Source: Pelagicoccus sp. SDUM812003 (GTDB lineage Bacteria > Verrucomicrobiota > Verrucomicrobiia > Opitutales > Opitutaceae). From it: a stretch of DNA of 64,000 nt. The notes under the pieces are model-generated. The model did not search any database. It saw only the letters and a program-made list of their open reading frames with translations, and had not been told where the DNA came from. The position numbers and the translations under genes are program-made. The stretch is taken from the NCBI RefSeq assembly GCF_031127815.1, contig NZ_JARXHY010000005.1, positions 62,001 to 126,000 on the forward strand, written 5' to 3'. Below, in pieces: positions 1 through 64,000 of the stretch (the stretch's first letter is position 1; each line of letters begins with the position of its first letter).

Positions 1-322
1 TGCGGTGGACGGAGCTGTCGGTCGAATAGTAGAGAAAGCCATCGTGAAAACCGATGCCGCTGCCCTGCTCAGGCGTACCGGGTACCGTTTTCACCACATC
101 GGCATTCCCGTCGCCATCCTTGTCCTGCATTGCGACGACTCCCCGACCTCGGACCTTGCCATACACGTTCCCATCCGGGGAAACCGCGAGACCTCGAATG
201 CCATCCAGGCCATCTGCGAATACCGACACCGAAAAGCCTTCGGGAACAACGATTTGGGCTGAGGCTCCGGCGGCGAAAGCTCCGGAGATTGCGATTGCGA
301 CGAAAGTGGGTCGAAGGGTCAT
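1..322 (-). CDS. PQQ-type sugar/sorbosone dehydrogenase-like protein, N-terminal part
   Basis: Reading leftward from an ATG at 322 gives about 107 open codons that run off the left edge, so the C-terminus is missing. The first ~22 residues form a signal peptide ending in ASA before QIVVPEGFSV. What follows reads like the first blade of a soluble glucose/sorbosone dehydrogenase propeller: an opening EGFSVSVFADGL, a GIRGLAVSPDGNVY strand, and a DKDGDGNAD calcium-type loop. These are typical of exported quinoprotein propellers that oxidise sugars in the periplasm, but no catalytic residue lies in the visible part, so the substrate is unknown. It is transcribed divergently from the redoxin gene at 520. 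Confidence 0.7.
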   Translation of the reverse strand, partial: MTLRPTFVAIAISGAFAAGASAQIVVPEGFSVSVFADGLDGIRGLAVSPDGNVYGKVRGRGVVAMQDKDGDGNADVVKTVPGTPEQGSGIGFHDGFLYYSTDSSVHR

Positions 323-428
323 AGAGCGAACACGGGTTGGAGTTGTAGGTTTGAGGCGCTTCCGGTACCGAAGCTTAGGGAAAGACGCATTCTAGGCTCG
401 CTTGATCGCCCTGTCCACCCTGGAAGCG

Positions 429-449
429 AACTCCTCTTATGGAGGAGTT
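429..449. promoter_or_regulatory. Inverted repeat between divergent genes
   Basis: AACTCCTC (429-436) and GAGGAGTT (442-449) form a perfect 8-bp dyad with a 5-base centre, followed by another GAGGAG-type element at 455-460. It lies in the 197-bp gap between two divergent genes (starts at 322 and 520). It could be an operator or a leader hairpin; no regulator can be named. Confidence 0.3.
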
Positions 450-519
450 CCTCGAGGAGACTGACAAACGGCTTGCGACTTGCGAGTTGACGAAATCCAA
501 ACCATACTAAGTTCGCACC

Positions 520-1641
520 ATGAGACTTACCACCCTACCCCTCGCAGTCGGCGCCTTCATCGCAGCGAACCTGTTTGCCGCCGACGACCATCCGCAGCCT
601 TTGGCGCTCGGCGCCCAAGCCCCCAGCTTCACGCTTCCAGGCGTCGATGGAAAAGACTGGTCCCTCTCCGACTTCGATCAGTCCGAGCTCCTAGCGGTCA
701 TATTCACCTGCAACCACTGCCCCACCGCTCAGTACTACGAGGAACGCATCAAAGCTCTGGTGACAGACTATCAAAACCGCGGCGTGGCGGTTGTCGCCAT
801 CAGTCCAAACGATCCTGATTCCGTAAGGCTCGACGAGCTCGGCTGGGCCGTGCGCGGCGACACCTTCGAGGAGATGAAGGAACACGCGGAGGAGCGCGGC
901 TTCAACTTCCCGTATTTGTATGATGGAGACACTGAGGCGGTTTCTCGCCAGTACGGACCACTGGTAACGCCGCACGTCTTCCTTTTCGATCAAGAACGCA
1001 AGCTGCGCTACGCGGGAGCGATCGACGATAGCGAGCGTCCCCAACATGTGGAGACGCGCTACCTCAGGGACGCGATAGACGCCTTGCTCGCAGGGGAAGA
1101 ACCGAACCTCGCTCAAACCAAGGTGGTCGGCTGCTCCGTCAAGTGGGCCGGAAAGGCCCATCTGGTCGAGGACTACATGAAAAAGCTCTCCCAGGAAGAG
1201 GTCGCGCTCGAGATGGCAGATCAAGAAACCCTTGCGGCCTTGCGAGCGAACGATGGCACCGGGACGTTCCGCCTGGTCAACTTTTGGGCCACTTGGTGCG
1301 CCCCTTGCGTAGCGGAGTTCGACGAGTTCGTGACCATCAATCGCATGTACCGCCACCGGGATTTCGAGTTCGTCTCCGTTTCGATGAACCGACCCGACGA
1401 AAGCGACCGCGTGCTGGCATTTCTGAAAAAGAAACAAGCCTCCAATGCGAACTACCTTTTCGCCCAGAGCAAGCGCGACCCGTTGATCGACGCCTTCGAC
1501 CCCGATTGGCAGGGCGTCGCCCCGTACACCGTGCTGATCAACCCCGAGGGCGAAATCGTCTACCGCGAGATCGGCAGCATCGATCCAAGAGCCCTCAAGA
1601 GAATCATTCTGCGAGAGTTGAACGCTCGCAACCCATGGTGA
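520..1641 (+). CDS. Exported protein with two thioredoxin-fold (redoxin/TlpA) domains
   Basis: 373 residues. A signal peptide ending near residue 20 (LFA-ADD) sends it out of the cytoplasm. Domain 1 (about 25-195) is an AhpC/TSA-like redoxin with a CNHCP motif (C64, C67) where peroxiredoxins and TlpA proteins carry their redox cysteines. Domain 2 (about 225-370) is a TlpA-like thioredoxin with the WCAPC active site (C260, C263) and the cis-Pro stretch GVAPYTV. Another Cys (C205) sits in the linker. Single-domain versions are common; two in one chain suggests an internal electron relay for periplasmic thiol chemistry. The terminator-like hairpin at 1672 follows, so it is probably monocistronic. 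Its substrate is unknown. Confidence 0.85.
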   Translation: MRLTTLPLAVGAFIAANLFAADDHPQPLALGAQAPSFTLPGVDGKDWSLSDFDQSELLAVIFTCNHCPTAQYYEERIKALVTDYQNRGVAVVAISPNDPDSVRLDELGWAVRGDTFEEMKEHAEERGFNFPYLYDGDTEAVSRQYGPLVTPHVFLFDQERKLRYAGAIDDSERPQHVETRYLRDAIDALLAGEEPNLAQTKVVGCSVKWAGKAHLVEDYMKKLSQEEVALEMADQETLAALRANDGTGTFRLVNFWATWCAPCVAEFDEFVTINRMYRHRDFEFVSVSMNRPDESDRVLAFLKKKQASNANYLFAQSKRDPLIDAFDPDWQGVAPYTVLINPEGEIVYREIGSIDPRALKRIILRELNARNPW

Positions 1642-1671
1642 GCAGCCTCCCGAATCGCGCCTGAGAAAGGG

Positions 1672-1697
1672 AAAGGCGGGAGTCTCCTCCCGCCTTT
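1672..1697 (+). terminator. Terminator-like hairpin after the redoxin gene
   Basis: AAAGGCGGGAG and CTCCCGCCTTT pair perfectly (11 bp) around a TCTC loop, 30 bases after the stop at 1641. The A and T runs are inside the stem, so it could work on both strands, which suits the converging reductase gene at 1809. Confidence 0.7.
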
Positions 1698-1808
1698 CGT
1701 CTGCTTCAACCAACCCAACCTACCACAGTCGGGCTGGACTCCGGAGCTCAAAGGCGACCTGGCAGGCCGACACGGGATCCGAGGTCCAGCGCTATTGGCA
1801 AGACCACC

Positions 1809-2672
1809 CTAGAAATCGAAGTTGTTGGGATCGCCTCCCCAGCGCATTCCGCGCTCCAGGTCAGCGATGCGTCGCATGTCGGAGTCCGAGAGCTCGAAAT
1901 CGAAGACGTCGGAGTTCTCCACCATGCGAGAGGCCGTTTGAGTTTTGGGAATGGTGGCAACTCCCGTCTGTAGAATCCACCTCACGATGACCTGGGCAAC
2001 ACTCTTCTGATAGCTCTCCGCGATCTCTGAGAGCGTCGGGTCCCGCAGTATGCCTCCGCCATGCATAAACGGACTCCAAGCCTCCACTCGTATGCTCCGT
2101 TCTTCGCAATAGCGTTTAAGATCGAGGCTTTGCAAATACGGGTGATATTCGATCTGATTGACCACCGGCATCTCATCGCAATTCGTTTCTATCTCCTCGA
2201 GATGGCGAGGCAGGAAGTTGCTGACTCCGATGGCTCGGATGCGCCCTTCGCGATAGAAACGCTCCAGCGCGGTCCACGAAGCCACGATCTTACCCTCGAT
2301 GGGCCAATGCAGCAGAAAGAGGTCAACGTAGTCCAATCCGAGGCGCTTCATGCTCTCCTCGAAAGCCTGCTCCACGCGATCCGAACGCATCTCCGTATTC
2401 CAGACCTTGGACGTCACGAACACCTGCTCGCGCGGCAAGCCGCAGGTGCGAATCGCCGCTCCGACCCCTCGCTCGTTTCCATACAGCGCGGCGGTATCGA
2501 TAGACCGATACCCGCGTTCGATGGCTTGGCGAACGATGGTCTCAGTCAAATCATTGTCGTCCACCTCGAAAACGCCCAGCCCGAGCCAGGGCATTTCGAC
2601 CCCATTGCTCAACGTCACGCAGCGGGACAATCCCTCCTCCCTCGTTTCGCAAGTACCCTCGAATCTTTCCAT
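1809..2672 (-). CDS. Aldo/keto reductase
   Basis: 287 residues; NAD(P)H-dependent reductase of carbonyl compounds with a TIM-barrel fold, cytosolic. The catalytic tetrad is visible as D59, Y64 (SIDTAALYGNE), K89 (VTSKVW) and H122 (LLHWP). The signature GVSNF and the C-terminal cofactor loop IPKTQ are present. Family members usually begin a few residues before VTLSNGVEMPWLGLG, so the first ~17 residues from the ATG at 2672 may be an extra tail, though no better ATG lies between. It follows the VOC gene by 17 bases on the same strand, which suggests co-transcription. The physiological substrate cannot be read from the sequence; it resembles the diketo-gluconate reductase/prostaglandin F synthase branch. 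Confidence 0.9.
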   Translation of the reverse strand: MERFEGTCETREEGLSRCVTLSNGVEMPWLGLGVFEVDDNDLTETIVRQAIERGYRSIDTAALYGNERGVGAAIRTCGLPREQVFVTSKVWNTEMRSDRVEQAFEESMKRLGLDYVDLFLLHWPIEGKIVASWTALERFYREGRIRAIGVSNFLPRHLEEIETNCDEMPVVNQIEYHPYLQSLDLKRYCEERSIRVEAWSPFMHGGGILRDPTLSEIAESYQKSVAQVIVRWILQTGVATIPKTQTASRMVENSDVFDFELSDSDMRRIADLERGMRWGGDPNNFDF

Positions 2673-2689
2673 AGCGTTTGATCTGTTCT

Positions 2690-3118
2690 CTATCGGCTAA
2701 ACTGCATGCTATCTTCCGTATACTCCATCAGCTCGACGGGGTTACTATCGGGATCCTTGATCCAGCATTGATAGGAGTGGTCCATTCCCTGGATGATTTC
2801 CGTGACCTCGACCCCCTTGTCCAGCAGCCGTTGACGCTCCTCCTTCAGACCTTCGACTTCGAAACACAAGTGGCGATAGGGCGTGCGGCTATTCTGCTTC
2901 AGAGCGATCACGTCGCCGCCCCATTGCTTGACCGCCCCTTTCTGATCGAAGATCTCGATAAACGTCCGGTTCCCGCAGTCGAAATACCAGCCAAAGGGCG
3001 TGCCGTCATCATGCTTCATATCGAAAACGAAGGGGAATCCAAGCAGGTCCCGGTAAAATGCCTTCAGCGGTTCGGGTTGGTCAGTGAAAAAGCAGACGTG
3101 GGCGAGGCGCGTGATCAT
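2690..3118 (-). CDS. VOC (glyoxalase/dioxygenase fold) protein
   Basis: 142 residues, a single VOC module built from two beta-alpha-beta3 units. Likely metal ligands are the His in LAHVCF near the N-terminus, the His of YRHLCFEV in the second half, and the Glu in PVELMEY near the end. It lacks a signal peptide. The family includes glyoxalase I, fosfomycin and bleomycin resistance proteins and extradiol dioxygenases, and the sequence does not decide among them. It is upstream of, and probably co-transcribed with, the aldo/keto reductase. A methylglyoxal-type detoxification pair would fit but is only inference. Confidence 0.85.
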   Translation of the reverse strand: MITRLAHVCFFTDQPEPLKAFYRDLLGFPFVFDMKHDDGTPFGWYFDCGNRTFIEIFDQKGAVKQWGGDVIALKQNSRTPYRHLCFEVEGLKEERQRLLDKGVEVTEIIQGMDHSYQCWIKDPDSNPVELMEYTEDSMQFSR

Positions 3119-3301
3119 AGGGAGAAACCGTTTGAGTTTGACGAAGAGCGATTTGAAAAGAGGCAGCAGCCCTACTCGGAAAACAGCTCTTCGCGTTGCG
3201 TCTATCAGGCCGGAAGAGGCCGGGGACGATTCGCCACCCTACGCAATCCGCAGAGCGGAGGTCAACCGGGTCCGGAAACCGCGTTGATCTAACAAAAGAA
3301 A

Positions 3302-3322
3302 ACGGGCGGATTAACCGCCCGT
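3302..3322 (-). terminator. Rho-independent terminator of the small locus
   Basis: ACGGGCGG ATTAA CCGCCCGT is a perfect 8-bp stem. On the minus strand it is followed by GTTTTCTTTTG, a good U tract, while the plus strand offers only TTT. It begins 9 bases after the stop of the 37-codon frame at 3332-3445, which supports that frame being a transcribed unit. Confidence 0.75.
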
Positions 3323-3331
3323 TTGACGCTC

Positions 3332-3445
3332 TCACTCCCTGGTTGATTCATTGACAGAGCCAGGCATCGCGTCCTTGTTTTCTATGCGAGAACTGTAGGA
3401 CAGAGAAGCGGCCACGTCAATGGAACTCGGAGCGATTTCGCGCAT
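3332..3445 (-). CDS. Possible small protein, 37 residues
   Basis: An ATG at 3445 opens a 37-codon frame starting MREIAPSS, with the middle VAASLSYSSRIE, that ends with TGA directly before the terminator at 3302. The frame is also open for 11 codons upstream of the ATG (back to a TGA). There is no clear Shine-Dalgarno sequence and no recognised homologue. Hydrophilic, with no signal peptide or membrane segment. The case for a gene is positional: it fills the space between a structured element (3528-3584) and a terminator on the same strand. It could instead be the body of a small RNA or the remnant of a longer gene. Confidence 0.35.
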   Translation of the reverse strand: MREIAPSSIDVAASLSYSSRIENKDAMPGSVNESTRE

Positions 3446-3527
3446 TTTACCAAGGAGTTCCGGCTGCAGCTCGATTCACGAAAAGCGACGAAAACCCGGC
3501 GCTGCGAAACGACTAAACCAACTCTAT

Positions 3528-3584
3528 AAAACTGAGAAGACCGGGCGGTCCCACATCCGCCCGGCCAAGCAACGACTCAGTTTT
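3528..3584. other. Two-tier inverted repeat (possible leader or terminator structure)
   Basis: AAAACTGAG (3528-3536) pairs with CTCAGTTTT (3576-3584), and nested inside CCGGGCGG (3541-3548) pairs with CCGCCCGG (3557-3564). Both strands end in TTTT after the outer arm, so either strand could use it as a terminator. On the minus strand it sits about 80 bases upstream of the 37-codon frame. The whole gap from 3119 to 3867 otherwise holds only this small locus and promoter-like AT-rich stretches. Confidence 0.5.
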
Positions 3585-3867
3585 GGAACTAAAACCTGAC
3601 TACTTAATCTCGCTAAAGTGTTTAGGTGATTTTCGTCTTTTCGTGTTCCTCACTCGTTTTTGAGTGTGCGTAGAGAATAACAGATCCGGGCGTTTTCGAC
3701 AATCCGTGAAGCATACCGAATGCGGCGTGGAATTCCGCATTTTCGCTGAGCTCAACCCGCAAATACCCGGACGGTATCGCTCCCTGACGCTTTTTCAGGC
3801 TTTTTGGGCGGTTTGCGTAGAATTGGAGTGGACAGATGCCCACCTCCGACTAACACCTTTGGGAGCT

Positions 3868-4107
3868 ATGTCCAAAGTGCTTAAAGTAACTCCTAAGTCG
3901 ATCGCCATCGACCTGCTCCTCGTCGCCGTCGTTTTCCTTGGCTTCACCGTCTGGTTCCGTCCTCACGTACCGAGCGAAAACGAAAGCACCATATGGCTGG
4001 TAGCCATGTACACGGCCCTGCCCGCCGCTGGCACCTTCTGGCTTTGCTTGCAGATGTTCAAGGTCACCCTCGCCCACCAGCGCAAGCTGAAGGCGGAGAG
4101 CAAATAG
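3868..4107 (+). CDS. Small membrane protein with two TM segments
   Basis: 79 residues from the ATG at 3868, chosen because GGGAG at 3861-3865 gives a good ribosome site and the residues before it look non-coding. Two hydrophobic helices are evident: roughly residues 11-28 (IAIDLLLVAVVFLGFTVW) and 41-60, with a short hydrophilic loop (PHVPSENEST) between and a basic tail (HQRKLKAESK). The protein would be an inner-membrane hairpin. I do not recognise the family. A strong terminator follows at 4133. Confidence 0.75.
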   Translation: MSKVLKVTPKSIAIDLLLVAVVFLGFTVWFRPHVPSENESTIWLVAMYTALPAAGTFWLCLQMFKVTLAHQRKLKAESK

Positions 4108-4132
4108 GGCTGCTCTCCCCAGTCGAATTTCC

Positions 4133-4166
4133 AAAACCGGTCGCTCCCAGAAGCGTCCGGTTTTTT
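4133..4166 (+). terminator. Rho-independent terminator
   Basis: AAAACCGG (4133-4140) pairs with CCGG plus TTTT (4157-4164), extended by CGCT/AGCG inside, and ends in a run of six T. It lies 25 bases past the two-TM gene's stop and faces the 3' end of rnhB. Confidence 0.85.
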
Positions 4167-4253
4167 ATGCGACCCACGGCATCCCGAAAGAGGAAAATCG
4201 CTACCAGTCGCTCGTCCGCCTCGCGGGAAGGATCGAGCGAGACCGCTTTCGCT

Positions 4254-5018
4254 CTAAAAGCCGAACTCCTCCTGGGCCTCGTCGCAGGCGCTCGCTCCTT
4301 CCAGCAGCTTGCGCAAAAACAATGGGCGATGGATCGACGTCGCCCCTTTCTCCAATATGGCCGAGCGATGAAGCGCCGTGGCGTATCCTTTGGAAGAAGC
4401 CAGGTCGTAGTGAGGAAACTCGCAGTCCAAGGCCATCATGATCCGATCTCGCGTGACCTTTGCCACGATGGAAGCCATAGCGATGCAGAGGGCCTTGGAA
4501 TCGCCTTTCACCAAGGCCTCGTGCGGATAGCCAAGCAACTTCATCGGCTTTCCATCCACCAGAATCAGCCACTGCGATAGCGTTTCCACCGCCGCGGCCT
4601 CCGGATTTCCCATGGCGAACAACGGGTCGGGATCGTGAGGAGAGATTTCCGCCTTCTGCAAGATCTCCTCCACGGCGCGGCGCATAGCGGTCTGTGTCGC
4701 GCCGAGAATGTTCTGGTCCTCGATCTCCTCCACCGAGCCTCTTCCCACTCCGATCACTAGCCGTCCCTCGCGCTCCAGCCAGCGCAGCTTGCCGTAGAGC
4801 TCCTCGCGCTCGTCGAAGCTCAACAGCTTGGAGTCGTTGATGCTGGAGGAGTGGCGCTTGCACCATTCGCTGTCGTAAAACGATTCCCTTGCCGCCACCG
4901 CCGCCGCGACCACCGGCCCCGCCAGGGCCCCGCGACCCGCTTCGTCCACCCCGATCAATCCGCTCACGCCTCGCCGAATCTGCTTCCGGTCAAACGCTCT
5001 GAGACGATACGACTTCAC
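4254..5018 (-). CDS. rnhB: Ribonuclease HII
   Basis: 254 residues. It cuts RNA in RNA-DNA hybrids and starts removal of single ribonucleotides misincorporated into DNA. The family signature GVDEAGRGALAGPVV gives the first two acidic metal ligands D25 and E26; NDSK follows at 61-64, with further acids in LVDGK (D155) and KGDSK (D173) before the ASIVAKVTRD helix. The start is GTG at 5018: a GGAGGG ribosome site lies at 5025-5030 on this strand and no ATG lies nearby. It begins 15 bases after the rnhC stop, so the two RNase H genes are almost certainly co-transcribed. At 254 residues it is longer than the ~200 of E. coli RnhB, the extra length being inserted around residues 120-150. Confidence 0.95.
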   Translation of the reverse strand: MKSYRLRAFDRKQIRRGVSGLIGVDEAGRGALAGPVVAAAVAARESFYDSEWCKRHSSSINDSKLLSFDEREELYGKLRWLEREGRLVIGVGRGSVEEIEDQNILGATQTAMRRAVEEILQKAEISPHDPDPLFAMGNPEAAAVETLSQWLILVDGKPMKLLGYPHEALVKGDSKALCIAMASIVAKVTRDRIMMALDCEFPHYDLASSKGYATALHRSAILEKGATSIHRPLFLRKLLEGASACDEAQEEFGF

Positions 5019-5033
5019 GACGGGCCCTCCACG

Positions 5034-6038
5034 CTACTTTCCGAATGTGTACTCCTTGGGCTTCTTCAGCGGCAGTCGATCCAGCATGCCAGCCTCCTTG
5101 ACCACCTCGTAGGAGGTCTTGAAGTGAAGCTTCGCATAGGCGCCCAGCTCCTCCGGTCCATACTTCTTTAGAATTTCCATCGCCTGGGCTTTCGCAAGCG
5201 CGCTCGCCCCCTTGAGCAGCTTGTCCCCAAACTTCTTGGACAAGCCATCCATGTAGCGCACGTATTCCGCACGAGCCACCACCGAAGCGGCCGCCACGAC
5301 GGGATCCTCCTCCGCCTTGGTCTGCATGCGCAGGTCGAACGACGTATCCTTAAAATAACGACCGACCAGGTCCTGCTTGCTAAACTGGTCCAGCATGCCC
5401 CATGGCACCCGCTTCTTGGCCAACGCCGCCGTGAGCGACTTGGAATGCTGCCAAGCGAGCAGCAGATTCAGATTCGCCCGCGGCTTTCCCATGAGCTCGT
5501 TGTACTTGCGCATGCCGCAAAAGCAGGTCTCCACAGAGACGCCTTTGGTCTCTCGAATGATCTTATCCAGTTTTAGGATACGCGGGTCGGAAATCTTCTT
5601 GGAATCCCTTATGCCTTCCTTGATCCAGGCGTCGATGTGGACCTTGTCGGCGATGACGCAGGCCGTGACCACCGGCCCAAACAAGTCGCCCTTGCCGCTT
5701 TCGTCCATTCCGGCATGCGACTCGAACCACTCCGGATGATAGACCTCGTCGTAGCCGAAACGAGCCTCCCCCAAAACTTCCGGTTCCAAGGTGTTGATAA
5801 CGAACTCCTCCGTCTCCTTGCCCTGCACCACCAGCTTGCCACTTTTGTAGCCGACCACGTTCACCTTGTTTCCCTTGAAAGCGAAGCTTGCGTGATCGAC
5901 CTCGTAAGGCTCCCACATCTTCATCTCCAAGATGTGCCGCAGCTTCTGCAGCTGATCCGCAGTGAGCTTGTTGGTGTACATGCTCTTCTTCTTGGGCGCG
6001 TCAGGATCGACAACTGGTTTCTTTTTTCCTCGGGCCAT
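5034..6038 (-). CDS. rnhC: Ribonuclease HIII
   Basis: 334 residues from the ATG at 6038 (MARGKKK). The open frame continues upstream but that part lacks family similarity. Residues about 22-90 form the TBP-like N-terminal substrate-binding domain that separates HIII from HII. The catalytic domain starts at GMDESGKGDLFGPVV (D112, E113, Gly-rich loop), where HIII has DESGKGD in place of the HII DEAGRG. RDSKKI and AAASVVARAEYVR match the later motifs. The basic N-terminal tail may help nucleic acid binding. It removes R-loops and RNA primers. It is directly upstream of rnhB and divergent from mutY, so the 134-bp gap to 6173 should hold promoters for both directions. Confidence 0.95.
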   Translation of the reverse strand: MARGKKKPVVDPDAPKKKSMYTNKLTADQLQKLRHILEMKMWEPYEVDHASFAFKGNKVNVVGYKSGKLVVQGKETEEFVINTLEPEVLGEARFGYDEVYHPEWFESHAGMDESGKGDLFGPVVTACVIADKVHIDAWIKEGIRDSKKISDPRILKLDKIIRETKGVSVETCFCGMRKYNELMGKPRANLNLLLAWQHSKSLTAALAKKRVPWGMLDQFSKQDLVGRYFKDTSFDLRMQTKAEEDPVVAAASVVARAEYVRYMDGLSKKFGDKLLKGASALAKAQAMEILKKYGPEELGAYAKLHFKTSYEVVKEAGMLDRLPLKKPKEYTFGK

Positions 6039-6172
6039 CAAAAAATCGTTTCTCCCACAGCAAGGCAGAGCCGCAAGCGTTTGGAAACGAAAAAGTAACA
6101 CCATCGCCAAGACCATCGCTCGACTCCGCTCCATCGCACAAAATCCTCCTGCGCGCTTGTGTCGCGCGACCA

Positions 6173-7228
6173 ATGGCTTATGCCCTTGCCCAACCAATGC
6201 CCAAGCCCCTGACCGACAAAAAGACCTCCTTTCGGAAAACGCTCATCCACTGGTACGACGCGAACGCCCGCGACCTGCCCTGGCGACGCTCCCCAAGTCT
6301 ATACAAGACAGTCGTTTCCGAATTCATGCTGCAGCAGACCCAGGTCAAGACCGCGCTGCCCTACTTCGCCGCCTGGCTGGAAGCCTATCCGGACTTCGCC
6401 ACCCTCGCAGCCGCGAGCGAAGAACAGGTCCTGAAAAGCTGGGAGGGACTGGGCTACTATTCACGAGCCCGAAACCTACATAAACTGGCTCGCGAGATAG
6501 CGGAAATCCCGGCCCCCGACCTGCCGACCGACGCGAAGAGCTGGCTCTCGTTTCCAGGTGTGGGCCCCTACGCCGCAGCCGCCATCTGCAGCATCGCCTT
6601 CAACGCCCCGTCCGCCGTCATCGATGGCAACGTGGTGCGCATCCTCGCTCGCCTCACTGCAGACGAGCAGGCGTACAAAAACTCCACCGACGCCGCCAAA
6701 TCCTACCGGGGCCTGGCGGACGCGTTGTTGAATCGTCAACGTCCGGGCGACCACAACCAAGCCATGATGGAGCTCGGAGCCACCGTCTGCTTGAAGAAGA
6801 AGCCGAACTGCCTGCTCTGCCCAGTGCGCGAGCTCTGCCAAGGCTACGCCCGAGGGATCGCGGAACGGCTGCCCGCGCTCGCGAAAACGAGCTTCGAGTC
6901 GAAGACCGTCGAGCGCGCCTGGGTGAACGGTCCCGCCGGCATTCTGCTGCATCGCATCCCCGACTCCGCCAAGCGCATGAGAGGCTTGCACGAGCTTCCG
7001 GAGCTAGGCGAGCTCGGGCTCGAGCCGACCCGCGACAAAGCGCTGCTCGAGCGCAAACGCGGCATCACCCGCTACCGCATCACCGAACGCTTCCACAGGT
7101 TCGCTCCCGAGCAGCTGCCTGATCAGCTGCCCGTCAACTACCTCTGGGCCAGCCCCGAGCAGGTCCAGAAGCTTCCATTCTCAGGCCCGCACCGCCGTTG
7201 GATCGAAGAGCTGATGAAGCTCGACTGA
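6173..7228 (+). CDS. mutY: A/G-specific adenine DNA glycosylase
   Basis: 351 residues. It removes adenine mispaired with 8-oxoguanine. Visible features: catalytic Glu E50 in SEFMLQQTQV, the helix-hairpin-helix FPGVGPYAAAA (about 127-137), catalytic Asp D151 in VIDGNVVR, and the 4Fe-4S ligands C206, C213, C216, C222 (CX6CX2CX5C). The C-terminal third (about 230-350) is the NUDIX-like 8-oxoG recognition domain. Start: ATG at 6173, with a second ATG at 6197 also possible; neither has a strong ribosome site. Divergent from rnhC. Confidence 0.95.
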   Translation: MAYALAQPMPKPLTDKKTSFRKTLIHWYDANARDLPWRRSPSLYKTVVSEFMLQQTQVKTALPYFAAWLEAYPDFATLAAASEEQVLKSWEGLGYYSRARNLHKLAREIAEIPAPDLPTDAKSWLSFPGVGPYAAAAICSIAFNAPSAVIDGNVVRILARLTADEQAYKNSTDAAKSYRGLADALLNRQRPGDHNQAMMELGATVCLKKKPNCLLCPVRELCQGYARGIAERLPALAKTSFESKTVERAWVNGPAGILLHRIPDSAKRMRGLHELPELGELGLEPTRDKALLERKRGITRYRITERFHRFAPEQLPDQLPVNYLWASPEQVQKLPFSGPHRRWIEELMKLD

Positions 7229-7339
7229 ACGCGCCGCACAAAGACCGACCTGCTCGCCGCCTGCGCAACCGATATTCGCAACGTGGCAAAAAAGAGTTGC
7301 GCCTTTCCCTACCTGCTCGGAATCGGAACCGCGAAAAAA

Positions 7340-7365
7340 AAGACCCGCCGTTTCCGGAGGGTCTT
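7340..7365 (-). terminator. Terminator of rpsU
   Basis: AAGACCC-G-CCG TTTC CGG-A-GGGTCTT forms an almost perfect stem. On the minus strand it runs into eight T (plus-strand A run 7333-7341), about 30 bases after the rpsU stop. Confidence 0.85.
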
Positions 7366-7397
7366 ACGAAAGGTGATACTGAGAAGGCAGGAGTCGA

Positions 7398-7595
7398 CTA
7401 GTTGTCGTACTTGCAGCGGATCATGTTGTTGAAGGCTGCGACCTTCTTCTGACGGCGCTTCGCTTGGGAAGGCTTTTCGAAGTAGCGATTCGCGCGCACG
7501 TCCTTGATGACGCCTTCGCGATCGAGCTTCTTCTTCAGGCGGCGGAGAGCACGTTCTACTGGTTCGTTTTTGCGGATTTTTACTTCGATTGCCAT
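7398..7595 (-). CDS. rpsU: 30S ribosomal protein S21 (bS21)
   Basis: 65 residues starting MAIEVKIRKNEP at the ATG at 7595. The frame is open further upstream but bS21 begins at this position. The basic, helical protein with RRLKKKLDREG and a Lys/Arg-rich second helix (KPSQAKRRQKK) is typical; the usual length is about 60-70. It binds the small subunit near the anti-Shine-Dalgarno end of 16S rRNA and helps initiation. It has its own terminator at 7340. It lies 75 bases downstream of the stop of the sensor kinase on the same strand. Confidence 0.95.
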   Translation of the reverse strand: MAIEVKIRKNEPVERALRRLKKKLDREGVIKDVRANRYFEKPSQAKRRQKKVAAFNNMIRCKYDN

Positions 7596-7670
7596 AACGG
7601 GAAAGTGAAAGAGGCGTAACAAGGACCCTTTGCCTCTGGTCGTCAACCCTTTTCTAAGAATAGGGTCACT

Positions 7671-9749
7671 CTAGATGCAGCAGCTTTCGTCCTCAACCTC
7701 CTGCAAACGACCTTCAAGCGCTCGCTCCAGCATTTCCGCCAGGAGCTTCTTCTTGATCGGCTTGGTCAGGTAGGCATCCATTCCGGCGGCGAAGCACAGC
7801 TCTCTATCCCCTTGCATGGCGTTGGCGGTCAGGGCGATCAGAGGCATTCGAGCCCCCGTGCCGGACTCCTCCTCCGCTTGACGCAGCTTACGGGCAAACT
7901 CGTATCCGTCCATGCGCGGCATGCGACAATCGAGCAAGATGACGTCGTATTCGTTGTCGACGCACTTCTCCAGGGCTTCGAGGCCATCCTCGGCCTGATG
8001 GCAATCGTAGCCGAGCTTGCCGATGATGTGAGTGACCAGCCGGCGGTTCACCGCGTTGTCCTCCACCACCAGCACTCGGGCTCGAGGCGGCTCGCAACCC
8101 GGCGCCGCATCCATATCCGAAAACGATTCTTCATCAGAGTCTCCATCGCCCGCGGAGCCCATCAGCGCATCCAGACAGCGATCGATCTGGCTGGGCTTCA
8201 CTGGCTTGCAGAGATGAGCCCGCTTGCCGCTCTCATCCTTCAACTCGCTCCCGTGAGAGGAATGCAGCACGATGGCCGGCCGGCCTTCCAGTTCCCCTTC
8301 CTCTAAAGTCTTCAAATAACGCTCGTCCACCACCGCGAGATCGTAGTCCTGCCGACAGGCTTCGAGCGAACGGCTGTAGGAGACATCATAGCCGCGGTAG
8401 GCGAACTCGTCGGCAAGCACCTTGGCCACCTTGGAATTCTCCGCTCGGAGCAGCACCCGTTTGCCCTCTCCGCGATTTCGCGCCAGGTAGGGCTCGCAGG
8501 TTTTTTCGCATTCGGAACACTGAACGGTGAACCAGAAACGCGAGCCCACCCCCTGCTCGCTTTCCACGCCGATCTCCCCGCCCATCGCTTCGACCAGCTG
8601 GGCGCAGATCGCCAACCCCAAGCCCGTTCCGCCAAACCGACGGGTCGTGGACGAATCCGCCTGGGCGAAGGGTTTGAAGATGCGTTTCTGGGCCTCCGGC
8701 GAAATCCCGATCCCTGAATCCTGCACTGAAAAGCGAAGTCCCACGCACTTCCCGTCGCGGCAATCCCTGCTCAGCGTCAGCACGATTTCGCCTCGCTCGG
8801 TAAACTTCACCGCGTTTCCCAGCAGATTCGCCAGAATCTGACGGATCCGCCCGCTATCAGCCACGATGGTCTGCGGGACATCCACCCCGATCTCGCAAAC
8901 GACCTCGAGCCCGGACTCCTGGGCGGACTCCGCCATCAAGGTCAGCACCGACTCGGCAAGGGCCCGCACGTCGAAGCGCCGAGGATCCAGTTCGATGCGT
9001 CCCGCCTCGAGACGCGAAAAATCGAGTATGTCGTTTAAGATCAGCAACAAGGCCTCCGCGCTATCGCTAGCGGCGTGAAGCAGCTCCTTCTGGTCGCGAT
9101 CCAGCTTGGAATCCGCCAGCAGAGTGATCATGCCGAGCACGCCATTGAGTGGAGTGCGTATTTCATGACTCATGACAGCGAGAAACTCCGACTTCGCCCG
9201 AGCCGCTTGCAATCCGCGGTCGCGCGCGATCTCCAGCTCCTGATTGGAGCGAATAAGCTGATTCGTGGTCCGCTCCAGAGCCACCTGCCTTTCCTCCAAG
9301 TCCTGCACTTTTTCGCCCAGCAACCGGCTTTGCAGCTTCACCAGCGTTCGCGTCTTCAGCAGCCCTAGATACGCCCCGGAGCGATCAGTCACGACCACAT
9401 CATGCCAAAACTGCTCCTCGTCGCGGTCGAAGGCGCGATTCAGGATGTCCACCAGCGAGTCATCCACCCGCACCACCAGCGACTCCGGCACGAGAAAGTC
9501 GCGAAGGGTGGATCGAGCGTTGAGGGCATAGCCGAACCGAGTGCCGAGCACCGTGCCGATGCGCCGCTGGCTGCAAAGCCCGATCACTCCACGCTCCGAT
9601 TCCACCGCTGCGTAGCGACATTCGGCGCGATTGAGAAAAGTGAACGCATCTTCGATGAGCATGGAGGCTTTCAATGCCGGCAAAGGGGAAAGCATTGTCC
9701 TCAAGTCGATCTCATCGATCGCGCTTTGAATTCGAATAACAGGATCCAT
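7671..9749 (-). CDS. Cytosolic hybrid histidine kinase with CBS-like sensor and two receivers
   Basis: 692 residues from the ATG at 9749 (MDPVIRIQ). There is no signal peptide or membrane segment. Residues ~20-145 look like a tandem CBS pair, each with a hydrophobic strand and acidic loop (ending DRSGAYLGLLKTRTL), which elsewhere bind adenosyl nucleotides. A coiled coil (145-190) leads to HisKA with the phospho-acceptor H195 (MSHEIRTPLNG), then the ATPase domain with NAVKF, DSGIGIS and GGTGLGLAI. Residues ~435-540 are a receiver-like domain keeping CKPVKPS but lacking a clear double-Asp start, so probably degenerate. The last ~130 residues are a full receiver (VVEDNAVNR, LLDCRMPRMDG, LTKPI). 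No response regulator gene is adjacent, so the phosphate target is unknown. Confidence 0.9.
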   Translation of the reverse strand: MDPVIRIQSAIDEIDLRTMLSPLPALKASMLIEDAFTFLNRAECRYAAVESERGVIGLCSQRRIGTVLGTRFGYALNARSTLRDFLVPESLVVRVDDSLVDILNRAFDRDEEQFWHDVVVTDRSGAYLGLLKTRTLVKLQSRLLGEKVQDLEERQVALERTTNQLIRSNQELEIARDRGLQAARAKSEFLAVMSHEIRTPLNGVLGMITLLADSKLDRDQKELLHAASDSAEALLLILNDILDFSRLEAGRIELDPRRFDVRALAESVLTLMAESAQESGLEVVCEIGVDVPQTIVADSGRIRQILANLLGNAVKFTERGEIVLTLSRDCRDGKCVGLRFSVQDSGIGISPEAQKRIFKPFAQADSSTTRRFGGTGLGLAICAQLVEAMGGEIGVESEQGVGSRFWFTVQCSECEKTCEPYLARNRGEGKRVLLRAENSKVAKVLADEFAYRGYDVSYSRSLEACRQDYDLAVVDERYLKTLEEGELEGRPAIVLHSSHGSELKDESGKRAHLCKPVKPSQIDRCLDALMGSAGDGDSDEESFSDMDAAPGCEPPRARVLVVEDNAVNRRLVTHIIGKLGYDCHQAEDGLEALEKCVDNEYDVILLDCRMPRMDGYEFARKLRQAEEESGTGARMPLIALTANAMQGDRELCFAAGMDAYLTKPIKKKLLAEMLERALEGRLQEVEDESCCI

Positions 9750-9887
9750 AGTCTCCCCAAAACATCGACCAAGCGCTCTCGCCAATCCAGCTTCCAGTGG
9801 TTACAGTATTGCGACAAGTTCGCAACGAAACGAGCCGTCGGCTATCGATCAACACGAGGTCGGCCTGCGAACCCCTCTACCCCACTT

Positions 9888-9920
9888 AAAAAAAGACGGC
9901 TCGGGCGTTTGAAACGCGAG
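9888..9920 (-). terminator. Probable terminator of the small exported protein gene
   Basis: On the minus strand CTCGCGTTT C AAACG-CC-CGAG (9900-9920) folds into a bulged hairpin followed shortly by seven T (plus-strand A run 9888-9894). It lies 25 bases past the stop at 9945 and ahead of the sensor kinase gene. Confidence 0.55.
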
Positions 9921-9944
9921 CGGTCCGAATCGAAAGACGACCGT

Positions 9945-10274
9945 CTATTGCGTATAACCGGTTTTCGGATACGACGACTTGCCGTTGTCTCGCGAAACGC
10001 CAACCGACCCCCGCCTTTCCACCACGGTCTCCGACCGACTCTCCATCGGATCATCTCCCTTCGCAAGACTATAGCTCACGGCAGTTCGCTCCGAAGCCTG
10101 CCTGTAGCGCAGCGCCTTTTCGCTTCCTCCAACGTGGGCGCTTGACTGCTTCTCAGCCAACCTCTCCCTCGCCTTCGGCCCGTCCCCCCGTTCCGAAGAA
10201 ACTTGGCCTCCTTCGCTCGCTGCCACCGCGGCCAAAGCCGCTAGGGCCATGGCGATCCCTCTTATCGTTTTCAT
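9945..10274 (-). CDS. Small exported protein of unknown function
   Basis: 109 residues from the ATG at 10274, chosen because a purine-rich ribosome site (AGAAGGAGGG) sits just before it. A clear signal peptide (MKTIRGIAMALAALAAVAAS) is followed by ~90 hydrophilic residues rich in Ser, Glu, Arg and Gly with no recognisable domain, ending KTGYTQ. Probably periplasmic or secreted and possibly disordered. It stands between the sensor kinase (same strand, downstream) and dnaE (divergent). Confidence 0.7.
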   Translation of the reverse strand: MKTIRGIAMALAALAAVAASEGGQVSSERGDGPKARERLAEKQSSAHVGGSEKALRYRQASERTAVSYSLAKGDDPMESRSETVVERRGSVGVSRDNGKSSYPKTGYTQ

Positions 10275-10535
10275 ATTCCCTCCTTCTCCCTTCTTCGCCA
10301 ATCGCTTGGCGTTCAGATGTTATTTGTTTTTTGATTACCCTTTCTACAGCGAAGGAACCGGGCGCTTCGACTGCGCCCTTTCTCAGAGCTCGTCATTCCC
10401 GATGGCGCATTAGGGCGACCCGACCCGAGACCGGGGCGGTCTGAACAACCCGTTAATAACCGTGGAACAACCCTGTGAATAATCGCTAGCTTCTTTCCTT
10501 TGAAAAAGCTGCCAAACGGGCTTTGCTTTCCCGCC

Positions 10536-13500
10536 ATGCCAAATCCCGCCGAAGGACCCTTCGTCCACCTTCACAACCACACGCACTACTCGCTGCTCGA
10601 CGGATGCGCCAAGCCCTCTCGAGCCGCCCAGCGCTGCGTGGAACTGGGCATGCCGGCGCTGGCCATGACCGACCACGGCAACCTCTTCGGAGCCATCGAC
10701 TTCTACCGTTCCTGCAAGAAGGCCGGCATCAAGCCGCTCATCGGCTGCGAGCTCTACCTCGTTTACGATCACAAGATGTCGGAGCGGCCCCGCCGGGAGC
10801 GAAAGCGCACCGATGACATCGGCGACATTCCGGAGGACTACGTGCCGCCAAAGGAAGACTTCCCTAAGTTCCAAATCCACCACAAGGGAGTCATCGCCAA
10901 GGATTTCGAAGGCTACCAGAACCTATCGAAGCTCATCTCCAAAGCCCACACCGAAGGCGTCTACTACAAGCCACGCGTCGATGTGGAAACCCTCGCTCAA
11001 TACTCAAAGGGACTTATCGGGCTCTCCGGCTGCATCAACGGAGTCGCCTCCCAGTACCTCATCTACGGCGACTACGAAAACGCACGCAAGGCCACCGCCA
11101 CCTTCGTGGACATCTTCGGCAAGGAAAACTACTTCATCGAAATTCAGGACCACGGCATGCCGGTTCAGCGTCGCATCATCCCGGGACAGCTCGATCTCGC
11201 GAAGGAGTTCGGCCTGAAGGTAATCTGCGCCAACGATTCCCACTACGTTTACAAGGAGGACGCTCAGCCGCACGACGCCTTGCTCTGCATCCAAACCGGC
11301 AAGATCATCTCTGACGAAAGCCGCATGAAGTACCCTTCCCAGGAGTTCTACCTCAAGAGCCGCCAGGAAATGTACGAAATCTTCAAGGAAGTCCCGGAGT
11401 CCCTCGACAATACCGTGCACGTCGCCGAGATGGTGGACCTGGAAATTCCATTTGGAGAAAACCACTACCCGATCTTCGAATGTCCTCCAGAACTTGGATA
11501 CAAGAAGGACGACGACGCATTCGACCGGATTCTCGATATCTACGAGCGTGAGAAAACCAAGGTGAACAAGCAGAACGGAGACGACACGATCTGCAAGCTC
11601 ACGCCCGAAGAACGCGCCGCGCATAAGAAAAACGGATACATCCTGCTCGACCTTTGCAAAAAGGGTCTCAAGGAACGCTACGGCGTGGACTACGACAATC
11701 CTACCGCTTACACGCCAAAAGAGGACGAGCGCGAGGATTTCGCCCAGTTCGTCTGCGACCAGATGGATTTCCAGCTGGCCATCATCACCGGCACCGGCTT
11801 CGTGGACTACTTTCTCATCGTCTGGGACTTCATCAACTTCGCTCGCAGCAAGGGCATCCCCGTCGGGCCAGGTCGCGGTTCCGGCGCTGGCTGCATCATC
11901 GCCTACGTGTTGAAGATCACCGATATCGACCCGTTGCGCTTCGGCTTGCTCTTCGAGCGAATGCTCAACCTGGAGCGCGTTTCGCCTCCCGACTTCGATA
12001 TCGACTTCTGCATGCGCAGACGCGATGTAGTGGTAAACTACGTACGCGAAAAATACGGTCATGACTCCGTGGCCAACATCATCACTTTCGGTACCTTCGG
12101 GGCGAAGATGATCGTGCGCGACCTGGCTCGGGTGAACGATCTTCCTTTCGCGGAAGCGGACAAGATCGCCAAGATGATCCCGGACGAGCTCAACATCTCG
12201 CTGGATGACTCGGTCGAGAAATCCGCGGATCTACGCGGCGAAATCGGCCGCAACCCAGTGGCCAAAACCATCATAGAGCACGGAAAGGTCATCGAGGGCA
12301 TGGTGCGCAACACCGGCAAGCACGCCTGCGGCATCATCATTGGCGACCAGCCGATTCACAACCTCGTCCCAGTCACCCTCCAGGAAGGCGACTTGACCAC
12401 CCAATATCCAAAGGGTCCGTCCGAGGATCTGGGCTTGCTCAAGATGGACTTCCTGGGTTTGAAGACCCTCACCGTCATCTCCGACGCCCAGGACAACATC
12501 CGACGGACGCGGGAGCTGCCGGATTTCGATATCGAGAAAATCTCGCTCGAAGACCCGAACACCTACGCCCTGCTCAATGCCGGCAACACTGTCGGCGTCT
12601 TCCAGCTCGAATCCGGCGGCATGCAAAACCTCTGCAAGCAGATCGGCCTCTCCGTCTTCGAGGAGATCATCGCGTTGATCGCCCTGTACCGTCCGGGACC
12701 GATGCAGTTCATCCCGCAATTCATCGAAGGAAAGCGCGATCCGAAAAAGATCCAGATTCCGCACCCCTTGCTCGAGGAGCTTGTATCCGAAACCTACGGC
12801 GTGCTGGTCTATCAGGAGCAGGTCATGGAGTCCGCCCGCATCATCGCCGGCTACACGCTTGGGGGAGCGGACATGCTGCGTCGCGCCATGGGCAAGAAGA
12901 TCAAATCCGTCATGGACGCCCAGAAGGAGGTCTTCGTGGAAGGCGCTGCAAAAACGCATGGCATGGGGAAAAAGCAGGCATTGGAGATCTTCGCCATCCT
13001 GGAAAAGTTCGCCCAGTACGGATTCAACAAATCCCACTCCGCCGCGTACGCCATGCTCTCCTATCGCACGGCGTATTTGAAAGCCAACTACCCGGTGGAG
13101 TTCATGGCGGCGCTGCTTTCCGCCGAGCTCGGCAACGCGGACAAGGTTTCCCACTTTATCGACGAAGCCAACAACATGGGCATCCGCGTACTCAGTCCGG
13201 ACGTGAATCAGTCTAACGAATTCTTCACGCCATCCGTCGAGGAAGCCGACGACGACAGCCCCGGCTCCATTCTCTTCGGTCTCGCCGCGATCAAGGGCGT
13301 GGGGGACTCCGCCGCAAAAACCATCATCGCGGAGCGCGAGCAAAACGGGCCCTACGAGGGACTCGACGATCTGCTGGAGCGCATCGATACCAAAGCGGTC
13401 AATCGCCGCGTCCTAGAGTGCCTGATCAAGACTGGCGGTTTCGACTTCACCGGCGAGCCGCGCGGCTGCCTCTTCAGTCGATTGGAGGAGGCGATGAATT

Positions 13501-14327
13501 TCGCTGCCGCTCAGCAGCGCGATCGCGAAGCAGGGCAGAACTCATTCTTCGACATGCTGGCGGAAGAGCCATCGTCAGCTTCGGGGGATGCCTCGCGTCC
13601 CACCGCTCCTCAGTGGGATCCTCGAAAGCGCTTTCCGAAAGGCGAAATGCTGCAGTACGAGAAGGAGCTGCTCGGATTTTACGTTTCCGGGCATCCGCTT
13701 GATGAATACAAAGGCATCGCCGAAGCCCTGACCAATTTCGACTTGGACAAGGTCGACGAGCTTGGCGACCGCGTCGAATTCCAGGCCTGCGGCGTCGCCG
13801 GTGGCGTGGTCAAAAAGCTCTCGCGACGCGACAACCGCCCATGGGCATTTTTCTCGCTGGGAACGCGCAAGACCTCACTGCAAGTCAATTGCTATGCGGA
13901 CGCCTTCGAGGAATACGGCCACAACCTGGACAACGACGCTCTGGTGCTGATCAAAGGCACCGTCATTCGCCGCGACGGCGAAGTGCGCCTCAATGTGCTC
14001 GAGATTCACCCGCTGGAAGCCTACATGCCGGGTCAGATCAAGCACGTCACCTGGGTGCTCGATCCGGACAAGGACACGGACAGTTTCCTCTACGCGTATC
14101 GAGAAACCTTGGACAGCTCCAGAGGCAACACCACGAGCGATCTCGCCTTCCGCATCAGCGACACCTGCATCGCCTCCGCGCCAACCGCAAACAGCCTCGG
14201 CTGGCGAGTGAACACGAAGGACTGGGTGAAGCTTCGCAAGAATCCGGCGGTCGTGGGCTGCATCGTTCAAACCGAACCGGTCAAAGTGAAGCAGCGCGAG
14301 CGACGTTGGGCAAGCAAGGCGAGTTAG
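10536..14327 (+). CDS. dnaE: DNA polymerase III alpha subunit
   Basis: 1263 residues from the ATG at 10536 (MPNPAEGP); a TTG at 10500 is an alternative. This is the replicative polymerase. The N-terminal PHP domain (1-~290) opens with [15 protein letters not shown] and contains MTDHGNLFG and [10 protein letters not shown], so the metal-binding His/Asp set looks well kept. The catalytic palm shows GPGRGSGAG and [13 protein letters not shown] with its aspartates. A helix-hairpin-helix region ([12 protein letters not shown]) and a C-terminal OB fold (about 1010-1130) follow. The length fits the DnaE1 class, and no intein or frameshift is seen. It converges on the TonB-domain gene with only 16 bases between stops and no hairpin. 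Confidence 0.97.
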
Positions 14328-14343
14328 ACGAAACGACTCGCCC

Positions 14344-15144
14344 CTATCGCCCGAACTGAGCGTAGCTTGGATTGAAGATAAAACGCTGTCTCAGCTTCGT
14401 CACTACAGGCTGCCCTGCCTTGGTAAGCGGTTCGAATCTCCATTGCTCAAGCGCGTACTGCGCGGCGGAAGTGACCAGCGGAGACACGCCCTCTCCCTTT
14501 TCGAGCAAGGTCGGCATGCGAACGTTTCCCTCCTGATCGACGTAGAATTCGAACACAGCCTCCTCGCCCGAGCAAGAGGCCTGCTCGGCCGCCGGTATTC
14601 GCGGCTCGACCCCGAAAAGAAGAGTCGGCGCTTCGTCGAGCTCGCTCGCGTTCGCGAATACGATCGGGTTTAACCGATAGCGCATGGCCGGACTCATGCT
14701 GGGAACGTCCTGGAAGAAGTCCGATATCGAGAAACGTCCTTTAGTTCGTTTCCGGCCTTGTCCCCCAGCATCGCTAAAGTAGATCGGCAGCATCTGCTCC
14801 GTATAGAAAGGGATCCCGCCGCGCTTCGCAGGCTCGAACGTCCAATAGTCAATCACTTCGGCCACCGCTAGAGCGAACTCCCGATCCGTTGCCTCCAGCA
14901 CCAGCCAATCGGTCAGGTAGCCGAGTTCATCGACGCTCAAGGCCACCACAACGCTGCCCGTATGGATCCCTTTCGAGAGCAGCTTGCTCGGAAACGTCGG
15001 CATCGGTTGGGCCTTCACCTCAATCGCCTTCTGTGAAGCCGACTCCGCATCGGCTCGCGCGTTCGTGTCGCTGGAGCCCCCTGCCATCAGGCACGACATG
15101 CCTAGGGCAAGAAGTCCCTTAGTCATCTTGCTTCGTATTTTCAT
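14344..15144 (-). CDS. Exported protein with two TonB C-terminal-like domains
   Basis: 266 residues with an N-terminal signal sequence (about 1-30). Two copies of the TonB C-terminal fold are visible. One is at about 45-125 (GSVVVALSVDELGYLTDW ... YWTFEPAKRGG), the other at about 175-262 (EEAVFEFYVDQEGNVRMP ... EQWRFEPLTKAGQPV). The recurring DELG/DQEG turn and W-x-FEP strand mark each copy. It lacks the Pro-rich spacer and the N-terminal membrane anchor of a working TonB, so it is more likely a periplasmic protein that borrowed the fold than an energy transducer. Its partner is unknown. Confidence 0.75.
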   Translation of the reverse strand: MKIRSKMTKGLLALGMSCLMAGGSSDTNARADAESASQKAIEVKAQPMPTFPSKLLSKGIHTGSVVVALSVDELGYLTDWLVLEATDREFALAVAEVIDYWTFEPAKRGGIPFYTEQMLPIYFSDAGGQGRKRTKGRFSISDFFQDVPSMSPAMRYRLNPIVFANASELDEAPTLLFGVEPRIPAAEQASCSGEEAVFEFYVDQEGNVRMPTLLEKGEGVSPLVTSAAQYALEQWRFEPLTKAGQPVVTKLRQRFIFNPSYAQFGR

Positions 15145-15501
15145 TTCCCTCTTTTCAGTTTGAAACTGAAACCGCCTCAGCTGCCTTCATGCCAAAGCAT
15201 ACGTAGTCCTCCCCATTCAACGGGTTTCAAGCCACCCGATCCGCTTGACAGTAAATTGCCGCGCAAAATGCAAAAAGACTCTTTCGGACCAATGAGAAAC
15301 GAGAGAACTGAGGAAACCACACCAGACGGCCCGAAGCGATGTACCGGTCCGGAGCTGAGGCGTTCCTGGGAATTCGCGTAAATGGAATACAAAAGGTATC
15401 CAATGTTGTCCTACATCATCAAGATACAGGTATAGTGAGCGATCAAGCGAAACGAGCTCCTCAACCGCTTGGAGAAAATCGCAACGACCAATCGCCACGC
15501 T
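15145..15501 (+). promoter_or_regulatory. Intergenic region ahead of the chemoreceptor
   Basis: No convincing gene in 357 bases. Two weak promoter candidates face the chemoreceptor: TTGACA at 15245-15250 with a poor -10, and TATAGT at 15431-15436 with TTGTCC 19 bases upstream. No flagellar sigma-28 type box was seen. The region also has to hold the promoter of the divergent TonB-domain gene. Confidence 0.3.
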
Positions 15502-17133
15502 ATGCACCTCACCTACACCAAGAAAACCACCCTCGCTTTCACCGCCCTCACCGTCTTATGCGTCGCTCTCGGGACAGTCGGCATCTCCGCCAGCAGGAGC
15601 ATCCTCGATCGACTGGAGCTCTTTTCGAGCAACATTCTGCCTGCCACCGACTATCTGCTGCAGCTCGACCGGGACATGCATCAGGCCTTGGTCGCGCAGT
15701 TGAAACTTGGAGACGCAACACCCGAAGGCTACGCGGAGCAGATCGACTCGGCGAACGAGAACATCGCTCAGGTGAGCGAGCGCTTCGCTCTGTTCAGCAG
15801 CGCGGTCAGCAAGTACGCAACGCCACAAGTGGAACAGCTGCAAACCGAGTTCGTGGACTTGTACGAGGAATGGAAGCGGCTCAGCGAACGCTCGCTCGCC
15901 CTTCTGACAAGCGATCAGCCATCGCAACGAGAGGCAGGGCTGGAGCTGGTGAATGGTGAGACCATCGCCGCCTTCGACGCCGCGCGGGACCGCGTCGACA
16001 AGCTGACCGAGATCCTCGAAATCGAATCGGAAAAGATCAGTCAGCAAGCAAGCTCCACTTCGAAAACGGCCACCGTTCTCCTAGTATCTTTCGTGGCGCT
16101 CAGCATTCTCTGGGGCTTCTTCACAACCTGGTCTATCGGCATTCGTATCGGCCGAAAGCTGACCCGCCTGTCCAAGGACCTCGCCCTCAACGCGAACCAG
16201 ACCGCGAACTCGGCGAACCAGATCCACAGCAGCAGTCAAAGCGTCGCCGACGGGGCTTCGCGCCAAGCAGCCACTTTGGAGGAAACCAGCGCCTCGCTGG
16301 AGGAAAGCGCCGCAAAGATCCAGTCAGGCGCCGAGTCGGCCCACCGCATCAAGCGCGTTTCAGAAGCGACCAACGAAGCAGCGAAACAAGGGCACAAGGA
16401 AGCAGCGGAGATGATTCAGACCATGCGTCTGATCGAGGAATCCAGCGCCAATATCGCTACGACCTTGAAGACCATCGACGAGATCGCTTTCCAAACCAAC
16501 ATTCTTGCCCTCAACGCGGCCGTGGAAGCGGCTCGAGCAGGCGAAGCGGGCGCTGGCTTCGCCGTGGTGGCGGACGAGGTGCGGGCGCTGGCTCAACGCT
16601 GCGCCACGGCAGCGAGAGATACCTCGAACCGCATCGAGGAGTCCACCGCGCGCAGCGCCATGGGGATCGAGGCGACCGAACGCGTATCCAATAAACTGAG
16701 CAGCATCCTCGACAAGGCGACGGAGATGGATCAATTGCTCGCAGAAATGGCCAGCTCCGCTCAAGAACAGTCAAGCGGCATTACCCAGCTCAATTCCGCC
16801 ATCGCCGAAATGGACCGATTCACGCAGAGCAACGCCGCCGCATCCGAAGAGACAGCGAGCGCCGCGAACGAGCTGGACACACAGGCCAATCAGCTGCGCT
16901 CGATGGTGCTGGATCTCTCGCGCGTGCTGGGAGTGGAAAACCATGAGATCACCCGCCACCGGGCCAAAAGCGCCGCGACCTCGGAGGATTTTTCCGCGCC
17001 GAAATCGTCATCGGCAAGCAGCTTCCAATCCGAAAAAGCGGCAGACTCCAGCTGGAACGCCCCGAAACGTCAAGCGGCAGCTGTCTCCAGCGCGAGCTCC
17101 AGCGACGACGACCTCGACTGGGAGCAGTTCTAG
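15502..17133 (+). CDS. Methyl-accepting chemotaxis protein
   Basis: 543 residues from the ATG at 15502 (MHLTYTKKT); an in-frame TTG lies at 15469. TM1 spans about 9-28, a periplasmic helical bundle follows (to ~190), TM2 is about 193-215 and a HAMP-like segment follows. The cytoplasmic signalling tip reads [21 protein letters not shown], the most conserved receptor stretch, and [11 protein letters not shown] marks a methylation helix. The extreme C-terminus is DWEQF after an acidic Ser-rich linker; this resembles the NWETF pentapeptide with which high-abundance receptors tether CheR/CheB. No other chemotaxis gene is in the window, so this is an orphan receptor signalling to a remote array. 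The ligand is unknown. Confidence 0.93.
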
Positions 17134-17176
17134 CGAGCCCATATTCTCAACGACTAAAAAACACACCTAGACTATC

Positions 17177-17845
17177 ATGGTATCCAAAATATCACGACTT
17201 GCGCTCGTCGCAATCGGCTGCTTCGGCGGTCTTCTCTCACATGCCAGCGAAGGCACTGCCGTTTGGCTGAGCGCTAGCGCTCCCAGCTACGAACTGACCG
17301 ACAAGACCAAAACGAAAACGGCGGTCGAGCTCAGGCTTCCCGACGCTTCCGAGCTCACCTACTACCGCATCGGACAGCAGTTTTACACCTCGCTCAACTC
17401 CGACTGGCAGCTTGGGTCTCACCTCTCGTTCGAAAACAGCAAGAAGGCCAGCGACTGGAACCACACCATCCGGCTCGAGCTGGAACTGAATCCCAGCAAG
17501 ATTTCGCTCGGTCAGAACGGTCCGGACCTGAGCATGCGCAACCGCTGGGAGTTGCGGTGGAAGGAAGACAAGGGCAGCGAGATCTTTCATCGTCTCAGAC
17601 ACCGCAGCAAGGTCACGTGGAAGCTGGAGAACGGCCCTTTCAGCTCCTTCTCGATCGGCGACGAAATTTTCTTCGAGGAAGACAAAGGCAAGATCACCAT
17701 GAACCGCTTCTACCCGGCGATTCTCACCGCGAAGCACGGCGACGGGATCAAGGGCACCTACTACTTGATGTATCAGAGCAAGCGAGCCGGCACCTCCTCA
17801 GACTGGAACGGCGAGTACGTGCTTGGCATCGGTTACTCATTCTAG
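17177..17845 (+). CDS. DUF2490 outer-membrane-type protein
   Basis: 222 residues with a signal peptide (cleavage near HAS-EG, residue 23). The rest alternates short amphipathic strands rich in aromatic residues and ends in GYSF with a terminal Phe, as outer membrane barrels do. The repeated pattern (WQLGSHLSFENS, WELRWKED, RHRSKVTWKLE) matches the DUF2490 family, whose function is not known. It follows the chemoreceptor by 43 bases and could be co-transcribed. Its stop overlaps the 3' end of the opposite lipoprotein gene by 9 bp. Confidence 0.8.
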   Translation: MVSKISRLALVAIGCFGGLLSHASEGTAVWLSASAPSYELTDKTKTKTAVELRLPDASELTYYRIGQQFYTSLNSDWQLGSHLSFENSKKASDWNHTIRLELELNPSKISLGQNGPDLSMRNRWELRWKEDKGSEIFHRLRHRSKVTWKLENGPFSSFSIGDEIFFEEDKGKITMNRFYPAILTAKHGDGIKGTYYLMYQSKRAGTSSDWNGEYVLGIGYSF

Positions 17846-18451
17846 AAACGCGCTGCTTTCCTCGCCCATCGGGCTGCCCGGACCGTTTTCGCCTGGCAGC
17901 TCGAAATGCTGGTCCAGCTTGACGAAGATCTGCCCCAGGCACTTGGACAACACTTCGCGGTGCGTCTGGTCGTAGTCGTCACGCGAATACCCGAGGCGCA
18001 GCGTTTCGCGTTCCGTGAACACGCCCAGCTTGTTGCGTTCGCCATACGAGGTGAGGGTCGCATGGAAAACGCCTTCGATCTCTCCCATCTGAGTGTGCTC
18101 CCAGCGCAGGGCGAAGATTTCCAGCACGGGGTGACCCCGCTCCGGTTGCTCGTGCTCCTTGAGAATGCGATAGTCCATCGGCAGATTGATGGCCGCCACG
18201 TAAGGCGTAATGGTTTCCATGTAATCGCGATAACGAGCGTCGCGCATCTGGTCCGCCACGGTGGGCATGGAGAACTGCAAGCTCGGGTCCTCGTTGTAGT
18301 GAAACTTGATCTGCAGCGTATCCGCCGTGTCGAGATAGATGAAGCGCGGCTCCTCCTTCTCTCCGAGAGTGGAGCAAGCGGATAAAAGAAAACTGACGCC
18401 TGCCAGTAGTAGTCCGTTACGGAAAAGCCCTGTCGTTTTGCTAAGATTCAT
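17837..18451 (-). CDS. Lipoprotein of unknown function
   Basis: 204 residues from the ATG at 18451. The signal ends in the lipobox LSAC with C26 as the lipidated residue; the next residues are STLG, with no Asp at +2, so outer membrane sorting is expected. The mature part has no family I can name; it is mixed alpha/beta with KFHYNEDPSLQF and several YGERNK/YSRDDYD stretches. The gene ends inside the last codons of the DUF2490 gene (9-bp convergent overlap). The M50 protease gene lies 62 bases upstream on the same strand and may share its transcript. Confidence 0.8.
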   Translation of the reverse strand: MNLSKTTGLFRNGLLLAGVSFLLSACSTLGEKEEPRFIYLDTADTLQIKFHYNEDPSLQFSMPTVADQMRDARYRDYMETITPYVAAINLPMDYRILKEHEQPERGHPVLEIFALRWEHTQMGEIEGVFHATLTSYGERNKLGVFTERETLRLGYSRDDYDQTHREVLSKCLGQIFVKLDQHFELPGENGPGSPMGEESSAFLE

Positions 18452-18513
18452 AGTGTCCTTAACAGAGATACGAAGCAGGCGCCTTTCCGGATTTATGTAA
18501 TTGCCAAGCAGAG

Positions 18514-19179
18514 CTACCGCGATTCGTCTGCGGCCTTGAACACTTGCCAAGTGTGACTGGCCAAAAAGAGCATCACCAGGATGTTGAAGAAAGAGCGAGT
18601 CGACAACCAGAGAGCAACCGCTAAGAAGCCGATGGTGACGAAGCTGATGATGCAGCTCAGCTTCAATCGAGAAGGTCCCAAGGCAGCCAGGAGGATCTGA
18701 CCGCCATCCAACGGCATGATGGGCATTAGGTTGATGATCGACCAGAAAATGTTGATCATCACCACCACGCCGACGAAGTACTGGAGGACGAGCTGGAAGT
18801 AGGTGCGGCCTTCCCCACCGCCCACGAGCACGAACTGCCCGATGAAGTAAAACAGTACCGCAAGCCCAATGCTCGCCGCTGGACCAGCTGCCGTCATGAG
18901 GATCCTGCCCTTGCGTCCGAAATGCGCCCCTTCGAAGCGAGCCAGGCCGCCCAAGCTGTGCAACATGATCTGCACCCGGGGGGCGCCCAGTCGCAAGCCG
19001 GCCAAGGCGTGGCCAAACTCGTGCACCAGAATCGAAAAGGTGGCGGCGAGCATGAAAGTGAAAACCAGGATCCACTCCTCCTGCCCGCGGGCGTCCAGAG
19101 CCCCACCGAGAAAGGCGCTCAGCACCCAAAACATCCAGTGAATCGAAATGGGAATTCCAAATAAGCTAAATCGTATCAT
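18514..19179 (-). CDS. Site-2 protease family (M50) membrane metalloprotease
   Basis: 221 residues from the ATG at 19179, where the protein starts MIRFSLFGIPISIHW; the frame upstream has no family similarity. The zinc motif HEFGH (H53, E54, H57) lies in a membrane helix and the third ligand in MPLDGGQ (Asp in LDGG) in a later helix, both diagnostic of M50. About five or six TM segments and no PDZ or CBS domain, so it is a minimal member resembling the SpoIVFB/rhomboid-sized group. It would cut membrane-spanning regulators, but no anti-sigma substrate is encoded next to it. Confidence 0.9.
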   Translation of the reverse strand: MIRFSLFGIPISIHWMFWVLSAFLGGALDARGQEEWILVFTFMLAATFSILVHEFGHALAGLRLGAPRVQIMLHSLGGLARFEGAHFGRKGRILMTAAGPAASIGLAVLFYFIGQFVLVGGGEGRTYFQLVLQYFVGVVVMINIFWSIINLMPIMPLDGGQILLAALGPSRLKLSCIISFVTIGFLAVALWLSTRSFFNILVMLFLASHTWQVFKAADESR

Positions 19180-19300
19180 GCGTAAGGGATTGGCGAGGGC
19201 GCCGAGGATTGAAATGGCGCCCGGCCCAAACCGCGACCATGCCGATTCATTCGATTCGTGAAAGAAAATTCGGCATTCGCTGGGGGCGAGTTCTGCTTTC

Positions 19301-20275
19301 CTACCGGTCGAATTCCATTCCCTGGGCCACTCCCCTGTCCAGCAACGCGCTCTCGATGCGATACTGGATGGCGGTCTTAGGCAGGTCCCAGTTGGGGGCG
19401 ATAAGATCGTCGAAATCGGCGATGCCAAAGAGTCGCTGCACCACAATGCTCGGGTCGAGTCGAGGCAAAAAGCAACTTAACGTGTCGATGTAGCTCTCGA
19501 GGCTGTGCAACGGAAACGGCTTCTCTCGGTATCGTTTCGCTAAGATGGAGCCCCGCACCACATGCAGGTGGTGCAGCTTTACGAATGCGATCGGCAGGCG
19601 ATTCAACGTTTCGGCTACCGCCGCTCCGTCATCGTCGAACTCTCCCGGCAAACCGAAGATCGTATGGGCGCACACATCGAAACCGAAGTCCGCGGTCATT
19701 TTCACCGCCGCCTCGAACTGGGCATGCGTGGTCCCGCGATTGATGCAGCTCAAGGTGTCATCGTTTACCGATTCCATGCCGTATTCGATAGATACGTACA
19801 AGTCGCCGAACGCTCGCTTCAGCATGCTCAGCTTCTCGCGGTCGATGCAATCCGGACGGGTGCCGATGGTCAGGCCCACGATATCCGCATCCACCGACTC
19901 TACGGCCTCGCGATAGATGCGCTCCAGATCCCCCACCGGAGCGTAGGTATTCGTATTCGGCTGAAAATAGATCATGAACCGCCGCGCCCCGTAGCTTCGG
20001 CGAGAGCGCTCGATCCCTTCGACCACCTGCTCCCGCACGGTCGGCAGACTGCGCGTGTGCCTCGGCGTGAAGGATTCCACGTTGCAATAGGCGCAGCCGC
20101 CGTACCCAGCGCTGCCGTCGCGGTTGGGACAGGTAAATCCCGCGTCCACAACCACCTTGAAAACCTTGGCCCCGAAACGCTCGCGAAGGTAGCGCCCGTA
20201 TCCGCGATAGGGTTTCCCATGAAAGCGATCCCATAGGGCTTTCGCTTCAGGACTGGCTTGGCTGACGGATTTCAT
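19301..20275 (-). CDS. yhcC: Radical SAM protein, YhcC family
   Basis: 324 residues from the ATG at 20275. It starts with the family pattern [16 protein letters not shown], and the cysteine cluster [16 protein letters not shown] supplies the three cysteines of the SAM-binding 4Fe-4S site in the unusual spacing of this family. [16 protein letters not shown] and EYGMES are further family blocks. The fold resembles the Elp3/MiaB-like radical SAM barrel, with a C-terminal tail lacking a TRAM domain. The reaction is not established. It is divergent from the kinase at 20393, leaving 117 bases for two promoters. Confidence 0.9.
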
Positions 20276-20392
20276 AAGGCCGCAAATACTTACCCTTTTG
20301 TATTTATTCCAGCTCAAACGCAGGAAACGCTACACGTCGGGACGCTCGCTCTTGCCATACGAGATCGTTTGCCTTTCAAACCGCCCTGCGAA

Positions 20393-21397
20393 ATGAGCGG
20401 CGACCCCCCACACGACACACTCTGCCAGAAATTCATGGATACCTTGATCCGATCCACCGGAGCACGGGCAGCGCATGAGATCGAAACCCTGCAAACCCTC
20501 TGGAGCGGCTATGGAAAGATCGCTCGCTACGCCCTCGAGGATTGCGAGCTCGACTCCGTCATCGTGAAACGAATCAAACTCCCCACCCGCACGCTCCACC
20601 CGAGGGGGTGGAACACCGATCGTTCGCACCAGCGCAAGGTTCGCTCCTACGAAGTCGAAACGGCTTGGTATCGCAACGCGAACAACCGGTGCGACGCCAG
20701 TTGCCGCACCCCGAAATGCTACGCGGTCGATTCGCATGGGGAAGAAACCCTGATCGTTCTGGAGGACCTCGATGCTGCCGGATTCACCGAGCGTCGGCAG
20801 CAGGCGTCCCCTGAGGCCAGGGATGCGTGCATCGATTGGCTCGCTAGCTTTCACGCCCGGTTCATGGGCATGAAGCCCGAGGGCCTTTGGCCCAAAGGAA
20901 CGTATTGGCATCTGGATACAAGACCCGACGAACTGGAAGCGCTCGAGGATATCGAACTGAAACGCGCCGCCGCGAAGATAGACGCGCTGCTAAGCTCGAG
21001 CCCTTTTCAGACCATCGTGCACGGCGACGCCAAAATCGCCAACTTCTGCTTTTCCGCGGACGAACGCTGCGTCGCCGCGGTCGACTTTCAATACGTGGGC
21101 GGGGGATGCGGCATGAAGGACCTCGCGTACTTCATCGGAAGCTGCCTGAGCGAATCGGAGTGCGAACGATTGGAAGAGCAGCTGCTCGGACGCTACTTTA
21201 GCGTCTTGCGTTCCGCCCTGAGCCGACAGCAAAGCGAGGTGAACGCCGACGAGCTGGAGGCGAACTGGCGCGCCTTGTTTCCCTTTGCCTGGACCGACTT
21301 TCACCGTTTTCTCAAAGGCTGGAGCCCTGGTCATTGGAAACTGAATACTTATAGCGAGCGACTTGCGAGGGCAGCGCTCAAGAAACTGAACAAATGA
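20393..21397 (+). CDS. Choline/ecdysteroid-kinase-like phosphotransferase
   Basis: 334 residues from the ATG at 20393; the open frame upstream has no similarity. The protein has the aminoglycoside/choline kinase fold: catalytic loop [11 protein letters not shown] (HGD with the following Asn) and metal-binding VDFQYVGGG, the form found in EcKinase-type enzymes. The N-lobe carries VIVKRIKLP as the ATP lysine strand and [12 protein letters not shown] as the hinge. Such enzymes phosphorylate a small hydroxylated molecule; the substrate is not evident. The stop overlaps the ATG of the next gene (ATGA), so translation is coupled to a phosphatase-family protein. Confidence 0.85.
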
Positions 21398-22278
21398 ACC
21401 TTTCGGAAAAACACCTCTACGCCTTCGACGACTACGCAGTCGAGGCAGCCAAAAAAGCGGCAAAGATCATCGTCGAGAAACGAAGCAACGAACTGCAGGT
21501 GCTCTCCAAGGAAGGAGGCGACACCCTAGCGTCCCAAGTCGTCACCGAAGTCGATCGTCTCGCTCAGTCAGCGATTCTGGATACGCTCAGGCCTTGTTTG
21601 AAAGAGCTCGACCTCGGGCTGCTGGCAGAGGAGAGCTCCGACGACGGCAGCCGTTTCAGCAAGGATGCCTTTCTCTGCATCGATCCGCTCGACGGCACCT
21701 TGCCCTACATCAAAGGGACGGGAGGATTCGCTGTATCCATCGCCATCGTGCGTCGCGACGGAACCCCGCTCTATGGCCTCGTCCTAGAACCGCTCACCGG
21801 GAAACGCTATCAAGCGATCTCCGGGATGGGAATTCGACGCGACGCGAAGCCATGGAACCCGCCGACCGCTTCGGGCTCCTCGTTTCACTTTTACGGAGAC
21901 TGCAGCTTTATCGATCAGCCTGATTCGACGCGGATTCTGGATACCGTAGCCAACGAACTCTCCCAACTTGGCTACACCTCGTTCGAAAAGGATTTCCAGT
22001 CAGGCGGCGTCATGAGCGCCTGCCACGTCATGGAAAACGCCCCGGCGTGCTACTTCAAGTTTCCCAAGGAACAGCCGGGCGGCGGCAGCCCTTGGGACTT
22101 CGCCGCCACCGCATGCCTTTTTCACGAAGCAAATCGCGTGGCAACCGATATTCATGGCGATCCTCTCGACCTGAACCGTCGCGATAGCATTTTCATGAAT
22201 CACCGCGGCATTCTTTTCGCGACCGATGAAAACATCGCGCATTGCATCCAAAACGCCTACGCGAAATTGAGGCCATAG
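21394..22278 (+). CDS. Inositol monophosphatase family protein
   Basis: 294 residues, starting at the ATG that overlaps the kinase stop. It shows the metal-dependent phosphatase motifs: [10 protein letters not shown] (Glu ligand), [14 protein letters not shown] (the D-P-x-D-G-T block with the catalytic Thr), and [14 protein letters not shown] in place of the usual WDxAAG block near the C-terminus. The Thr of LDGT is followed by LPYIKG rather than the usual xNFxxG, so the substrate is probably not plain inositol phosphate; CysQ-like PAP phosphatases are another possibility. The coupled kinase suggests that both act on one metabolite. Confidence 0.88.
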
Positions 22279-22292
22279 AAAGCGAGGCTGGA

Positions 22293-23093
22293 TCAGTCTC
22301 CGCGAACCGGATTGCTCAGTTCGCCAATTTGCGAAATAGAGACCTCGACTACGTCTCCATCCTTTAGATACGACGGCGGACTCATAGCCGCTCCCACGCC
22401 CCCTGGCGTGCCTGTGAGGATGACTGTACCAGCAGCTAGGGTCGCGCTGCGACTGAGGAAGGACACGATGCGCGGGATGCTGAAAATCAAGTCGCTGGCA
22501 TCTCCCTGTTGGCGCAACTCCCCGTTCACCCGCGTGGAAAGCTGCAAGACGGAGGGGTCCGGCACTTCGTCTGCCGTGACGATCCATGGTCCCAAGGGAC
22601 AAAACCCATTGAAGCTCTTCCCGCGACAAAACTGGCCGCCGCCCCACTTCTTCTGCCAATCGCGAGCGGAAACGTCGTTGGCGCAAGTGTATCCAAGGAT
22701 ATAGTCGAGGGCGTCCTGCTCGCTCGCATCGCTGCAGTCGCGTCCGATAACGACCGCGAGCTCGCCCTCGTAGTCGACTTCCGAGCTGTAGTTCGCTGAT
22801 GGCAAACGGATCGGATCTCCATGCCAGCATGCAGCAGTGACGTTCTTCATGAAGATGAGCGGGTACTGCGGCAGCGGGGTTCCTGTTTCCTCCGCATGCT
22901 TGCGGTAGTTCAGGCCTACGCCGAAAATCTGAGTCGGTCGAAAGGGCAGCAGCGATCGCTGAGCATCAACCTCTTCCTCCGTGATGGAAAACCCGCCGAA
23001 GAGGTCGCCTTGCAGCTTTCGGAACGGGCCAGACCCGGATTTTGCCGCGAGTCCGGATTTCCCTTCCGTATCCAAATATCGAATAATCTTCAT
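22293..23093 (-). CDS. Fumarylacetoacetate hydrolase family protein
   Basis: 266 residues. The FAH C-terminal fold is clear: FGVGLNYRKHAEETG, then YEGELAVVIG with the metal-binding Glu residues, YTCANDVSARDWQKKW and TGTPGGVG. The short N-terminal region (about 55 residues) is typical of the bacterial FAHD/2-keto-hydratase branch. It would cleave or hydrate a beta-diketo acid with Mg; the actual substrate is unknown. It lies 78 bases after the rpoN stop on the same strand and converges on the phosphatase gene (14 bases between stops). Confidence 0.9.
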   Translation of the reverse strand: MKIIRYLDTEGKSGLAAKSGSGPFRKLQGDLFGGFSITEEEVDAQRSLLPFRPTQIFGVGLNYRKHAEETGTPLPQYPLIFMKNVTAACWHGDPIRLPSANYSSEVDYEGELAVVIGRDCSDASEQDALDYILGYTCANDVSARDWQKKWGGGQFCRGKSFNGFCPLGPWIVTADEVPDPSVLQLSTRVNGELRQQGDASDLIFSIPRIVSFLSRSATLAAGTVILTGTPGGVGAAMSPPSYLKDGDVVEVSISQIGELSNPVRGD

Positions 23094-23171
23094 CGCCTTG
23101 CTACGCCAATGGACACGCTATCGCCGAGCGAGCCTCGCGCCATCATGAGGTTCTGGCCGATTTTGCCCGGA

Positions 23172-24626
23172 TTAGTACTGGCGACGAAGGTTGCTAGGCA
23201 AAATGCCCAGCTCTTCACGGTATTTCGCCACGGTTCTGCGAGCGATTTTTATATCCTTCGCTTGCAGGCGAGAAACGATTTCCTGATCGCTCAGCGGTTT
23301 GGCTGGATCCTCTCCCGAAATGAGATTCTGGATCATGTCCTTAACACTTGTGTTGGAAATCGATTCGCCGTCAGTGCCTTGATATCCCGGGGTGAAGAAG
23401 AACTTCAGCTCGAACAATCCGTGAGGCGTTTGGATGTACTTGTTGGCGATGGCGCGACTCACCGTCGTCTCGTGCACCCCAACGATCTCCGCGATCTGCG
23501 TCATGGTGCAAGGACGAAGCTTGGAGACGCCTTCCTCCAGAAAGTCGGCCTGGATCTTAACGATCTCGTTAGCGATGCGCTCGATGGTCTGCTGGCGCTG
23601 CTCGATGGAGTTGATCAGGAACTTGCCGGAGCGCATCTTCTCCTGGATGTATTCCTTTTCCTTCTTGGTGATCGCCCCTTTGGCGATCATCTCCTTGTAG
23701 ATCGGGCTGATGCGCAGACGCGGAATGTAGTCGGAATTCAACGTCACCTTCCACTTGTCATCATCCCACTCCACGATCACGTCGGGCATGACGGAACGGT
23801 TGTTGTCCTCCGCGAAGCGACGGCCCGGGGCCGGATCCAGCAAAGCGATTTCCGCGATCGCCTCCTGCACCTCCTCCACATCGACCCCAAGACGACGAGC
23901 GATATCGGGGATGCGACGGCGAGAGAGCAGCTTGAAGTGCTTCTGCACGATTTCGTAAGCGTAGGATCGTGAGCGGCCCTTGGCTTCGAGCTGCATGGAG
24001 AGGCAATCCTGCAGGTCGAAAGCGGCGATTCCCGCCGGATCGAAACTGCGCAGGATCTGGTGGGCCTCCTGCATTTGACCGAGCGAAAGTCCTGAGAGCA
24101 GGGCTAGATCGGAAAGCGAGGTGGACAAAAAGCCGTTGTTGTCGATGCTGCCCACCAAGTATTCGATGGCTTCCCGCTGCACCGGCTCGATATCCGACAG
24201 CGACGCCTGCTCGAGCAGATGCTCCTGTAGCGAGGTTTCGGATACAAGCGAATTGAAAAAATGCTCACGCTTCTCAGCGTCCTCGCTAGTATAGGTCTGA
24301 GCCCCGCCCGCCTGGGACATGTAGTCGCGCCAGTCTTCGTCGAGCTTGTTCAACACCTCGAAGTTCTCCCCGAACTCCAGCTCTTCGGCATTGGAATTGG
24401 AATCCTCGGAACTGCTCTCCGACTCGGGAGCGGGTTCGTCGAGGCTGGGCGTGTCCATGGAGAGCTCCTCCAGCGAGGGATTGGTCTGCAGCTCCTCCTG
24501 GATGGTCGCTCTCAAATCCATCTGAGCCACCTGAAGAATCTTTAGGGATTGCCGAAGCTGAGGGGCCAGTACGAGCGACTGCGTCTGCTTTAACCGCAAC
24601 TCCTGATTGAATCCTTGCGCTGCCAT
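23172..24626 (-). CDS. rpoN: RNA polymerase sigma-54 factor
   Basis: 484 residues from the ATG at 24626 (MAAQGFNQ); a TTG at 24644 is less likely. Region I is Gln/Leu-rich (LRLKQTQSLVLAPQL), followed by an acidic region II (residues ~65-110, many Glu/Asp/Ser), the core-binding region, the helix-turn-helix (AEIVGVHETTVSRAI) and the C-terminal RpoN box ARRTVAKYRE that reads the -24 element. The length is typical (~480). No bacterial enhancer-binding protein, hpf or PTS-Ntr gene lies next to it, unlike the proteobacterial context. Upstream is a 220-bp AT-rich divergent promoter region shared with the Fe-S carrier. Confidence 0.96.
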   Translation of the reverse strand: MAAQGFNQELRLKQTQSLVLAPQLRQSLKILQVAQMDLRATIQEELQTNPSLEELSMDTPSLDEPAPESESSSEDSNSNAEELEFGENFEVLNKLDEDWRDYMSQAGGAQTYTSEDAEKREHFFNSLVSETSLQEHLLEQASLSDIEPVQREAIEYLVGSIDNNGFLSTSLSDLALLSGLSLGQMQEAHQILRSFDPAGIAAFDLQDCLSMQLEAKGRSRSYAYEIVQKHFKLLSRRRIPDIARRLGVDVEEVQEAIAEIALLDPAPGRRFAEDNNRSVMPDVIVEWDDDKWKVTLNSDYIPRLRISPIYKEMIAKGAITKKEKEYIQEKMRSGKFLINSIEQRQQTIERIANEIVKIQADFLEEGVSKLRPCTMTQIAEIVGVHETTVSRAIANKYIQTPHGLFELKFFFTPGYQGTDGESISNTSVKDMIQNLISGEDPAKPLSDQEIVSRLQAKDIKIARRTVAKYREELGILPSNLRRQY

Positions 24627-24846
24627 GGGTGTCGTTTGTATCAATAAAAGGGTTTTAAGAGGAAAACAGGTTGGCTCGCCTTAGCCAATCGGCCTGAATA
24701 TGCACCAGTGAAAGCATTTTTTTTGGTAAATGCAAGACCCTTGAGCGTTCTTAGCACGATTTATGCTTTACCCTTGAACCATCCGGCCGCCTCTGATTGG
24801 CGACCGCCTATTGACAGGCGCCGCGGCGCGTGTAGAAGCTGAAGCT

Positions 24847-25161
24847 ATGATAACGCTTACACCAAAGGCTGCTTCTAAGATCCAAGAGCTGCAATCCGAT
24901 GCGGGAGAGGGAAAACTTCTCCGCGTCTTCGTGGAATCCGGCGGCTGCTCTGGCTTTCAGTATGGCATGTCCTTCGACGAGAAGAAGGAGTCCGACCAGC
25001 AACTCGAAAGCGCTGGCATCTGCTTTCTGATGGACGAATCCAGCCTGGCCTACATGGAGGGCAGCACCATCGACTTCGACGACGGCCTGCAGGGCAAGGG
25101 TTTCGAAATCAAGAACCCGAACGCTCAAAGCACCTGCGGCTGCGGAAAGTCGTTCTCCTAG
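24847..25161 (+). CDS. A-type iron-sulfur carrier (HesB/IscA/ErpA family)
   Basis: 104 residues from the ATG at 24847 (MITLTPKA); the longer open frame has no family similarity. The three conserved cysteines are C34 (ESGGCSGFQY) and C97/C99 in the C-terminal CGCGKSF. It would hold and hand over Fe-S clusters to apo-proteins. Which subfamily (ErpA, IscA, SufA) cannot be decided without phylogeny; no isc or suf genes are adjacent, which favours an ErpA-like stand-alone carrier. A 45-base hairpin follows at 25206. Confidence 0.93.
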   Translation: MITLTPKAASKIQELQSDAGEGKLLRVFVESGGCSGFQYGMSFDEKKESDQQLESAGICFLMDESSLAYMEGSTIDFDDGLQGKGFEIKNPNAQSTCGCGKSFS

Positions 25162-25205
25162 CCCGAACGGGAGCTGGCCGCCTCGCTTCCCGAACGCCCA
25201 AGGAC

Positions 25206-25250
25206 GAGACCCCGATCCTCTCCCATTTCTGGGAACAGAATCGGGATCTC
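25206..25250. other. Long two-part hairpin in a 385-bp intergenic region
   Basis: GAGACCCCGAT (25206-25216) pairs with ATCGGGATCTC (25240-25250) with one mismatch, and inside it TCCCA TTTC TGGGA pairs perfectly. There is no T tract, so it is not a textbook terminator; it may stabilise the 3' end of the Fe-S carrier mRNA. The rest of 25162-25546 holds no supported gene. Confidence 0.5.
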
Positions 25251-25546
25251 GCCCCGATGCATTCAGTTGTTCTAAAGAGACGGACTCCGCGCCGAGTGAA
25301 ACAAGCGGTCCGGATGAAGACCTGTTGGATTCTTTCGCTGGGCGCCGCCGCGAATCGAAGACCCAAGCCGGTTGGCTCGTTTCCTCGCTCTTAATAATTC
25401 GTCGGACTAATGGACAACTTAACCAGTTTTTATAGGGAAAACGTCCCAGAGCCAACTAGGGAACCCAAGTGGACTGAACTGAGGTAAGCGGAACAGTCCG
25501 GAAATTCCCTTTGCCACGCTCGGCCCGATGCATTTTCTGAGCCTCC

Positions 25547-26149
25547 ATGGTAAACACTCCTGAGCGCCTCGCCCAGCAAATGGCCTTCATCATCGAAGCC
25601 GACAAGCTGAAGTCCATATTCCGACAATCCTATATCAGCGACAAGACGCGGCGAGAAAACGATGCGGAGCATTCCTGGCATCTGGCCCTGATGGCCATCA
25701 CATTGTTCGAGCACGCGAACGATCCGCAGCTCGATCTCCTGAAAATCCTGCGCATGGTGATCATCCACGACATCGTGGAGATCGATGCCGGAGATACCTA
25801 CATCTACGACGAGGAGCACAAAAAGGATCAGGAGCGGCGCGAGCGCCTGGCGGCCGATCGCCTCTTCGGTCTTCTGCCAGAGGATCAGGCGATAGAGTTC
25901 AGAGCGCTCTGGGACGAATTCGAGCTCGGGGAAAGCGCGGAAGCGCGTTTCGCCAAGGCGATCGATCGACTCCATCCGATGCTGCTCAACTACCTGGCGG
26001 ACGGGAAGACCTGGCTTGAGCACGGCGTAGTGGCCACTCAAGTACGGGAGATCAACCAGAAGATCGAACGCGGCAGCGCCAGCTTATGGACCTATGCCCA
26101 AGGCCTGATCCAGAACGCCATCCAAAGCGGCATCCTGCCGGCAAAATAG
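25547..26149 (+). CDS. HD-domain phosphohydrolase (YfbR/HDDC2-like)
   Basis: 200 residues. The metal site is visible as the His in NDAEHSWHLALM, HD in VIIHDIVEIDAGD and a later Asp in AKAIDRLHPML, the H...HD...D set of small HD hydrolases. It lacks a nucleotidyltransferase or regulatory domain. Close relatives are 5'-deoxynucleotidases acting on dNMPs, a role in nucleotide pool balance that is likely but not shown here. It converges with the sensor kinase gene (stops 26149 and 26265) without an obvious hairpin between them. Confidence 0.88.
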   Translation: MVNTPERLAQQMAFIIEADKLKSIFRQSYISDKTRRENDAEHSWHLALMAITLFEHANDPQLDLLKILRMVIIHDIVEIDAGDTYIYDEEHKKDQERRERLAADRLFGLLPEDQAIEFRALWDEFELGESAEARFAKAIDRLHPMLLNYLADGKTWLEHGVVATQVREINQKIERGSASLWTYAQGLIQNAIQSGILPAK

Positions 26150-26264
26150 GATCCCGTCGGCAAGCGGCGGCGAATCCGACCCCAAAACCAACAACGCTTC
26201 CCCACTCAACGAAGCGACGCAGAGACGCTGGCTGCCTCCGCCTAAGCCGGTGGTCTATCTCCGG

Positions 26265-27794
26265 TCACAATTCCGCCTGTTCCTTTCGATCCGCTTGAAT
26301 CGTGAAGTTGAAGGTGGTGCCCTTGCCCGGCTTGCTGGTGACCCAGATAGTACCGCCCATGGCCTCCACCAGCATCTTGGAAATCGCTAGCCCTAGTCCG
26401 GTGCCTCCGTACGATCGACTGGTACTGGCATTGGCTTGACTGTAGAACTTGAAAAGCCGCTCCGCCTCGTCCTCGTCGAAGCCCACGCCCGTGTCTTCCA
26501 CGGAAAACATCAGGTTGGAGGACCTGCCGTCCGCGCTGGCCGCCTCCTTCACCACGACGTTCACCCAGCCCCGACGCGTGAACTTCACCGCGTTGGAGAG
26601 CAGATTTATCAGCACCTGGCGCAAGCGCGTCTGATCCCCGTAAACGATTGGGGAAACCGATTCCGCGATGCGCGTTTCCATCATCAGGCCTTTCGAGCTC
26701 GCCGAGTACGAGGCGATATCCACCGCCTCCTGCACGCAGGTCCTCAGATCGAAAGGACCATAGTTCAGCTCCAGCTTGCCAGCTTCGATCTTGGAAAAGT
26801 CCAGCACGTCGTCGATGATTTCCAGCAAGGCCTTGCCAGAGACGTTCACGATCTCCGTATAGCGTTTCTGCTCTTCGTTGGAGACCTTTTGGTTCAGCAG
26901 GTTCGTCATGCCGATGATCCCGTTGAGCGGGGCCCTGATCTCGTGGCTCATCACCGCCAGCATTTCGCTTTTTTTCTCCATGCTGGCTTCGGCATGATCC
27001 TTGGCCTCCTCCAGTTGGGAAACGGTCAGCTCCAGCAAGCTTATCTGACGCCCGATCTTCTCGATCATGGTATCGAAGGCCAATCCCAGCACTCCCACCT
27101 CGTCATTCGCTCGAATGCTGGCGCGGGTGGAAAAGTCTCCTTGGGCCACCTTTTCAGAAACCGAGGTCAAGCGCTTGAGCGGCTTCAACGACCGATGCAA
27201 CGCCCAAACGAGCCCGGAAAAGAGAACGGCGCCGCAAACCAACAAACCGTAGAGAACCGCCAGCAGGGCGTCCACCTTTGAGGTGGCCTCCGCTTCGAGC
27301 GAGCTCACGATGGCGTTCGCCTGCTCCAGCAAATCCGTGTTGGACTGCACGATCGCTTCCTTCGCTCGAACGAAGCGCATCGCGTCCGCATCGTTCGACA
27401 CGAGTTCTTCGGCCCGCTGCCGATAGTCCCTCCATGTCTCGCGCAAACGCTCCAGCTGCTCGGCGAGGCGACCCTCCGCTCGATCGAGGCCCCGGTTCGG
27501 ATCGCCGTACACCAAGCCATTGAGCAGCGACTCGTACTCGTTCACGGATTCCATGAGCTCGCCGCGGGCGAACTCGTCTCCATCCGCGATGAGCAGACTC
27601 GCCTTGGCCACGCGCTGGCTGAGCATGCGCAGCTTTCCGCAGTCGTTGATAGCCGCCGAGCTGGAATTCTGGGTCGAGTTCATCACCAGCACGATGGCCA
27701 CCGTGGCCACGAACAAGGCCAGCATGACCGACAAGCCACCGAACATGCGGGCGCTGATGCTCCGGCTAAAATGGGCGAACAAGCTTTTCATCAA
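26265..27794 (-). CDS. Membrane histidine kinase with NarX/PilJ-type sensor and HAMP
   Basis: 509 residues. TM1 is about 18-38 and TM2 about 175-198. The periplasmic part carries [15 protein letters not shown] (53-67), the hallmark helix of the PilJ/NarX N-terminal sensing domain, where NarX binds nitrate. HAMP (about 198-250) leads to HisKA with H284 ([13 protein letters not shown]) and a full ATPase domain ([21 protein letters not shown]). It stops after the ATPase domain, with no receiver. No response regulator is adjacent. Nitrate is one possible ligand because of the family, but the family also includes sensors with no known ligand. Confidence 0.92.
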
Positions 27795-27976
27795 TAAACG
27801 AGAGGGGTGTGATTTCGCACGTCGAATACGCGCAAGTATCTAAAGACTCTTTGCAAATCGCGCAAGCCGTCACGCCACTCTTTCCATGTATGAGAGGTCG
27901 AAAACCCTAAACTCCCCCATTGCCCTTTGCCGCTCGCTCCGTTTACTTCAGTCAACCAATCAAGAAATCCCATCGC

Positions 27977-28396
27977 ATGAAACTCTCACTCGCCAGCCTC
28001 AGCAAATTCGACTTTTTCGGAGTCCTCGTCCTCCGCCTCGGAGCAGGCGCTCTCGTCGCCTTTCACGGCTTTCCCATGCTACTGGGCGGAGCGGACGCGT
28101 GGACCGAAGTCGGCAGCGGAGCAGCCATCGCTCGCCTTCCAGAAAGCCTTTTCCTCGTAGCGGGACTGGCCGCCTGCATCATCCAAGTCTTCGGCGGCCT
28201 CCTGCTAGCGCTAGGGCTTTTCACGCGTGGAGCGGCCCTCTTCCTCACCATCGTCTCAGCCTTCGCCCTGGCAAACGTGATTCAGAGCGGCGACTTCCAC
28301 CTCACCTTTTTCGCTCACCTGCAGGTGACGCTTCTTTTTTTCGGTCTGCTATTCATCGGGCCAGGACGCTTCAGCCTGGATCGCAAGGGCATCTAG
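27977..28396 (+). CDS. DoxX family membrane protein
   Basis: 139 residues from the ATG at 27977. Four TM helices are apparent (around 12-32, 55-78, 83-103 and 112-130), with family features GVLVLRLGAGALVAFHG at the start and QVFGGLLLALGLFTRGAAL in the middle. DoxX proteins are small quinone- or thiol-related membrane proteins of poorly defined function. A 37-base gap separates it from the next gene. Confidence 0.88.
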   Translation: MKLSLASLSKFDFFGVLVLRLGAGALVAFHGFPMLLGGADAWTEVGSGAAIARLPESLFLVAGLAACIIQVFGGLLLALGLFTRGAALFLTIVSAFALANVIQSGDFHLTFFAHLQVTLLFFGLLFIGPGRFSLDRKGI

Positions 28397-28433
28397 TTCG
28401 CCCCTCCCTTGCCCCCCCAAAAAAAAGCCCCGC

Positions 28434-28820
28434 ATGGACCGCGTCTACCGGATCGGATTCTATCTTCTGCTTGCGGTGTGCCTTGGCTTGGGGTTTGCCC
28501 TCATGCAACAGCAGCATGAGCGTCCGCTCTCGATCAGCGACGCGACGATCGAGGAGAGTTTCGAGTACTTCGGCGTGAAGCAATCGGACGAAACCATCGT
28601 CAGGCGACCCGAGCTCGTGCCGAGAGACGATCCGAATCGATCGATCCCCTTCTTTCAGATCTTCGAGAGACGGAAATACGACGGCTGCAGCAATACCTCC
28701 CAAAGCCAGTACTCGAGAACTGATTTCCTTCAGAAACGCTATCCGGTCATCGCCACCCTCCTCACCGAGGAGGACCTGCTCAACCTCGAAGAAACGCCCA
28801 AGGAGGCTGACGCGCGCTAG
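28434..28820 (+). CDS. Membrane-anchored small protein of unknown function
   Basis: 128 residues. An N-terminal membrane anchor or uncleaved signal (IGFYLLLAVCLGLGFAL, residues ~7-23) is followed by about 105 hydrophilic residues with no recognised domain. The mature part is rich in Glu, Arg and Asp and contains the single Cys of KYDGCSNT. The start ATG lies after a G-poor stretch with no strong ribosome site, and the start of the ligase follows 27 bases after its stop, so the two may be co-transcribed. Confidence 0.6.
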   Translation: MDRVYRIGFYLLLAVCLGLGFALMQQQHERPLSISDATIEESFEYFGVKQSDETIVRRPELVPRDDPNRSIPFFQIFERRKYDGCSNTSQSQYSRTDFLQKRYPVIATLLTEEDLLNLEETPKEADAR

Positions 28821-28847
28821 AGCGCGGCGCCATTGCCAGAAAACGTC

Positions 28848-31544
28848 ATGACCTGGAAACTCGAGCAACAGAACGGAATCTACCTGCCAGACCTCGACTG
28901 GCATCTCGACGCTCGCAAGCCGGTCGCTCGCTCCTTCGTCTCCCACGCCCATTTCGACCACATGGGCGATCACGAAACCATTCTTTGCAGCGCCCCTACC
29001 GCCCAGTTGATCCGCGACCGTCTGCCAGGCGAGCGCCAGTGGCAAGTCCACGCGTTCGGCGAAGCCTTCGAATTCGCTCCCGGCGTCACCGGTACCCTCC
29101 ACCCGGCGGGGCACATCATCGGCTCGGCAATGCTGCGCCTGGAACGCGACGGCCAATCCTTGCTCTATTCGGGCGACTTCAAGCTCACCGCTGGCATCTC
29201 CGCCGAAGCGTGCCAGCCCGTCGCTGCCGACACGTTGATCGTGGAGACTACCTACGGCGTGCCGCGCTACACCTTTCCTCCGGAAAGCGAGGTCATCGCC
29301 GACATCATTCGCTTCGCCCGCGAATCCATCGAAAACGGGGAGACGCCGGTGCTGTTCGGCTACAGTTTGGGCAAAAGCCAGGAGATCCTGCGGGCCCTCG
29401 CCGATAGCGACCTCCAGGCCATGCTGCATCCGCAGAGCTACAAGCTCACCGAAAGCTGCGCCACCCTCGGCTGGGAGTTTCCCGATTTCCAGCCCTTCGA
29501 CCCATCCGACCATGAAGGCAAGGTGCTCATCTGCCCGCCGATGGCTCGCAACGCCTCATGGCTGAAAAAGGTGCGCAAACCGAAAACCGCCATCATTTCC
29601 GGCTGGGCCATCGATCCCTCCGCAGTCTACCGCTACCAATGCGACAAGGCCTTTCCGCTCTCCGACCACGCCGACTACCTCGATCTGCAAAGCTTCGTCG
29701 CCCAGGTCGCCCCAAAAACCGTCTTCACCGTGCACGGGTTCGCCCAAGAGTTCGCCGCCACGTTGCGCGAACAAGGCTACGAAGCCTGGGCCTTGGGAAA
29801 GGAAAACCAGCTCAGCCTCGACATCCCCGAAGAAAAGCCCGACCTCAGCGACGCCTTTCCCAACAGCGACCCGCTGGATCCCGATTCCCTACCGCTGGAC
29901 AGCTTCGCCAGACTCGCCGCCACCGCCGCCACGCTCGGAGAAACCGACAGCAAGAACAGGAAGGTGGAAATCCTCAGCGGCTACCTTTCGAAACTGGATG
30001 TCGACTCCGCCGCCTTGGCCTCGCTTTTCCTCACCGGACGCCCCTTTCCCCAAGCTTCCAGCCAACGCCTCAACATCGGCTGGTCCCTGGTGCGACAATC
30101 CATCCTGCTCGCGAGCGGCTCCAGCGAAGCCGACTTCAAAACGCTCTACGACAGCCTAAGAGACAGCTCCGAGGTCGCGGCTCGCCTGCTCGCCAAACTC
30201 CAGGTCAAGCCCACCCGCACGCTGACCCAGATCGCCTCCTTCTTCGACGGGCTCGCCGCCGCCCCCAGCCCGGCCTTTCGCCAGTCCCTGCTCAGCGAGG
30301 AGTTTCGCAAACTGACCCCGGAAGAAGGCAAGCTGCTCATGAAGATCATCAGCGGCGACCTGCGCATCGGACTGAAGGAGGGCCTAGTGGAAGAAGCTCT
30401 TGCAGCCACCTACGGGCTCGACAAGGAGGAGCTCCGCAAGGCCAACCTGCGCAGCGGCAACCTGCTGACCGTGGCGCGACACGCAGCCCGCGACGCCCTG
30501 CAGGAGATTCGCCTCACGCCCTTCCACCCGCTGCAGTTCATGCTGGCCAGCCCGGAGGCCAACGCGGAGGCGATCGTGGCTCGACTGGGCGACGCGGTCT
30601 GGACCGAGGATAAATACGACGGCATCCGATGCCAGATCCACAAGGTCGGCGAGCGGGCGGAGCTCTACAGCCGCGATCTTAATCGCATCACCCACCAGTT
30701 TCCCGAGCTCGCCGAAGCGGCCCGCCAGATCCCGCAGGACTTCATCGCGGACGGCGAGGTGGTCGCTTGGGGCTACGAGCGGCCGCTGCCGTTTTCCGAG
30801 CTTCAAAAACGCCTCGGACGCAAGGGCGAAGACCTATTCCTCGGGGAGGAAATTCCGGTGATTCTCTGGCTTTACGACCTGCTTTGGTTCGAAAACGAGG
30901 ACTTGCTCGACGCGCCCTTGGAAAACCGCCGCAGGAAGCTGGACACCTTTTCCGTGAACCCCAAAGCCCGCATCGCTCCAGTCAGCATCCTGTCATCGCC
31001 CCAGGACATCGAAGCTGAATTCGCAGCCGCCCGAGCCCGCGGAAACGAAGGACTGATGCTCAAGGACCCTTCCAGCGCCTACCTTCCCGGCAGACGCGGC
31101 CTCTCCTGGCTGAAGCTGAAGAAGGCCTACGCCACCATCGATGTCGTGGTGGTGGCGGCGGAATACGGCCACGGCAAGCGCAAGGACGTGCTGTCAGACT
31201 ACACCTTCGCGGTACGTGACGAGTCCGACGGCTCGCTGAAAACCATCGGCAAGGCCTACACCGGTCTCACCAACGCCCAGATCGACTCCCTCACCGAACG
31301 CTTTCTGGCCAACACCATCGAAGACGAGGGACGCCTCAAACGCGTGGTCCCGGACACCGTGCTGGAAATCGCCTTCGACAGCATTCGCGAAAGCAAGCGG
31401 CACGATTCCGGCCTCGCCCTGCGCTTCCCTCGCATCAAACGCATCCGGACCGACAAAACCGTCGAACAAATCGACACCCTCGCTCAATGTCGCCGCCTGC
31501 TGGAAGCCGGGCAGCAAGCCGACGCAGTCCATCGCCCCGAATAA
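28848..31544 (+). CDS. Fused metallo-beta-lactamase-fold nuclease and ATP-dependent DNA ligase
   Basis: 898 residues from the ATG at 28848 (a TTG at 28833 is possible). Residues 1-~325 are a metallo-beta-lactamase/beta-CASP-like nuclease of the 'ligase-associated exonuclease' type: HAHFDH (H33, H35, D37, H38), HPAGHIIGSAM (H85, H89), SGDF (D110), SDHADY (H274) and VHG (H296). An acidic, Pro-rich linker (~325-350) leads to an ATP-dependent DNA ligase: helical DNA-binding domain (~350-560), adenylation domain with the nucleophile K589 in EDKYDGIR, DGEVVAW, EGLMLKD and WLKLKK, then an OB fold to the end. In most bacteria nuclease and ligase are separate neighbouring genes, together with an Lhr-type helicase and the phosphoesterase PdeM; neither partner is in this window. 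A role in double-strand or oxidative DNA repair is inferred. Confidence 0.93.
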   Translation: MTWKLEQQNGIYLPDLDWHLDARKPVARSFVSHAHFDHMGDHETILCSAPTAQLIRDRLPGERQWQVHAFGEAFEFAPGVTGTLHPAGHIIGSAMLRLERDGQSLLYSGDFKLTAGISAEACQPVAADTLIVETTYGVPRYTFPPESEVIADIIRFARESIENGETPVLFGYSLGKSQEILRALADSDLQAMLHPQSYKLTESCATLGWEFPDFQPFDPSDHEGKVLICPPMARNASWLKKVRKPKTAIISGWAIDPSAVYRYQCDKAFPLSDHADYLDLQSFVAQVAPKTVFTVHGFAQEFAATLREQGYEAWALGKENQLSLDIPEEKPDLSDAFPNSDPLDPDSLPLDSFARLAATAATLGETDSKNRKVEILSGYLSKLDVDSAALASLFLTGRPFPQASSQRLNIGWSLVRQSILLASGSSEADFKTLYDSLRDSSEVAARLLAKLQVKPTRTLTQIASFFDGLAAAPSPAFRQSLLSEEFRKLTPEEGKLLMKIISGDLRIGLKEGLVEEALAATYGLDKEELRKANLRSGNLLTVARHAARDALQEIRLTPFHPLQFMLASPEANAEAIVARLGDAVWTEDKYDGIRCQIHKVGERAELYSRDLNRITHQFPELAEAARQIPQDFIADGEVVAWGYERPLPFSELQKRLGRKGEDLFLGEEIPVILWLYDLLWFENEDLLDAPLENRRRKLDTFSVNPKARIAPVSILSSPQDIEAEFAAARARGNEGLMLKDPSSAYLPGRRGLSWLKLKKAYATIDVVVVAAEYGHGKRKDVLSDYTFAVRDESDGSLKTIGKAYTGLTNAQIDSLTERFLANTIEDEGRLKRVVPDTVLEIAFDSIRESKRHDSGLALRFPRIKRIRTDKTVEQIDTLAQCRRLLEAGQQADAVHRPE

Positions 31545-31568
31545 CCGTTGGGAAGGCTGTCGGAGCAC

Positions 31569-31597
31569 CGCCCCTCGGCCACGAGGCGACGCTTTTT
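31569..31597 (+). terminator. Probable terminator of the ligase gene
   Basis: CGCC-C-CTCG GCCA CGAG-GCG (31569-31588) folds with one bulge and is followed by ACGCTTTTT, 25 bases after the stop. Confidence 0.6.
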
Positions 31598-31823
31598 AAC
31601 AAAATCTGCAGGTCGCCGCGCCGAGACGGCAAACTCCAGCGTTCCAAATCAGCAATTTCCCTGAGTACTCTTCCCCCTAAACGCATTCAAACTCGGTCAT
31701 CGCAGCGTGCCGAAACGGTAAAACTTCGCGCAAAGCTCCTATCTAAAGCCTCTGGGGAACTCTTACCCGTTGCGCTCATCCTAATTGTCTCCTAGCTCTG
31801 AACCAAATTTCCCTTTATCGAAC

Positions 31824-32726
31824 ATGACTTCAACGATCCCAGACAGACGACTTTTCGCCCGCTGGACCATCGCAGCGCTCCTGCTCCTCGGATGCGCGTC
31901 CGCTAGCGCCGGCATCAATGGCGACGAGTTCGACGAATCAACCGAGCCCGACGTGCCGGACGAGATCGAGTGGCCGGAAGCCCGTTTCGCCGATCCCATG
32001 GAACGCGGACGGGCCTTCCAGCCAGGAAACGAGTTTCTCTTCCGAGCCCAATGGGGCATCTTTCGCAAAGCGGGCTCCATCGCGATCACCGTGGAAAGCG
32101 CCAGCCACTCCGACCAGGAAGAGGAAAGCCTGCAGGTGATCATGGAAACCGCTTCCGCCGGCGTCATCCGCTCCTTCTATCCTATGGATCTGGAATCGAG
32201 AACCAGCCTCGATCCACGCGAGTTTCGCGTCGTGCGCGACGAAGTCGACGGGATCGTGCGATCCAAAGAGAGCCGCACCGTCGCCCTCTTCGACTACGAC
32301 GAAGGAAAGGTCGTCTACACCGACGAGCTCGAACCGGAACGCAACAAGATCAAAAAGCTGCCCTACGACGTCACCCTCGACTACGCCAGCTGCATCCTCC
32401 AGCTGCGCAGCTGGGATCTGGCCGTCGGCTCCCGCTATCAAATGTGCGTCAACTCCAAGGGCAAATTCTACTTCGTAGAGCTGGAAGCAGTGGAAAAGGA
32501 CCGCATCCGCACCGAATTCGGGGCCCGCGACTGCTTTCGCATCGAACCAGTGCGGGTCTTCCCCCAGAGCAAGACCTTCCGCGAAGGCGGCAAAATGGCG
32601 ATCTGGATCACCGACGACGCGGAGCGCATCCCCGTGCGCGTGGACGTGAAAACCAGCTTCGGCACCGCCCGCATGCTGCTCGAGGAGTACCAGCTGGCAG
32701 ATACCCAAGAGCTTGCAAAGAAGTGA
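31824..32726 (+). CDS. DUF3108 exported protein
   Basis: 300 residues from the ATG at 31824 (MTSTIPDRR). A signal peptide (TIAALLLLGCASASA) precedes an acidic stretch and then the DUF3108 beta-rich domain, recognisable from the FRAQWGIFRKAGSIAI strand and a second-half block GGKMAIWITDDAERIPVRV. LLLGC is a weak lipobox (C at about residue 24), so it may be a lipoprotein, although the following ASASAG also fits ordinary cleavage. The family is periplasmic and often found near cell envelope genes; no function is established. The 279-bp gap before it holds the ligase terminator and otherwise nothing recognisable. Confidence 0.8.
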   Translation: MTSTIPDRRLFARWTIAALLLLGCASASAGINGDEFDESTEPDVPDEIEWPEARFADPMERGRAFQPGNEFLFRAQWGIFRKAGSIAITVESASHSDQEEESLQVIMETASAGVIRSFYPMDLESRTSLDPREFRVVRDEVDGIVRSKESRTVALFDYDEGKVVYTDELEPERNKIKKLPYDVTLDYASCILQLRSWDLAVGSRYQMCVNSKGKFYFVELEAVEKDRIRTEFGARDCFRIEPVRVFPQSKTFREGGKMAIWITDDAERIPVRVDVKTSFGTARMLLEEYQLADTQELAKK

Positions 32727-32868
32727 GCGGCAGACCAAGCCTGCTCCCTCGCTCCGCCGTTTCCGACCAGACCGGCAAACGCCACCGCCATCACCTTCGC
32801 TACTAATCTTATATTACTAAGGCAATTTACTTGCATTCAAACTTCGCCTATCTAAAAACGCCCGAATC

Positions 32869-34569
32869 ATGAGTTCCGCTGACGCCACCAAAAAGCTCGC
32901 CAAGAACGAGTATCTAAAAGAGGAGAGCAACAATCTCCGCGGCAACCTTATGGAGGAATTGGCCGACAGCAGCACTGCCGGCATCACCGACGACGCTGCC
33001 CAGCTCACCAAGTTTCACGGCATGTACGTTCAGGACGATCGCGATGTGCGTGGCGAGCGACGCGTCAAGAAGCTGGAGAAGGCTTACTCCTTCATGCTTC
33101 GCGTTCGCCTGCCTGGCGGCGTCTGCACGCCTGACCAGTACCTGGTGATGGACCAGCTCTCCAGCGATTACGGAAACAACACCATTCGCCTGACCACGCG
33201 CCAGACCTACCAGCTGCACGGTCTGCTCAAGGGCAACCTGCGCAACGTGATCCGCAAGATGGACAGCGTGCTCATGGACTCCATCGGGGCCTGCGGCGAT
33301 ATCAACCGCAACGTGATGTGCCAGCCGGATTTCAAGAAGAGCCACGCGCACGCCAAGGTCTACGAAGTGGCCAAAAACGTTTCGCTCCACCTCCTGCCCA
33401 AGGGCAAGGCCTACCGCGAAATCTTCATCGACGGCGAAAAGTTCTCTGGCGAGGTGGAAGAAGAACCCATCTACGGCACCACCTATCTGCCTCGTAAGTT
33501 CAAGATAGGCGTTGCCATCCCGCCCACCAACGACATCGACGTCTTCTCCCAGGATCTCGGCTTCATCGCCATTTTCGACGGCGAAGAGCTTCTCGGCTTC
33601 AACGTCACCGTCGGCGGCGGACTTGGCACCACTCACGGAAACGACAAGACCTACCCGCGCGTCGCCGACATCATGGGCTTCTGCGCGCCGGACCAGGTGA
33701 ACCAGGTCGCGGAAGCGGTGGTGCTTGCTCAACGCGACAACGGAAACCGCGTCGATCGCAAGAACGCACGCCTCAAGTACACCATCGACCGCATGGGCCT
33801 CGCCGCCTTCAAGGCCGAGGTGGAAAAACGAACCGGATTCGCCCTCGGCGAAGCCAAGGACTTCGAGTTCACCACCATCGAGGACGACTACGGCTGGAAT
33901 CAGGATATCGAAGGAAACTGGTACTACGTGCAGTTCATCCAGTCCGGTCGCATCGTCGACAAGGACGGCGTGAACCTGCGCACCGCCTTCCGAGAAATCG
34001 CCAAAATCCACAAGGGCGACATTCGTCTCACTCCTTCCCAAAACCTCGCTTTCTGCGGCATCGCGGAGAAAGACAAGGCAGCCATCCAAGCGATTCTCGA
34101 TCAAAACGGCGTCGCCGGTCCTGAAAAGCTCACCGGCCTGCGCAAAAACGCCATGGCTTGCCCGGCTCTTCCGACCTGCGGCCTAGCCCTCTCCGAATCC
34201 GAACGCTTCATCCCGGAACTCCTAGACGGATTCGAGAAGGTGCTCGACGAAGCCGGCCTCAGCGACGACGCCATCAGCATTCGCATGACCGGTTGCCCGA
34301 ATGGCTGCGCTCGCCCGTACCTCGCGGAAATCGGCCTCATCGGCAAGGCTCCAGGAAAATACAACCTGTATCTAGGAGCCAAATACAACGGCATGCGCCT
34401 CAACACGATCTACAAGGAAAGCATCAAAGCCGACGAAATCATTCCCGCTGTCGAACCGCACCTGAAGGCCTACGCCAAGGAGCGGCAAGAAGGCGAAGGC
34501 TTCGGAGACTTCTGCGTTCGCACTGGCGTAGTGACTCCACCAACCAAATACACCGTCGGCCAAGACTAA
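32869..34569 (+). CDS. cysI: Assimilatory sulfite reductase hemoprotein (siroheme, 4Fe-4S)
   Basis: 566 residues. It reduces sulfite to sulfide in the cytosol. Two sulfite/nitrite reductase repeats are present: the ferredoxin-like half-domains (LRVRLPGGVCTPDQY; NWYYVQFIQSGRI) and the siroheme domains (TTRQTYQLHG; TPSQNLAFCG). The shared cluster/heme ligands are the cysteines of MACPALPTCG and TGCPNGC. The length and the block AEIGLIGKAPGKYNLYLGA fit CysI better than the ferredoxin nitrite reductase NirA, although NirA cannot be fully excluded. No cysJ flavoprotein or other sulfate assimilation genes are adjacent. The perfect terminator at 34595 shows it is transcribed alone or as a last gene. 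Confidence 0.93.
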   Translation: MSSADATKKLAKNEYLKEESNNLRGNLMEELADSSTAGITDDAAQLTKFHGMYVQDDRDVRGERRVKKLEKAYSFMLRVRLPGGVCTPDQYLVMDQLSSDYGNNTIRLTTRQTYQLHGLLKGNLRNVIRKMDSVLMDSIGACGDINRNVMCQPDFKKSHAHAKVYEVAKNVSLHLLPKGKAYREIFIDGEKFSGEVEEEPIYGTTYLPRKFKIGVAIPPTNDIDVFSQDLGFIAIFDGEELLGFNVTVGGGLGTTHGNDKTYPRVADIMGFCAPDQVNQVAEAVVLAQRDNGNRVDRKNARLKYTIDRMGLAAFKAEVEKRTGFALGEAKDFEFTTIEDDYGWNQDIEGNWYYVQFIQSGRIVDKDGVNLRTAFREIAKIHKGDIRLTPSQNLAFCGIAEKDKAAIQAILDQNGVAGPEKLTGLRKNAMACPALPTCGLALSESERFIPELLDGFEKVLDEAGLSDDAISIRMTGCPNGCARPYLAEIGLIGKAPGKYNLYLGAKYNGMRLNTIYKESIKADEIIPAVEPHLKAYAKERQEGEGFGDFCVRTGVVTPPTKYTVGQD

Positions 34570-34594
34570 GAGCTTACGATCATTACAACTTTCC

Positions 34595-34625
34595 AAAGCG
34601 GACCTAATTCAGGTCCGCTTTTTTT
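34595..34625 (+). terminator. Rho-independent terminator after cysI
   Basis: AAAGCGGACCT AATTC AGGTCCGCTTT is a perfect 11-bp stem running into TTTTT. Confidence 0.95.
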
Positions 34626-34652
34626 GAATACCTATCGCCCAACCTACAGACC

Positions 34653-35288
34653 ATGCTAGTCCCACCTGACAAACTCAGCCTCTTCGCTCTCGCCTCACTC
34701 ATCATGGTCCTCACTCCAGGACCCAACATGCTCTACCTCATTTCTCGCTCCCTCTGCCAAGGCCACAAAGCTGGTCTCATCTCCCTCGTCGGCGTTGTCA
34801 TTGGGTTTCTGTTACACATGTTCATGGCTGCCTTTGGCCTCTCAGCATTCTTCCTCGCCATCCCCGCCGCCTACGACGCCCTCCGCCTCGCCGGAGCCTG
34901 TTACTTGCTGTGGCTCGCCTGGAAAGCCATCCGCCCCGGCAGCGACTTTATCCCATCACCCCAAAATCTCAAAAGCGACTCCACGCACCGCCTTATCAGC
35001 ATGGGCTTCCTCACCAACGCCCTCAATCCCAAGATCGCCGTCTTCTACCTCTCCATCTTCACCCAGTTCCTCGACCCCACCCACGGCTCCCTCCTCCGCC
35101 AAAGCATCGAGCTCGGGATCACCCAAATAACCATCAGCGCTGCCGTAAACGCCACTATCGTCCTTTCTGCCTCTGCGGTTTACGCTTACCTTGGCCGCGG
35201 CCGCCTTTGGCCCCGCATCCAACGCTGGTTCATGGCCACCACCCTCACCGCCCTCGCCACCAAACTCGCCATAGACACCCGCCGCTAA
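34653..35288 (+). CDS. LysE/RhtB family amino acid exporter
   Basis: 211 residues, about six TM helices. Family signatures are the N-terminal MVLTPGPNMLYLISRSL block, GHKAGLISLVGVVIGF and GFLTNALNPKIAVFYLSIF. It would export amino acids or related compounds across the inner membrane. Downstream, AGCCGTC ATCA GACGGCT at 35305-35322 could be a weak bidirectional terminator before the converging MocR gene. The coding sequence is unusually rich in CTC, TCC and CCC codons compared with the genes to its left. Confidence 0.92.
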   Translation: MLVPPDKLSLFALASLIMVLTPGPNMLYLISRSLCQGHKAGLISLVGVVIGFLLHMFMAAFGLSAFFLAIPAAYDALRLAGACYLLWLAWKAIRPGSDFIPSPQNLKSDSTHRLISMGFLTNALNPKIAVFYLSIFTQFLDPTHGSLLRQSIELGITQITISAAVNATIVLSASAVYAYLGRGRLWPRIQRWFMATTLTALATKLAIDTRR

Positions 35289-35357
35289 CCAACTCAAGTC
35301 CTCCAGCCGTCATCAGACGGCTCACACTAGGTTTGCCCATTCAGCGAACCTTCTAAT

Positions 35358-36803
35358 TCAAGCATTTGTGGGCAACCCCAACACCTCCCTCAACACCCTA
35401 ACCCCCCTCTCCATCGCCTCCTCCCCAAACGACGAGAACCCAAACATCAACCCATTCCTTTCCAGCTGCGCGTCCGCCACCCCGTACCGACTTATCGGAT
35501 ACACCACCACTCCCTTCTCGCCCGCCAACCTCGCCACGAGCTCCCCATCCACCTCGCTCCGAAAATACCCAACGAAATGCAGTCCTCCATCCGCCACCCC
35601 TAGTTCCAGCCACTCTCCCAATTCTCGTTCCACCAGCTCCGCCAGCCACCTGCACCGCCTCGCGTAGAGCAAACGCATCTTCCTCAAATGCCGCTCAAAA
35701 TCCCCCGCCTCGATAAACTCCGCTAAAGCCGCCTGCATCGACACCGGCGGATTCATCGCCCCCGCCTTCCATAGCGTCAGAAAATCCGGATACACAGACT
35801 TAGGCACTACAAGGTAGCCAATCCGAACATCCGGAAACATGGATCGAGAAAACGTGCCCAAATACAGAATACGCTCGTTCGGCGTTATCCCCTGCATCGC
35901 TGGCAAGGGCTTCCCCCGAAAACGAAACTCGCTGTCGTAGTCGTCCTCCAGAATCCACGCCTCCTTCTCCCGAGCCCACTCCAGCAACTCCGCCTGACGC
36001 CCCACTGGCATCGCATACCCAAGCGGAAACTGTCGAGCCGGCGTCGTCACCACCACCCGCAACGCCTTTCGCATCCGTTTCAATTCCCCCACCCGCATCC
36101 CCAGCTCATCCACCGGCACCCCACACACCTCCGCCCCGTTTAGCCGAAACGAATCCACGATCCCCCGAAAACAAGGATTCTCCGTCCCCACCCGATCTCC
36201 CGGCTTCACCAAGGCCCGAGCCACTAGCTCGATTCCCGGCTGGCTGCCGCTCAAAATCAAAATCTGCCCCGCCTCGCAACGCACCCCGCGCTGCGTCCGC
36301 AAGTGTCCCGCGATCGCCTCCCGCAGTCGCCCGTACCCGCCATCCCCATGACCGTAGGTGTTCAGCGAATACGTCGATCCCCGCAAATACTTCGCGTAAC
36401 ACTTCAACCACCGCTCCACCGGAAAGGCATCCAGCGCCGGACACCCCGACAAAAACGCCGGCTGCTCGACGTACCGGCTCGTCCCCTCTCGAATCCGCAC
36501 CCTCGCTCCGTTTTCATCTCCACCCGCTCGAAAAAACCCTTCCGGCAGGGCCTTCGCCACAAAGGTCCCCGCCCCCCGCCGCGTCTCCAAATACCCTTCC
36601 GCCACCAGCTGCTCATACGCCTGCGTCACCGTAATCCGAGCCACCCCATACCGCGCCGCCAGCTCCCGACTCGACGGCACCTTCCGCCCCCCAGACAACT
36701 GCCCCAGCCGGATCGCCTCCCGAAACGCCTCATACACCCGCCGATACCCAGCCTCCCGACCTCCCCTCAATTCCGGCACATAAGTGGCTCTATCAATTTC
36801 CAT
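35358..36803 (-). CDS. MocR/GabR-type transcription regulator (GntR HTH plus aminotransferase domain)
   Basis: 481 residues. The N-terminal winged helix-turn-helix (about 18-85) has the GntR pattern PSSRELAARYGVARITVTQAY. The rest is a type I aminotransferase fold that in MocR proteins binds PLP as an effector module. EDDYDSEFR (286-294) is conserved, but at the position where the family has the Schiff-base Lys (GTFSK) this protein reads GTFSR, R320, and the nearby TPSHQ block is TPARQ. So covalent PLP binding is doubtful. It is divergent from a flavin/PNPOx-like gene, a classic MocR target layout, and repeated boxes around its own start (36782-36831) suggest autoregulation. Coding-strand composition is strongly G-skewed relative to neighbours. 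Confidence 0.93.
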   Translation of the reverse strand: MEIDRATYVPELRGGREAGYRRVYEAFREAIRLGQLSGGRKVPSSRELAARYGVARITVTQAYEQLVAEGYLETRRGAGTFVAKALPEGFFRAGGDENGARVRIREGTSRYVEQPAFLSGCPALDAFPVERWLKCYAKYLRGSTYSLNTYGHGDGGYGRLREAIAGHLRTQRGVRCEAGQILILSGSQPGIELVARALVKPGDRVGTENPCFRGIVDSFRLNGAEVCGVPVDELGMRVGELKRMRKALRVVVTTPARQFPLGYAMPVGRQAELLEWAREKEAWILEDDYDSEFRFRGKPLPAMQGITPNERILYLGTFSRSMFPDVRIGYLVVPKSVYPDFLTLWKAGAMNPPVSMQAALAEFIEAGDFERHLRKMRLLYARRCRWLAELVERELGEWLELGVADGGLHFVGYFRSEVDGELVARLAGEKGVVVYPISRYGVADAQLERNGLMFGFSSFGEEAMERGVRVLREVLGLPTNA

Positions 36804-36831
36804 AAAAGTGGCTCTATCGATAAAACCACTT
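36782..36831. promoter_or_regulatory. Candidate MocR operator: three copies of a 13-mer
   Basis: AAGTGGCTCTATC occurs at 36782-36794 and again at 36806-36818 (24-bp period), and GATAAAACCACTT at 36819-36831 is the same box inverted (11 of 13 match), abutting the second copy. The first copy lies within the first codons of the MocR gene (start 36803). Direct plus inverted boxes between a MocR gene and its divergent neighbour are what this dimeric family binds. Confidence 0.7.
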
Positions 36832-36998
36832 ACCCACTATCCTCCAGCCTCAAATTCAACAGAAACGACAACCGGCATGAGCCGTTTCCCATCCACGTTT
36901 GGCATTGCCAAACGTCCCGATCCTAACATCCGCGGTTTCAAAACCCACAACCCTCCCTCCCATTCACCATTCACCCTTAACGCTTCGCCATTCGCAAC

Positions 36999-37658
36999 AT
37001 GTCCTGTCCCTTCGCCCAATCCCCCCGCTCCACCCCAAACCGCATTCCCAAGCGCTCCTCCTCCGAACGCGATTCCATCTACGAAGTCATCGACGCTGCT
37101 CCCCTCTGCCACGTCGGTTTCACCCAGCAGGAGCAGCCCTTCGTCATCCCCACCCTGCACGCCAGGTCGGGCGATACGCTTCTGTTTCACGGCTCCACCC
37201 AAAGCCGCCTCCTGCAAGCCATCGCCTCGGGACGGCCGATCTGCTGCGTCTTCACCTTGCTCGATGGCATCGTGGCGGCTCGATCCGCCATGCACCATTC
37301 CATGAACTATCGCTCAGTGGTGGCCTTCGGCACGGGGCGCCTGCTCGAGGACGAAGCTCTGCGGCAACAAGCCTTCAGGCTGACGACGGAAAAGCTGCTT
37401 CCAGGCCGCTGGGAAACCTGCCGCCAACCGAACGAAGCGGAAGCCAAAGCCACCGCGATCGCTGCCTTGATGATCGAAGAGGCCACTCTGAAACAAAGAA
37501 GCGGCGGTCCCAACGACATAGAATCCGACCTTTCCGGTCCATTCTGGGCAGGCGTTCTGCCCATACAGACCGTCATCGGAAAGCCGATACCAGCGGACGA
37601 TCTGCCGCCTGGCGTAGAGATTCCCTCGCGCATCGCCTCGCTGACTACATCCGGGTAA
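36999..37658 (+). CDS. PNPOx-like flavin-binding protein (NimA-like)
   Basis: 219 residues. The split-barrel fold of pyridoxamine 5'-phosphate oxidase-like proteins is visible: IYEVIDAAPLCHVGF, PFVIPTLHARSGDTLLFHGST, ICCVFTLLDGIVAARSAMHHSMNYRSVVAFGTGR, and a C-terminal FWAGVLPIQTVIGKP. This is the 'pyridoxamine 5'-phosphate oxidase family/nitroimidazole reductase' group, which binds FMN, often with loss of the PNPOx substrate residues. Divergent from the MocR gene and probably under its control, so a link to B6 vitamers, amines or redox stress is plausible. The 195-bp gap to the MocR start contains the candidate operator. Confidence 0.87.
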   Translation: MSCPFAQSPRSTPNRIPKRSSSERDSIYEVIDAAPLCHVGFTQQEQPFVIPTLHARSGDTLLFHGSTQSRLLQAIASGRPICCVFTLLDGIVAARSAMHHSMNYRSVVAFGTGRLLEDEALRQQAFRLTTEKLLPGRWETCRQPNEAEAKATAIAALMIEEATLKQRSGGPNDIESDLSGPFWAGVLPIQTVIGKPIPADDLPPGVEIPSRIASLTTSG

Positions 37659-37798
37659 CGCAAGGCGGTTTTGGGTCTTTCTCGAAATCCGATGGGCGCC
37701 TGCCGCATTTCAGTCTTTAAACCTCGGCGGCGATTCGACAGGTAGAAGCCATCAACTTTCTAAAACATCCATCTCCTACCGTCGTTTCCCTGATTGTC

Positions 37799-38536
37799 GT
37801 GAACGCTTTGCTATTCGTGGCGACCTACATCGTAGGCGACAATCAGGAGCGCTTGCTCTCGCTCTTAGCCCTGCATTTTCCGCAATCCGACGACTTTCGC
37901 GCCTGGCAGCTGGTCACCCACATGTTCATGCACGGAAGCCCTACGCACATCCTGTTCAACATGTTCGGCCTCTACACCTTCGGCGGGGTGCTCGAGCGAA
38001 TCTGGGGAGCGCGGCGCTTTCTCGTGTTCTACTTCGTCGCAGGCGTCGGCGCAGGCATCATCTTCACCGCCGTAAACCTCTATCAGTTCAGCAGCATCTA
38101 CGACACTCTCCTCAGCAATGGCGTATCCACAGGATCTATACAGAACTTCCTCGATACCGCTATCTCGAATCGCGACATCGCTAAAACGCTCGATCAGGAT
38201 AAAGCCCTTCACTTCCTGCAGATCTACCACGGCAGCGTGGTCGGAGCATCCGGCGCCATCTACGGGGTGCTGGTGGCCTTCGCCATTCTCTTTCCAAACG
38301 CTAAGCTGGCTCTCATCTTCCTTCCGGTTCCCATCGCGGCGAAATTCTTCGTACCTGCCATGCTCCTGCTGGACCTCTTTTCCGAATTCACTGGCTTTTC
38401 GCTCTTCGGTGGCGGCATCGCCCACATGGCCCACATCGGCGGGGCCCTGATCGGATTTCTGCTTATGCTCTACTGGAGGGATGCCGCCAAGAGACGCTCC
38501 CGCGAGGATCCGGAAATCGATTCCGAATTTTCCTGA
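37799..38536 (+). CDS. Rhomboid family intramembrane serine protease
   Basis: 245 residues from the GTG at 37799. Six TM segments are expected, with the rhomboid marks WQLVTHMFMHGSPTHILFNMF, GASGAIYG (catalytic Ser) and AHMAHIGGALIGF (catalytic His). A ~55-residue hydrophilic insertion (YDTLLSNGVS ... KALHFLQIYHG) sits just before the Ser-bearing helix. The GTG start truncates the first helix: the same frame continues upstream to a TAA and encodes FLKHPSPTVVSLIVV, a normal rhomboid N-terminus, but without ATG, GTG or TTG. An ATC at 37751, 5 bases after AGGTAG-like purines, is a possible non-standard start. The substrate is unknown. Confidence 0.88.
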   Translation: MNALLFVATYIVGDNQERLLSLLALHFPQSDDFRAWQLVTHMFMHGSPTHILFNMFGLYTFGGVLERIWGARRFLVFYFVAGVGAGIIFTAVNLYQFSSIYDTLLSNGVSTGSIQNFLDTAISNRDIAKTLDQDKALHFLQIYHGSVVGASGAIYGVLVAFAILFPNAKLALIFLPVPIAAKFFVPAMLLLDLFSEFTGFSLFGGGIAHMAHIGGALIGFLLMLYWRDAAKRRSREDPEIDSEFS

Positions 38537-38579
38537 CGCACTCCAGTTTGCGAAACCGATACCGGCTTCCGCGACAGGC

Positions 38580-40037
38580 CTACAAACCTAGGTAGCGCTG
38601 GATCGGCCTCAGGTCGATATGGCGTTCCAGCGCATCCGCCATCGCGTCATAAACGCCGAGCCGACGCTCGCGCCAGTTTCGCTGGCAAATGCCCGCCTCG
38701 ACTCCCGCGAGCTCCGCCACTAGGCGCTCGCGCATCGCTGGCGAATCGAACAAACCATGTTGGTAGCTGCCCCAAACGGATCCGCACCGAATCCCTTCAG
38801 GTTCGAACGAGCCGCCTGCGAGGGGTTTGGTCTTAATCAGCGGTTCGGTATCCACAGAATCACGACTCGGTATCGTCATTCCGGTGTGAATTTCGTAGGT
38901 CTCCCACTCTTCGTTCGCGAAGCGGGCTATTCTCCGCTCCACACGTTTTTCCGTTTGAAACACGGTTCGCAGCATCAAAAGCCCTAAGCCGGACTCCTCT
39001 TCACCCCAAACGGGGTCCAGCAAGGCTTCGCCCAGCATCTGAAATCCACCACATATCCCTACCACCGGCAAGCCTTTGGCCGCCCGCTCTCGTATCGCTG
39101 CGAACAACCCTGTCGCCTTCAGCCAGCGCAAGTCTTCCAGCGTATTCTTGGATCCGGGTAAGACGATCGCTCTCGCATCCGACAAGTCATCCTTTTCGTC
39201 GGTCCAAACTGCATCAATCCCTTCGTCCTCTTTCCACGGCCCGATGTCATGAGAATTCGATACACGAGGATACTTGATCCACGCGATGTAAGGCGATCCG
39301 GACTTCGGCCTCTCGGATACGGCGTTCAAGCTGTCTTCGTCGTCGATACGGAGCGACCCATCGAAAGGCATCACGCCGAGATACGGCAACGCCAGGCGCT
39401 TCTCAAACGCTTCTCCAGCCTCGTCGAACAAGCTCAGATCGCCGCGGAATCGGTTCACAAGAAACCCGAGCCCGCGAGCTTGCATCTGTTTGGGGAGCAA
39501 TTGCCAGGTACCAATGGTTTGGGCGAACACGCCGCCGAATTCAATATTCGCTGTCAGTATCCATTTTCCACCGACGTATTCGATGGGGCGAAGATTGACG
39601 ATATCGCGCTGCATCAGGTTCAGCTCGACCGGACTGCCCGCCCCTTCCATCACCAGCGCCTCGCATCGATCCCTCCAGCCGTCCAAAGTTTGCCGCACGA
39701 TCTCCCACGACGCCTCGATGCTTTGATAATAGTTTCGCGCCGCGATGGTTTCCCCAGCCTTGCCAAGCCGCACGATCTGAGACCCGTCAGGGCCGTTGGG
39801 CTTGAGCAAGATGGGGTTCATCTCCACCTGCGGCTGCAACCCGCAAGCCTCCGCCTGCACCGCTTGCGCCGTGCCGATCTCGCCCCCATCCCAAGTGGCG
39901 AAGGCGTTGTTCGCCATATTTTGAGCCTTGAAGGGAGCCACCTTGACCCCTTGTCGACGCAGCCAAGCGCACAGGGCGGTCGAGACCCAACTCTTGCCGG
40001 CGTTGGACGAAGTCCCCAAGACCGAAATCGCTTTCAT
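38580..40037 (-). CDS. cobQ: Cobyric acid synthase
   Basis: 485 residues. It amidates the b, d, e and g side chains of adenosylcobyrinic a,c-diamide to give adenosylcobyric acid, using glutamine and ATP. The N-terminal ATPase has the P-loop GTSSNAGKS (residues 8-16) and VMEGAGSP; the C-terminal class I glutamine amidotransferase has GICGGFQMLG with the nucleophile Cys and YQHGLFD with the His. Length is standard (~490). Its ATG overlaps the stop of the DUF71 ATPase (ATGA). It is the last gene of the cluster. With no corrin-ring genes here, it may act on salvaged, incompletely amidated corrinoids or feed from a pathway elsewhere. Confidence 0.95.
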   Translation of the reverse strand: MKAISVLGTSSNAGKSWVSTALCAWLRRQGVKVAPFKAQNMANNAFATWDGGEIGTAQAVQAEACGLQPQVEMNPILLKPNGPDGSQIVRLGKAGETIAARNYYQSIEASWEIVRQTLDGWRDRCEALVMEGAGSPVELNLMQRDIVNLRPIEYVGGKWILTANIEFGGVFAQTIGTWQLLPKQMQARGLGFLVNRFRGDLSLFDEAGEAFEKRLALPYLGVMPFDGSLRIDDEDSLNAVSERPKSGSPYIAWIKYPRVSNSHDIGPWKEDEGIDAVWTDEKDDLSDARAIVLPGSKNTLEDLRWLKATGLFAAIRERAAKGLPVVGICGGFQMLGEALLDPVWGEEESGLGLLMLRTVFQTEKRVERRIARFANEEWETYEIHTGMTIPSRDSVDTEPLIKTKPLAGGSFEPEGIRCGSVWGSYQHGLFDSPAMRERLVAELAGVEAGICQRNWRERRLGVYDAMADALERHIDLRPIQRYLGL

Positions 40038-40729
40038 CCCTTGGCCGCCTCGACTGCGGGACGCAGGTCGCAGAACCCGAAAGTAAACCGATGCCCCGGA
40101 TCGTCAAACTCACGTATCACAGGTTTGGATACTTCGAATGAAACCGGGAACCGAAACTCCGGTCCGTCATGGACAAATGTGTGAAACTCTCCATTCTCGC
40201 CGCACGGATCGACGCCCTCGGGAAGCTCCGACAAAAGCCGAGAATCGTAAGCTCGGCCCGCGTAGCCCATGTCGAGCTGCTTGGTATTCACGCAGGTCAA
40301 GATGGCTTTGCGACCGCTGGATATAAACTCTTCAGCTAACGACTGGGTATCCCTTTCCCAAAGCGGATAGATGCACTCGAGACCGATTTTTCGATGCAGC
40401 TCATCGCGCCACTTTTTGATATCCCCGAGAAAGAGGTCACCGTAGCAGACCTTCGCGACGCCGTTCGACCGCTCATCGGCGAGCGCGGCGCTGACCGCCT
40501 TCTCGTAAGGGTTCGATGCGTTGACCAACACCTCCCGCAACGGAAGGCCAAGGGCATCGGCCTGTCGACGCAACAGCTCTCGCCTCACTCCGTGAACGCT
40601 GACGCGCCGGTCATCTCGGACCACGGTGACCAGCGACACGACCTCGTAGCCCAGCTCACGGGCCCGAGCCAGGGCGAGCATGCTATCTTTTCCAGAGGAC
40701 CAGGATATCGCGATCGGGTCACCACTCAT
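40034..40729 (-). CDS. DUF71/COG2102 ATP-pyrophosphatase, B12-associated
   Basis: 231 residues from the ATG at 40729 (MSGDPIAIS). The PP-loop is SWSSGKDSMLAL, followed by HGVRRELLRRQADALGLP, CYGDLFL and the diagnostic GENGEFHTFVHDGP. In archaea and eukaryotes relatives are diphthamide synthetase (Dph6); bacteria lack diphthamide, and comparative genomics of this family has predicted a role in B12 salvage for the bacterial branch. Its place between the adenosyltransferase (20 bases upstream) and cobQ (4-bp overlap) in a B12 operon fits that prediction: an ATP-dependent amidation of a corrinoid intermediate is the simplest inference. Confidence 0.88.
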   Translation of the reverse strand: MSGDPIAISWSSGKDSMLALARARELGYEVVSLVTVVRDDRRVSVHGVRRELLRRQADALGLPLREVLVNASNPYEKAVSAALADERSNGVAKVCYGDLFLGDIKKWRDELHRKIGLECIYPLWERDTQSLAEEFISSGRKAILTCVNTKQLDMGYAGRAYDSRLLSELPEGVDPCGENGEFHTFVHDGPEFRFPVSFEVSKPVIREFDDPGHRFTFGFCDLRPAVEAAKG

Positions 40730-40749
40730 TGGATACACTCGCTCTGAAT

Positions 40750-41331
40750 TCAGGATTTCTTGCGCTCGGGACGAAACAAACGCCAACGATCTTCGACGAT
40801 GCCATTTCGATGCAGCTCCTGGCGGGACAGCTTAAAGCAAAGATCGGACAGGCGATTGATGAACTGGAGAATGCTCGGGGCCACCGGATCGATCTGATTC
40901 AGCGTGACCAGACGGCGCTCCGCCCGTCGTACCGTGGTACGAGCCAAATGGCATAGAGCGGAGACCTCGTTTCCCCCTGGGAGGAGAAAGAACTCCGTGG
41001 CATCGGTCATCTCCTCCTCGATGTCAGCCATCCACTGCTCCAGCCAAAGGGACGATTCCTCTGGCAACGGCACGCTAGGCTGCCTCGGGGAATTGGAAGG
41101 CGTCGCCACGTGCCCCATCAGATTCATCATTTCGGTCTGGATTCGCTTCAGACCGGCCTCCCAATCGTGCTCGGGCGGGAGCTTGCTGCGCAGCAAGCCC
41201 AGCACACAGTTGGCTTCGTCGAGATCGCCTAGCGCTTCGATGCGCGGGTCGTCCTTGAACACACGGTCTGGGCCGCCGGTTCCGGTTCGGCCCTTGTCTC
41301 CTCCTCGGGTTGAAATCACTCCTCTTGGCAT
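40750..41331 (-). CDS. pduO: Cob(I)alamin adenosyltransferase, PduO type
   Basis: 193 residues. It transfers adenosyl from ATP to the cobalt of reduced corrinoids, which the downstream salvage enzymes need. Family features: N-terminal STRGGDKGRTGTGG (ATP-binding), the IEALGDLDEANCVLGLLR helix and the LARTTVRRAERRL block near residue 145. The length fits the PduO N-terminal enzyme domain alone. It begins 7 bases after the cbiZ stop and is followed by the DUF71 ATPase. Confidence 0.94.
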   Translation of the reverse strand: MPRGVISTRGGDKGRTGTGGPDRVFKDDPRIEALGDLDEANCVLGLLRSKLPPEHDWEAGLKRIQTEMMNLMGHVATPSNSPRQPSVPLPEESSLWLEQWMADIEEEMTDATEFFLLPGGNEVSALCHLARTTVRRAERRLVTLNQIDPVAPSILQFINRLSDLCFKLSRQELHRNGIVEDRWRLFRPERKKS

Positions 41332-41338
41332 AACGGTA

Positions 41339-42532
41339 TCACTGGGGTTGCGGTTGCATGTCGACTGGCTGCGGATCTTCGAATCGTCCGCGCCACTTTT
41401 CAGAAAATCCTATGGAGAAGCAGCAATGTATCAGCTCCAAAAATACGTTCCTTTCGATTCCGATGGCTTGCTCTCCGATGGCCTCTAACACGATTTCGCT
41501 CACGAGCTCCTTTCCGCTGACCACGGATGCGATGCGGACCAGGTGCGGCACCATGATTTCCCTCAGGCAGCTGAGAGGGAGCACGCCCCAAACGAATTGA
41601 TCCCGCAGATGAACCAGGGCCTGAATGCAGGAAACGGTCACGGGATCGTGATTGGCAGCGAGAAAATTCCGCTCGAACAACCCCGCATCCGACTCCGAAA
41701 GCCCGCTCTTCACGCCAGCGATGAAGCGCTCCTGAGTTTCCCCCAGACGCTGCAGGGCGACGATGCTGGATCGCCGCGAATCAGGGGTCATGCCCGCTTG
41801 CAAGTTCAGCGCTTCGAAGAGCGAGCGACGCAGAACGGTCCCTATAAGCTCTCCCAACTTGCTGTGCTTGTTCGCATCCGTATGACGGATACGGGTACCG
41901 ATGCGCGAAGCGATGCCGATCTGGTCCGTACCGGTGCCGGTGGCGATGCCCTCTGAATAGCGAGACGGAGTCGAGAGCTCCTGCAGGACGCTGGCTTTTG
42001 CCTCAGCCATCACGGTGGACGCCACCACCAGCGCCCCTGGGCTCAGTTCCTCGCTAACGAACAGCAATGAATTGATGGTACCGGCTTGCGGCGGCAAAGC
42101 GGAAATCGGTTTGGCCCCATCTTCAGATTGATAGTACGACGCTGGGTCGCCAGCGCGGCCTCCGTTTCCCCCGACTCCAGCCGTGGTGACGGCCACAACC
42201 TCCAGGTCCAGGAACTGCTCGCGAGCGATGGCGGCATTGTGCATGTTGGCCGCGGTACCGAGCGAAGCGGACTTTTCATAGGGGATCCCCGCCTTGCTGG
42301 TGATGCGCTCCTGATACCGAGCCGGGTGCTTGACCGCCACATGGCAAAGATCGGTGCCCGTGTGATTGGCCGGCTCGCACGACTGGTGATTGTACAGGTA
42401 CTCCAGATCCTCGCGCAGCCCGCCGTTGAGCCGGCATGTCGAGAGGACGCGATGCGGGACCAGGAACTGCGCGTACGCGATCTTTTCCTTCCGATAGAAG
42501 TCTACCGCTCCGTAGAAATTGCCAATTTTCAT
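41339..42532 (-). CDS. cbiZ: Adenosylcobinamide amidohydrolase (CbiZ)
   Basis: 397 residues. CbiZ hydrolyses the amide bond that joins aminopropanol to the ring, turning adenosylcobinamide (and some pseudocobamides) into adenosylcobyric acid, so that a cell can rebuild an imported cobamide with its own lower ligand. The core shows [31 protein letters not shown] and a [11 protein letters not shown] stretch typical of the family. At ~400 residues it is longer than single-domain archaeal CbiZ (~220); the C-terminal ~150 residues are extra and helical, with no domain I can name. Its ATG overlaps the btuD stop (ATGA). Confidence 0.88.
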
Positions 42533-43590
42533 GTATTCAAAACCTTCTTGTCGGAACCCGCTGCGTGGGGAAGCGTTTTCAGATAGCTGATCAAAGCTGC
42601 TAGGTCAAAACAGTGTTTTTCCGATTTGCCGCGGCGCACGATCCAGCTCGCAGCGTCGGCATCCCCGACGACCTCAACCTGCAGACCTTGGCAAGAGTCG
42701 AGTTCCACGACCTCGTAGCCGATGCGCGTCAAGGCCCGCCTCGTCCAAATCGTGGCCATGCCCTCGCCTTTCAGGGAAATTGCGGAGCAGGCGTGGCGGT
42801 GCATGCGAAAGGATCCATGATCCGCATCCCAGTCCAGCTCGTCGGAGGCGAACACCGTCGCCATGCGACCATCCATGGCCAGCTGCTCGGGCTCCCCCGT
42901 CTGAATGTCACCTTCCTTGGTTAGCAGCCAGAGCTTGTCGGCGCTGCGAAGGGCTAGGTCCAAATCGTGCGTCGAGAGCAGGATGCTTAGATTTTCCCGA
43001 CGGGCCAGATCGCGCAACGTCCGCATTAGATCGACCCGGCGCGGAAGATCGAGAAACGCGGTCGGCTCGTCAAGCAGCATCACGGACGCTTCCTGGGCGA
43101 GGGCTCGGGCGATCATCACTTTCTGGCGCTCTCCGTCGCTGAGCTCTCCGACCTGCCGATCGGCGAGCGATTCCGCGTCGACCGCCTTCAAGGCCCACTC
43201 GATGCGGTCGCGATCGCCCTGGCTCAAACTGCCCGTCCAGCTCGTGTGCGGATGGCGACCGAGGGCCACGACCGAGTAAGCGGTGAACATGCCCGATGGG
43301 GCGTTGTCGGTCAAAACAACGCTGATCGATCGGGCTCGTTGACGCGGACTCAGGTCTCGCGTGTTCGTACCAGCGATTTCAATACATCCTGAAATGGGTG
43401 ACTGAATCCCCGCCAAGGTTCGAATGAGAGTCGACTTCCCCACGCCATTCGGCCCTAGCAGGCACACGAATTCGCCTTGCCTGAGCTCCAGGTTGAGCGG
43501 CTGGCTCACCACGTGAGAGCCGCCTCCTTTTTTCGCATACCCTACCGTGAGCTCTCGGGCCGACAGATTTCCTCTCAGCTCGTCCCTCAT
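42529..43590 (-). CDS. btuD: Cobalamin ABC transporter ATPase with C-terminal extension
   Basis: 353 residues from the ATG at 43590. The ABC domain (about 10-245) has Walker [10 protein letters not shown], signature LSDGERQK, Walker [13 protein letters not shown] and the switch STHD. FecE/BtuD-type proteins usually stop near 250-260; this one continues for ~95 residues (about 260-353) with a second alpha/beta segment that includes [11 protein letters not shown] and [14 protein letters not shown] do not recognise that extension. Its start overlaps the btuC stop by one base (TAATG), and its stop overlaps cbiZ, so stoichiometry with the permease and CbiZ is probably coupled. Confidence 0.93.
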
Positions 43591-44654
43591 TAGCCGAACG
43601 CCTTTTTGAGGTTTCTTTGCCGCAGCAAAGCCACGATGATGACGGGTGAACCGATCAGAGCCGTGACCGCGTTGAGCGGCAGCGAACCGTCGAATCCCGG
43701 TCCCTTGGCCGCCAAATCGGCAGCCAGAGCGATGATCGAACCAGCCATGAGGGACGCCGGAATCAAGATCCGGTGCTCCGATGTGCGAAACAGGTAGCGG
43801 CATAGGTGCGGGGCGGCGATTCCCAGGAACCCGATCGGCCCGCAAAATCCGGTGACTGTTCCGGCGAGAAGAGATGCCAATCCCAGCGTCAGGACGCGGG
43901 TGCTTTTGACTCGGGTCCCAAGACTGGCCGCAAAGCCTTCTCCCAGCAACATAGCATCAAGCGGCTTGGACAAGAAGAATACGGACGCCATCCCACTGAG
44001 CAAACAGCTCGCGAATATCTTCATCTGCGTCCAGGTCACGTTGGCGAACGAACCATAGGACCATGAAAAAAACGACTGCACCCGCTCCGCCATGCTATAG
44101 AACATGAGTATGCTGACCACGGAACCGACCGCGTAGCTCATCATCAAACCGAGTATCAGCAATGACATGACATCCACGCGCTGAGCGAAAAGCATCACCA
44201 CCAGCAGCACCGCGGCGGCCCCAGCCGATGAGGCGAAGACCACTAGCACATGTCCGGAAAAAGCGAGGTTTTGCGTCAAGGCGACGCCGCCAGGCGCCAG
44301 CACCAGCAGCACGATCGCAACGCCCAAGCTGGCCCCGGAATTCACCCCGAGCACGAATGGATCAGCGAGCGGATTCCGAAAGATCGTTTGCATCAGCAAA
44401 CCGGATACGGAAAGAGCAGCTCCAGCGAAGAGGGCGGTGGTGGCCCGCGGAAGACGGATATCGACTACGATCTTCTCCATGATCAGATTCCCACCATCGC
44501 TTCCGATCAGAGCCCTCCAAACGTCGCCTAGGGGAATCACAGCCGATCCGAGACATACGTTCGCTACGAAAATCGCCAGCAACGCGCAGCCCAATAGAGC
44601 GAACAGCGATGCGGGATTCCGCTTGGAGACAGTTGCATGTTTCGTTTCCCTCAT
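43590..44654 (-). CDS. btuC: Cobalamin/FecCD-type ABC permease
   Basis: 354 residues with about ten TM helices, the BtuC/FecCD family of inner-membrane permeases. Family marks: [38 protein letters not shown] and [18 protein letters not shown], the last being the loop that contacts the ATPase. It starts directly after the btuF stop (TAGATG). B12 as substrate is assigned from the operon: a B12 riboswitch, BtuB, CbiZ and an adenosyltransferase surround it. Confidence 0.93.
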
Positions 44655-45761
44655 CTACTTCAACTGCTCGTAGAACACGAACTGATGCTGCGGAAGCAAC
44701 TCCGGATGGAAAATCTTTATCAAATCCGCCAGCACTTCGTCAGGCCTCGACACGCCTCGCTCGTAGATATCGTTGCCGCCATGATCGTTTACCCGTAGGG
44801 TGTTGTTGAATACACGCCCTTCCTGCACCGCTTCGAAGTTTATGAAGCGCTCGTCGGCGCTTATCAGTTCCGCTAGCGATTCGTAGTGGCTCGGGTGAAG
44901 CCAATAGTCCGCGTCACCCGCTCGTTGCAGGATGACCTCGAAATCGGTGGGCACCCCTCCGCGCGAATCGTTGTCCGCCCAAAGGTACTTGGCCCCAGCG
45001 CTCGCGAACGCCTTGGCGGTGTAGCTATCCCCTCCAGGCACATGCCAGACGCCGCCATAAGGAGCGTTGGAGAAGACCGTTGGGCGCGTCTTCGCGGTCG
45101 CTGCCAACGCTGTCAGCTCCTCATAGCGATCGGCGACCCGATCGAAAACCGCTTTGGCCTCCTCTTCCTTGTCGTAGAACGCGGCGATGAACTTTATCCA
45201 CTCGGTCCGTCCCAAAGGATGGTCCTCCATGTATCCAGCGGTCACTACAACCGGAAGCCCCGCGCGGAGCATCTGCGGATTGGTGTCGAAATTCGGATTT
45301 CCCGTGGTGCTGGTCAAGATGAGGTCCGGCCGCATCATCAGCATGGATTCGACGTCCATAGCGGCGCCGGACTGGATCGGCTTCGCGAGCCCCTTCGCGA
45401 CGCGCTGGTGAGCTCGCTCGTCGTTGGCCCAATCGAGATAGGCGATTCCAACGAGAGAATCGTAGAGATCCAAATCGCGTATCGGGCCGAGAAATACAGT
45501 GGCCATGATAGCCAACCGCTCGACAGGAGTGCGGATGACGATGGCCCCATCCGGCAGTGTGGGCAGCTTGTCCGCCGAGCGTGGCACGAGAGCGTAGACC
45601 TGCTCGCTATCGCCCGCTCCGACCCAAGTATTGCGCACGGTCAGCTGCTTGTGCGTGGGGAAGATTTCGATGGCGAAGTTGTTGGCGTAGCGCAGTTCGA
45701 CATCTGCTCGCAGGGCGAAACAGGCCGAGGAAACGAGAACGAGAATGAAAAGACGAAACAT
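44655..45761 (-). CDS. btuF: Corrinoid-binding periplasmic protein
   Basis: 368 residues from the ATG at 45761 (MFRLFILV); a TTG lies 15 bases upstream. A signal peptide (FILVLVSSACFALRA) precedes the two-lobed helical-backbone binding fold of the BtuF/FhuD class: a VERLAIMATVFLGPI strand, LMMRPDLILTS, the interlobe helix, and YGGVWHVPGGDSYTAKAFASAGAKYLW in the second lobe. It is longer than E. coli BtuF (~266) because of an N-terminal ~60-residue beta segment (VELRYANNFAIEIF) before the first lobe, seen in related proteins of Bacteroidota. A hairpin separates it from btuB. Confidence 0.9.
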   Translation of the reverse strand: MFRLFILVLVSSACFALRADVELRYANNFAIEIFPTHKQLTVRNTWVGAGDSEQVYALVPRSADKLPTLPDGAIVIRTPVERLAIMATVFLGPIRDLDLYDSLVGIAYLDWANDERAHQRVAKGLAKPIQSGAAMDVESMLMMRPDLILTSTTGNPNFDTNPQMLRAGLPVVVTAGYMEDHPLGRTEWIKFIAAFYDKEEEAKAVFDRVADRYEELTALAATAKTRPTVFSNAPYGGVWHVPGGDSYTAKAFASAGAKYLWADNDSRGGVPTDFEVILQRAGDADYWLHPSHYESLAELISADERFINFEAVQEGRVFNNTLRVNDHGGNDIYERGVSRPDEVLADLIKIFHPELLPQHQFVFYEQLK

Positions 45762-45774
45762 GGTGAAAAGTCGC

Positions 45775-45806
45775 AAGCGAGACGCCAGACGGCGTCCCGC
45801 TCGCTT
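45775..45806 (-). other. Intercistronic hairpin between btuB and btuF
   Basis: AAGCGAGACGCC (45775-45786) pairs with GGCGTC plus TCGCTT (45791-45806) around AGAC, with one CCGC bulge. On the minus strand CTTTT follows about 8 bases later. It could partly terminate transcription or protect the btuB mRNA end, giving more receptor than transporter. Confidence 0.5.
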
Positions 45807-45814
45807 TGATTAAC

Positions 45815-47710
45815 CTAAAACTTGAAACGAACGCCAGCCTTGTAGTTGGCGCCTGCGGTTTGGTAGCCCGCGATCTCCTGGTACTCCTCGTCGAAGAGAT
45901 TGCCAATGCGCATCCAGAGTTCGCTCTGCTCGTTGAGCTCATAGCGGGCCGCCAGATTCACTACGTTGTATCCCACGTTCTTTTGCCCCGTGGCGCGACC
46001 GCCGCTGCTAGAGTACTGGCTGGAGACGAACAACGCGTCCGCGTTGATGCTCAACTTGCCATCCATGCCGATCCAATGTCCTCCCAAGGACACGATGTTT
46101 CGCGGTACTCGCAAGGCTTCCACTCCGCCTTCTTCCGCATCGCTGTAGGTATGGGACGCATGCACTCTCAGGTCTTCGGATACGTGGTAGCGAGCGCTGG
46201 TCTCGATGCCCTTGCTTTGGTATTCTCCTACATTCTGATACACGCCGTTCCAATTGATCTTGTCCGTGATGTCGTATCCGAAGATGGAGCTCGAAAGGAA
46301 AACGCGTCCGTCTACGAAGGTCTTCTCGATACCGAGATCCCAGCCTTCACCCGTCTCCGGGTTCAAGTCCGGATTTCCATAAAACCCGTTGTACAGCTGA
46401 TAGAACGACGGGGCTTGAAAGGAGGTGCCATACGAGCCGCGAAGCCGCGCATCCACCGGATCGATACGATAGCTGAACGTCGCGCGATAGGTCGTTTCCG
46501 TACCGTAGGCGCTGTTGTCATCGTAGCGGGCGCCCAGCGTCACGTCGAGATCTTCGCTCGCCGAAATGACGTTTTCCATGAAGACCGAGGTGTCGTCGCG
46601 ATCGCCAACGTCGCTGCGATTGTCTTCGATCTCATGCTCGGCTCCAGCGACGAATCGCCAGTTCTCGCTCATCTGTACAGTGTTCTGCCACTCGATCTGA
46701 TAGCGATCTCCATTGGAGAAATAGCGGTCGTCGGTGGCCGCGTTGTTGTCGTCGGAAACCGACATGTAGTTGACATTTGAGTACGCAACGCTGGCCACGC
46801 TCGTCCAGTTATCGTTGACGCGAAAATCGGTCCCCGCCTTGGCGAAGGTCGTCTCGTTTATGGCGTAGTTGTCGCTCTTGGGTTCACCCCAGACCCATGA
46901 CGGATCCCCTGGATCGAATTCGGAATAGGCGTCGGAGTAGTATGCGGAAAAGAAAACGCGAGCGTCATTCGGCAGGTTGTACTCCAAGGCGGAGGACAGC
47001 GCCTTGTTGTCGTAGGAGTCTTCATCCGCCCAAGCCGGTCCGTAGGCGGGATCTTGGGCAGAGAAGCCTTCAGATTCGTAGATCATGCCATCCACCGACC
47101 ACTTCAACGGTCCGGACGAGCCGCTGTGACCAAGGCTGTATTCATAGGTATCATACGATCCATAGGCGATACCAGCGCGTGCGCCGCGCATATCAGGACT
47201 CAGCGTATCGATAGCGATCACCCCTGCCAAGGCATCCGCCCCGTAAAGCGAGCTTTGAGCCCCCTTTAGGATTTCCACGCGGGAGGTCGCCCCGGTGAAA
47301 AGGTTGCCAAGATTGATCATTTGACCGGAAGCGGGATTGCTGACTTCGATGCCGTTGAGCAGCACCGTCGGGCGATTCCCGCTCAAGCCGCGCGTGGTCA
47401 TGCCGAAGGAGCCGCCGGGGCCGCCGTTGTTGCGGAGATAGAAGCCTGGGATCGCGCGCAGGCTATCGGAGAGGAAAGTGGCCTCATTCGCTCCGAGCTC
47501 AAAGTCGTCTAGCACGATGACGGAGCTTCCGACTTGTTGAATGGGCAGTTCCATGCGGCTGGCCACCGCTACCACGGCGTCGAGCTCGTGATAGCCGAGA
47601 TCCGCTTCTTCCTGAGAACGCGCAGGAGCAACGAAGCTGGCAACGCCAATACCCAGCGCCAAAGCGGCGTGGCTATTCTTTCGGTTTATGTAGTTAGATA
47701 GTGGTTTCAT
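45815..47710 (-). CDS. btuB: TonB-dependent cobalamin receptor
   Basis: 631 residues; outer membrane receptor that brings corrinoids into the periplasm. A signal peptide ends near residue 32 (ARS-QEE), a TonB-box-like stretch LDAVVAVAS follows, then the plug (about 50-170: SLRAIPGFYLRNNGG, TTRGLSGNRPTVLLNG, RVEILKGAQSSLYGADALAGVI) and a 22-strand-type barrel ending NYKAGVRFKF with a terminal Phe. Its length, ~630, is close to E. coli BtuB (~610). Substrate assignment rests on the B12 riboswitch directly upstream and the btuFCD-cbiZ genes downstream. Confidence 0.94.
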   Translation of the reverse strand: MKPLSNYINRKNSHAALALGIGVASFVAPARSQEEADLGYHELDAVVAVASRMELPIQQVGSSVIVLDDFELGANEATFLSDSLRAIPGFYLRNNGGPGGSFGMTTRGLSGNRPTVLLNGIEVSNPASGQMINLGNLFTGATSRVEILKGAQSSLYGADALAGVIAIDTLSPDMRGARAGIAYGSYDTYEYSLGHSGSSGPLKWSVDGMIYESEGFSAQDPAYGPAWADEDSYDNKALSSALEYNLPNDARVFFSAYYSDAYSEFDPGDPSWVWGEPKSDNYAINETTFAKAGTDFRVNDNWTSVASVAYSNVNYMSVSDDNNAATDDRYFSNGDRYQIEWQNTVQMSENWRFVAGAEHEIEDNRSDVGDRDDTSVFMENVISASEDLDVTLGARYDDNSAYGTETTYRATFSYRIDPVDARLRGSYGTSFQAPSFYQLYNGFYGNPDLNPETGEGWDLGIEKTFVDGRVFLSSSIFGYDITDKINWNGVYQNVGEYQSKGIETSARYHVSEDLRVHASHTYSDAEEGGVEALRVPRNIVSLGGHWIGMDGKLSINADALFVSSQYSSSGGRATGQKNVGYNVVNLAARYELNEQSELWMRIGNLFDEEYQEIAGYQTAGANYKAGVRFKF

Positions 47711-47716
47711 TGAGTA

Positions 47717-47758
47717 CGATGTCTAAGACGTCCCTCTCTCAAGAAAGGGCCGACATCG
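47717..47758 (-). promoter_or_regulatory. Hairpin at the btuB start, likely riboswitch expression platform
   Basis: On the minus strand CGATGTC pairs with GACATCG (outer arms 47752-47758 and 47717-47723), and inside it CCCTTTCT TG AGAGAGGG forms a second stem. The structure ends 7 bases before the btuB ATG and would sequester the translation start. A GAGGGA purine stretch lies inside the stem, 20 bases from the ATG. No U tract, so control of translation rather than transcription is suggested. Confidence 0.5.
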
Positions 47759-47902
47759 CACCGTAATGTAAAACCGACTACAAACGGCGATCGAAGTGAC
47801 TTCGAGCCGTAGGACAGGTTTCGCAAACGCTGGTCTCTCTTTGCCTTCTTGTTCGAGCGACAAGGGAAGCGCCTCCACGCGCTGTGCGTTTCGGCCGGGC
47901 AA

Positions 47903-48073
47903 GATTCGTAGGCAGCGGTCGGACTCCAAGTTTTCATCTCCATCGGAGGAGAAACCTCACCCTATCTCGGCGTGCCGAGACTCGAGAATTTACCATCTTT
48001 CTCGAACGGGGTCGTTACTTGATACCGTAGCGCGACTGTCGCCGGTTCTCACGGCGTTTCCTGTCTGCGAATC
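47903..48073 (-). ncRNA. Cobalamin riboswitch
   Basis: On the minus strand GATTCG at 48068-48073 pairs with CGAATC at 47903-47908 to close the element. After the 5' arm comes the conserved core ACAGGAAACGCCGTG, AGAACCGGCGACAGTCGCGC, and near the 3' end the B12 box GAGTCCGACCGCTGCC (47911-47926), which fits the consensus rAGYCMGgAgaCCkGCC with one base missing. Between them are two hairpins, including TCTCGGCACGCCGAGA. The length, 171 nt, is normal. It lies 193 bases upstream of btuB and should reduce expression of the whole uptake/salvage operon when B12 is plentiful. The region between cbiB and btuB (47711-48198) holds nothing else that I can support. Confidence 0.9.
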
Positions 48074-48141
48074 AGTTTCGATCTAAAAAGAACAGCCCCG
48101 ATAAGGCCGATTCTTCGAGGCTTAGCAAGTCAATTACGTAC

Positions 48142-48170
48142 AGTTTAGTATTCGATTTGAATTGGTTCAA
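48142..48170 (-). promoter_or_regulatory. Candidate promoter of the btuB operon
   Basis: On the minus strand TTGAAC (48165-48170) and TAAACT (48142-48147) are separated by 17 bases. Transcription would begin about 60 bases before the riboswitch. A weak hairpin ending TTCTTTTT at about 48090-48117 could be the cbiB terminator instead, in which case the true promoter would be closer to the riboswitch. Confidence 0.35.
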
Positions 48171-48198
48171 GGGACACGTCGCCTCCGTCTGCGAAGAG

Positions 48199-49140
48199 CT
48201 AGGCTGAAAACAGGGCCATAGCTCCCCAATAGAGCGCCGCCAGAGCGAGCACCTTCAGGTAGGCCCGCCCCATCACCTCTGTGAGCCGGCGGATGTCGTC
48301 CCGGTTGGGCTGGCGAGCGCCTTTATTCATCTCCTTAGTCTGCACCAGTTTGCCGCCTTCGTACATGCGCCCTCCGATGACCACCCCGAGGGTTTTGGCC
48401 ATAGCAGCCTCCGGCCAGCCGGCGTTGAAGCTCGGGTGCAGGTTGGCGTCCTCTCGCAATCGAGGGGCCTGGGCAATCAGCTTGAACGGCAGGATGGCCA
48501 GGCAACAGAGCCGGGCGGGGATAAAATTCAGGGCGTCGTCGATACGGGCCGAAACCTTGCCGACCTTTTCGTAGCGCTCCGTTCGGTGCCCTACGATGGC
48601 GTCCATGGTATTCGAAATCCGGTAGATCAGGAAACCGAGCGGCCCCAGCAAAGCTCCCCAGAACAATGGAGCGATCACCGCGTCGCTGAGGTTTTCCGCA
48701 CCGCTTTCCACTGCGGCACGGCAAACGTCGTCCTCCTGCATGCGGTCCGTATCCCGGCCCACTATCCAAGAAACGCGGGATCGTCCCTCCTCCAAACTGC
48801 GTCCCAAGGCGTCCTTGACCGCCAGCACATGCCTCACCAGATCGCGATAGGCGACGCATTGGAAAACGATCAGTCCATCGAACGCGATGCGCGCCCACGC
48901 GCTCCACGAACCGAGCCAGCTCGCCACGAACCAGTACACGTTTACCACCACCGCCGCCACCAGGAGCCACAGCAGCAAGCCGCCTAGGACGCTGCGGCCA
49001 AGAAGGCGCGTCGCCAGCTTCTCGAAGACTTCGCTCAGCCAGCCGACCAAGCGCACGATGTGGGGCATCCCGCGCGGATCTCCCAGGAGGAAGTCCAGCA
49101 GCAATCCGATACAAATGGAAACGATCAGGTAGGTCGACAT
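48199..49140 (-). CDS. cbiB: Adenosylcobinamide-phosphate synthase
   Basis: 313 residues with several TM helices. It joins adenosylcobyric acid to (R)-1-amino-2-propanol phosphate (or ethanolamine phosphate), the step that follows CbiZ or CobQ. Family features: LLDFLLGDPRGMPHIVRLVGW at the start, ESGAENLSDAVIAPLFWGAL, YRISNTMDAIVGHR, RIDDALNFIPAR and SFNAGWPEAAMA. It precedes the riboswitch, so it is not under the same leader as btuB although it points the same way. Also called CobD in some genomes. 80 bases separate it from the GH43 gene, with a CGATAAG/CTTATCG dyad at 49181-49196. Confidence 0.94.
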   Translation of the reverse strand: MSTYLIVSICIGLLLDFLLGDPRGMPHIVRLVGWLSEVFEKLATRLLGRSVLGGLLLWLLVAAVVVNVYWFVASWLGSWSAWARIAFDGLIVFQCVAYRDLVRHVLAVKDALGRSLEEGRSRVSWIVGRDTDRMQEDDVCRAAVESGAENLSDAVIAPLFWGALLGPLGFLIYRISNTMDAIVGHRTERYEKVGKVSARIDDALNFIPARLCCLAILPFKLIAQAPRLREDANLHPSFNAGWPEAAMAKTLGVVIGGRMYEGGKLVQTKEMNKGARQPNRDDIRRLTEVMGRAYLKVLALAALYWGAMALFSA

Positions 49141-49220
49141 TGCATCGAACTACTTAATCGCCTCAGCGTAAGCTACAAGACGATAAGTGCTTATCGATGG
49201 GCGTGGCTCTCCGGCGCCTC

Positions 49221-50903
49221 CTAGAGCTCCAGTCGGGCGTAGGGTCCGAACATGGCCCCGATGAAGCCCCAGGCTCTGGTTGTGGTGAGGACGGTCGCGT
49301 CTTCGTTCTCGACGATCACACGTCGCTCGCCGTTTGGAAGAACCACATAGAAATCGACCTCCGAAGTCTCGGCCGACATGCCGAGGGTCACCCATCGCTC
49401 CGACTCCAGACCGCTCAAAACGGTTTCTGCGACCACTTGCGCCGCTCCTCCGTCGGCCTTTTCCAAAAACGCCACCAGCTCGTCGCCCACGGTTTTCACC
49501 CCGAAGTAGAAATAGTAGTCCTCGCGGATGAACGCGCCGATGCCAGCGGAAACGTCAGCGTCCGGAACGCTGAGACGGGTCTGCGCATCGTAGCTGCTAT
49601 GCTGCTGCCGCCGCGAGAGGAACGACGGGTTTTCCAACTCGCTCAAGCTATGCACCTGCGGCTGGATGAGCAGCTCGCCTTTCTCGTTGTCGACGCTGGC
49701 CCAATTGCCTTTCGGCGTGCGAAGGAAAACCCATTCGTATCCAAGGGTTGGATTCAGAAAATCGTCTTTCCAGGCGAAATTTCCGGTGGTGGGTTGCGAA
49801 GCTTCGTCCGAAGCGGGAAGATCGGGTTTCGGCAAGGTCCAAGGAATCTCCTCTCCCTGCTCCAGGAAAATGGGCCAGCCATCGTCCGTCCACTCGATGG
49901 GCAGCAGATAGGTCTCGCGTCCAGTGTTGTAGAAACCGCCTTCATAGGGACGGATGGCCAGGAACGTGGCCCACCAGTCGCCATTGGGCAGCTCCAGAAA
50001 ATCGGCGTGTCCCGCCGCCACGATGGGATTTTCGCGATCCGCGGGAAGATCGCGCTGCGTGAGGATAGGATTGTTTTCCCAGGGAATCCATTCCCCATCC
50101 ATGCTCTCGGCCCGGAAGATGACCTGGGAGTGGTTCACGCTGGTGCCGCCCTCGGCGCAGGTCAGGTAGTACCAACCGTCCTTCTTGAAAACGTGCGGCG
50201 CTTCGATCCAAACCGGCTGCTCGGAGAGATCCACGCCTCCATTGATGATGATCTCCCCCTCGCCTATCGGCTGATTGGTTTCCAGATCGATCTCCCAAAG
50301 CCACACCGCTCGGTGTCCCTCGTAGAGGCTCTTGTTTTCCGGCGGAGGACCGTTGTGGGTGATGTAGACCCGGCCATCGTCGTCGAAAAAGAACGACGGG
50401 TCGATTCCGTTGATCCAGGGGAGCAGCTTGGGCTCCGACCAGGGCCCGGCAGGATCCGTCGCGGTCAGATAGAAGTTGTTGATCCCGTCGACGTCGGTCA
50501 CGATCAGGTAGAAGTTCCCGTCGTGATGGCGGATGGTTGGAGCGAAAATGTTTCGCGACGCCCGAAGACCGCTCGCGTCGAGCTGGCTGGGGCGATCCAG
50601 AGCATGCCCGATTTGGGTCCAGTTCACGAGGTCGACGCTGTGAAAGATCGGCAAACCGGGGAAAAAGCCGAAGGTCGAGGTGACGAGATAGAAATCGTTG
50701 CCGACTCGGCAGGAGCTTGGATCCGGGTAGAATCCGGCAAGGATCGGGTTCTGGAAGTGCCCTGGCGGCACCTCCGCCTCGAAAATGGCGTCGTTTCCTT
50801 GATAGCTGAACCAGTCGAAAGCGACCGGGTCTGGGGCGGAATAAGCGGAACCTGCAAAAGCAAGTCCCGCGATCAGTGCGAGAGAACTCTTTGGAGCGAA
50901 CAT
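49221..50903 (-). CDS. Glycoside hydrolase family 43 (beta-xylosidase/arabinofuranosidase type)
   Basis: 560 residues with a signal peptide (cleavage near AYS-APD, residue 23). The five-bladed GH43 propeller (about 45-335) shows the catalytic base Asp in FYPDPSS, the pKa-tuning Asp in GIDPSFF and the catalytic acid Glu in WIEAPHVFK. The C-terminal ~200 residues (from about WKDDFLNPTLGYEWVF) are the concanavalin-like jelly roll often attached to GH43 xylosidases. It would release xylose or arabinose from xylan side chains or oligomers in the periplasm. It is divergent from the GH115 glucuronidase with LacI-type operators between them. Confidence 0.94.
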   Translation of the reverse strand: MFAPKSSLALIAGLAFAGSAYSAPDPVAFDWFSYQGNDAIFEAEVPPGHFQNPILAGFYPDPSSCRVGNDFYLVTSTFGFFPGLPIFHSVDLVNWTQIGHALDRPSQLDASGLRASRNIFAPTIRHHDGNFYLIVTDVDGINNFYLTATDPAGPWSEPKLLPWINGIDPSFFFDDDGRVYITHNGPPPENKSLYEGHRAVWLWEIDLETNQPIGEGEIIINGGVDLSEQPVWIEAPHVFKKDGWYYLTCAEGGTSVNHSQVIFRAESMDGEWIPWENNPILTQRDLPADRENPIVAAGHADFLELPNGDWWATFLAIRPYEGGFYNTGRETYLLPIEWTDDGWPIFLEQGEEIPWTLPKPDLPASDEASQPTTGNFAWKDDFLNPTLGYEWVFLRTPKGNWASVDNEKGELLIQPQVHSLSELENPSFLSRRQQHSSYDAQTRLSVPDADVSAGIGAFIREDYYFYFGVKTVGDELVAFLEKADGGAAQVVAETVLSGLESERWVTLGMSAETSEVDFYVVLPNGERRVIVENEDATVLTTTRAWGFIGAMFGPYARLEL

Positions 50904-50954
50904 GATGGTGATACGAAAATTCGGTTTCTACCGCTTGATGAAATCGCGGACTGC

Positions 50955-51017
50955 GTAAACCTCTACCCATACAGCCTATTCGGAAAGATGCAGCGACCGG
51001 AACGGGTAAACGTTTAC
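50955..51017. promoter_or_regulatory. Two LacI-family operator candidates between GH43 and GH115
   Basis: GTAAACGTTTAC at 51006-51017 is a perfect 12-bp palindrome with the central CG of LacI/GalR operators. GTAAACCTCTAC at 50955-50966 matches it at 10 of 12 positions. They are 51 bp apart, about five DNA turns, so one tetramer or two dimers on one face could control both divergent genes. The regulator gene is not in the window. Confidence 0.7.
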
Positions 51018-51146
51018 ATCCTTAACCCTGTCTGAGCTCGATTTCAAAGCGCATCCTAATCTCTCGGTCGCAAACCGTTGAGACCTCGCGAACCCCTCGA
51101 GGTTCGCTCCCTCACCCCAGACCTCATTTTCACAATCGCACATGCT

Positions 51147-54050
51147 ATGACCAAACCAAATCGCCTTTCACCCTTCCGTCGTTGGATCCGGGGAGCGAGC
51201 GCCCTGATGATCGCGCTTGTATCCACTTTCACAGGATACTCCCTCGGAGAGGAAGCCTACGTGGAAACGAACGATTCGCCCGGGGCCCTCGCTCTGGCAT
51301 CCGATGGCAAACTCGCGACGCTCTACGTGGACGAAAACGATCACTGGGGCCTGGCGCGAGCGGTAGAGGATCTTCAGGCCGACTTCGGCCGCGTGACCGG
51401 CGTCGAACCGAGGTTGCTCAGAACTCCCAAAGGCATCGGCCCCAACGCGGTCATCGTAGGCACTTTGGGCAAGTCTCAGCTGATCGACCAGCTGGTCGCC
51501 GACGGAAAGATCGACCCAAGCGGCATCGCCGACACTTGGGAGGGGTACCACATCGAGCTGGTGGAGAAGCCGATCGATGGAGTCAAGCAGGCCTTGGTCA
51601 TCGCGGGCAGCGACAAGCGCGGGGCCATCTTCGGAGTCTACGACTTGTCGGAACAAATCGGCGTTTCCCCCTGGTACTGGTGGGCAGACGTGCCTGCAAA
51701 GGAATCGGATACGCTCTTCATCAAGCCAGGCACCCGCATACAGGACGCCCCAAAGGTCAAGTATCGCGGCATCTTCCTCAACGACGAAGCCCCGGCCCTG
51801 TCTGGCTGGGTGCATGAAAACTACGGCAACTTCCCGCACGAGTTCTATGTTCATGTATTCGAACTGCTGCTACGCCTGAAATCGAATTTCCTCTGGCCGG
51901 CCATGTGGAACAACGCCTTCGCCGACGACGATCCTCAAAACATGATCCTCGCCCATGAGTACGGCATCGTCATGAGCACCTCCCATCACGAGCCCATGAT
52001 GCGCGCTGACAAGGAATGGGATCGCTATGGCGAAGGGCCTTGGGACTACGCCCGAAATCCAGATCGTTTGGACGAATTCTGGAGAGAGGGAGCCGAGCGC
52101 AACAAGCCCTACGACAGCATCTACACCATCGGCATGCGCGGACAGGCCGACACTCCGATGTCGGAAACCGAGGACATCGATTTGCTGGAGAAAATCGTCG
52201 ACGCGCAGAGAGAGATCCTGACCGAAGTGTTCGACGATCGCGACGTCACCGAAGTACCGCAGGTCTGGGCTCTGTACAAGGAAGTCCAGGGCTACTACGA
52301 GAGCGGCATGCGCGTGCCTGACGATGTCATCCTGCTCTGGTGCGACGACAATTGGGGCAACATTCGCCGCCTTCCTACCCCTGAGGAACGCGAACGCGTC
52401 GGCGGCGCCGGCGTGTATTATCATTTCGACTACGTGGGCGGACCGAGATCCTATCGCTGGATAAACGTCACCCAACTAGCCAAGGTTTGGGAGCAGATGA
52501 ATCTGGCCGACAAGTACGAAGCCAACCAGATCTGGCTCACCAACGTGGGCGATCTGAAACCGATGGAATACCCCATCACCTACTTTCTCGACCTCGCCTG
52601 GGACATCGACGATTGGCCGAAGGAACGCATCACCGAGTATCCAACCCTCTTCGCCGAGCGGAACTTCGGTCCCAAATACGCTCAGGAAATCGGAGAGCTG
52701 CTCAGCGGCTACAGCAAGCACAACGCCCGTCGCAAGCCGGAACTGCAAAGCTCGGATACCTACAACCTGCTTCACCACAAGGAGGCGGATCGCATCCTCG
52801 CGGAAGTCGAGGCGATGACTCAGCAGGCGGAAAGCCTCTACGAAAAGATCGATCCGAAGTATCGCGACGCGTTCTTTCAACTCGTGCTGTATCCAACCAA
52901 GGCCAGCGGCGTCATCACCCGTATGTACGTCGCCCAAGGTCTCAATCATCTCTACGCCCAGCAAGGACGGGCTTCCACCAACGAAATGGCGGACAAGGTG
53001 GAAGAGCTCTTCGACCTAAATACGGAACTGGCGGAGATGTATCACAAGGACATCGCAGACGGAAAATGGAATCACATGATGTCGCAACCACGCATTGGAT
53101 ACACTCACTGGAACAATCCGCCCGCTGATACCCTGCCTCCCGTCATGCGAAACCGGCCAGCTCCGGTAGCAGATATGGGCGTCGCAGTGGAGGGTACCGC
53201 CGAAGCGTGGCCACAGGAAGGCGTCTTCTACCGGCTGCCTGAGTTTCACCGCTACGGCGACCAGAATCGCTTCATTGAAGTTTTCAACAAGGGCACTCAG
53301 CCCTTCATGTACACCGCTGAAGCGAGCGAGCCATGGATACAACTCAGCAAAGACGGAGGAAGCGTGAAGGATACCGTGAAGGTATCCGTATCCATCGACT
53401 GGGAACAAGTCCCCGAAGGCACGTCAACCGGCAGCATTCTAGTCCGTGGCACCGGCTGGGGAGGCGCTCGTATCGGCGTTTCCGCTACCAAGCCGGAAGC
53501 GGCCACTCTGACCGGGTTCATCGAGGCCAATGGTTACGTCTCGATCGACGCCGCGAACTTCAGCGATAAGGTCGACGCTCAAGGACTCAGCTGGGAAATC
53601 ATTCCGGACCTTGGCCGCACCGACTCTTCGGTAGCCGTCTTCCCGGTGGGCGACGAAAGCTTCGAGGACCCCTCCGAAGCGCCCTACCTCGAATACGATC
53701 TCACCCTTTTCACCGAGGGCGAAATCTCCATCGAAACGCTTTGGTCCGCCACCTGGCCAATCGCTCCGGGTCGCGGCCTCCGTTTCGCCATCGCCCTGGA
53801 CGACGAGCAGCCGCAAATCGTAGACCTTCACGCCGACCGTGGCCACCATCTGTGGCAGGAGTCCGTACGAAACGGAAACGTTCGCCCGGCCGTCACCGCC
53901 CACACCGTCGAAGACGCTGGTCCGCACACGCTGCGCATCTACATGATCGATCCGGCGAAAACCTTGCAAAAGATCATCATCAACACCGGCGGACTTCAGC
54001 CCAGCTACCTCGGCCCAGAGCAAAGCCTGCACGCCAGCGATCTGAACTAG
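51147..54050 (+). CDS. Glycoside hydrolase family 115 alpha-glucuronidase
   Basis: 967 residues from the ATG at 51147 (MTKPNRLS), followed by a signal sequence (SALMIALVSTFTGYSLG). It removes 4-O-methyl-glucuronic acid from xylan, including internal branches. GH115 stretches: an N-terminal NodB-like/alpha-beta domain to ~185, the barrel with APALSGWVHENYG, NFLWPAMWNNAF, STSHHEPMMRA, LWCDDNWGNIRRLP and VYYHFDYVGGPRSYRWIN, then a helical domain and the C-terminal beta domain (about 795-960). The size matches characterised family members (~950). It pairs functionally with the divergent GH43 and ends at a strong terminator. Confidence 0.95.
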   Translation: MTKPNRLSPFRRWIRGASALMIALVSTFTGYSLGEEAYVETNDSPGALALASDGKLATLYVDENDHWGLARAVEDLQADFGRVTGVEPRLLRTPKGIGPNAVIVGTLGKSQLIDQLVADGKIDPSGIADTWEGYHIELVEKPIDGVKQALVIAGSDKRGAIFGVYDLSEQIGVSPWYWWADVPAKESDTLFIKPGTRIQDAPKVKYRGIFLNDEAPALSGWVHENYGNFPHEFYVHVFELLLRLKSNFLWPAMWNNAFADDDPQNMILAHEYGIVMSTSHHEPMMRADKEWDRYGEGPWDYARNPDRLDEFWREGAERNKPYDSIYTIGMRGQADTPMSETEDIDLLEKIVDAQREILTEVFDDRDVTEVPQVWALYKEVQGYYESGMRVPDDVILLWCDDNWGNIRRLPTPEERERVGGAGVYYHFDYVGGPRSYRWINVTQLAKVWEQMNLADKYEANQIWLTNVGDLKPMEYPITYFLDLAWDIDDWPKERITEYPTLFAERNFGPKYAQEIGELLSGYSKHNARRKPELQSSDTYNLLHHKEADRILAEVEAMTQQAESLYEKIDPKYRDAFFQLVLYPTKASGVITRMYVAQGLNHLYAQQGRASTNEMADKVEELFDLNTELAEMYHKDIADGKWNHMMSQPRIGYTHWNNPPADTLPPVMRNRPAPVADMGVAVEGTAEAWPQEGVFYRLPEFHRYGDQNRFIEVFNKGTQPFMYTAEASEPWIQLSKDGGSVKDTVKVSVSIDWEQVPEGTSTGSILVRGTGWGGARIGVSATKPEAATLTGFIEANGYVSIDAANFSDKVDAQGLSWEIIPDLGRTDSSVAVFPVGDESFEDPSEAPYLEYDLTLFTEGEISIETLWSATWPIAPGRGLRFAIALDDEQPQIVDLHADRGHHLWQESVRNGNVRPAVTAHTVEDAGPHTLRIYMIDPAKTLQKIIINTGGLQPSYLGPEQSLHASDLN

Positions 54051-54075
54051 TTCCACCGCAAGAAAACCCATTTAC

Positions 54076-54108
54076 AGGCGCTTCCCCATCCCGGGAGGCG
54101 CCTTTTTT
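54076..54108 (+). terminator. Rho-independent terminator after GH115
   Basis: AGGCGC-TTCCC and GGGA-G-GCGCCT form a stem with one bulge, followed by six T. Confidence 0.88.
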
Positions 54109-54130
54109 CCGATTCGGGCTAGAGCGAGCG

Positions 54131-56686
54131 TCACCCGCCTTCGTTGCGGATCGATTCCATGGGGGACTTGCTGGCGATGCCGAGGCTGTTTGCGAGCCCG
54201 GTGAGCAGAGTGAGCAGTGCTACGGCGAATACAGTTGCAAGCGTCACTCCCCAGGGAATGTACAGTTCGACCTCGAAAACGAACTCCGTCAGCGCCCAAG
54301 CGGCGATTAAGGAAAGCGTAACTCCCGCCAGTCCGGCGATCAGTCCCACCAGAACGAACTCCACGCTCATGATGCCGCGTATTTGTTTTGCGGATGCGCC
54401 AATGGTGCGAAGCAACGCGCTTTCCTTGCTGCGCTGGTAGCGACTGGTCATCACCGAGGCCGCGAGCGCCACCAAACCCGTCACGATGGTAAAGGATGCC
54501 ATAAATCGGATGACGAAACTGATTTTATCGAAGATTTCCTGCAGACTCTCCAGCAGCATGCTCAGGTTCACCGCGGACACGTTGGCATAGCGCTTCACCA
54601 CGTTGCTTTGAAGCGTCACTAAGGATTCCTTGTCGGGCGCGTGGGCCGCGGTCACGTAAAACGCTGGCGCCGCTTCCAGAACCCCTGCCGGGAAGACGAC
54701 GAAAAAGTTCGGCTTCATCTGACGCCAATCCACTTTTCGGATACTGGCGACCCTCGTGGAAACAGGAAGCCCTTGCACGTCCCAGACGATTTCATCCCCG
54801 ATCTCCAGCTTGAGCGCTTCGACGATTCGTTCCTCCACTGATATCGGAATCGGCGCCTCATCTCCGAGGCTCGCTTCCGCCGTGAACGTACCTTCGACCA
54901 ACTCTTCGTCCTCCCGCAGATAGTCCCGGTAGGTCGAGCGGTATTCGCGATACACCGCCCAGCCTTCGACCTCCCGAAATTGATCACTGTCCAATTCCTC
55001 TGGCGTCAATCCGTTCAGGCTCTGCAAGCGCATGGTGACGATGGGCTCCGGACGCATTTGATCGACGCCTAGCTTTTCGATTTCCTCTTTCACGCCCTCC
55101 AGCTGATCCGGCTGAATATCGAAAAGAATCACGTTTGGCTGACCATCTTCATCCGCCAAGTCTCCCTGACGCAGCATGCTTTGCTCGCTGACATAAATGG
55201 TGTAGATCAAAAAAGCCCCCATCCCGAGCGTCACCACAAGCATGGTGGTTCGGTTGTTGGGCCGGTGAAGATTCGATAGACCCTGACGCCAGACATAGGG
55301 CAGCCCTTTCCCGGAGACCCGCTTCAGGCCCATCCGCATCAAACGACCGACTCCCGCCAAGAGGAGCAATGCCACCAATATGCCTCCGAAAAACCCGGCA
55401 GCCTGAGCCAGTGAACGCGTTTGGGTAATGGTGAAAATTGCCGACAACGCCAGCAACCCGGAAAGCGTCGCGATGAACGCCATGTCCTTCCAACTGTTGG
55501 TTCCCGATTCTACCGAAGCCCGAATCGCTCGCAGAGGAGAAACATGGCACAAGGGAAGCAGCGGCAGAAAGGCGAAGAGCGAGGTGAAGAGCCAGCCGAA
55601 CAGCAAGCTCGACCCAATGCTGCCCCAAGAAAGGCTAGGTTCGAATTTCAGAGGGAGAAAGCTCTCCATCAGCTTGGGAATCACCGACTGGATCGACACG
55701 CCTAGCGCCGCTCCCATCAAACAGCCAAGCAACCCAATCAAAGAAATTTGGATACAAAAGATCCACATCGCCTGCGACGAGCTCGCCCCGAGACATCGCA
55801 AGGTGGCCACACTATCCGTCTTCGCTTTTAAGTAGACCTGCACCGCGCCACCAATCGCCACGCCTCCCAGCAGCAGGGCGACAAAGCCAACCATGCTAAG
55901 AAAGCTGTTCATGCTTTCCAAGGTCCTGCCGATGCGACGTCGCTGATCGTCTACCGTATCGACGTCCACGTCCATTTCCTCTAGCTGTTCTCGTACGCCC
56001 TCAAGGGCGAGGAGCGACTCCTCAAGGCGTTCGTCGTCAAATTTTTGATACAGATAAAAATCGAGGCGACTGCCAAACTGGTTCAACCCCGTCTTTTGAA
56101 ACTGGGACATTGGGATGAGCACTCGTGGAGCGAAAGAACCCGTGAACGAGCCCTCGCCCGGCACGCGTAGAATCTCGCCGATGATCTCGAAGGTCACATC
56201 GCCGATCTTGATCGGATCCCCCACTTCGAGATCGAACTGCAGCATCAAGCTGTCCTCCAGCAGAGCAACCGCATCCTCTCGGTCCGCAACCGTCAAGCCG
56301 GCTGGTCTCGTATCCATTTCTCCATACCAAGGGAAAGCCCCTTCCATGGCGTGAGCTCGTACGATGCGCGTGTCGTCCTGCTTGGGGAAATAGGCCATGG
56401 TCGCGAATTTGATCTCTCGCGCCGAATCCTCCGAAGGCACCTCCCTAAAAAGCGCTTCCGCCTGTTCGCTAAACGGCTGATCGCTATCGTACTCGACGTC
56501 CGCGCCTAGAAGGCTGCGAGATTGGCTGTCCATCTCATCCTCCAGATTGTCGCGGAAGGAATTGATGGCGACAAGCGCCGCCACTCCTGCCACCACAGCC
56601 AGGGCGAAAAGGCCCAACTTGCGCTTGGCCCGTCGCATGTCGCGCCAAGCCATGGTTAGAATCCAACCGAAATCCGCTTTCTTCAT
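54131..56686 (-). CDS. ybbP: FtsX-like ABC permease, YbbP type
   Basis: 851 residues from the ATG at 56686 (MKKADFGW). Two FtsX modules: each has one TM helix, a large periplasmic domain and three or more TM helices. The first set lies at about 22-40 and 265-450, the second at about 490-510 and 735-830. MAWRDMRRAKRKL at the N-terminus and GASSSQAMWIFCIQ/GASAKQIRGIM after each core helix are typical coupling regions. With the ATPase encoded 61 bases upstream it forms a YbbAP-like type VII ABC system, which acts on envelope or extracted lipidic substrates rather than importing nutrients. The exact substrate is unknown. Confidence 0.9.
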   Translation of the reverse strand: MKKADFGWILTMAWRDMRRAKRKLGLFALAVVAGVAALVAINSFRDNLEDEMDSQSRSLLGADVEYDSDQPFSEQAEALFREVPSEDSAREIKFATMAYFPKQDDTRIVRAHAMEGAFPWYGEMDTRPAGLTVADREDAVALLEDSLMLQFDLEVGDPIKIGDVTFEIIGEILRVPGEGSFTGSFAPRVLIPMSQFQKTGLNQFGSRLDFYLYQKFDDERLEESLLALEGVREQLEEMDVDVDTVDDQRRRIGRTLESMNSFLSMVGFVALLLGGVAIGGAVQVYLKAKTDSVATLRCLGASSSQAMWIFCIQISLIGLLGCLMGAALGVSIQSVIPKLMESFLPLKFEPSLSWGSIGSSLLFGWLFTSLFAFLPLLPLCHVSPLRAIRASVESGTNSWKDMAFIATLSGLLALSAIFTITQTRSLAQAAGFFGGILVALLLLAGVGRLMRMGLKRVSGKGLPYVWRQGLSNLHRPNNRTTMLVVTLGMGAFLIYTIYVSEQSMLRQGDLADEDGQPNVILFDIQPDQLEGVKEEIEKLGVDQMRPEPIVTMRLQSLNGLTPEELDSDQFREVEGWAVYREYRSTYRDYLREDEELVEGTFTAEASLGDEAPIPISVEERIVEALKLEIGDEIVWDVQGLPVSTRVASIRKVDWRQMKPNFFVVFPAGVLEAAPAFYVTAAHAPDKESLVTLQSNVVKRYANVSAVNLSMLLESLQEIFDKISFVIRFMASFTIVTGLVALAASVMTSRYQRSKESALLRTIGASAKQIRGIMSVEFVLVGLIAGLAGVTLSLIAAWALTEFVFEVELYIPWGVTLATVFAVALLTLLTGLANSLGIASKSPMESIRNEGG

Positions 56687-56747
56687 AGCTGGTTCGCTTT
56701 TATCTGTGAGGAGTGCAGTTTCTTCGAAAGGCAAACACCATATGCCA

Positions 56748-57443
56748 TCACTTAGCGACCTCCTGCAATCTGCCGTGGTCGATGCGAAGCAGACGGTCCG
56801 TGGTCCGAGCAAGCTCCAGATCGTGAGTGACGAGCACCAGCGTGGTGCCGGCGTTTCGGTTCAGGTCGAAAAGCAATTTCACGATGGGCTCGCTCGTATC
56901 CGAATCCAAATTACCCGTTGGCTCGTCGGCGAAAAGAATCTGCGGCTGATTGATGAAGGCGCGAGCCAAGGCGACGCGCTGCTGCTCCCCGCCAGACAAC
57001 TGGATCGGATAGTGGTCCACTCGGTCGCCTAATCCTACCTCCTGCAGGAGCGCCGTGGCCTTCTGCTGCACTCCGCGCTCACCCCGCAACTCCAGCGGGA
57101 CCATCACATTCTCCAAAGCGGTCAAGGTCGGCAACAGCTGAAAGTTCTGAAAAACGAAGCCCACGCTTTCGTTTCGCACCGCGGCCCGGGCGTCCTCGTC
57201 CAGATCGCCCACCGACTGGCCGCAAAGAGTGACGCTCCCGGAGCTCGGCTGATCCAGACCCGCGCAAATCCCCAACAACGTGGTTTTCCCGCTCCCAGAG
57301 GGACCGATGATGGACACCGTTTCGCCCTGCCGGACTTCGAAGCTGATTCCCTTGAGAACCTCCAGTTCCGATTGGCCGCTCGAATAGAGCTTGCGTACTT
57401 CCTTGAGACTTAAAACGCCTGCGCCTTCCTTGCTTTCGCTCAT
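56748..57443 (-). CDS. ybbA: ABC transporter ATPase, YbbA/LolD type
   Basis: 231 residues from the ATG at 57443 (MSESKEG); another ATG at 57476 is possible. Walker A IGPSGSGKTTLL, Q-loop FVFQNFQLLPTLTALENV, signature LSGGEQQRVALARA, Walker B ILFADEPTGNLD and the switch VTHD. The PSGSGKTT and NLDSDT forms and the ~230 length place it in the MacB/LolD/YbbA group that drives FtsX-like permeases. It precedes ybbP on the same strand and is divergent from tesA. Confidence 0.94.
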   Translation of the reverse strand: MSESKEGAGVLSLKEVRKLYSSGQSELEVLKGISFEVRQGETVSIIGPSGSGKTTLLGICAGLDQPSSGSVTLCGQSVGDLDEDARAAVRNESVGFVFQNFQLLPTLTALENVMVPLELRGERGVQQKATALLQEVGLGDRVDHYPIQLSGGEQQRVALARAFINQPQILFADEPTGNLDSDTSEPIVKLLFDLNRNAGTTLVLVTHDLELARTTDRLLRIDHGRLQEVAK

Positions 57444-57551
57444 TCGAACTGACTGATGATTCGTTTCTTGTAACATGCAACCTGATCTCTGGAGAACTGT
57501 CTCCCCACTCACCGCGCCACTGCGACTCATGCCCAGCGACCATCTTCCGGA

Positions 57552-58175
57552 ATGCTAACGCGTCTTATAGCCCTCTTGATTGCCTCCTTTCTGCTCAGCG
57601 CCGCCCACAGCTCCGCTGAGACGTCGAAACGAATCCTATTTCTCGGCGACAGTCTTACGGCCGGCTACGGCATCGAACCGTCTCAAGCCTACCCGGCCTT
57701 GATCGCCGATCGCATCGAATCGCTCGGCCTAGACTACACCGTCACGCCCTCGGGTTTGAGCGGCGAAACCAGCGCCGGCGGGCTGCGCAGAGCCAATTGG
57801 GTGCTGCAGAAACCGGTCTCCATTCTGGTCATCGCCCTCGGGGCCAACGACGGACTTCGCGGTATCGATTTGTCAGATACAAAGAAAAACCTGCAGGGCA
57901 TCATCGACCTGGCTCGAAAAAAGTATCCTGGCGTGAAAATCGTGCTCGCTGGCATGCAGATGCCGCCAAACCTCGGGCCCGACTATACTGCCGAGTTCCG
58001 CAAACTGTATCCGGACCTAGCGGAGGAAAACGACGTGGAGCTCATCCCCTTCCTGCTCGAAGGGGTGGCGGGAAATCCGAACTTGAACATCGCCGACGGG
58101 ATCCACCCCAATCCCGAAGGACATCAGATCGTCGCCGAAACGGTGTGGCACACGCTCGAGCCGCTGCTTGAATAG
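57552..58175 (+). CDS. tesA: Periplasmic GDSL esterase/thioesterase I
   Basis: 207 residues with a signal peptide (LLIASFLLSAAHSSA). The SGNH hydrolase blocks are LFLGDSLTAGYGI (nucleophile S34), SGLSGETSAGGL (oxyanion Gly), LGANDGLRG (Asn) and DGIHPNPEGH (Asp/His). It closely follows the E. coli TesA/arylesterase pattern: multifunctional esterase, thioesterase and lysophospholipase in the periplasm. Its divergent position beside ybbA-ybbP is the same as in many proteobacteria, which supports a shared lipid-related role. Confidence 0.93.
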   Translation: MLTRLIALLIASFLLSAAHSSAETSKRILFLGDSLTAGYGIEPSQAYPALIADRIESLGLDYTVTPSGLSGETSAGGLRRANWVLQKPVSILVIALGANDGLRGIDLSDTKKNLQGIIDLARKKYPGVKIVLAGMQMPPNLGPDYTAEFRKLYPDLAEENDVELIPFLLEGVAGNPNLNIADGIHPNPEGHQIVAETVWHTLEPLLE

Positions 58176-58196
58176 GCTCTCGAGCGACATCACTCG

Positions 58197-61100
58197 TTAT
58201 CGAGCGTCCAGCACCTCGAGCGCTGCGGCGCCCACGCTTCCGCTCGCCACCGTGAGCACCGCCACATAGCGGCCTTGCTCCAGCATAAGAAGCATCGCCG
58301 CTTCCTTGCTCGATGCTGGAACCAATCCCCTCGCTTTCGCTCGAGCCTCGGACAACGACACCTCCGCGTCGTCTGCCCATGCTCCCCAAGAATCGTTTTC
58401 CGCGACCAAAGCGGTTTCTCCCGAATCCGAAAGCGCGAGGAGCTCGATTCGCGGATCGCTCGCGACCCTGCTGGCATCGGGCAAACTCGGTCCAAGTCCC
58501 TGCAGCAGCACGGGCAAGGGAACGTCCCCTTCGATCTCGAAACCGATCGCTATGACGGAGTCCGAGTCGGCGAGATGGCTTCGAACCGATGCACCAAGGG
58601 AGCGGGCGCTCGCTCCGCTTTCCCTAGCGCCCGAGACCATCAATCCGTTTAGCGAATCGGTTGAGGACCAGCGTTCCTCCAAGCCAAAATCGTGAAGGAG
58701 AGGGCTCGGCGTGGCCGCGGCCCGCAACAGCTGTCTCCCGGCAAACTCATCGAGCTGGTAGCGAGTCGATACCGATTCTCGGCCAAAGCCAATCCCTTCC
58801 AATTCATCGCCAAAGGGCTTCATCTCCTGTATCCAAGAGCCCACTCCACCCAGCGGAGCGCGAACGTAAAACAGCTCTCCCTCCTCTCCCATCACCGCCC
58901 GAGTCTGCAAAGCGACGATCCCGCTTGCGGGAAGGACTTCGCTCAAAACGTCCGCTGGCTCCGACTCGCCAAACGCATCGTAGGCGGAAAGCCGATACTC
59001 GACCGCGACGCCACGCGGAGCTTCGCGATCCCGATAGACCGTCGCGTCCGCCGGCAAGGTCGCGACCTTGCTCCAGTCGTCTTTGCCGGCTACGGTTCGA
59101 AGCAAAATGAAACCGAGCTCGCTCTCCGCGTTGTCCTGCCAGCTCACGCTGGCTCCCAGGTAGTCCACGTCGACCGCCAGGAACGAAGGAGCCTCTACCT
59201 CGGAAACCACGTCCTCCGGCGCGGCTTGGGTCACGGAAAACGGAACGTCGTTTACCAAAATCTGCGCGCTGCGCTGCTCACCGGCGTTCGCTTCCACAGT
59301 GAAACTCAAACTGGCATCTCCCGACCCGCTCGCTTCGCCCGCGAAGCTTATCCAAGAAACGGATACGGAGGCGGACCAGTCGACGTTGCTTTCGATCCGC
59401 AGCGTTCCATCTCCACCCTCCGCCGCAAACGTACCATGCGATGAATCGACGGTGGTGTAAGCGGTTTTCCCGGCTTGATTGATCGTATGCTCGATCGGCT
59501 GAAGCTCGGAAGAGTCGCTCGATACCACCACCTTGGCGCTTCTCGTGGCAAAGGAATCGTTGGCGGCTACGCTCACGATCACCGTGCCATGGCCGCTATC
59601 GGAGCTGTCTGAGGTGATGTTGATCCAATCGCTATCCACGGAAACGCTCCAATCCACATTCGATTCGATGGCGAACGCCTTGGAACCTCCGCCGCCCCCA
59701 ACTTCGGTTGACTGATTCGGCATGCGAAGGAACGGATCGGATCCTTTCTGAATGACCGTATGCTCGATCCCGCCTACGATCACCTTGCCGATGCGCTCCT
59801 CCTGAGATTCGTTCACCTTGACGCGATAGCTCACCTGCTCGTTGCCAAATCCCACACCCTGAGGCGGGCTGGTCACCACGATCCAACCGGAATCCGAAAT
59901 CGCCTCCCAGGCCTTGCTCGAGGAGACGGCGATCGGAAAACCCGATTTGGCGATCTCCTCGACTTCCCTCGATATCGGTTCTATCGAGTCGACCGGGATC
60001 TCGCTGGTGATGGCGACCACGGAATTCGAGAACGCGGAGTAGCCCGATTCGTTGTAGGCTTGCACGCGATAGGCGTAGGTGGTCAGAGCGGAGGCGCTTC
60101 TATCCTGGTAGGTGGTCGCGTCCTTGTCCGCGAAGCCGATCGCAGCCCATTGCGAGCCGATCTGATCATCGCGGCGCATGATGCGAAAACCGTCTTCCAC
60201 GGCGGACCGATCCGACCACCGCAGGCTCACTCGATTGTAGCTCTGTTCCGTGACCACGAGGTTCACCGGCGGCTGCGGCACGTCGTCGAGCGACTCGACC
60301 ACCGCATCGTTTGACCAAAGCGAAACGGTGTCATTGCGTTTGGCCCGCACGCGGTAGCGATAGCTGGTGGAGGCTACGATGGTCGCGTCTTCGTAGCTCG
60401 TCTGATTCGCCAATGCCGTGCCGACCGTCTCGAACGCCTCCCCGGAAATCCGACGCTGAATCTCGAAGCTCGTTTCGTTGTCGCTGCGATCCGTCCATTG
60501 CAATCGCGCCGAAACGCTGGAGACATCGAGCGCCGTCAGATCGACAGGTCCATGCACTACGATAGGCGGCAGCACGGTGAGAGCTACCTGGTCGCTCTCG
60601 ACGTAGCCTCCGGGGTTGCTGACCTTCACTTGAAACTGCGAGCCGTCGTCGCCGCTGGATACGTTTTCCAAGGCCAGCACCGGCAGCGTAGCCCCGGCGA
60701 TTTCAGTCCCGTCCTTCAACCACTGATAGCCTATATCCGCCCCCTCGCCGAGGGCGTGGAAAGCTACCGTTTCCCCGGCTTCGATAGATTTGGACACCGG
60801 CGCGACCACCAGAACCGGAGGGTCCACAAGCACCTCTCGCCGGAAGACGGAAATGGCGTCAGGAGTGGCGACGGATCCCATGTACACGTGCTCACCGTCG
60901 GGACTGGCTCCGATGGAGCGCGGGCCGTTGAGAATCCAGTCGTCCTCCGCCCCGGCTCGAATGCTCTGAGAAAAGCTGAGCAAGCCGGTCTCTCCATCGC
61001 GCTCCAAGCACACGATGGCGTCGTCGGCGTAGGAAGCGGCGTAGAGGTAGTCGCCATCGGCGCTGATGACCAAGTCAAAGGGACCATCGAGATCCGAAAT

Positions 61101-62072
61101 GCCTTTCGACCCGTCCTTGAAGTCCTCCAAATGAACGAGCTCCCCGTTTTCGGAATCGCGAGAGAAGACGCTCAAGGCATCGTTGTTCGCTGAGGCCACG
61201 TAGAGGAATCTCCCGTCTCCGCTGAAGGCCAAAGCCCGGGGCGAATCGGTCTTGCTGCCTTCGTTCACGAGGTAGCTGAGCTTTCCCGAATAGGTCAACA
61301 GACCGCTGGCGTCGTCCCGATCGAAGGTCACGATCTGGTTGCTGTAGAGAGCGACGTAGAGGTGCTGTCCGTCTGGGCTTATCGCGATCTCCGAGGGCTC
61401 GCTAAGCTCCTCCACCCCTTGGTCGCCCTCCTCGTAGACGCCTTGAAAACTGATTCTGCCGGTGGTGGCGTTGCGACTGAATACGCTGACCTTGTCATCG
61501 TCGAAGGCCGCCACGTAGAGGTGTTTTCCATCTGGAGAAACCACTATCGACCATGGCCCGTCCAGCCCATCCACCCCCGCCATTCCGTCGTAGATCGCGT
61601 CCTGCAGCGTCAATTGCCCCGAAACCGCGTCGCGAGCGAATCCCAGCAAGCTGTCGGAAAACATGGAGGCGCCGTACAGGTGCTTGCCATCGGGGCTCAG
61701 GGCCAAGGAGCGAAGACCGCTCAGCACGCCCGCTCCGAGCTGCGACTTGTCCAAGGCTCCCTGATAGCCCAGCGTGCCCGTCTCGAGGTCGCGGGAGAAC
61801 CAAGCCACAGCGGAGTTGCCGTACTTCTGCAAAGCCGCATAGAGGTGGGCTCCATCGGGAGAGACCACCACATCGTAGGGCTCCTCGATTCCGGACGATA
61901 GGAAATCGCTGGCGCGGTGCTGCTCGATGAAGACGAGCTGCTTGAACACCACCGTTTCGGAAGCCTCGTCGCCAGCATCCTGAGCCCAGCCGCAAACGGC
62001 CGAAAGCGCCCCTGCTATGAGAAATAGCAGAGCGGAAGGACGCGGGAGGAAGGTAGGCAAAAAAGGTCGCAT
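58197..62072 (-). CDS. Large secreted propeller/Ig/FN3/BACON protein
   Basis: 1291 residues from the ATG at 62072. After the signal peptide (to about AVCGWA), residues ~45-410 are a lactonase-like seven-bladed propeller with repeats of [10 protein letters not shown]-type strands and FSRDxxTG turns. Then come an Ig-like domain (~420-500), two fibronectin III domains (~515-700), at least two and probably three BACON-type domains ([28 protein letters not shown], and a weaker [14 protein letters not shown]), another FN3 (~1000-1080), and a C-terminal beta domain (~1130-1291) with [20 protein letters not shown] and [11 protein letters not shown]. That last domain resembles one found at the end of many Verrucomicrobiota exported proteins. 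Likely cell-surface or secreted binding/adhesion; no catalytic site is evident. Confidence 0.88.
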
Positions 62073-62251
62073 GCGGAGTCGTATCCTTGCGCGAAGCACG
62101 CCCGGTGCCGCGCCCCCGGTTTTCACAGTTCATTTACCAAATCTCGTTCCAAACGCCCTCCTGCCAAAAGCTTGCAAGTTTTGCTGGAACTCTGGGCGAT
62201 TCCCCTCCATTTTCCCGCGGTTTTGGTCCAACCGCCAAAGCAACATCACAA

Positions 62252-63811
62252 ATGGCCCTCAACGAATACAAAAGCACATTCATCGCCGACTGCGGCATCA
62301 GCATGGGAGACGAAGGCAAAGGCCGCCTCATCTCCGAGATCATCGAAGAGCTGCGGGAGAAGACCGGCAGCGCCAGCCCAGTGCAGGTCGTGCTAAAGGT
62401 GAACGGCGGGGCCAACTCCGGGCACACCGCAGGCGGCTTGAAGCTCAACCTGCTTCCGGCCGGCGTGGTCGACCAAAGCGTGGAAACCCTCGCCATCGGG
62501 GCTGGCGTGGTGGCCGATCCACGAAAGTTTCGCTGGGAGCTCCTCCCGGTCGACGCCAAAAGCTACCACGTCACCGAGCGCTTGCTCATCGACGAGCGCA
62601 CCATGGTGTCCGACCTGAGCCACCGCTTGCTGGACCTCGCTTGGGAGTGGTACCGAGTGAACATCATCGGCGAGGAGCCGCGCGGCAGCACCGGCCGCGG
62701 AATCACCCCGTCCTATCAGGACGAAGTCGGCCAGTTTCAGATCTTCTACTCCGACTTTCTCGCTCCCAAGGAAATCTTCGCCCGCAAGCTTAGCCAAAAG
62801 GCCCAGCGGGCCTGCCGCGTCATCCAGCACGTTTGCCAAGTCACGCCCGAAGTCTGGGACAGCTTTTTCGACACCCTTACCCAAGCGGAACTGCGGGCCA
62901 ACGAAGAAGCCCTCAAGGAAGGCATCTTTTCGCAGGACGAGTTCGATTTCAGCGTCTTCAAGGGAAGCGAGCCTTTCGCCCTCAACATCGAAAAGCTCAT
63001 CGAAGTCTATTGGGAAACCGGACAGCAGCTGGCCGGCCGCATCGGCGACGTGCGCGAGGTCATCCGCGAGGCCCAAGCCTCCGGTCGCTACACCATCGGC
63101 GAGTACGGCCAAGCCTACTGGCTGGACAAGCGCCAAGGCTTTTCTCCCAACGTTTCCGCCTCTCACACCTACGCCCCGGAATTCTTCAACTCCGCATGCC
63201 AGCCGGTGCAGCCGCTGCACGTGTTCGGCGTGGGCAAGGCCTACGACACCAAGGTCGGCACACACGTCTTCATCACCGAAGGCGAGCAGGATCATCCGCT
63301 CTTCCAACGCCTGCGCAAGCTGGAGTTCGGCGTCTCCACCGGACGCCAGCGCATGGTCGGCTGGTACGACGCGGTGGAAAAAGGCGACACCCTTCGCTAC
63401 GGCGGTTTCGACGATCTCATGATCAACAAGATCGACGCCCTCACCCAGGGCGACGACTGGGCGGGCAACCTCAAGATCTGCATCGCCTACGAAGATCAGG
63501 ACGGAAAGCGCTACTACCGCGTCCCGCGCAGCGAAACCCTCCGCAAGTCGCTCAAGCCAGTCTACCAGGAATACGCAGGCTGGAAGGAGGACATCTCAAA
63601 AGCTCGCAGCTTCGCAGACCTTCCGGAAAACGCCCAGGCGTACATCGCCGGCATGATGCGCTCCTTGCTCGATTCCGCCTACCACGGCGGCGAATGGCCC
63701 GAGCAACTGCCCAACCTGCGCTACGTGGGCGTGGGCCCGATGCCGTCCCAGATCATTCGCGACATCCCGCAGACCAGGGAGCTTCTCGCCCTCGACAAGC
63801 CGCTCGACTAA
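62252..63811 (+). CDS. purA: Divergent adenylosuccinate synthetase
   Basis: 519 residues from the ATG at 62252 (MALNEYKS). The family makes adenylosuccinate from IMP, aspartate and GTP. Catalytic Asp D20 (MGDEGKG) and His H58 ([12 protein letters not shown]) are kept, as are [43 protein letters not shown] and NKIDAL. But the N-terminal motif reads [11 protein letters not shown] instead of the near-invariant GQWGDEGKGK. The protein is ~90 residues longer than usual (~430), mostly through an extended middle section (about 165-300). It may be this lineage's normal PurA or a paralogue with altered substrate use. It is divergent from the giant secreted protein (179 bases between starts). Confidence 0.85.
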
Positions 63812-63929
63812 GGCGAGCCGCTAGCCGTCGGCGAATCAGAGAGCGAAGACAGACACCTTCGCTCAACTGCTCGTTTGCATTCCAGAACAAGTCCGCCAGA
63901 GTCTCCTTCAGACGCGTCGCCACAAACTC

Positions 63930-64000
63930 ATGGACCTGCAACAATTTTTCGAACACTGGAATCTCAGCGAGCACCCTTTCCAAGCGGAAGAGGCCCGAAA
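63930..64000 (+). CDS. ExeA-like AAA ATPase, N-terminal fragment
   Basis: The ATG at 63930 opens a frame that runs off the right edge after 23 codons. MDLQQFFEHWNLSEHPFQAE has the short aromatic opening and the 'xxHPFxxE/P' step typical of ExeA/general secretion AAA ATPases (usually a Y/F...FGL...PF pattern). Too little is visible to confirm the P-loop or to name a partner. It follows purA by 118 bases. Confidence 0.5.
   Translation, partial: MDLQQFFEHWNLSEHPFQAEEAR

Follow-up and report, generated by a model that had tools for sequence, protein, structure and literature searches.

Proteins in which a metallo-nuclease precedes a DNA ligase in a single chain have been described before. The available part of PMC10140301 (2023) reports 13 fusions from the Antarctic Dry Valleys, in which an RMMBL nuclease is followed by DNA_ligase_A_N, A_M and A_C, and cites Ejaz and Shuman 2018 for a fusion in Opitutus terrae. 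According to the same part of that article, the ligase half of one Dry Valley member seals nicks with ATP, neither the full-length fusion nor its nuclease domain could be obtained in soluble form for assay, and it is not known what roles the bacterial LigB pathway and the nuclease associated with it have. The separate-gene counterpart is the ligase-associated four-gene set, made up of the families Exo (TIGR04122), LigB (TIGR04120), Lhr-Core (TIGR04121) and PdeM/MPE (TIGR04123).

We analysed a 64,000-nt stretch of DNA from Pelagicoccus sp. SDUM812003 (hereafter, the window), which contains a fused nuclease-ligase gene at positions 28848..31544 of the + strand. Because such fusions have already been published (PMC10140301), the window protein adds a member to a published kind.

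Architecture and active sites of the fused protein

The gene consists of an open frame of 898 codons plus stop, and an upstream TTG at 28833 would lengthen it to 903 codons; both the frame and its Pfam architecture confirm the single-chain fusion of the original prediction. Residues 1-325 (28848..29822, +) make up a beta-CASP metallo-beta-lactamase nuclease half, recognised by Lactamase_B_2 (residues 29-136), RMMBL (269-314), profile matches and, below its cut-off of 325, TIGR04122 (228.3 bits). An interdomain linker follows (residues 326-351; 29823..29900, +), which is a gap between Pfam/NCBIfam matches with no domain match of its own. The ligase half comprises an N-terminal DNA-binding domain (DNA_ligase_A_N, PF04675, residues 352-519; 29901..30404, +; 82.4 bits), a nucleotidyltransferase domain (DNA_ligase_A_M, PF01068, 565-758; 30540..31121, +; 145.1 bits) and an OB fold (DNA_ligase_A_C, PF04679, 779-870; 31182..31457, +; 47.3 bits), all above the respective cut-offs, as found for LigB-type ligases. 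The structural model of the window protein (mean pLDDT 61.8, pTM 0.30, with pLDDT under 50 in the linker region 310-350) was too weak to be used for its domain arrangement.

The same uninterrupted frame is present in relatives at 51-72% identity within the family and 44-49% outside it. A sequencing or assembly error joining two genes is thus ruled out, since relatives at 44-72% identity carry the same continuous frame, and 13 Dry Valley sequences have been published; we assign such an error a negligible probability, in agreement with the original prediction of a natural fusion.

Residue conservation was examined in 54 distinct full-length relatives, the window protein included, to which the counts of "live rows" out of 54 refer. 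The window protein contains all beta-CASP motifs: motif 2 (H33-x-H35-x-D37-H38; 28944..28961), the motif 3 metal ligand H89 (29112..29114), D110 of motif 4 (29175..29177), E133 of motif A (29244..29246), H274 of motif B (29667..29669) and H296 of motif C (29733..29735), the last aligning with the HG of aCPSF1, all on the + strand. Each of these nine residues occurred in 54/54 live rows, and H89, E133 and H296 were also invariant in a 12-row alignment that included split nucleases. The metal site had been predicted to consist of H33/H35/D37/H38, H85, D110 and H274, of which only H85 did not stand: its column is variable (H 24, L 17, Y 9 and F 4 among the 54 rows) and the conserved ligand is H89, so H85 was rejected. 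E133 and H296 had been overlooked.

The ligase half was likewise complete, as anticipated, from the adenylation lysine to the OB fold. Motifs I, III, IIIa, IV, V and VI are all intact, with K589 (30612..30614, +) located in motif I (KYDGIR) within EDKYDGIR, and K589, D591, G592, R594, R609, E637, E734, K739, W754 and K756 were each found in 54/54 distinct live rows. Because both active sites are complete, the window protein is predicted both to cut and to seal: as judged from its residues, its most likely activities are the cutting or trimming of nucleic acid where there is a break or nick, and also nick sealing.

Distribution, partner genes and likely substrate

A survey of 387 genomes of the phylum, with up to two candidates scored per genome, located fused genes both in the family of the window and in further families of the same class, and split neighbours elsewhere, along with nuclease-only genes. 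Within the family, 252 genomes were sorted by best E-value. By score, 59 contained a fused-type ligase sequence; in 56 of these a single frame covers the nuclease together with some or all of the ligase, and in the other three (G478, G479 and G600) the ligase part stands alone at the start of a contig. A further 13 genomes carry fusions with a pseudo-ligase (see below). Another 133 genomes had scores in the range of a lone nuclease part, an upper bound, as some may hold fused genes cut by contig ends (match positions were listed for 81, and 20 loci were checked). The remainder had nothing or only distant metallo-beta-lactamases (36), fragments (8), a split set (1), a broken locus (1) or a live-type gene cut off ahead of the OB fold (1). 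In one genome, G523, a live fused gene occurs together with a paralogue that consists of the nuclease alone (L146 and L147).

The assembly of the window's genome (88 contigs, 97.5% complete) yielded a single PF01068 match, and neither a second ATP ligase, nor Ku (PF02735), nor PdeM was found in it. Lhr-Core was not found in this genome either; its highest-scoring Lhr match (456.4 bits; cut-off 850) was a 1457-aa Lhr located away from the fusion (L109, G000:C4, 1920-6293). Of the two partners that the original prediction had suggested looking for elsewhere in the genome, pdeM had no match and the best lhr match was this long form.

Partners were also sought in 80 genomes, 32 of which have a live fused gene, with thresholds of our own (PdeM, more than 80 bits; Lhr, at least 330 bits in a frame not of the long Lhr type). 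Relatives of both PdeM and Lhr-Core were present in 23 of the 32; 12 of these 23 genomes pass the curated cut-offs of both families and 11 pass neither. The other nine live-fused genomes had neither partner, the window's genome and G339 having the long Lhr. Neither PdeM above 80 bits nor a match to the LigB N-domain occurred in any of 33 nuclease-alone genomes, and the one helicase match noted among them, in G271, was partial (249 bits). No ligase remnants were detected in the 33 nuclease-alone loci at E up to 1, barring a chance-level match at L053 (E = 0.017). In G215, of family f10, the fused gene (L108, 3151-5007) ends after the ligase DNA-binding domain, and this genome retains Lhr-Core and PdeM despite the truncation.

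The nature of the substrate can be approached from both halves. The valine at motif C, a mark of the DNA-specific SNM1/Artemis enzymes in the available parts of PMC7458816 and PMC3095777, is absent from the window protein, which has H296; PMC3095777 interprets a His at motif C as pointing to RNA substrates and a Val to DNA. The strongest profile matches of the nuclease half were RNA-cutting CPSF-type proteins, aCPSF1/FttA and CPSF73. Both observations run against a role in DNA repair, and RNA is a possible substrate in view of the motif C His. They would fit an RNA-directed protein whose beta-CASP half acts in RNA processing, for instance where damage blocks transcription or at RNA-DNA junctions, and whose ligase half serves only as an anchor on DNA. 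We consider this improbable, because the DNA nucleases Apollo (11-287) and SNM1A (23-287) also match the nuclease profile over most of its length, the single-sequence search had SNM1A as its top nuclease match (29-199), and relatives of Lhr-Core and PdeM accompany the fusion in most live-fused genomes. In addition, the available part of PMC7458816 reports that a Val-to-His change in SNM1A altered neither activity nor selectivity. We infer that the substrate is DNA because the nuclease is paired with a ligase and because many fused genes are accompanied by relatives of the helicase and the phosphoesterase; DNA repair is pointed to by the 23/32 live-fused genomes that have both relatives.

Origin of the fusion and inactivation of the ligase half

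We compared phylogenies of the two halves. The nuclease tree contained 84 rows (32 fused, 33 alone, 15 split, 3 dead-ligase and 1 truncated), leaving out L001, L010 and L020 (window copies), L004 (broken frames) and L041 (contig end); the same five, L009 and pieces under 330 residues were left out of the ligase tree (53 rows). In the nuclease tree, the 15 split rows formed one clade (100/100) apart from the fused and nuclease-alone rows, and the nuclease-alone rows nested among the fused ones, with at least four changes forced by the starred branches. The 32 live and three dead fused ligase halves formed one clade (97/91), which adjoins four Chloroflexota ligases (chance finds of a pattern scan) and is separate from 14 split Verrucomicrobiota ligases. 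Moreover, both halves of the split pair of G310 pass their NCBIfam cut-offs (nuclease, TIGR04122, 447.5 bits; ligase, TIGR04120, 594.6 bits), and the window halves fall below them (TIGR04122 as given above; TIGR04120, 332.7 bits against 400). A simple joining of the phylum's canonical neighbour genes, which the original prediction had assumed, was thus rejected by both trees and by the cut-offs.

On account of the two trees, the sequences support a single old fusion in this class, followed by losses of the ligase. We consider it likely that the window protein is a bifunctional product of that one event, in which the beta-CASP metallo-nuclease comes first and the LigB-type ATP-dependent DNA ligase second. 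In families f2, f5 and f18, whose deep lines are nuclease-only, the nuclease tree fits either a loss of the ligase or never having had one.

Neighbouring genes were called with a codon-scored gene picker. Within the window's family they agree with the trees: of 20 nuclease-alone loci, 19 had an AI-2E transporter homologue no more than 0.9 kb away, on the same strand, and 18 had a DUF3108 gene within 0.6 kb downstream, also on the same strand; neither was found at the 13 nuclease-alone loci of other families. DUF3108 is likewise no more than 0.25 kb downstream of the fused gene in the window (31785..32726, +) and at L021, L022 and L025, and comes after the pseudo-ligase gene at L002, L039 and L042. 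At L089 and L090 it lies 3.3-3.4 kb downstream, past lhr and pdeM, and the sequence of several other fused loci is too short to reveal it. On the other side of the fusion, a 128-aa frame without Pfam match (28434-28820) separates it from a DoxX gene, which in several relatives is directly beside the fused gene.

The 13 pseudo-ligase fusions (L133-L143, L039 and L042) are homologous to positions 28848-31121 of the window. Measured from stop to stop, their open frames span 758-905 aa, and they end before the OB fold. Six belong to genomes of the window's own genus, out of eight, and seven to another genus. All nine nuclease residues were retained in 13/13. Conversely, none has the adenylation lysine, position 589 being occupied by E (6), L (6) or R (1). 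The OB fold and the glutamates of motifs IIIa and IV, E637 and E734, are missing from all 13, K756 from 11 and R609 from 10; G592, R594 and K739 remain in 13/13, and D591 and W754 in 12/13. In the three pseudo-ligases scanned with Pfam, DNA_ligase_A_N and A_M were matched, and A_C was not. The model of the Pelagicoccus mobilis pseudo-ligase, whose input alignment included live relatives, matched 3rr5 with Z 37.6 and rmsd 2.9 over 402 residues, and both of its remaining ligase domains (DNA-binding and nucleotidyltransferase) match archaeal ligases. All 50 rows of the VIA-align search with this model fell within residues 341-755 and none was a nuclease structure, so that it was uninformative on the nuclease half.

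We also examined the selection acting on these sequences, with pN/pS figures that are rough because most pairs come close to saturation at synonymous positions. With this limit, values for the nucleotidyltransferase domain were 0.11-0.47 among pseudo-ligases (8 pairs) and 0.16-0.36 among live proteins (4 pairs), and those for the DNA-binding part were looser, 0.19-0.63 and 0.16-0.51, respectively; between live and dead proteins, the ligase part gave equally rough values of 0.58-0.65, against 0.29-0.33 for the nuclease. Inactivation may have occurred once or twice: placing the pseudo-ligases in one clade was rejected by the nuclease tree (p-AU 0.007) and supported by the ligase tree (99/98), where their grouping could reflect shared fast evolution. 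Together, these results show that the ligase half was lost or inactivated repeatedly while the nuclease half was kept.

Among 12 further genomes with a pseudo-ligase (11 intact and 1 broken), PdeM and Lhr-Core were found only in G549, and a long Lhr (frame of 1435-1475 aa) in nine. G549, of the window's own genus, has a separate and complete canonical cassette besides its pseudo-ligase fusion (L151, G549:C73, 3386-8467 and beyond), with Lhr-Core, PdeM and a separate LigB that retains the lysine motif. The broken locus type is seen at L144/L004 (G558), a pseudo-ligase-kind locus whose frames are broken in both the nuclease and the ligase parts. We found no description of a pseudo-ligase fused to a nuclease in the open-access literature searched.

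Function and comparison with known systems

The original prediction saw in the fusion a minimal machine, in which the nuclease trims the end that the ligase then seals, so that both activities act in sequence on one break and are coupled by being in one chain. Both active sites are indeed intact in the window protein and in 54/54 full-length live rows, a fused-type ligase sequence persists in 59 of the 252 family genomes by score, and the idea of a minimal machine stands insofar as the window's genome showed no PdeM, Lhr-Core, Ku or other ATP ligase. Obligate coupling did not hold among the relatives: up to 133 family genomes, again by score, have only the nuclease part, and 13 ligase halves, six of them in the window's genus (n = 8), lack the adenylation lysine and the OB fold. 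We therefore regard an obligate trim-then-seal mechanism as unlikely.

In the simplest account, which we consider likely, the nuclease would be the core activity, working with or without a ligase; the ligase half would grip nicked or broken DNA through its DNA-binding domain and nucleotidyltransferase clamp, and would also seal in some lineages, the window protein probably among them, within a DNA repair pathway. A bolder interpretation, slightly more likely than not, is that in this lineage the ligase half is changing into a clamp that holds the nuclease on DNA and no longer seals, with the window protein as the live ancestral form. The pseudo-ligases keep the nucleotidyltransferase fold under purifying selection, as judged from the rough pN/pS values above. 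If the clamp interpretation is correct, the pseudo-ligase and nuclease-only genes arose from the live form at the same locus, and the first role of the ligase half was to bring the nuclease to nicks or ends. Since one chain is found with its ligase live, dead or missing in close relatives, these genes amount to a natural test of the purpose of each half, for which we predict a core function for the nuclease and a ligase fold that can persist as a DNA-gripping part without ligation.

Functionally, the fusion resembles the pair formed by Artemis/SNM1C, a beta-CASP nuclease, and DNA ligase IV, with which it is complexed (3w1b was among the structure matches). That pair belongs to eukaryotic, Ku-dependent end joining. 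The likeness is one of function only: Artemis and ligase IV are separate proteins and the window's pair is one chain, no Ku was found in the window's genome, and motif C is Val in Artemis, according to the available part of PMC7458816, and His in the window protein. The four-gene set combines the same two enzyme folds, and relatives of its Lhr-Core and PdeM occur in the 23 live-fused genomes described above, but the fused halves differ from those of the set in scoring below both curated cut-offs and in forming separate clades. The closest counterparts are the published metallonuclease-LigB fusions, which share with the window protein the domain order and a complete LigB ligase in one chain. 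Among them, O. terrae has the Lhr/phosphodiesterase configuration, according to the available part of PMC10140301, whereas neither PdeM nor Lhr-Core was found in the window's genome. The nuclease-only and pseudo-ligase relatives shown here have no mention in that part of the article. The window protein is thus an intact member of a published kind, and its pseudo-ligase relatives are the newer part.
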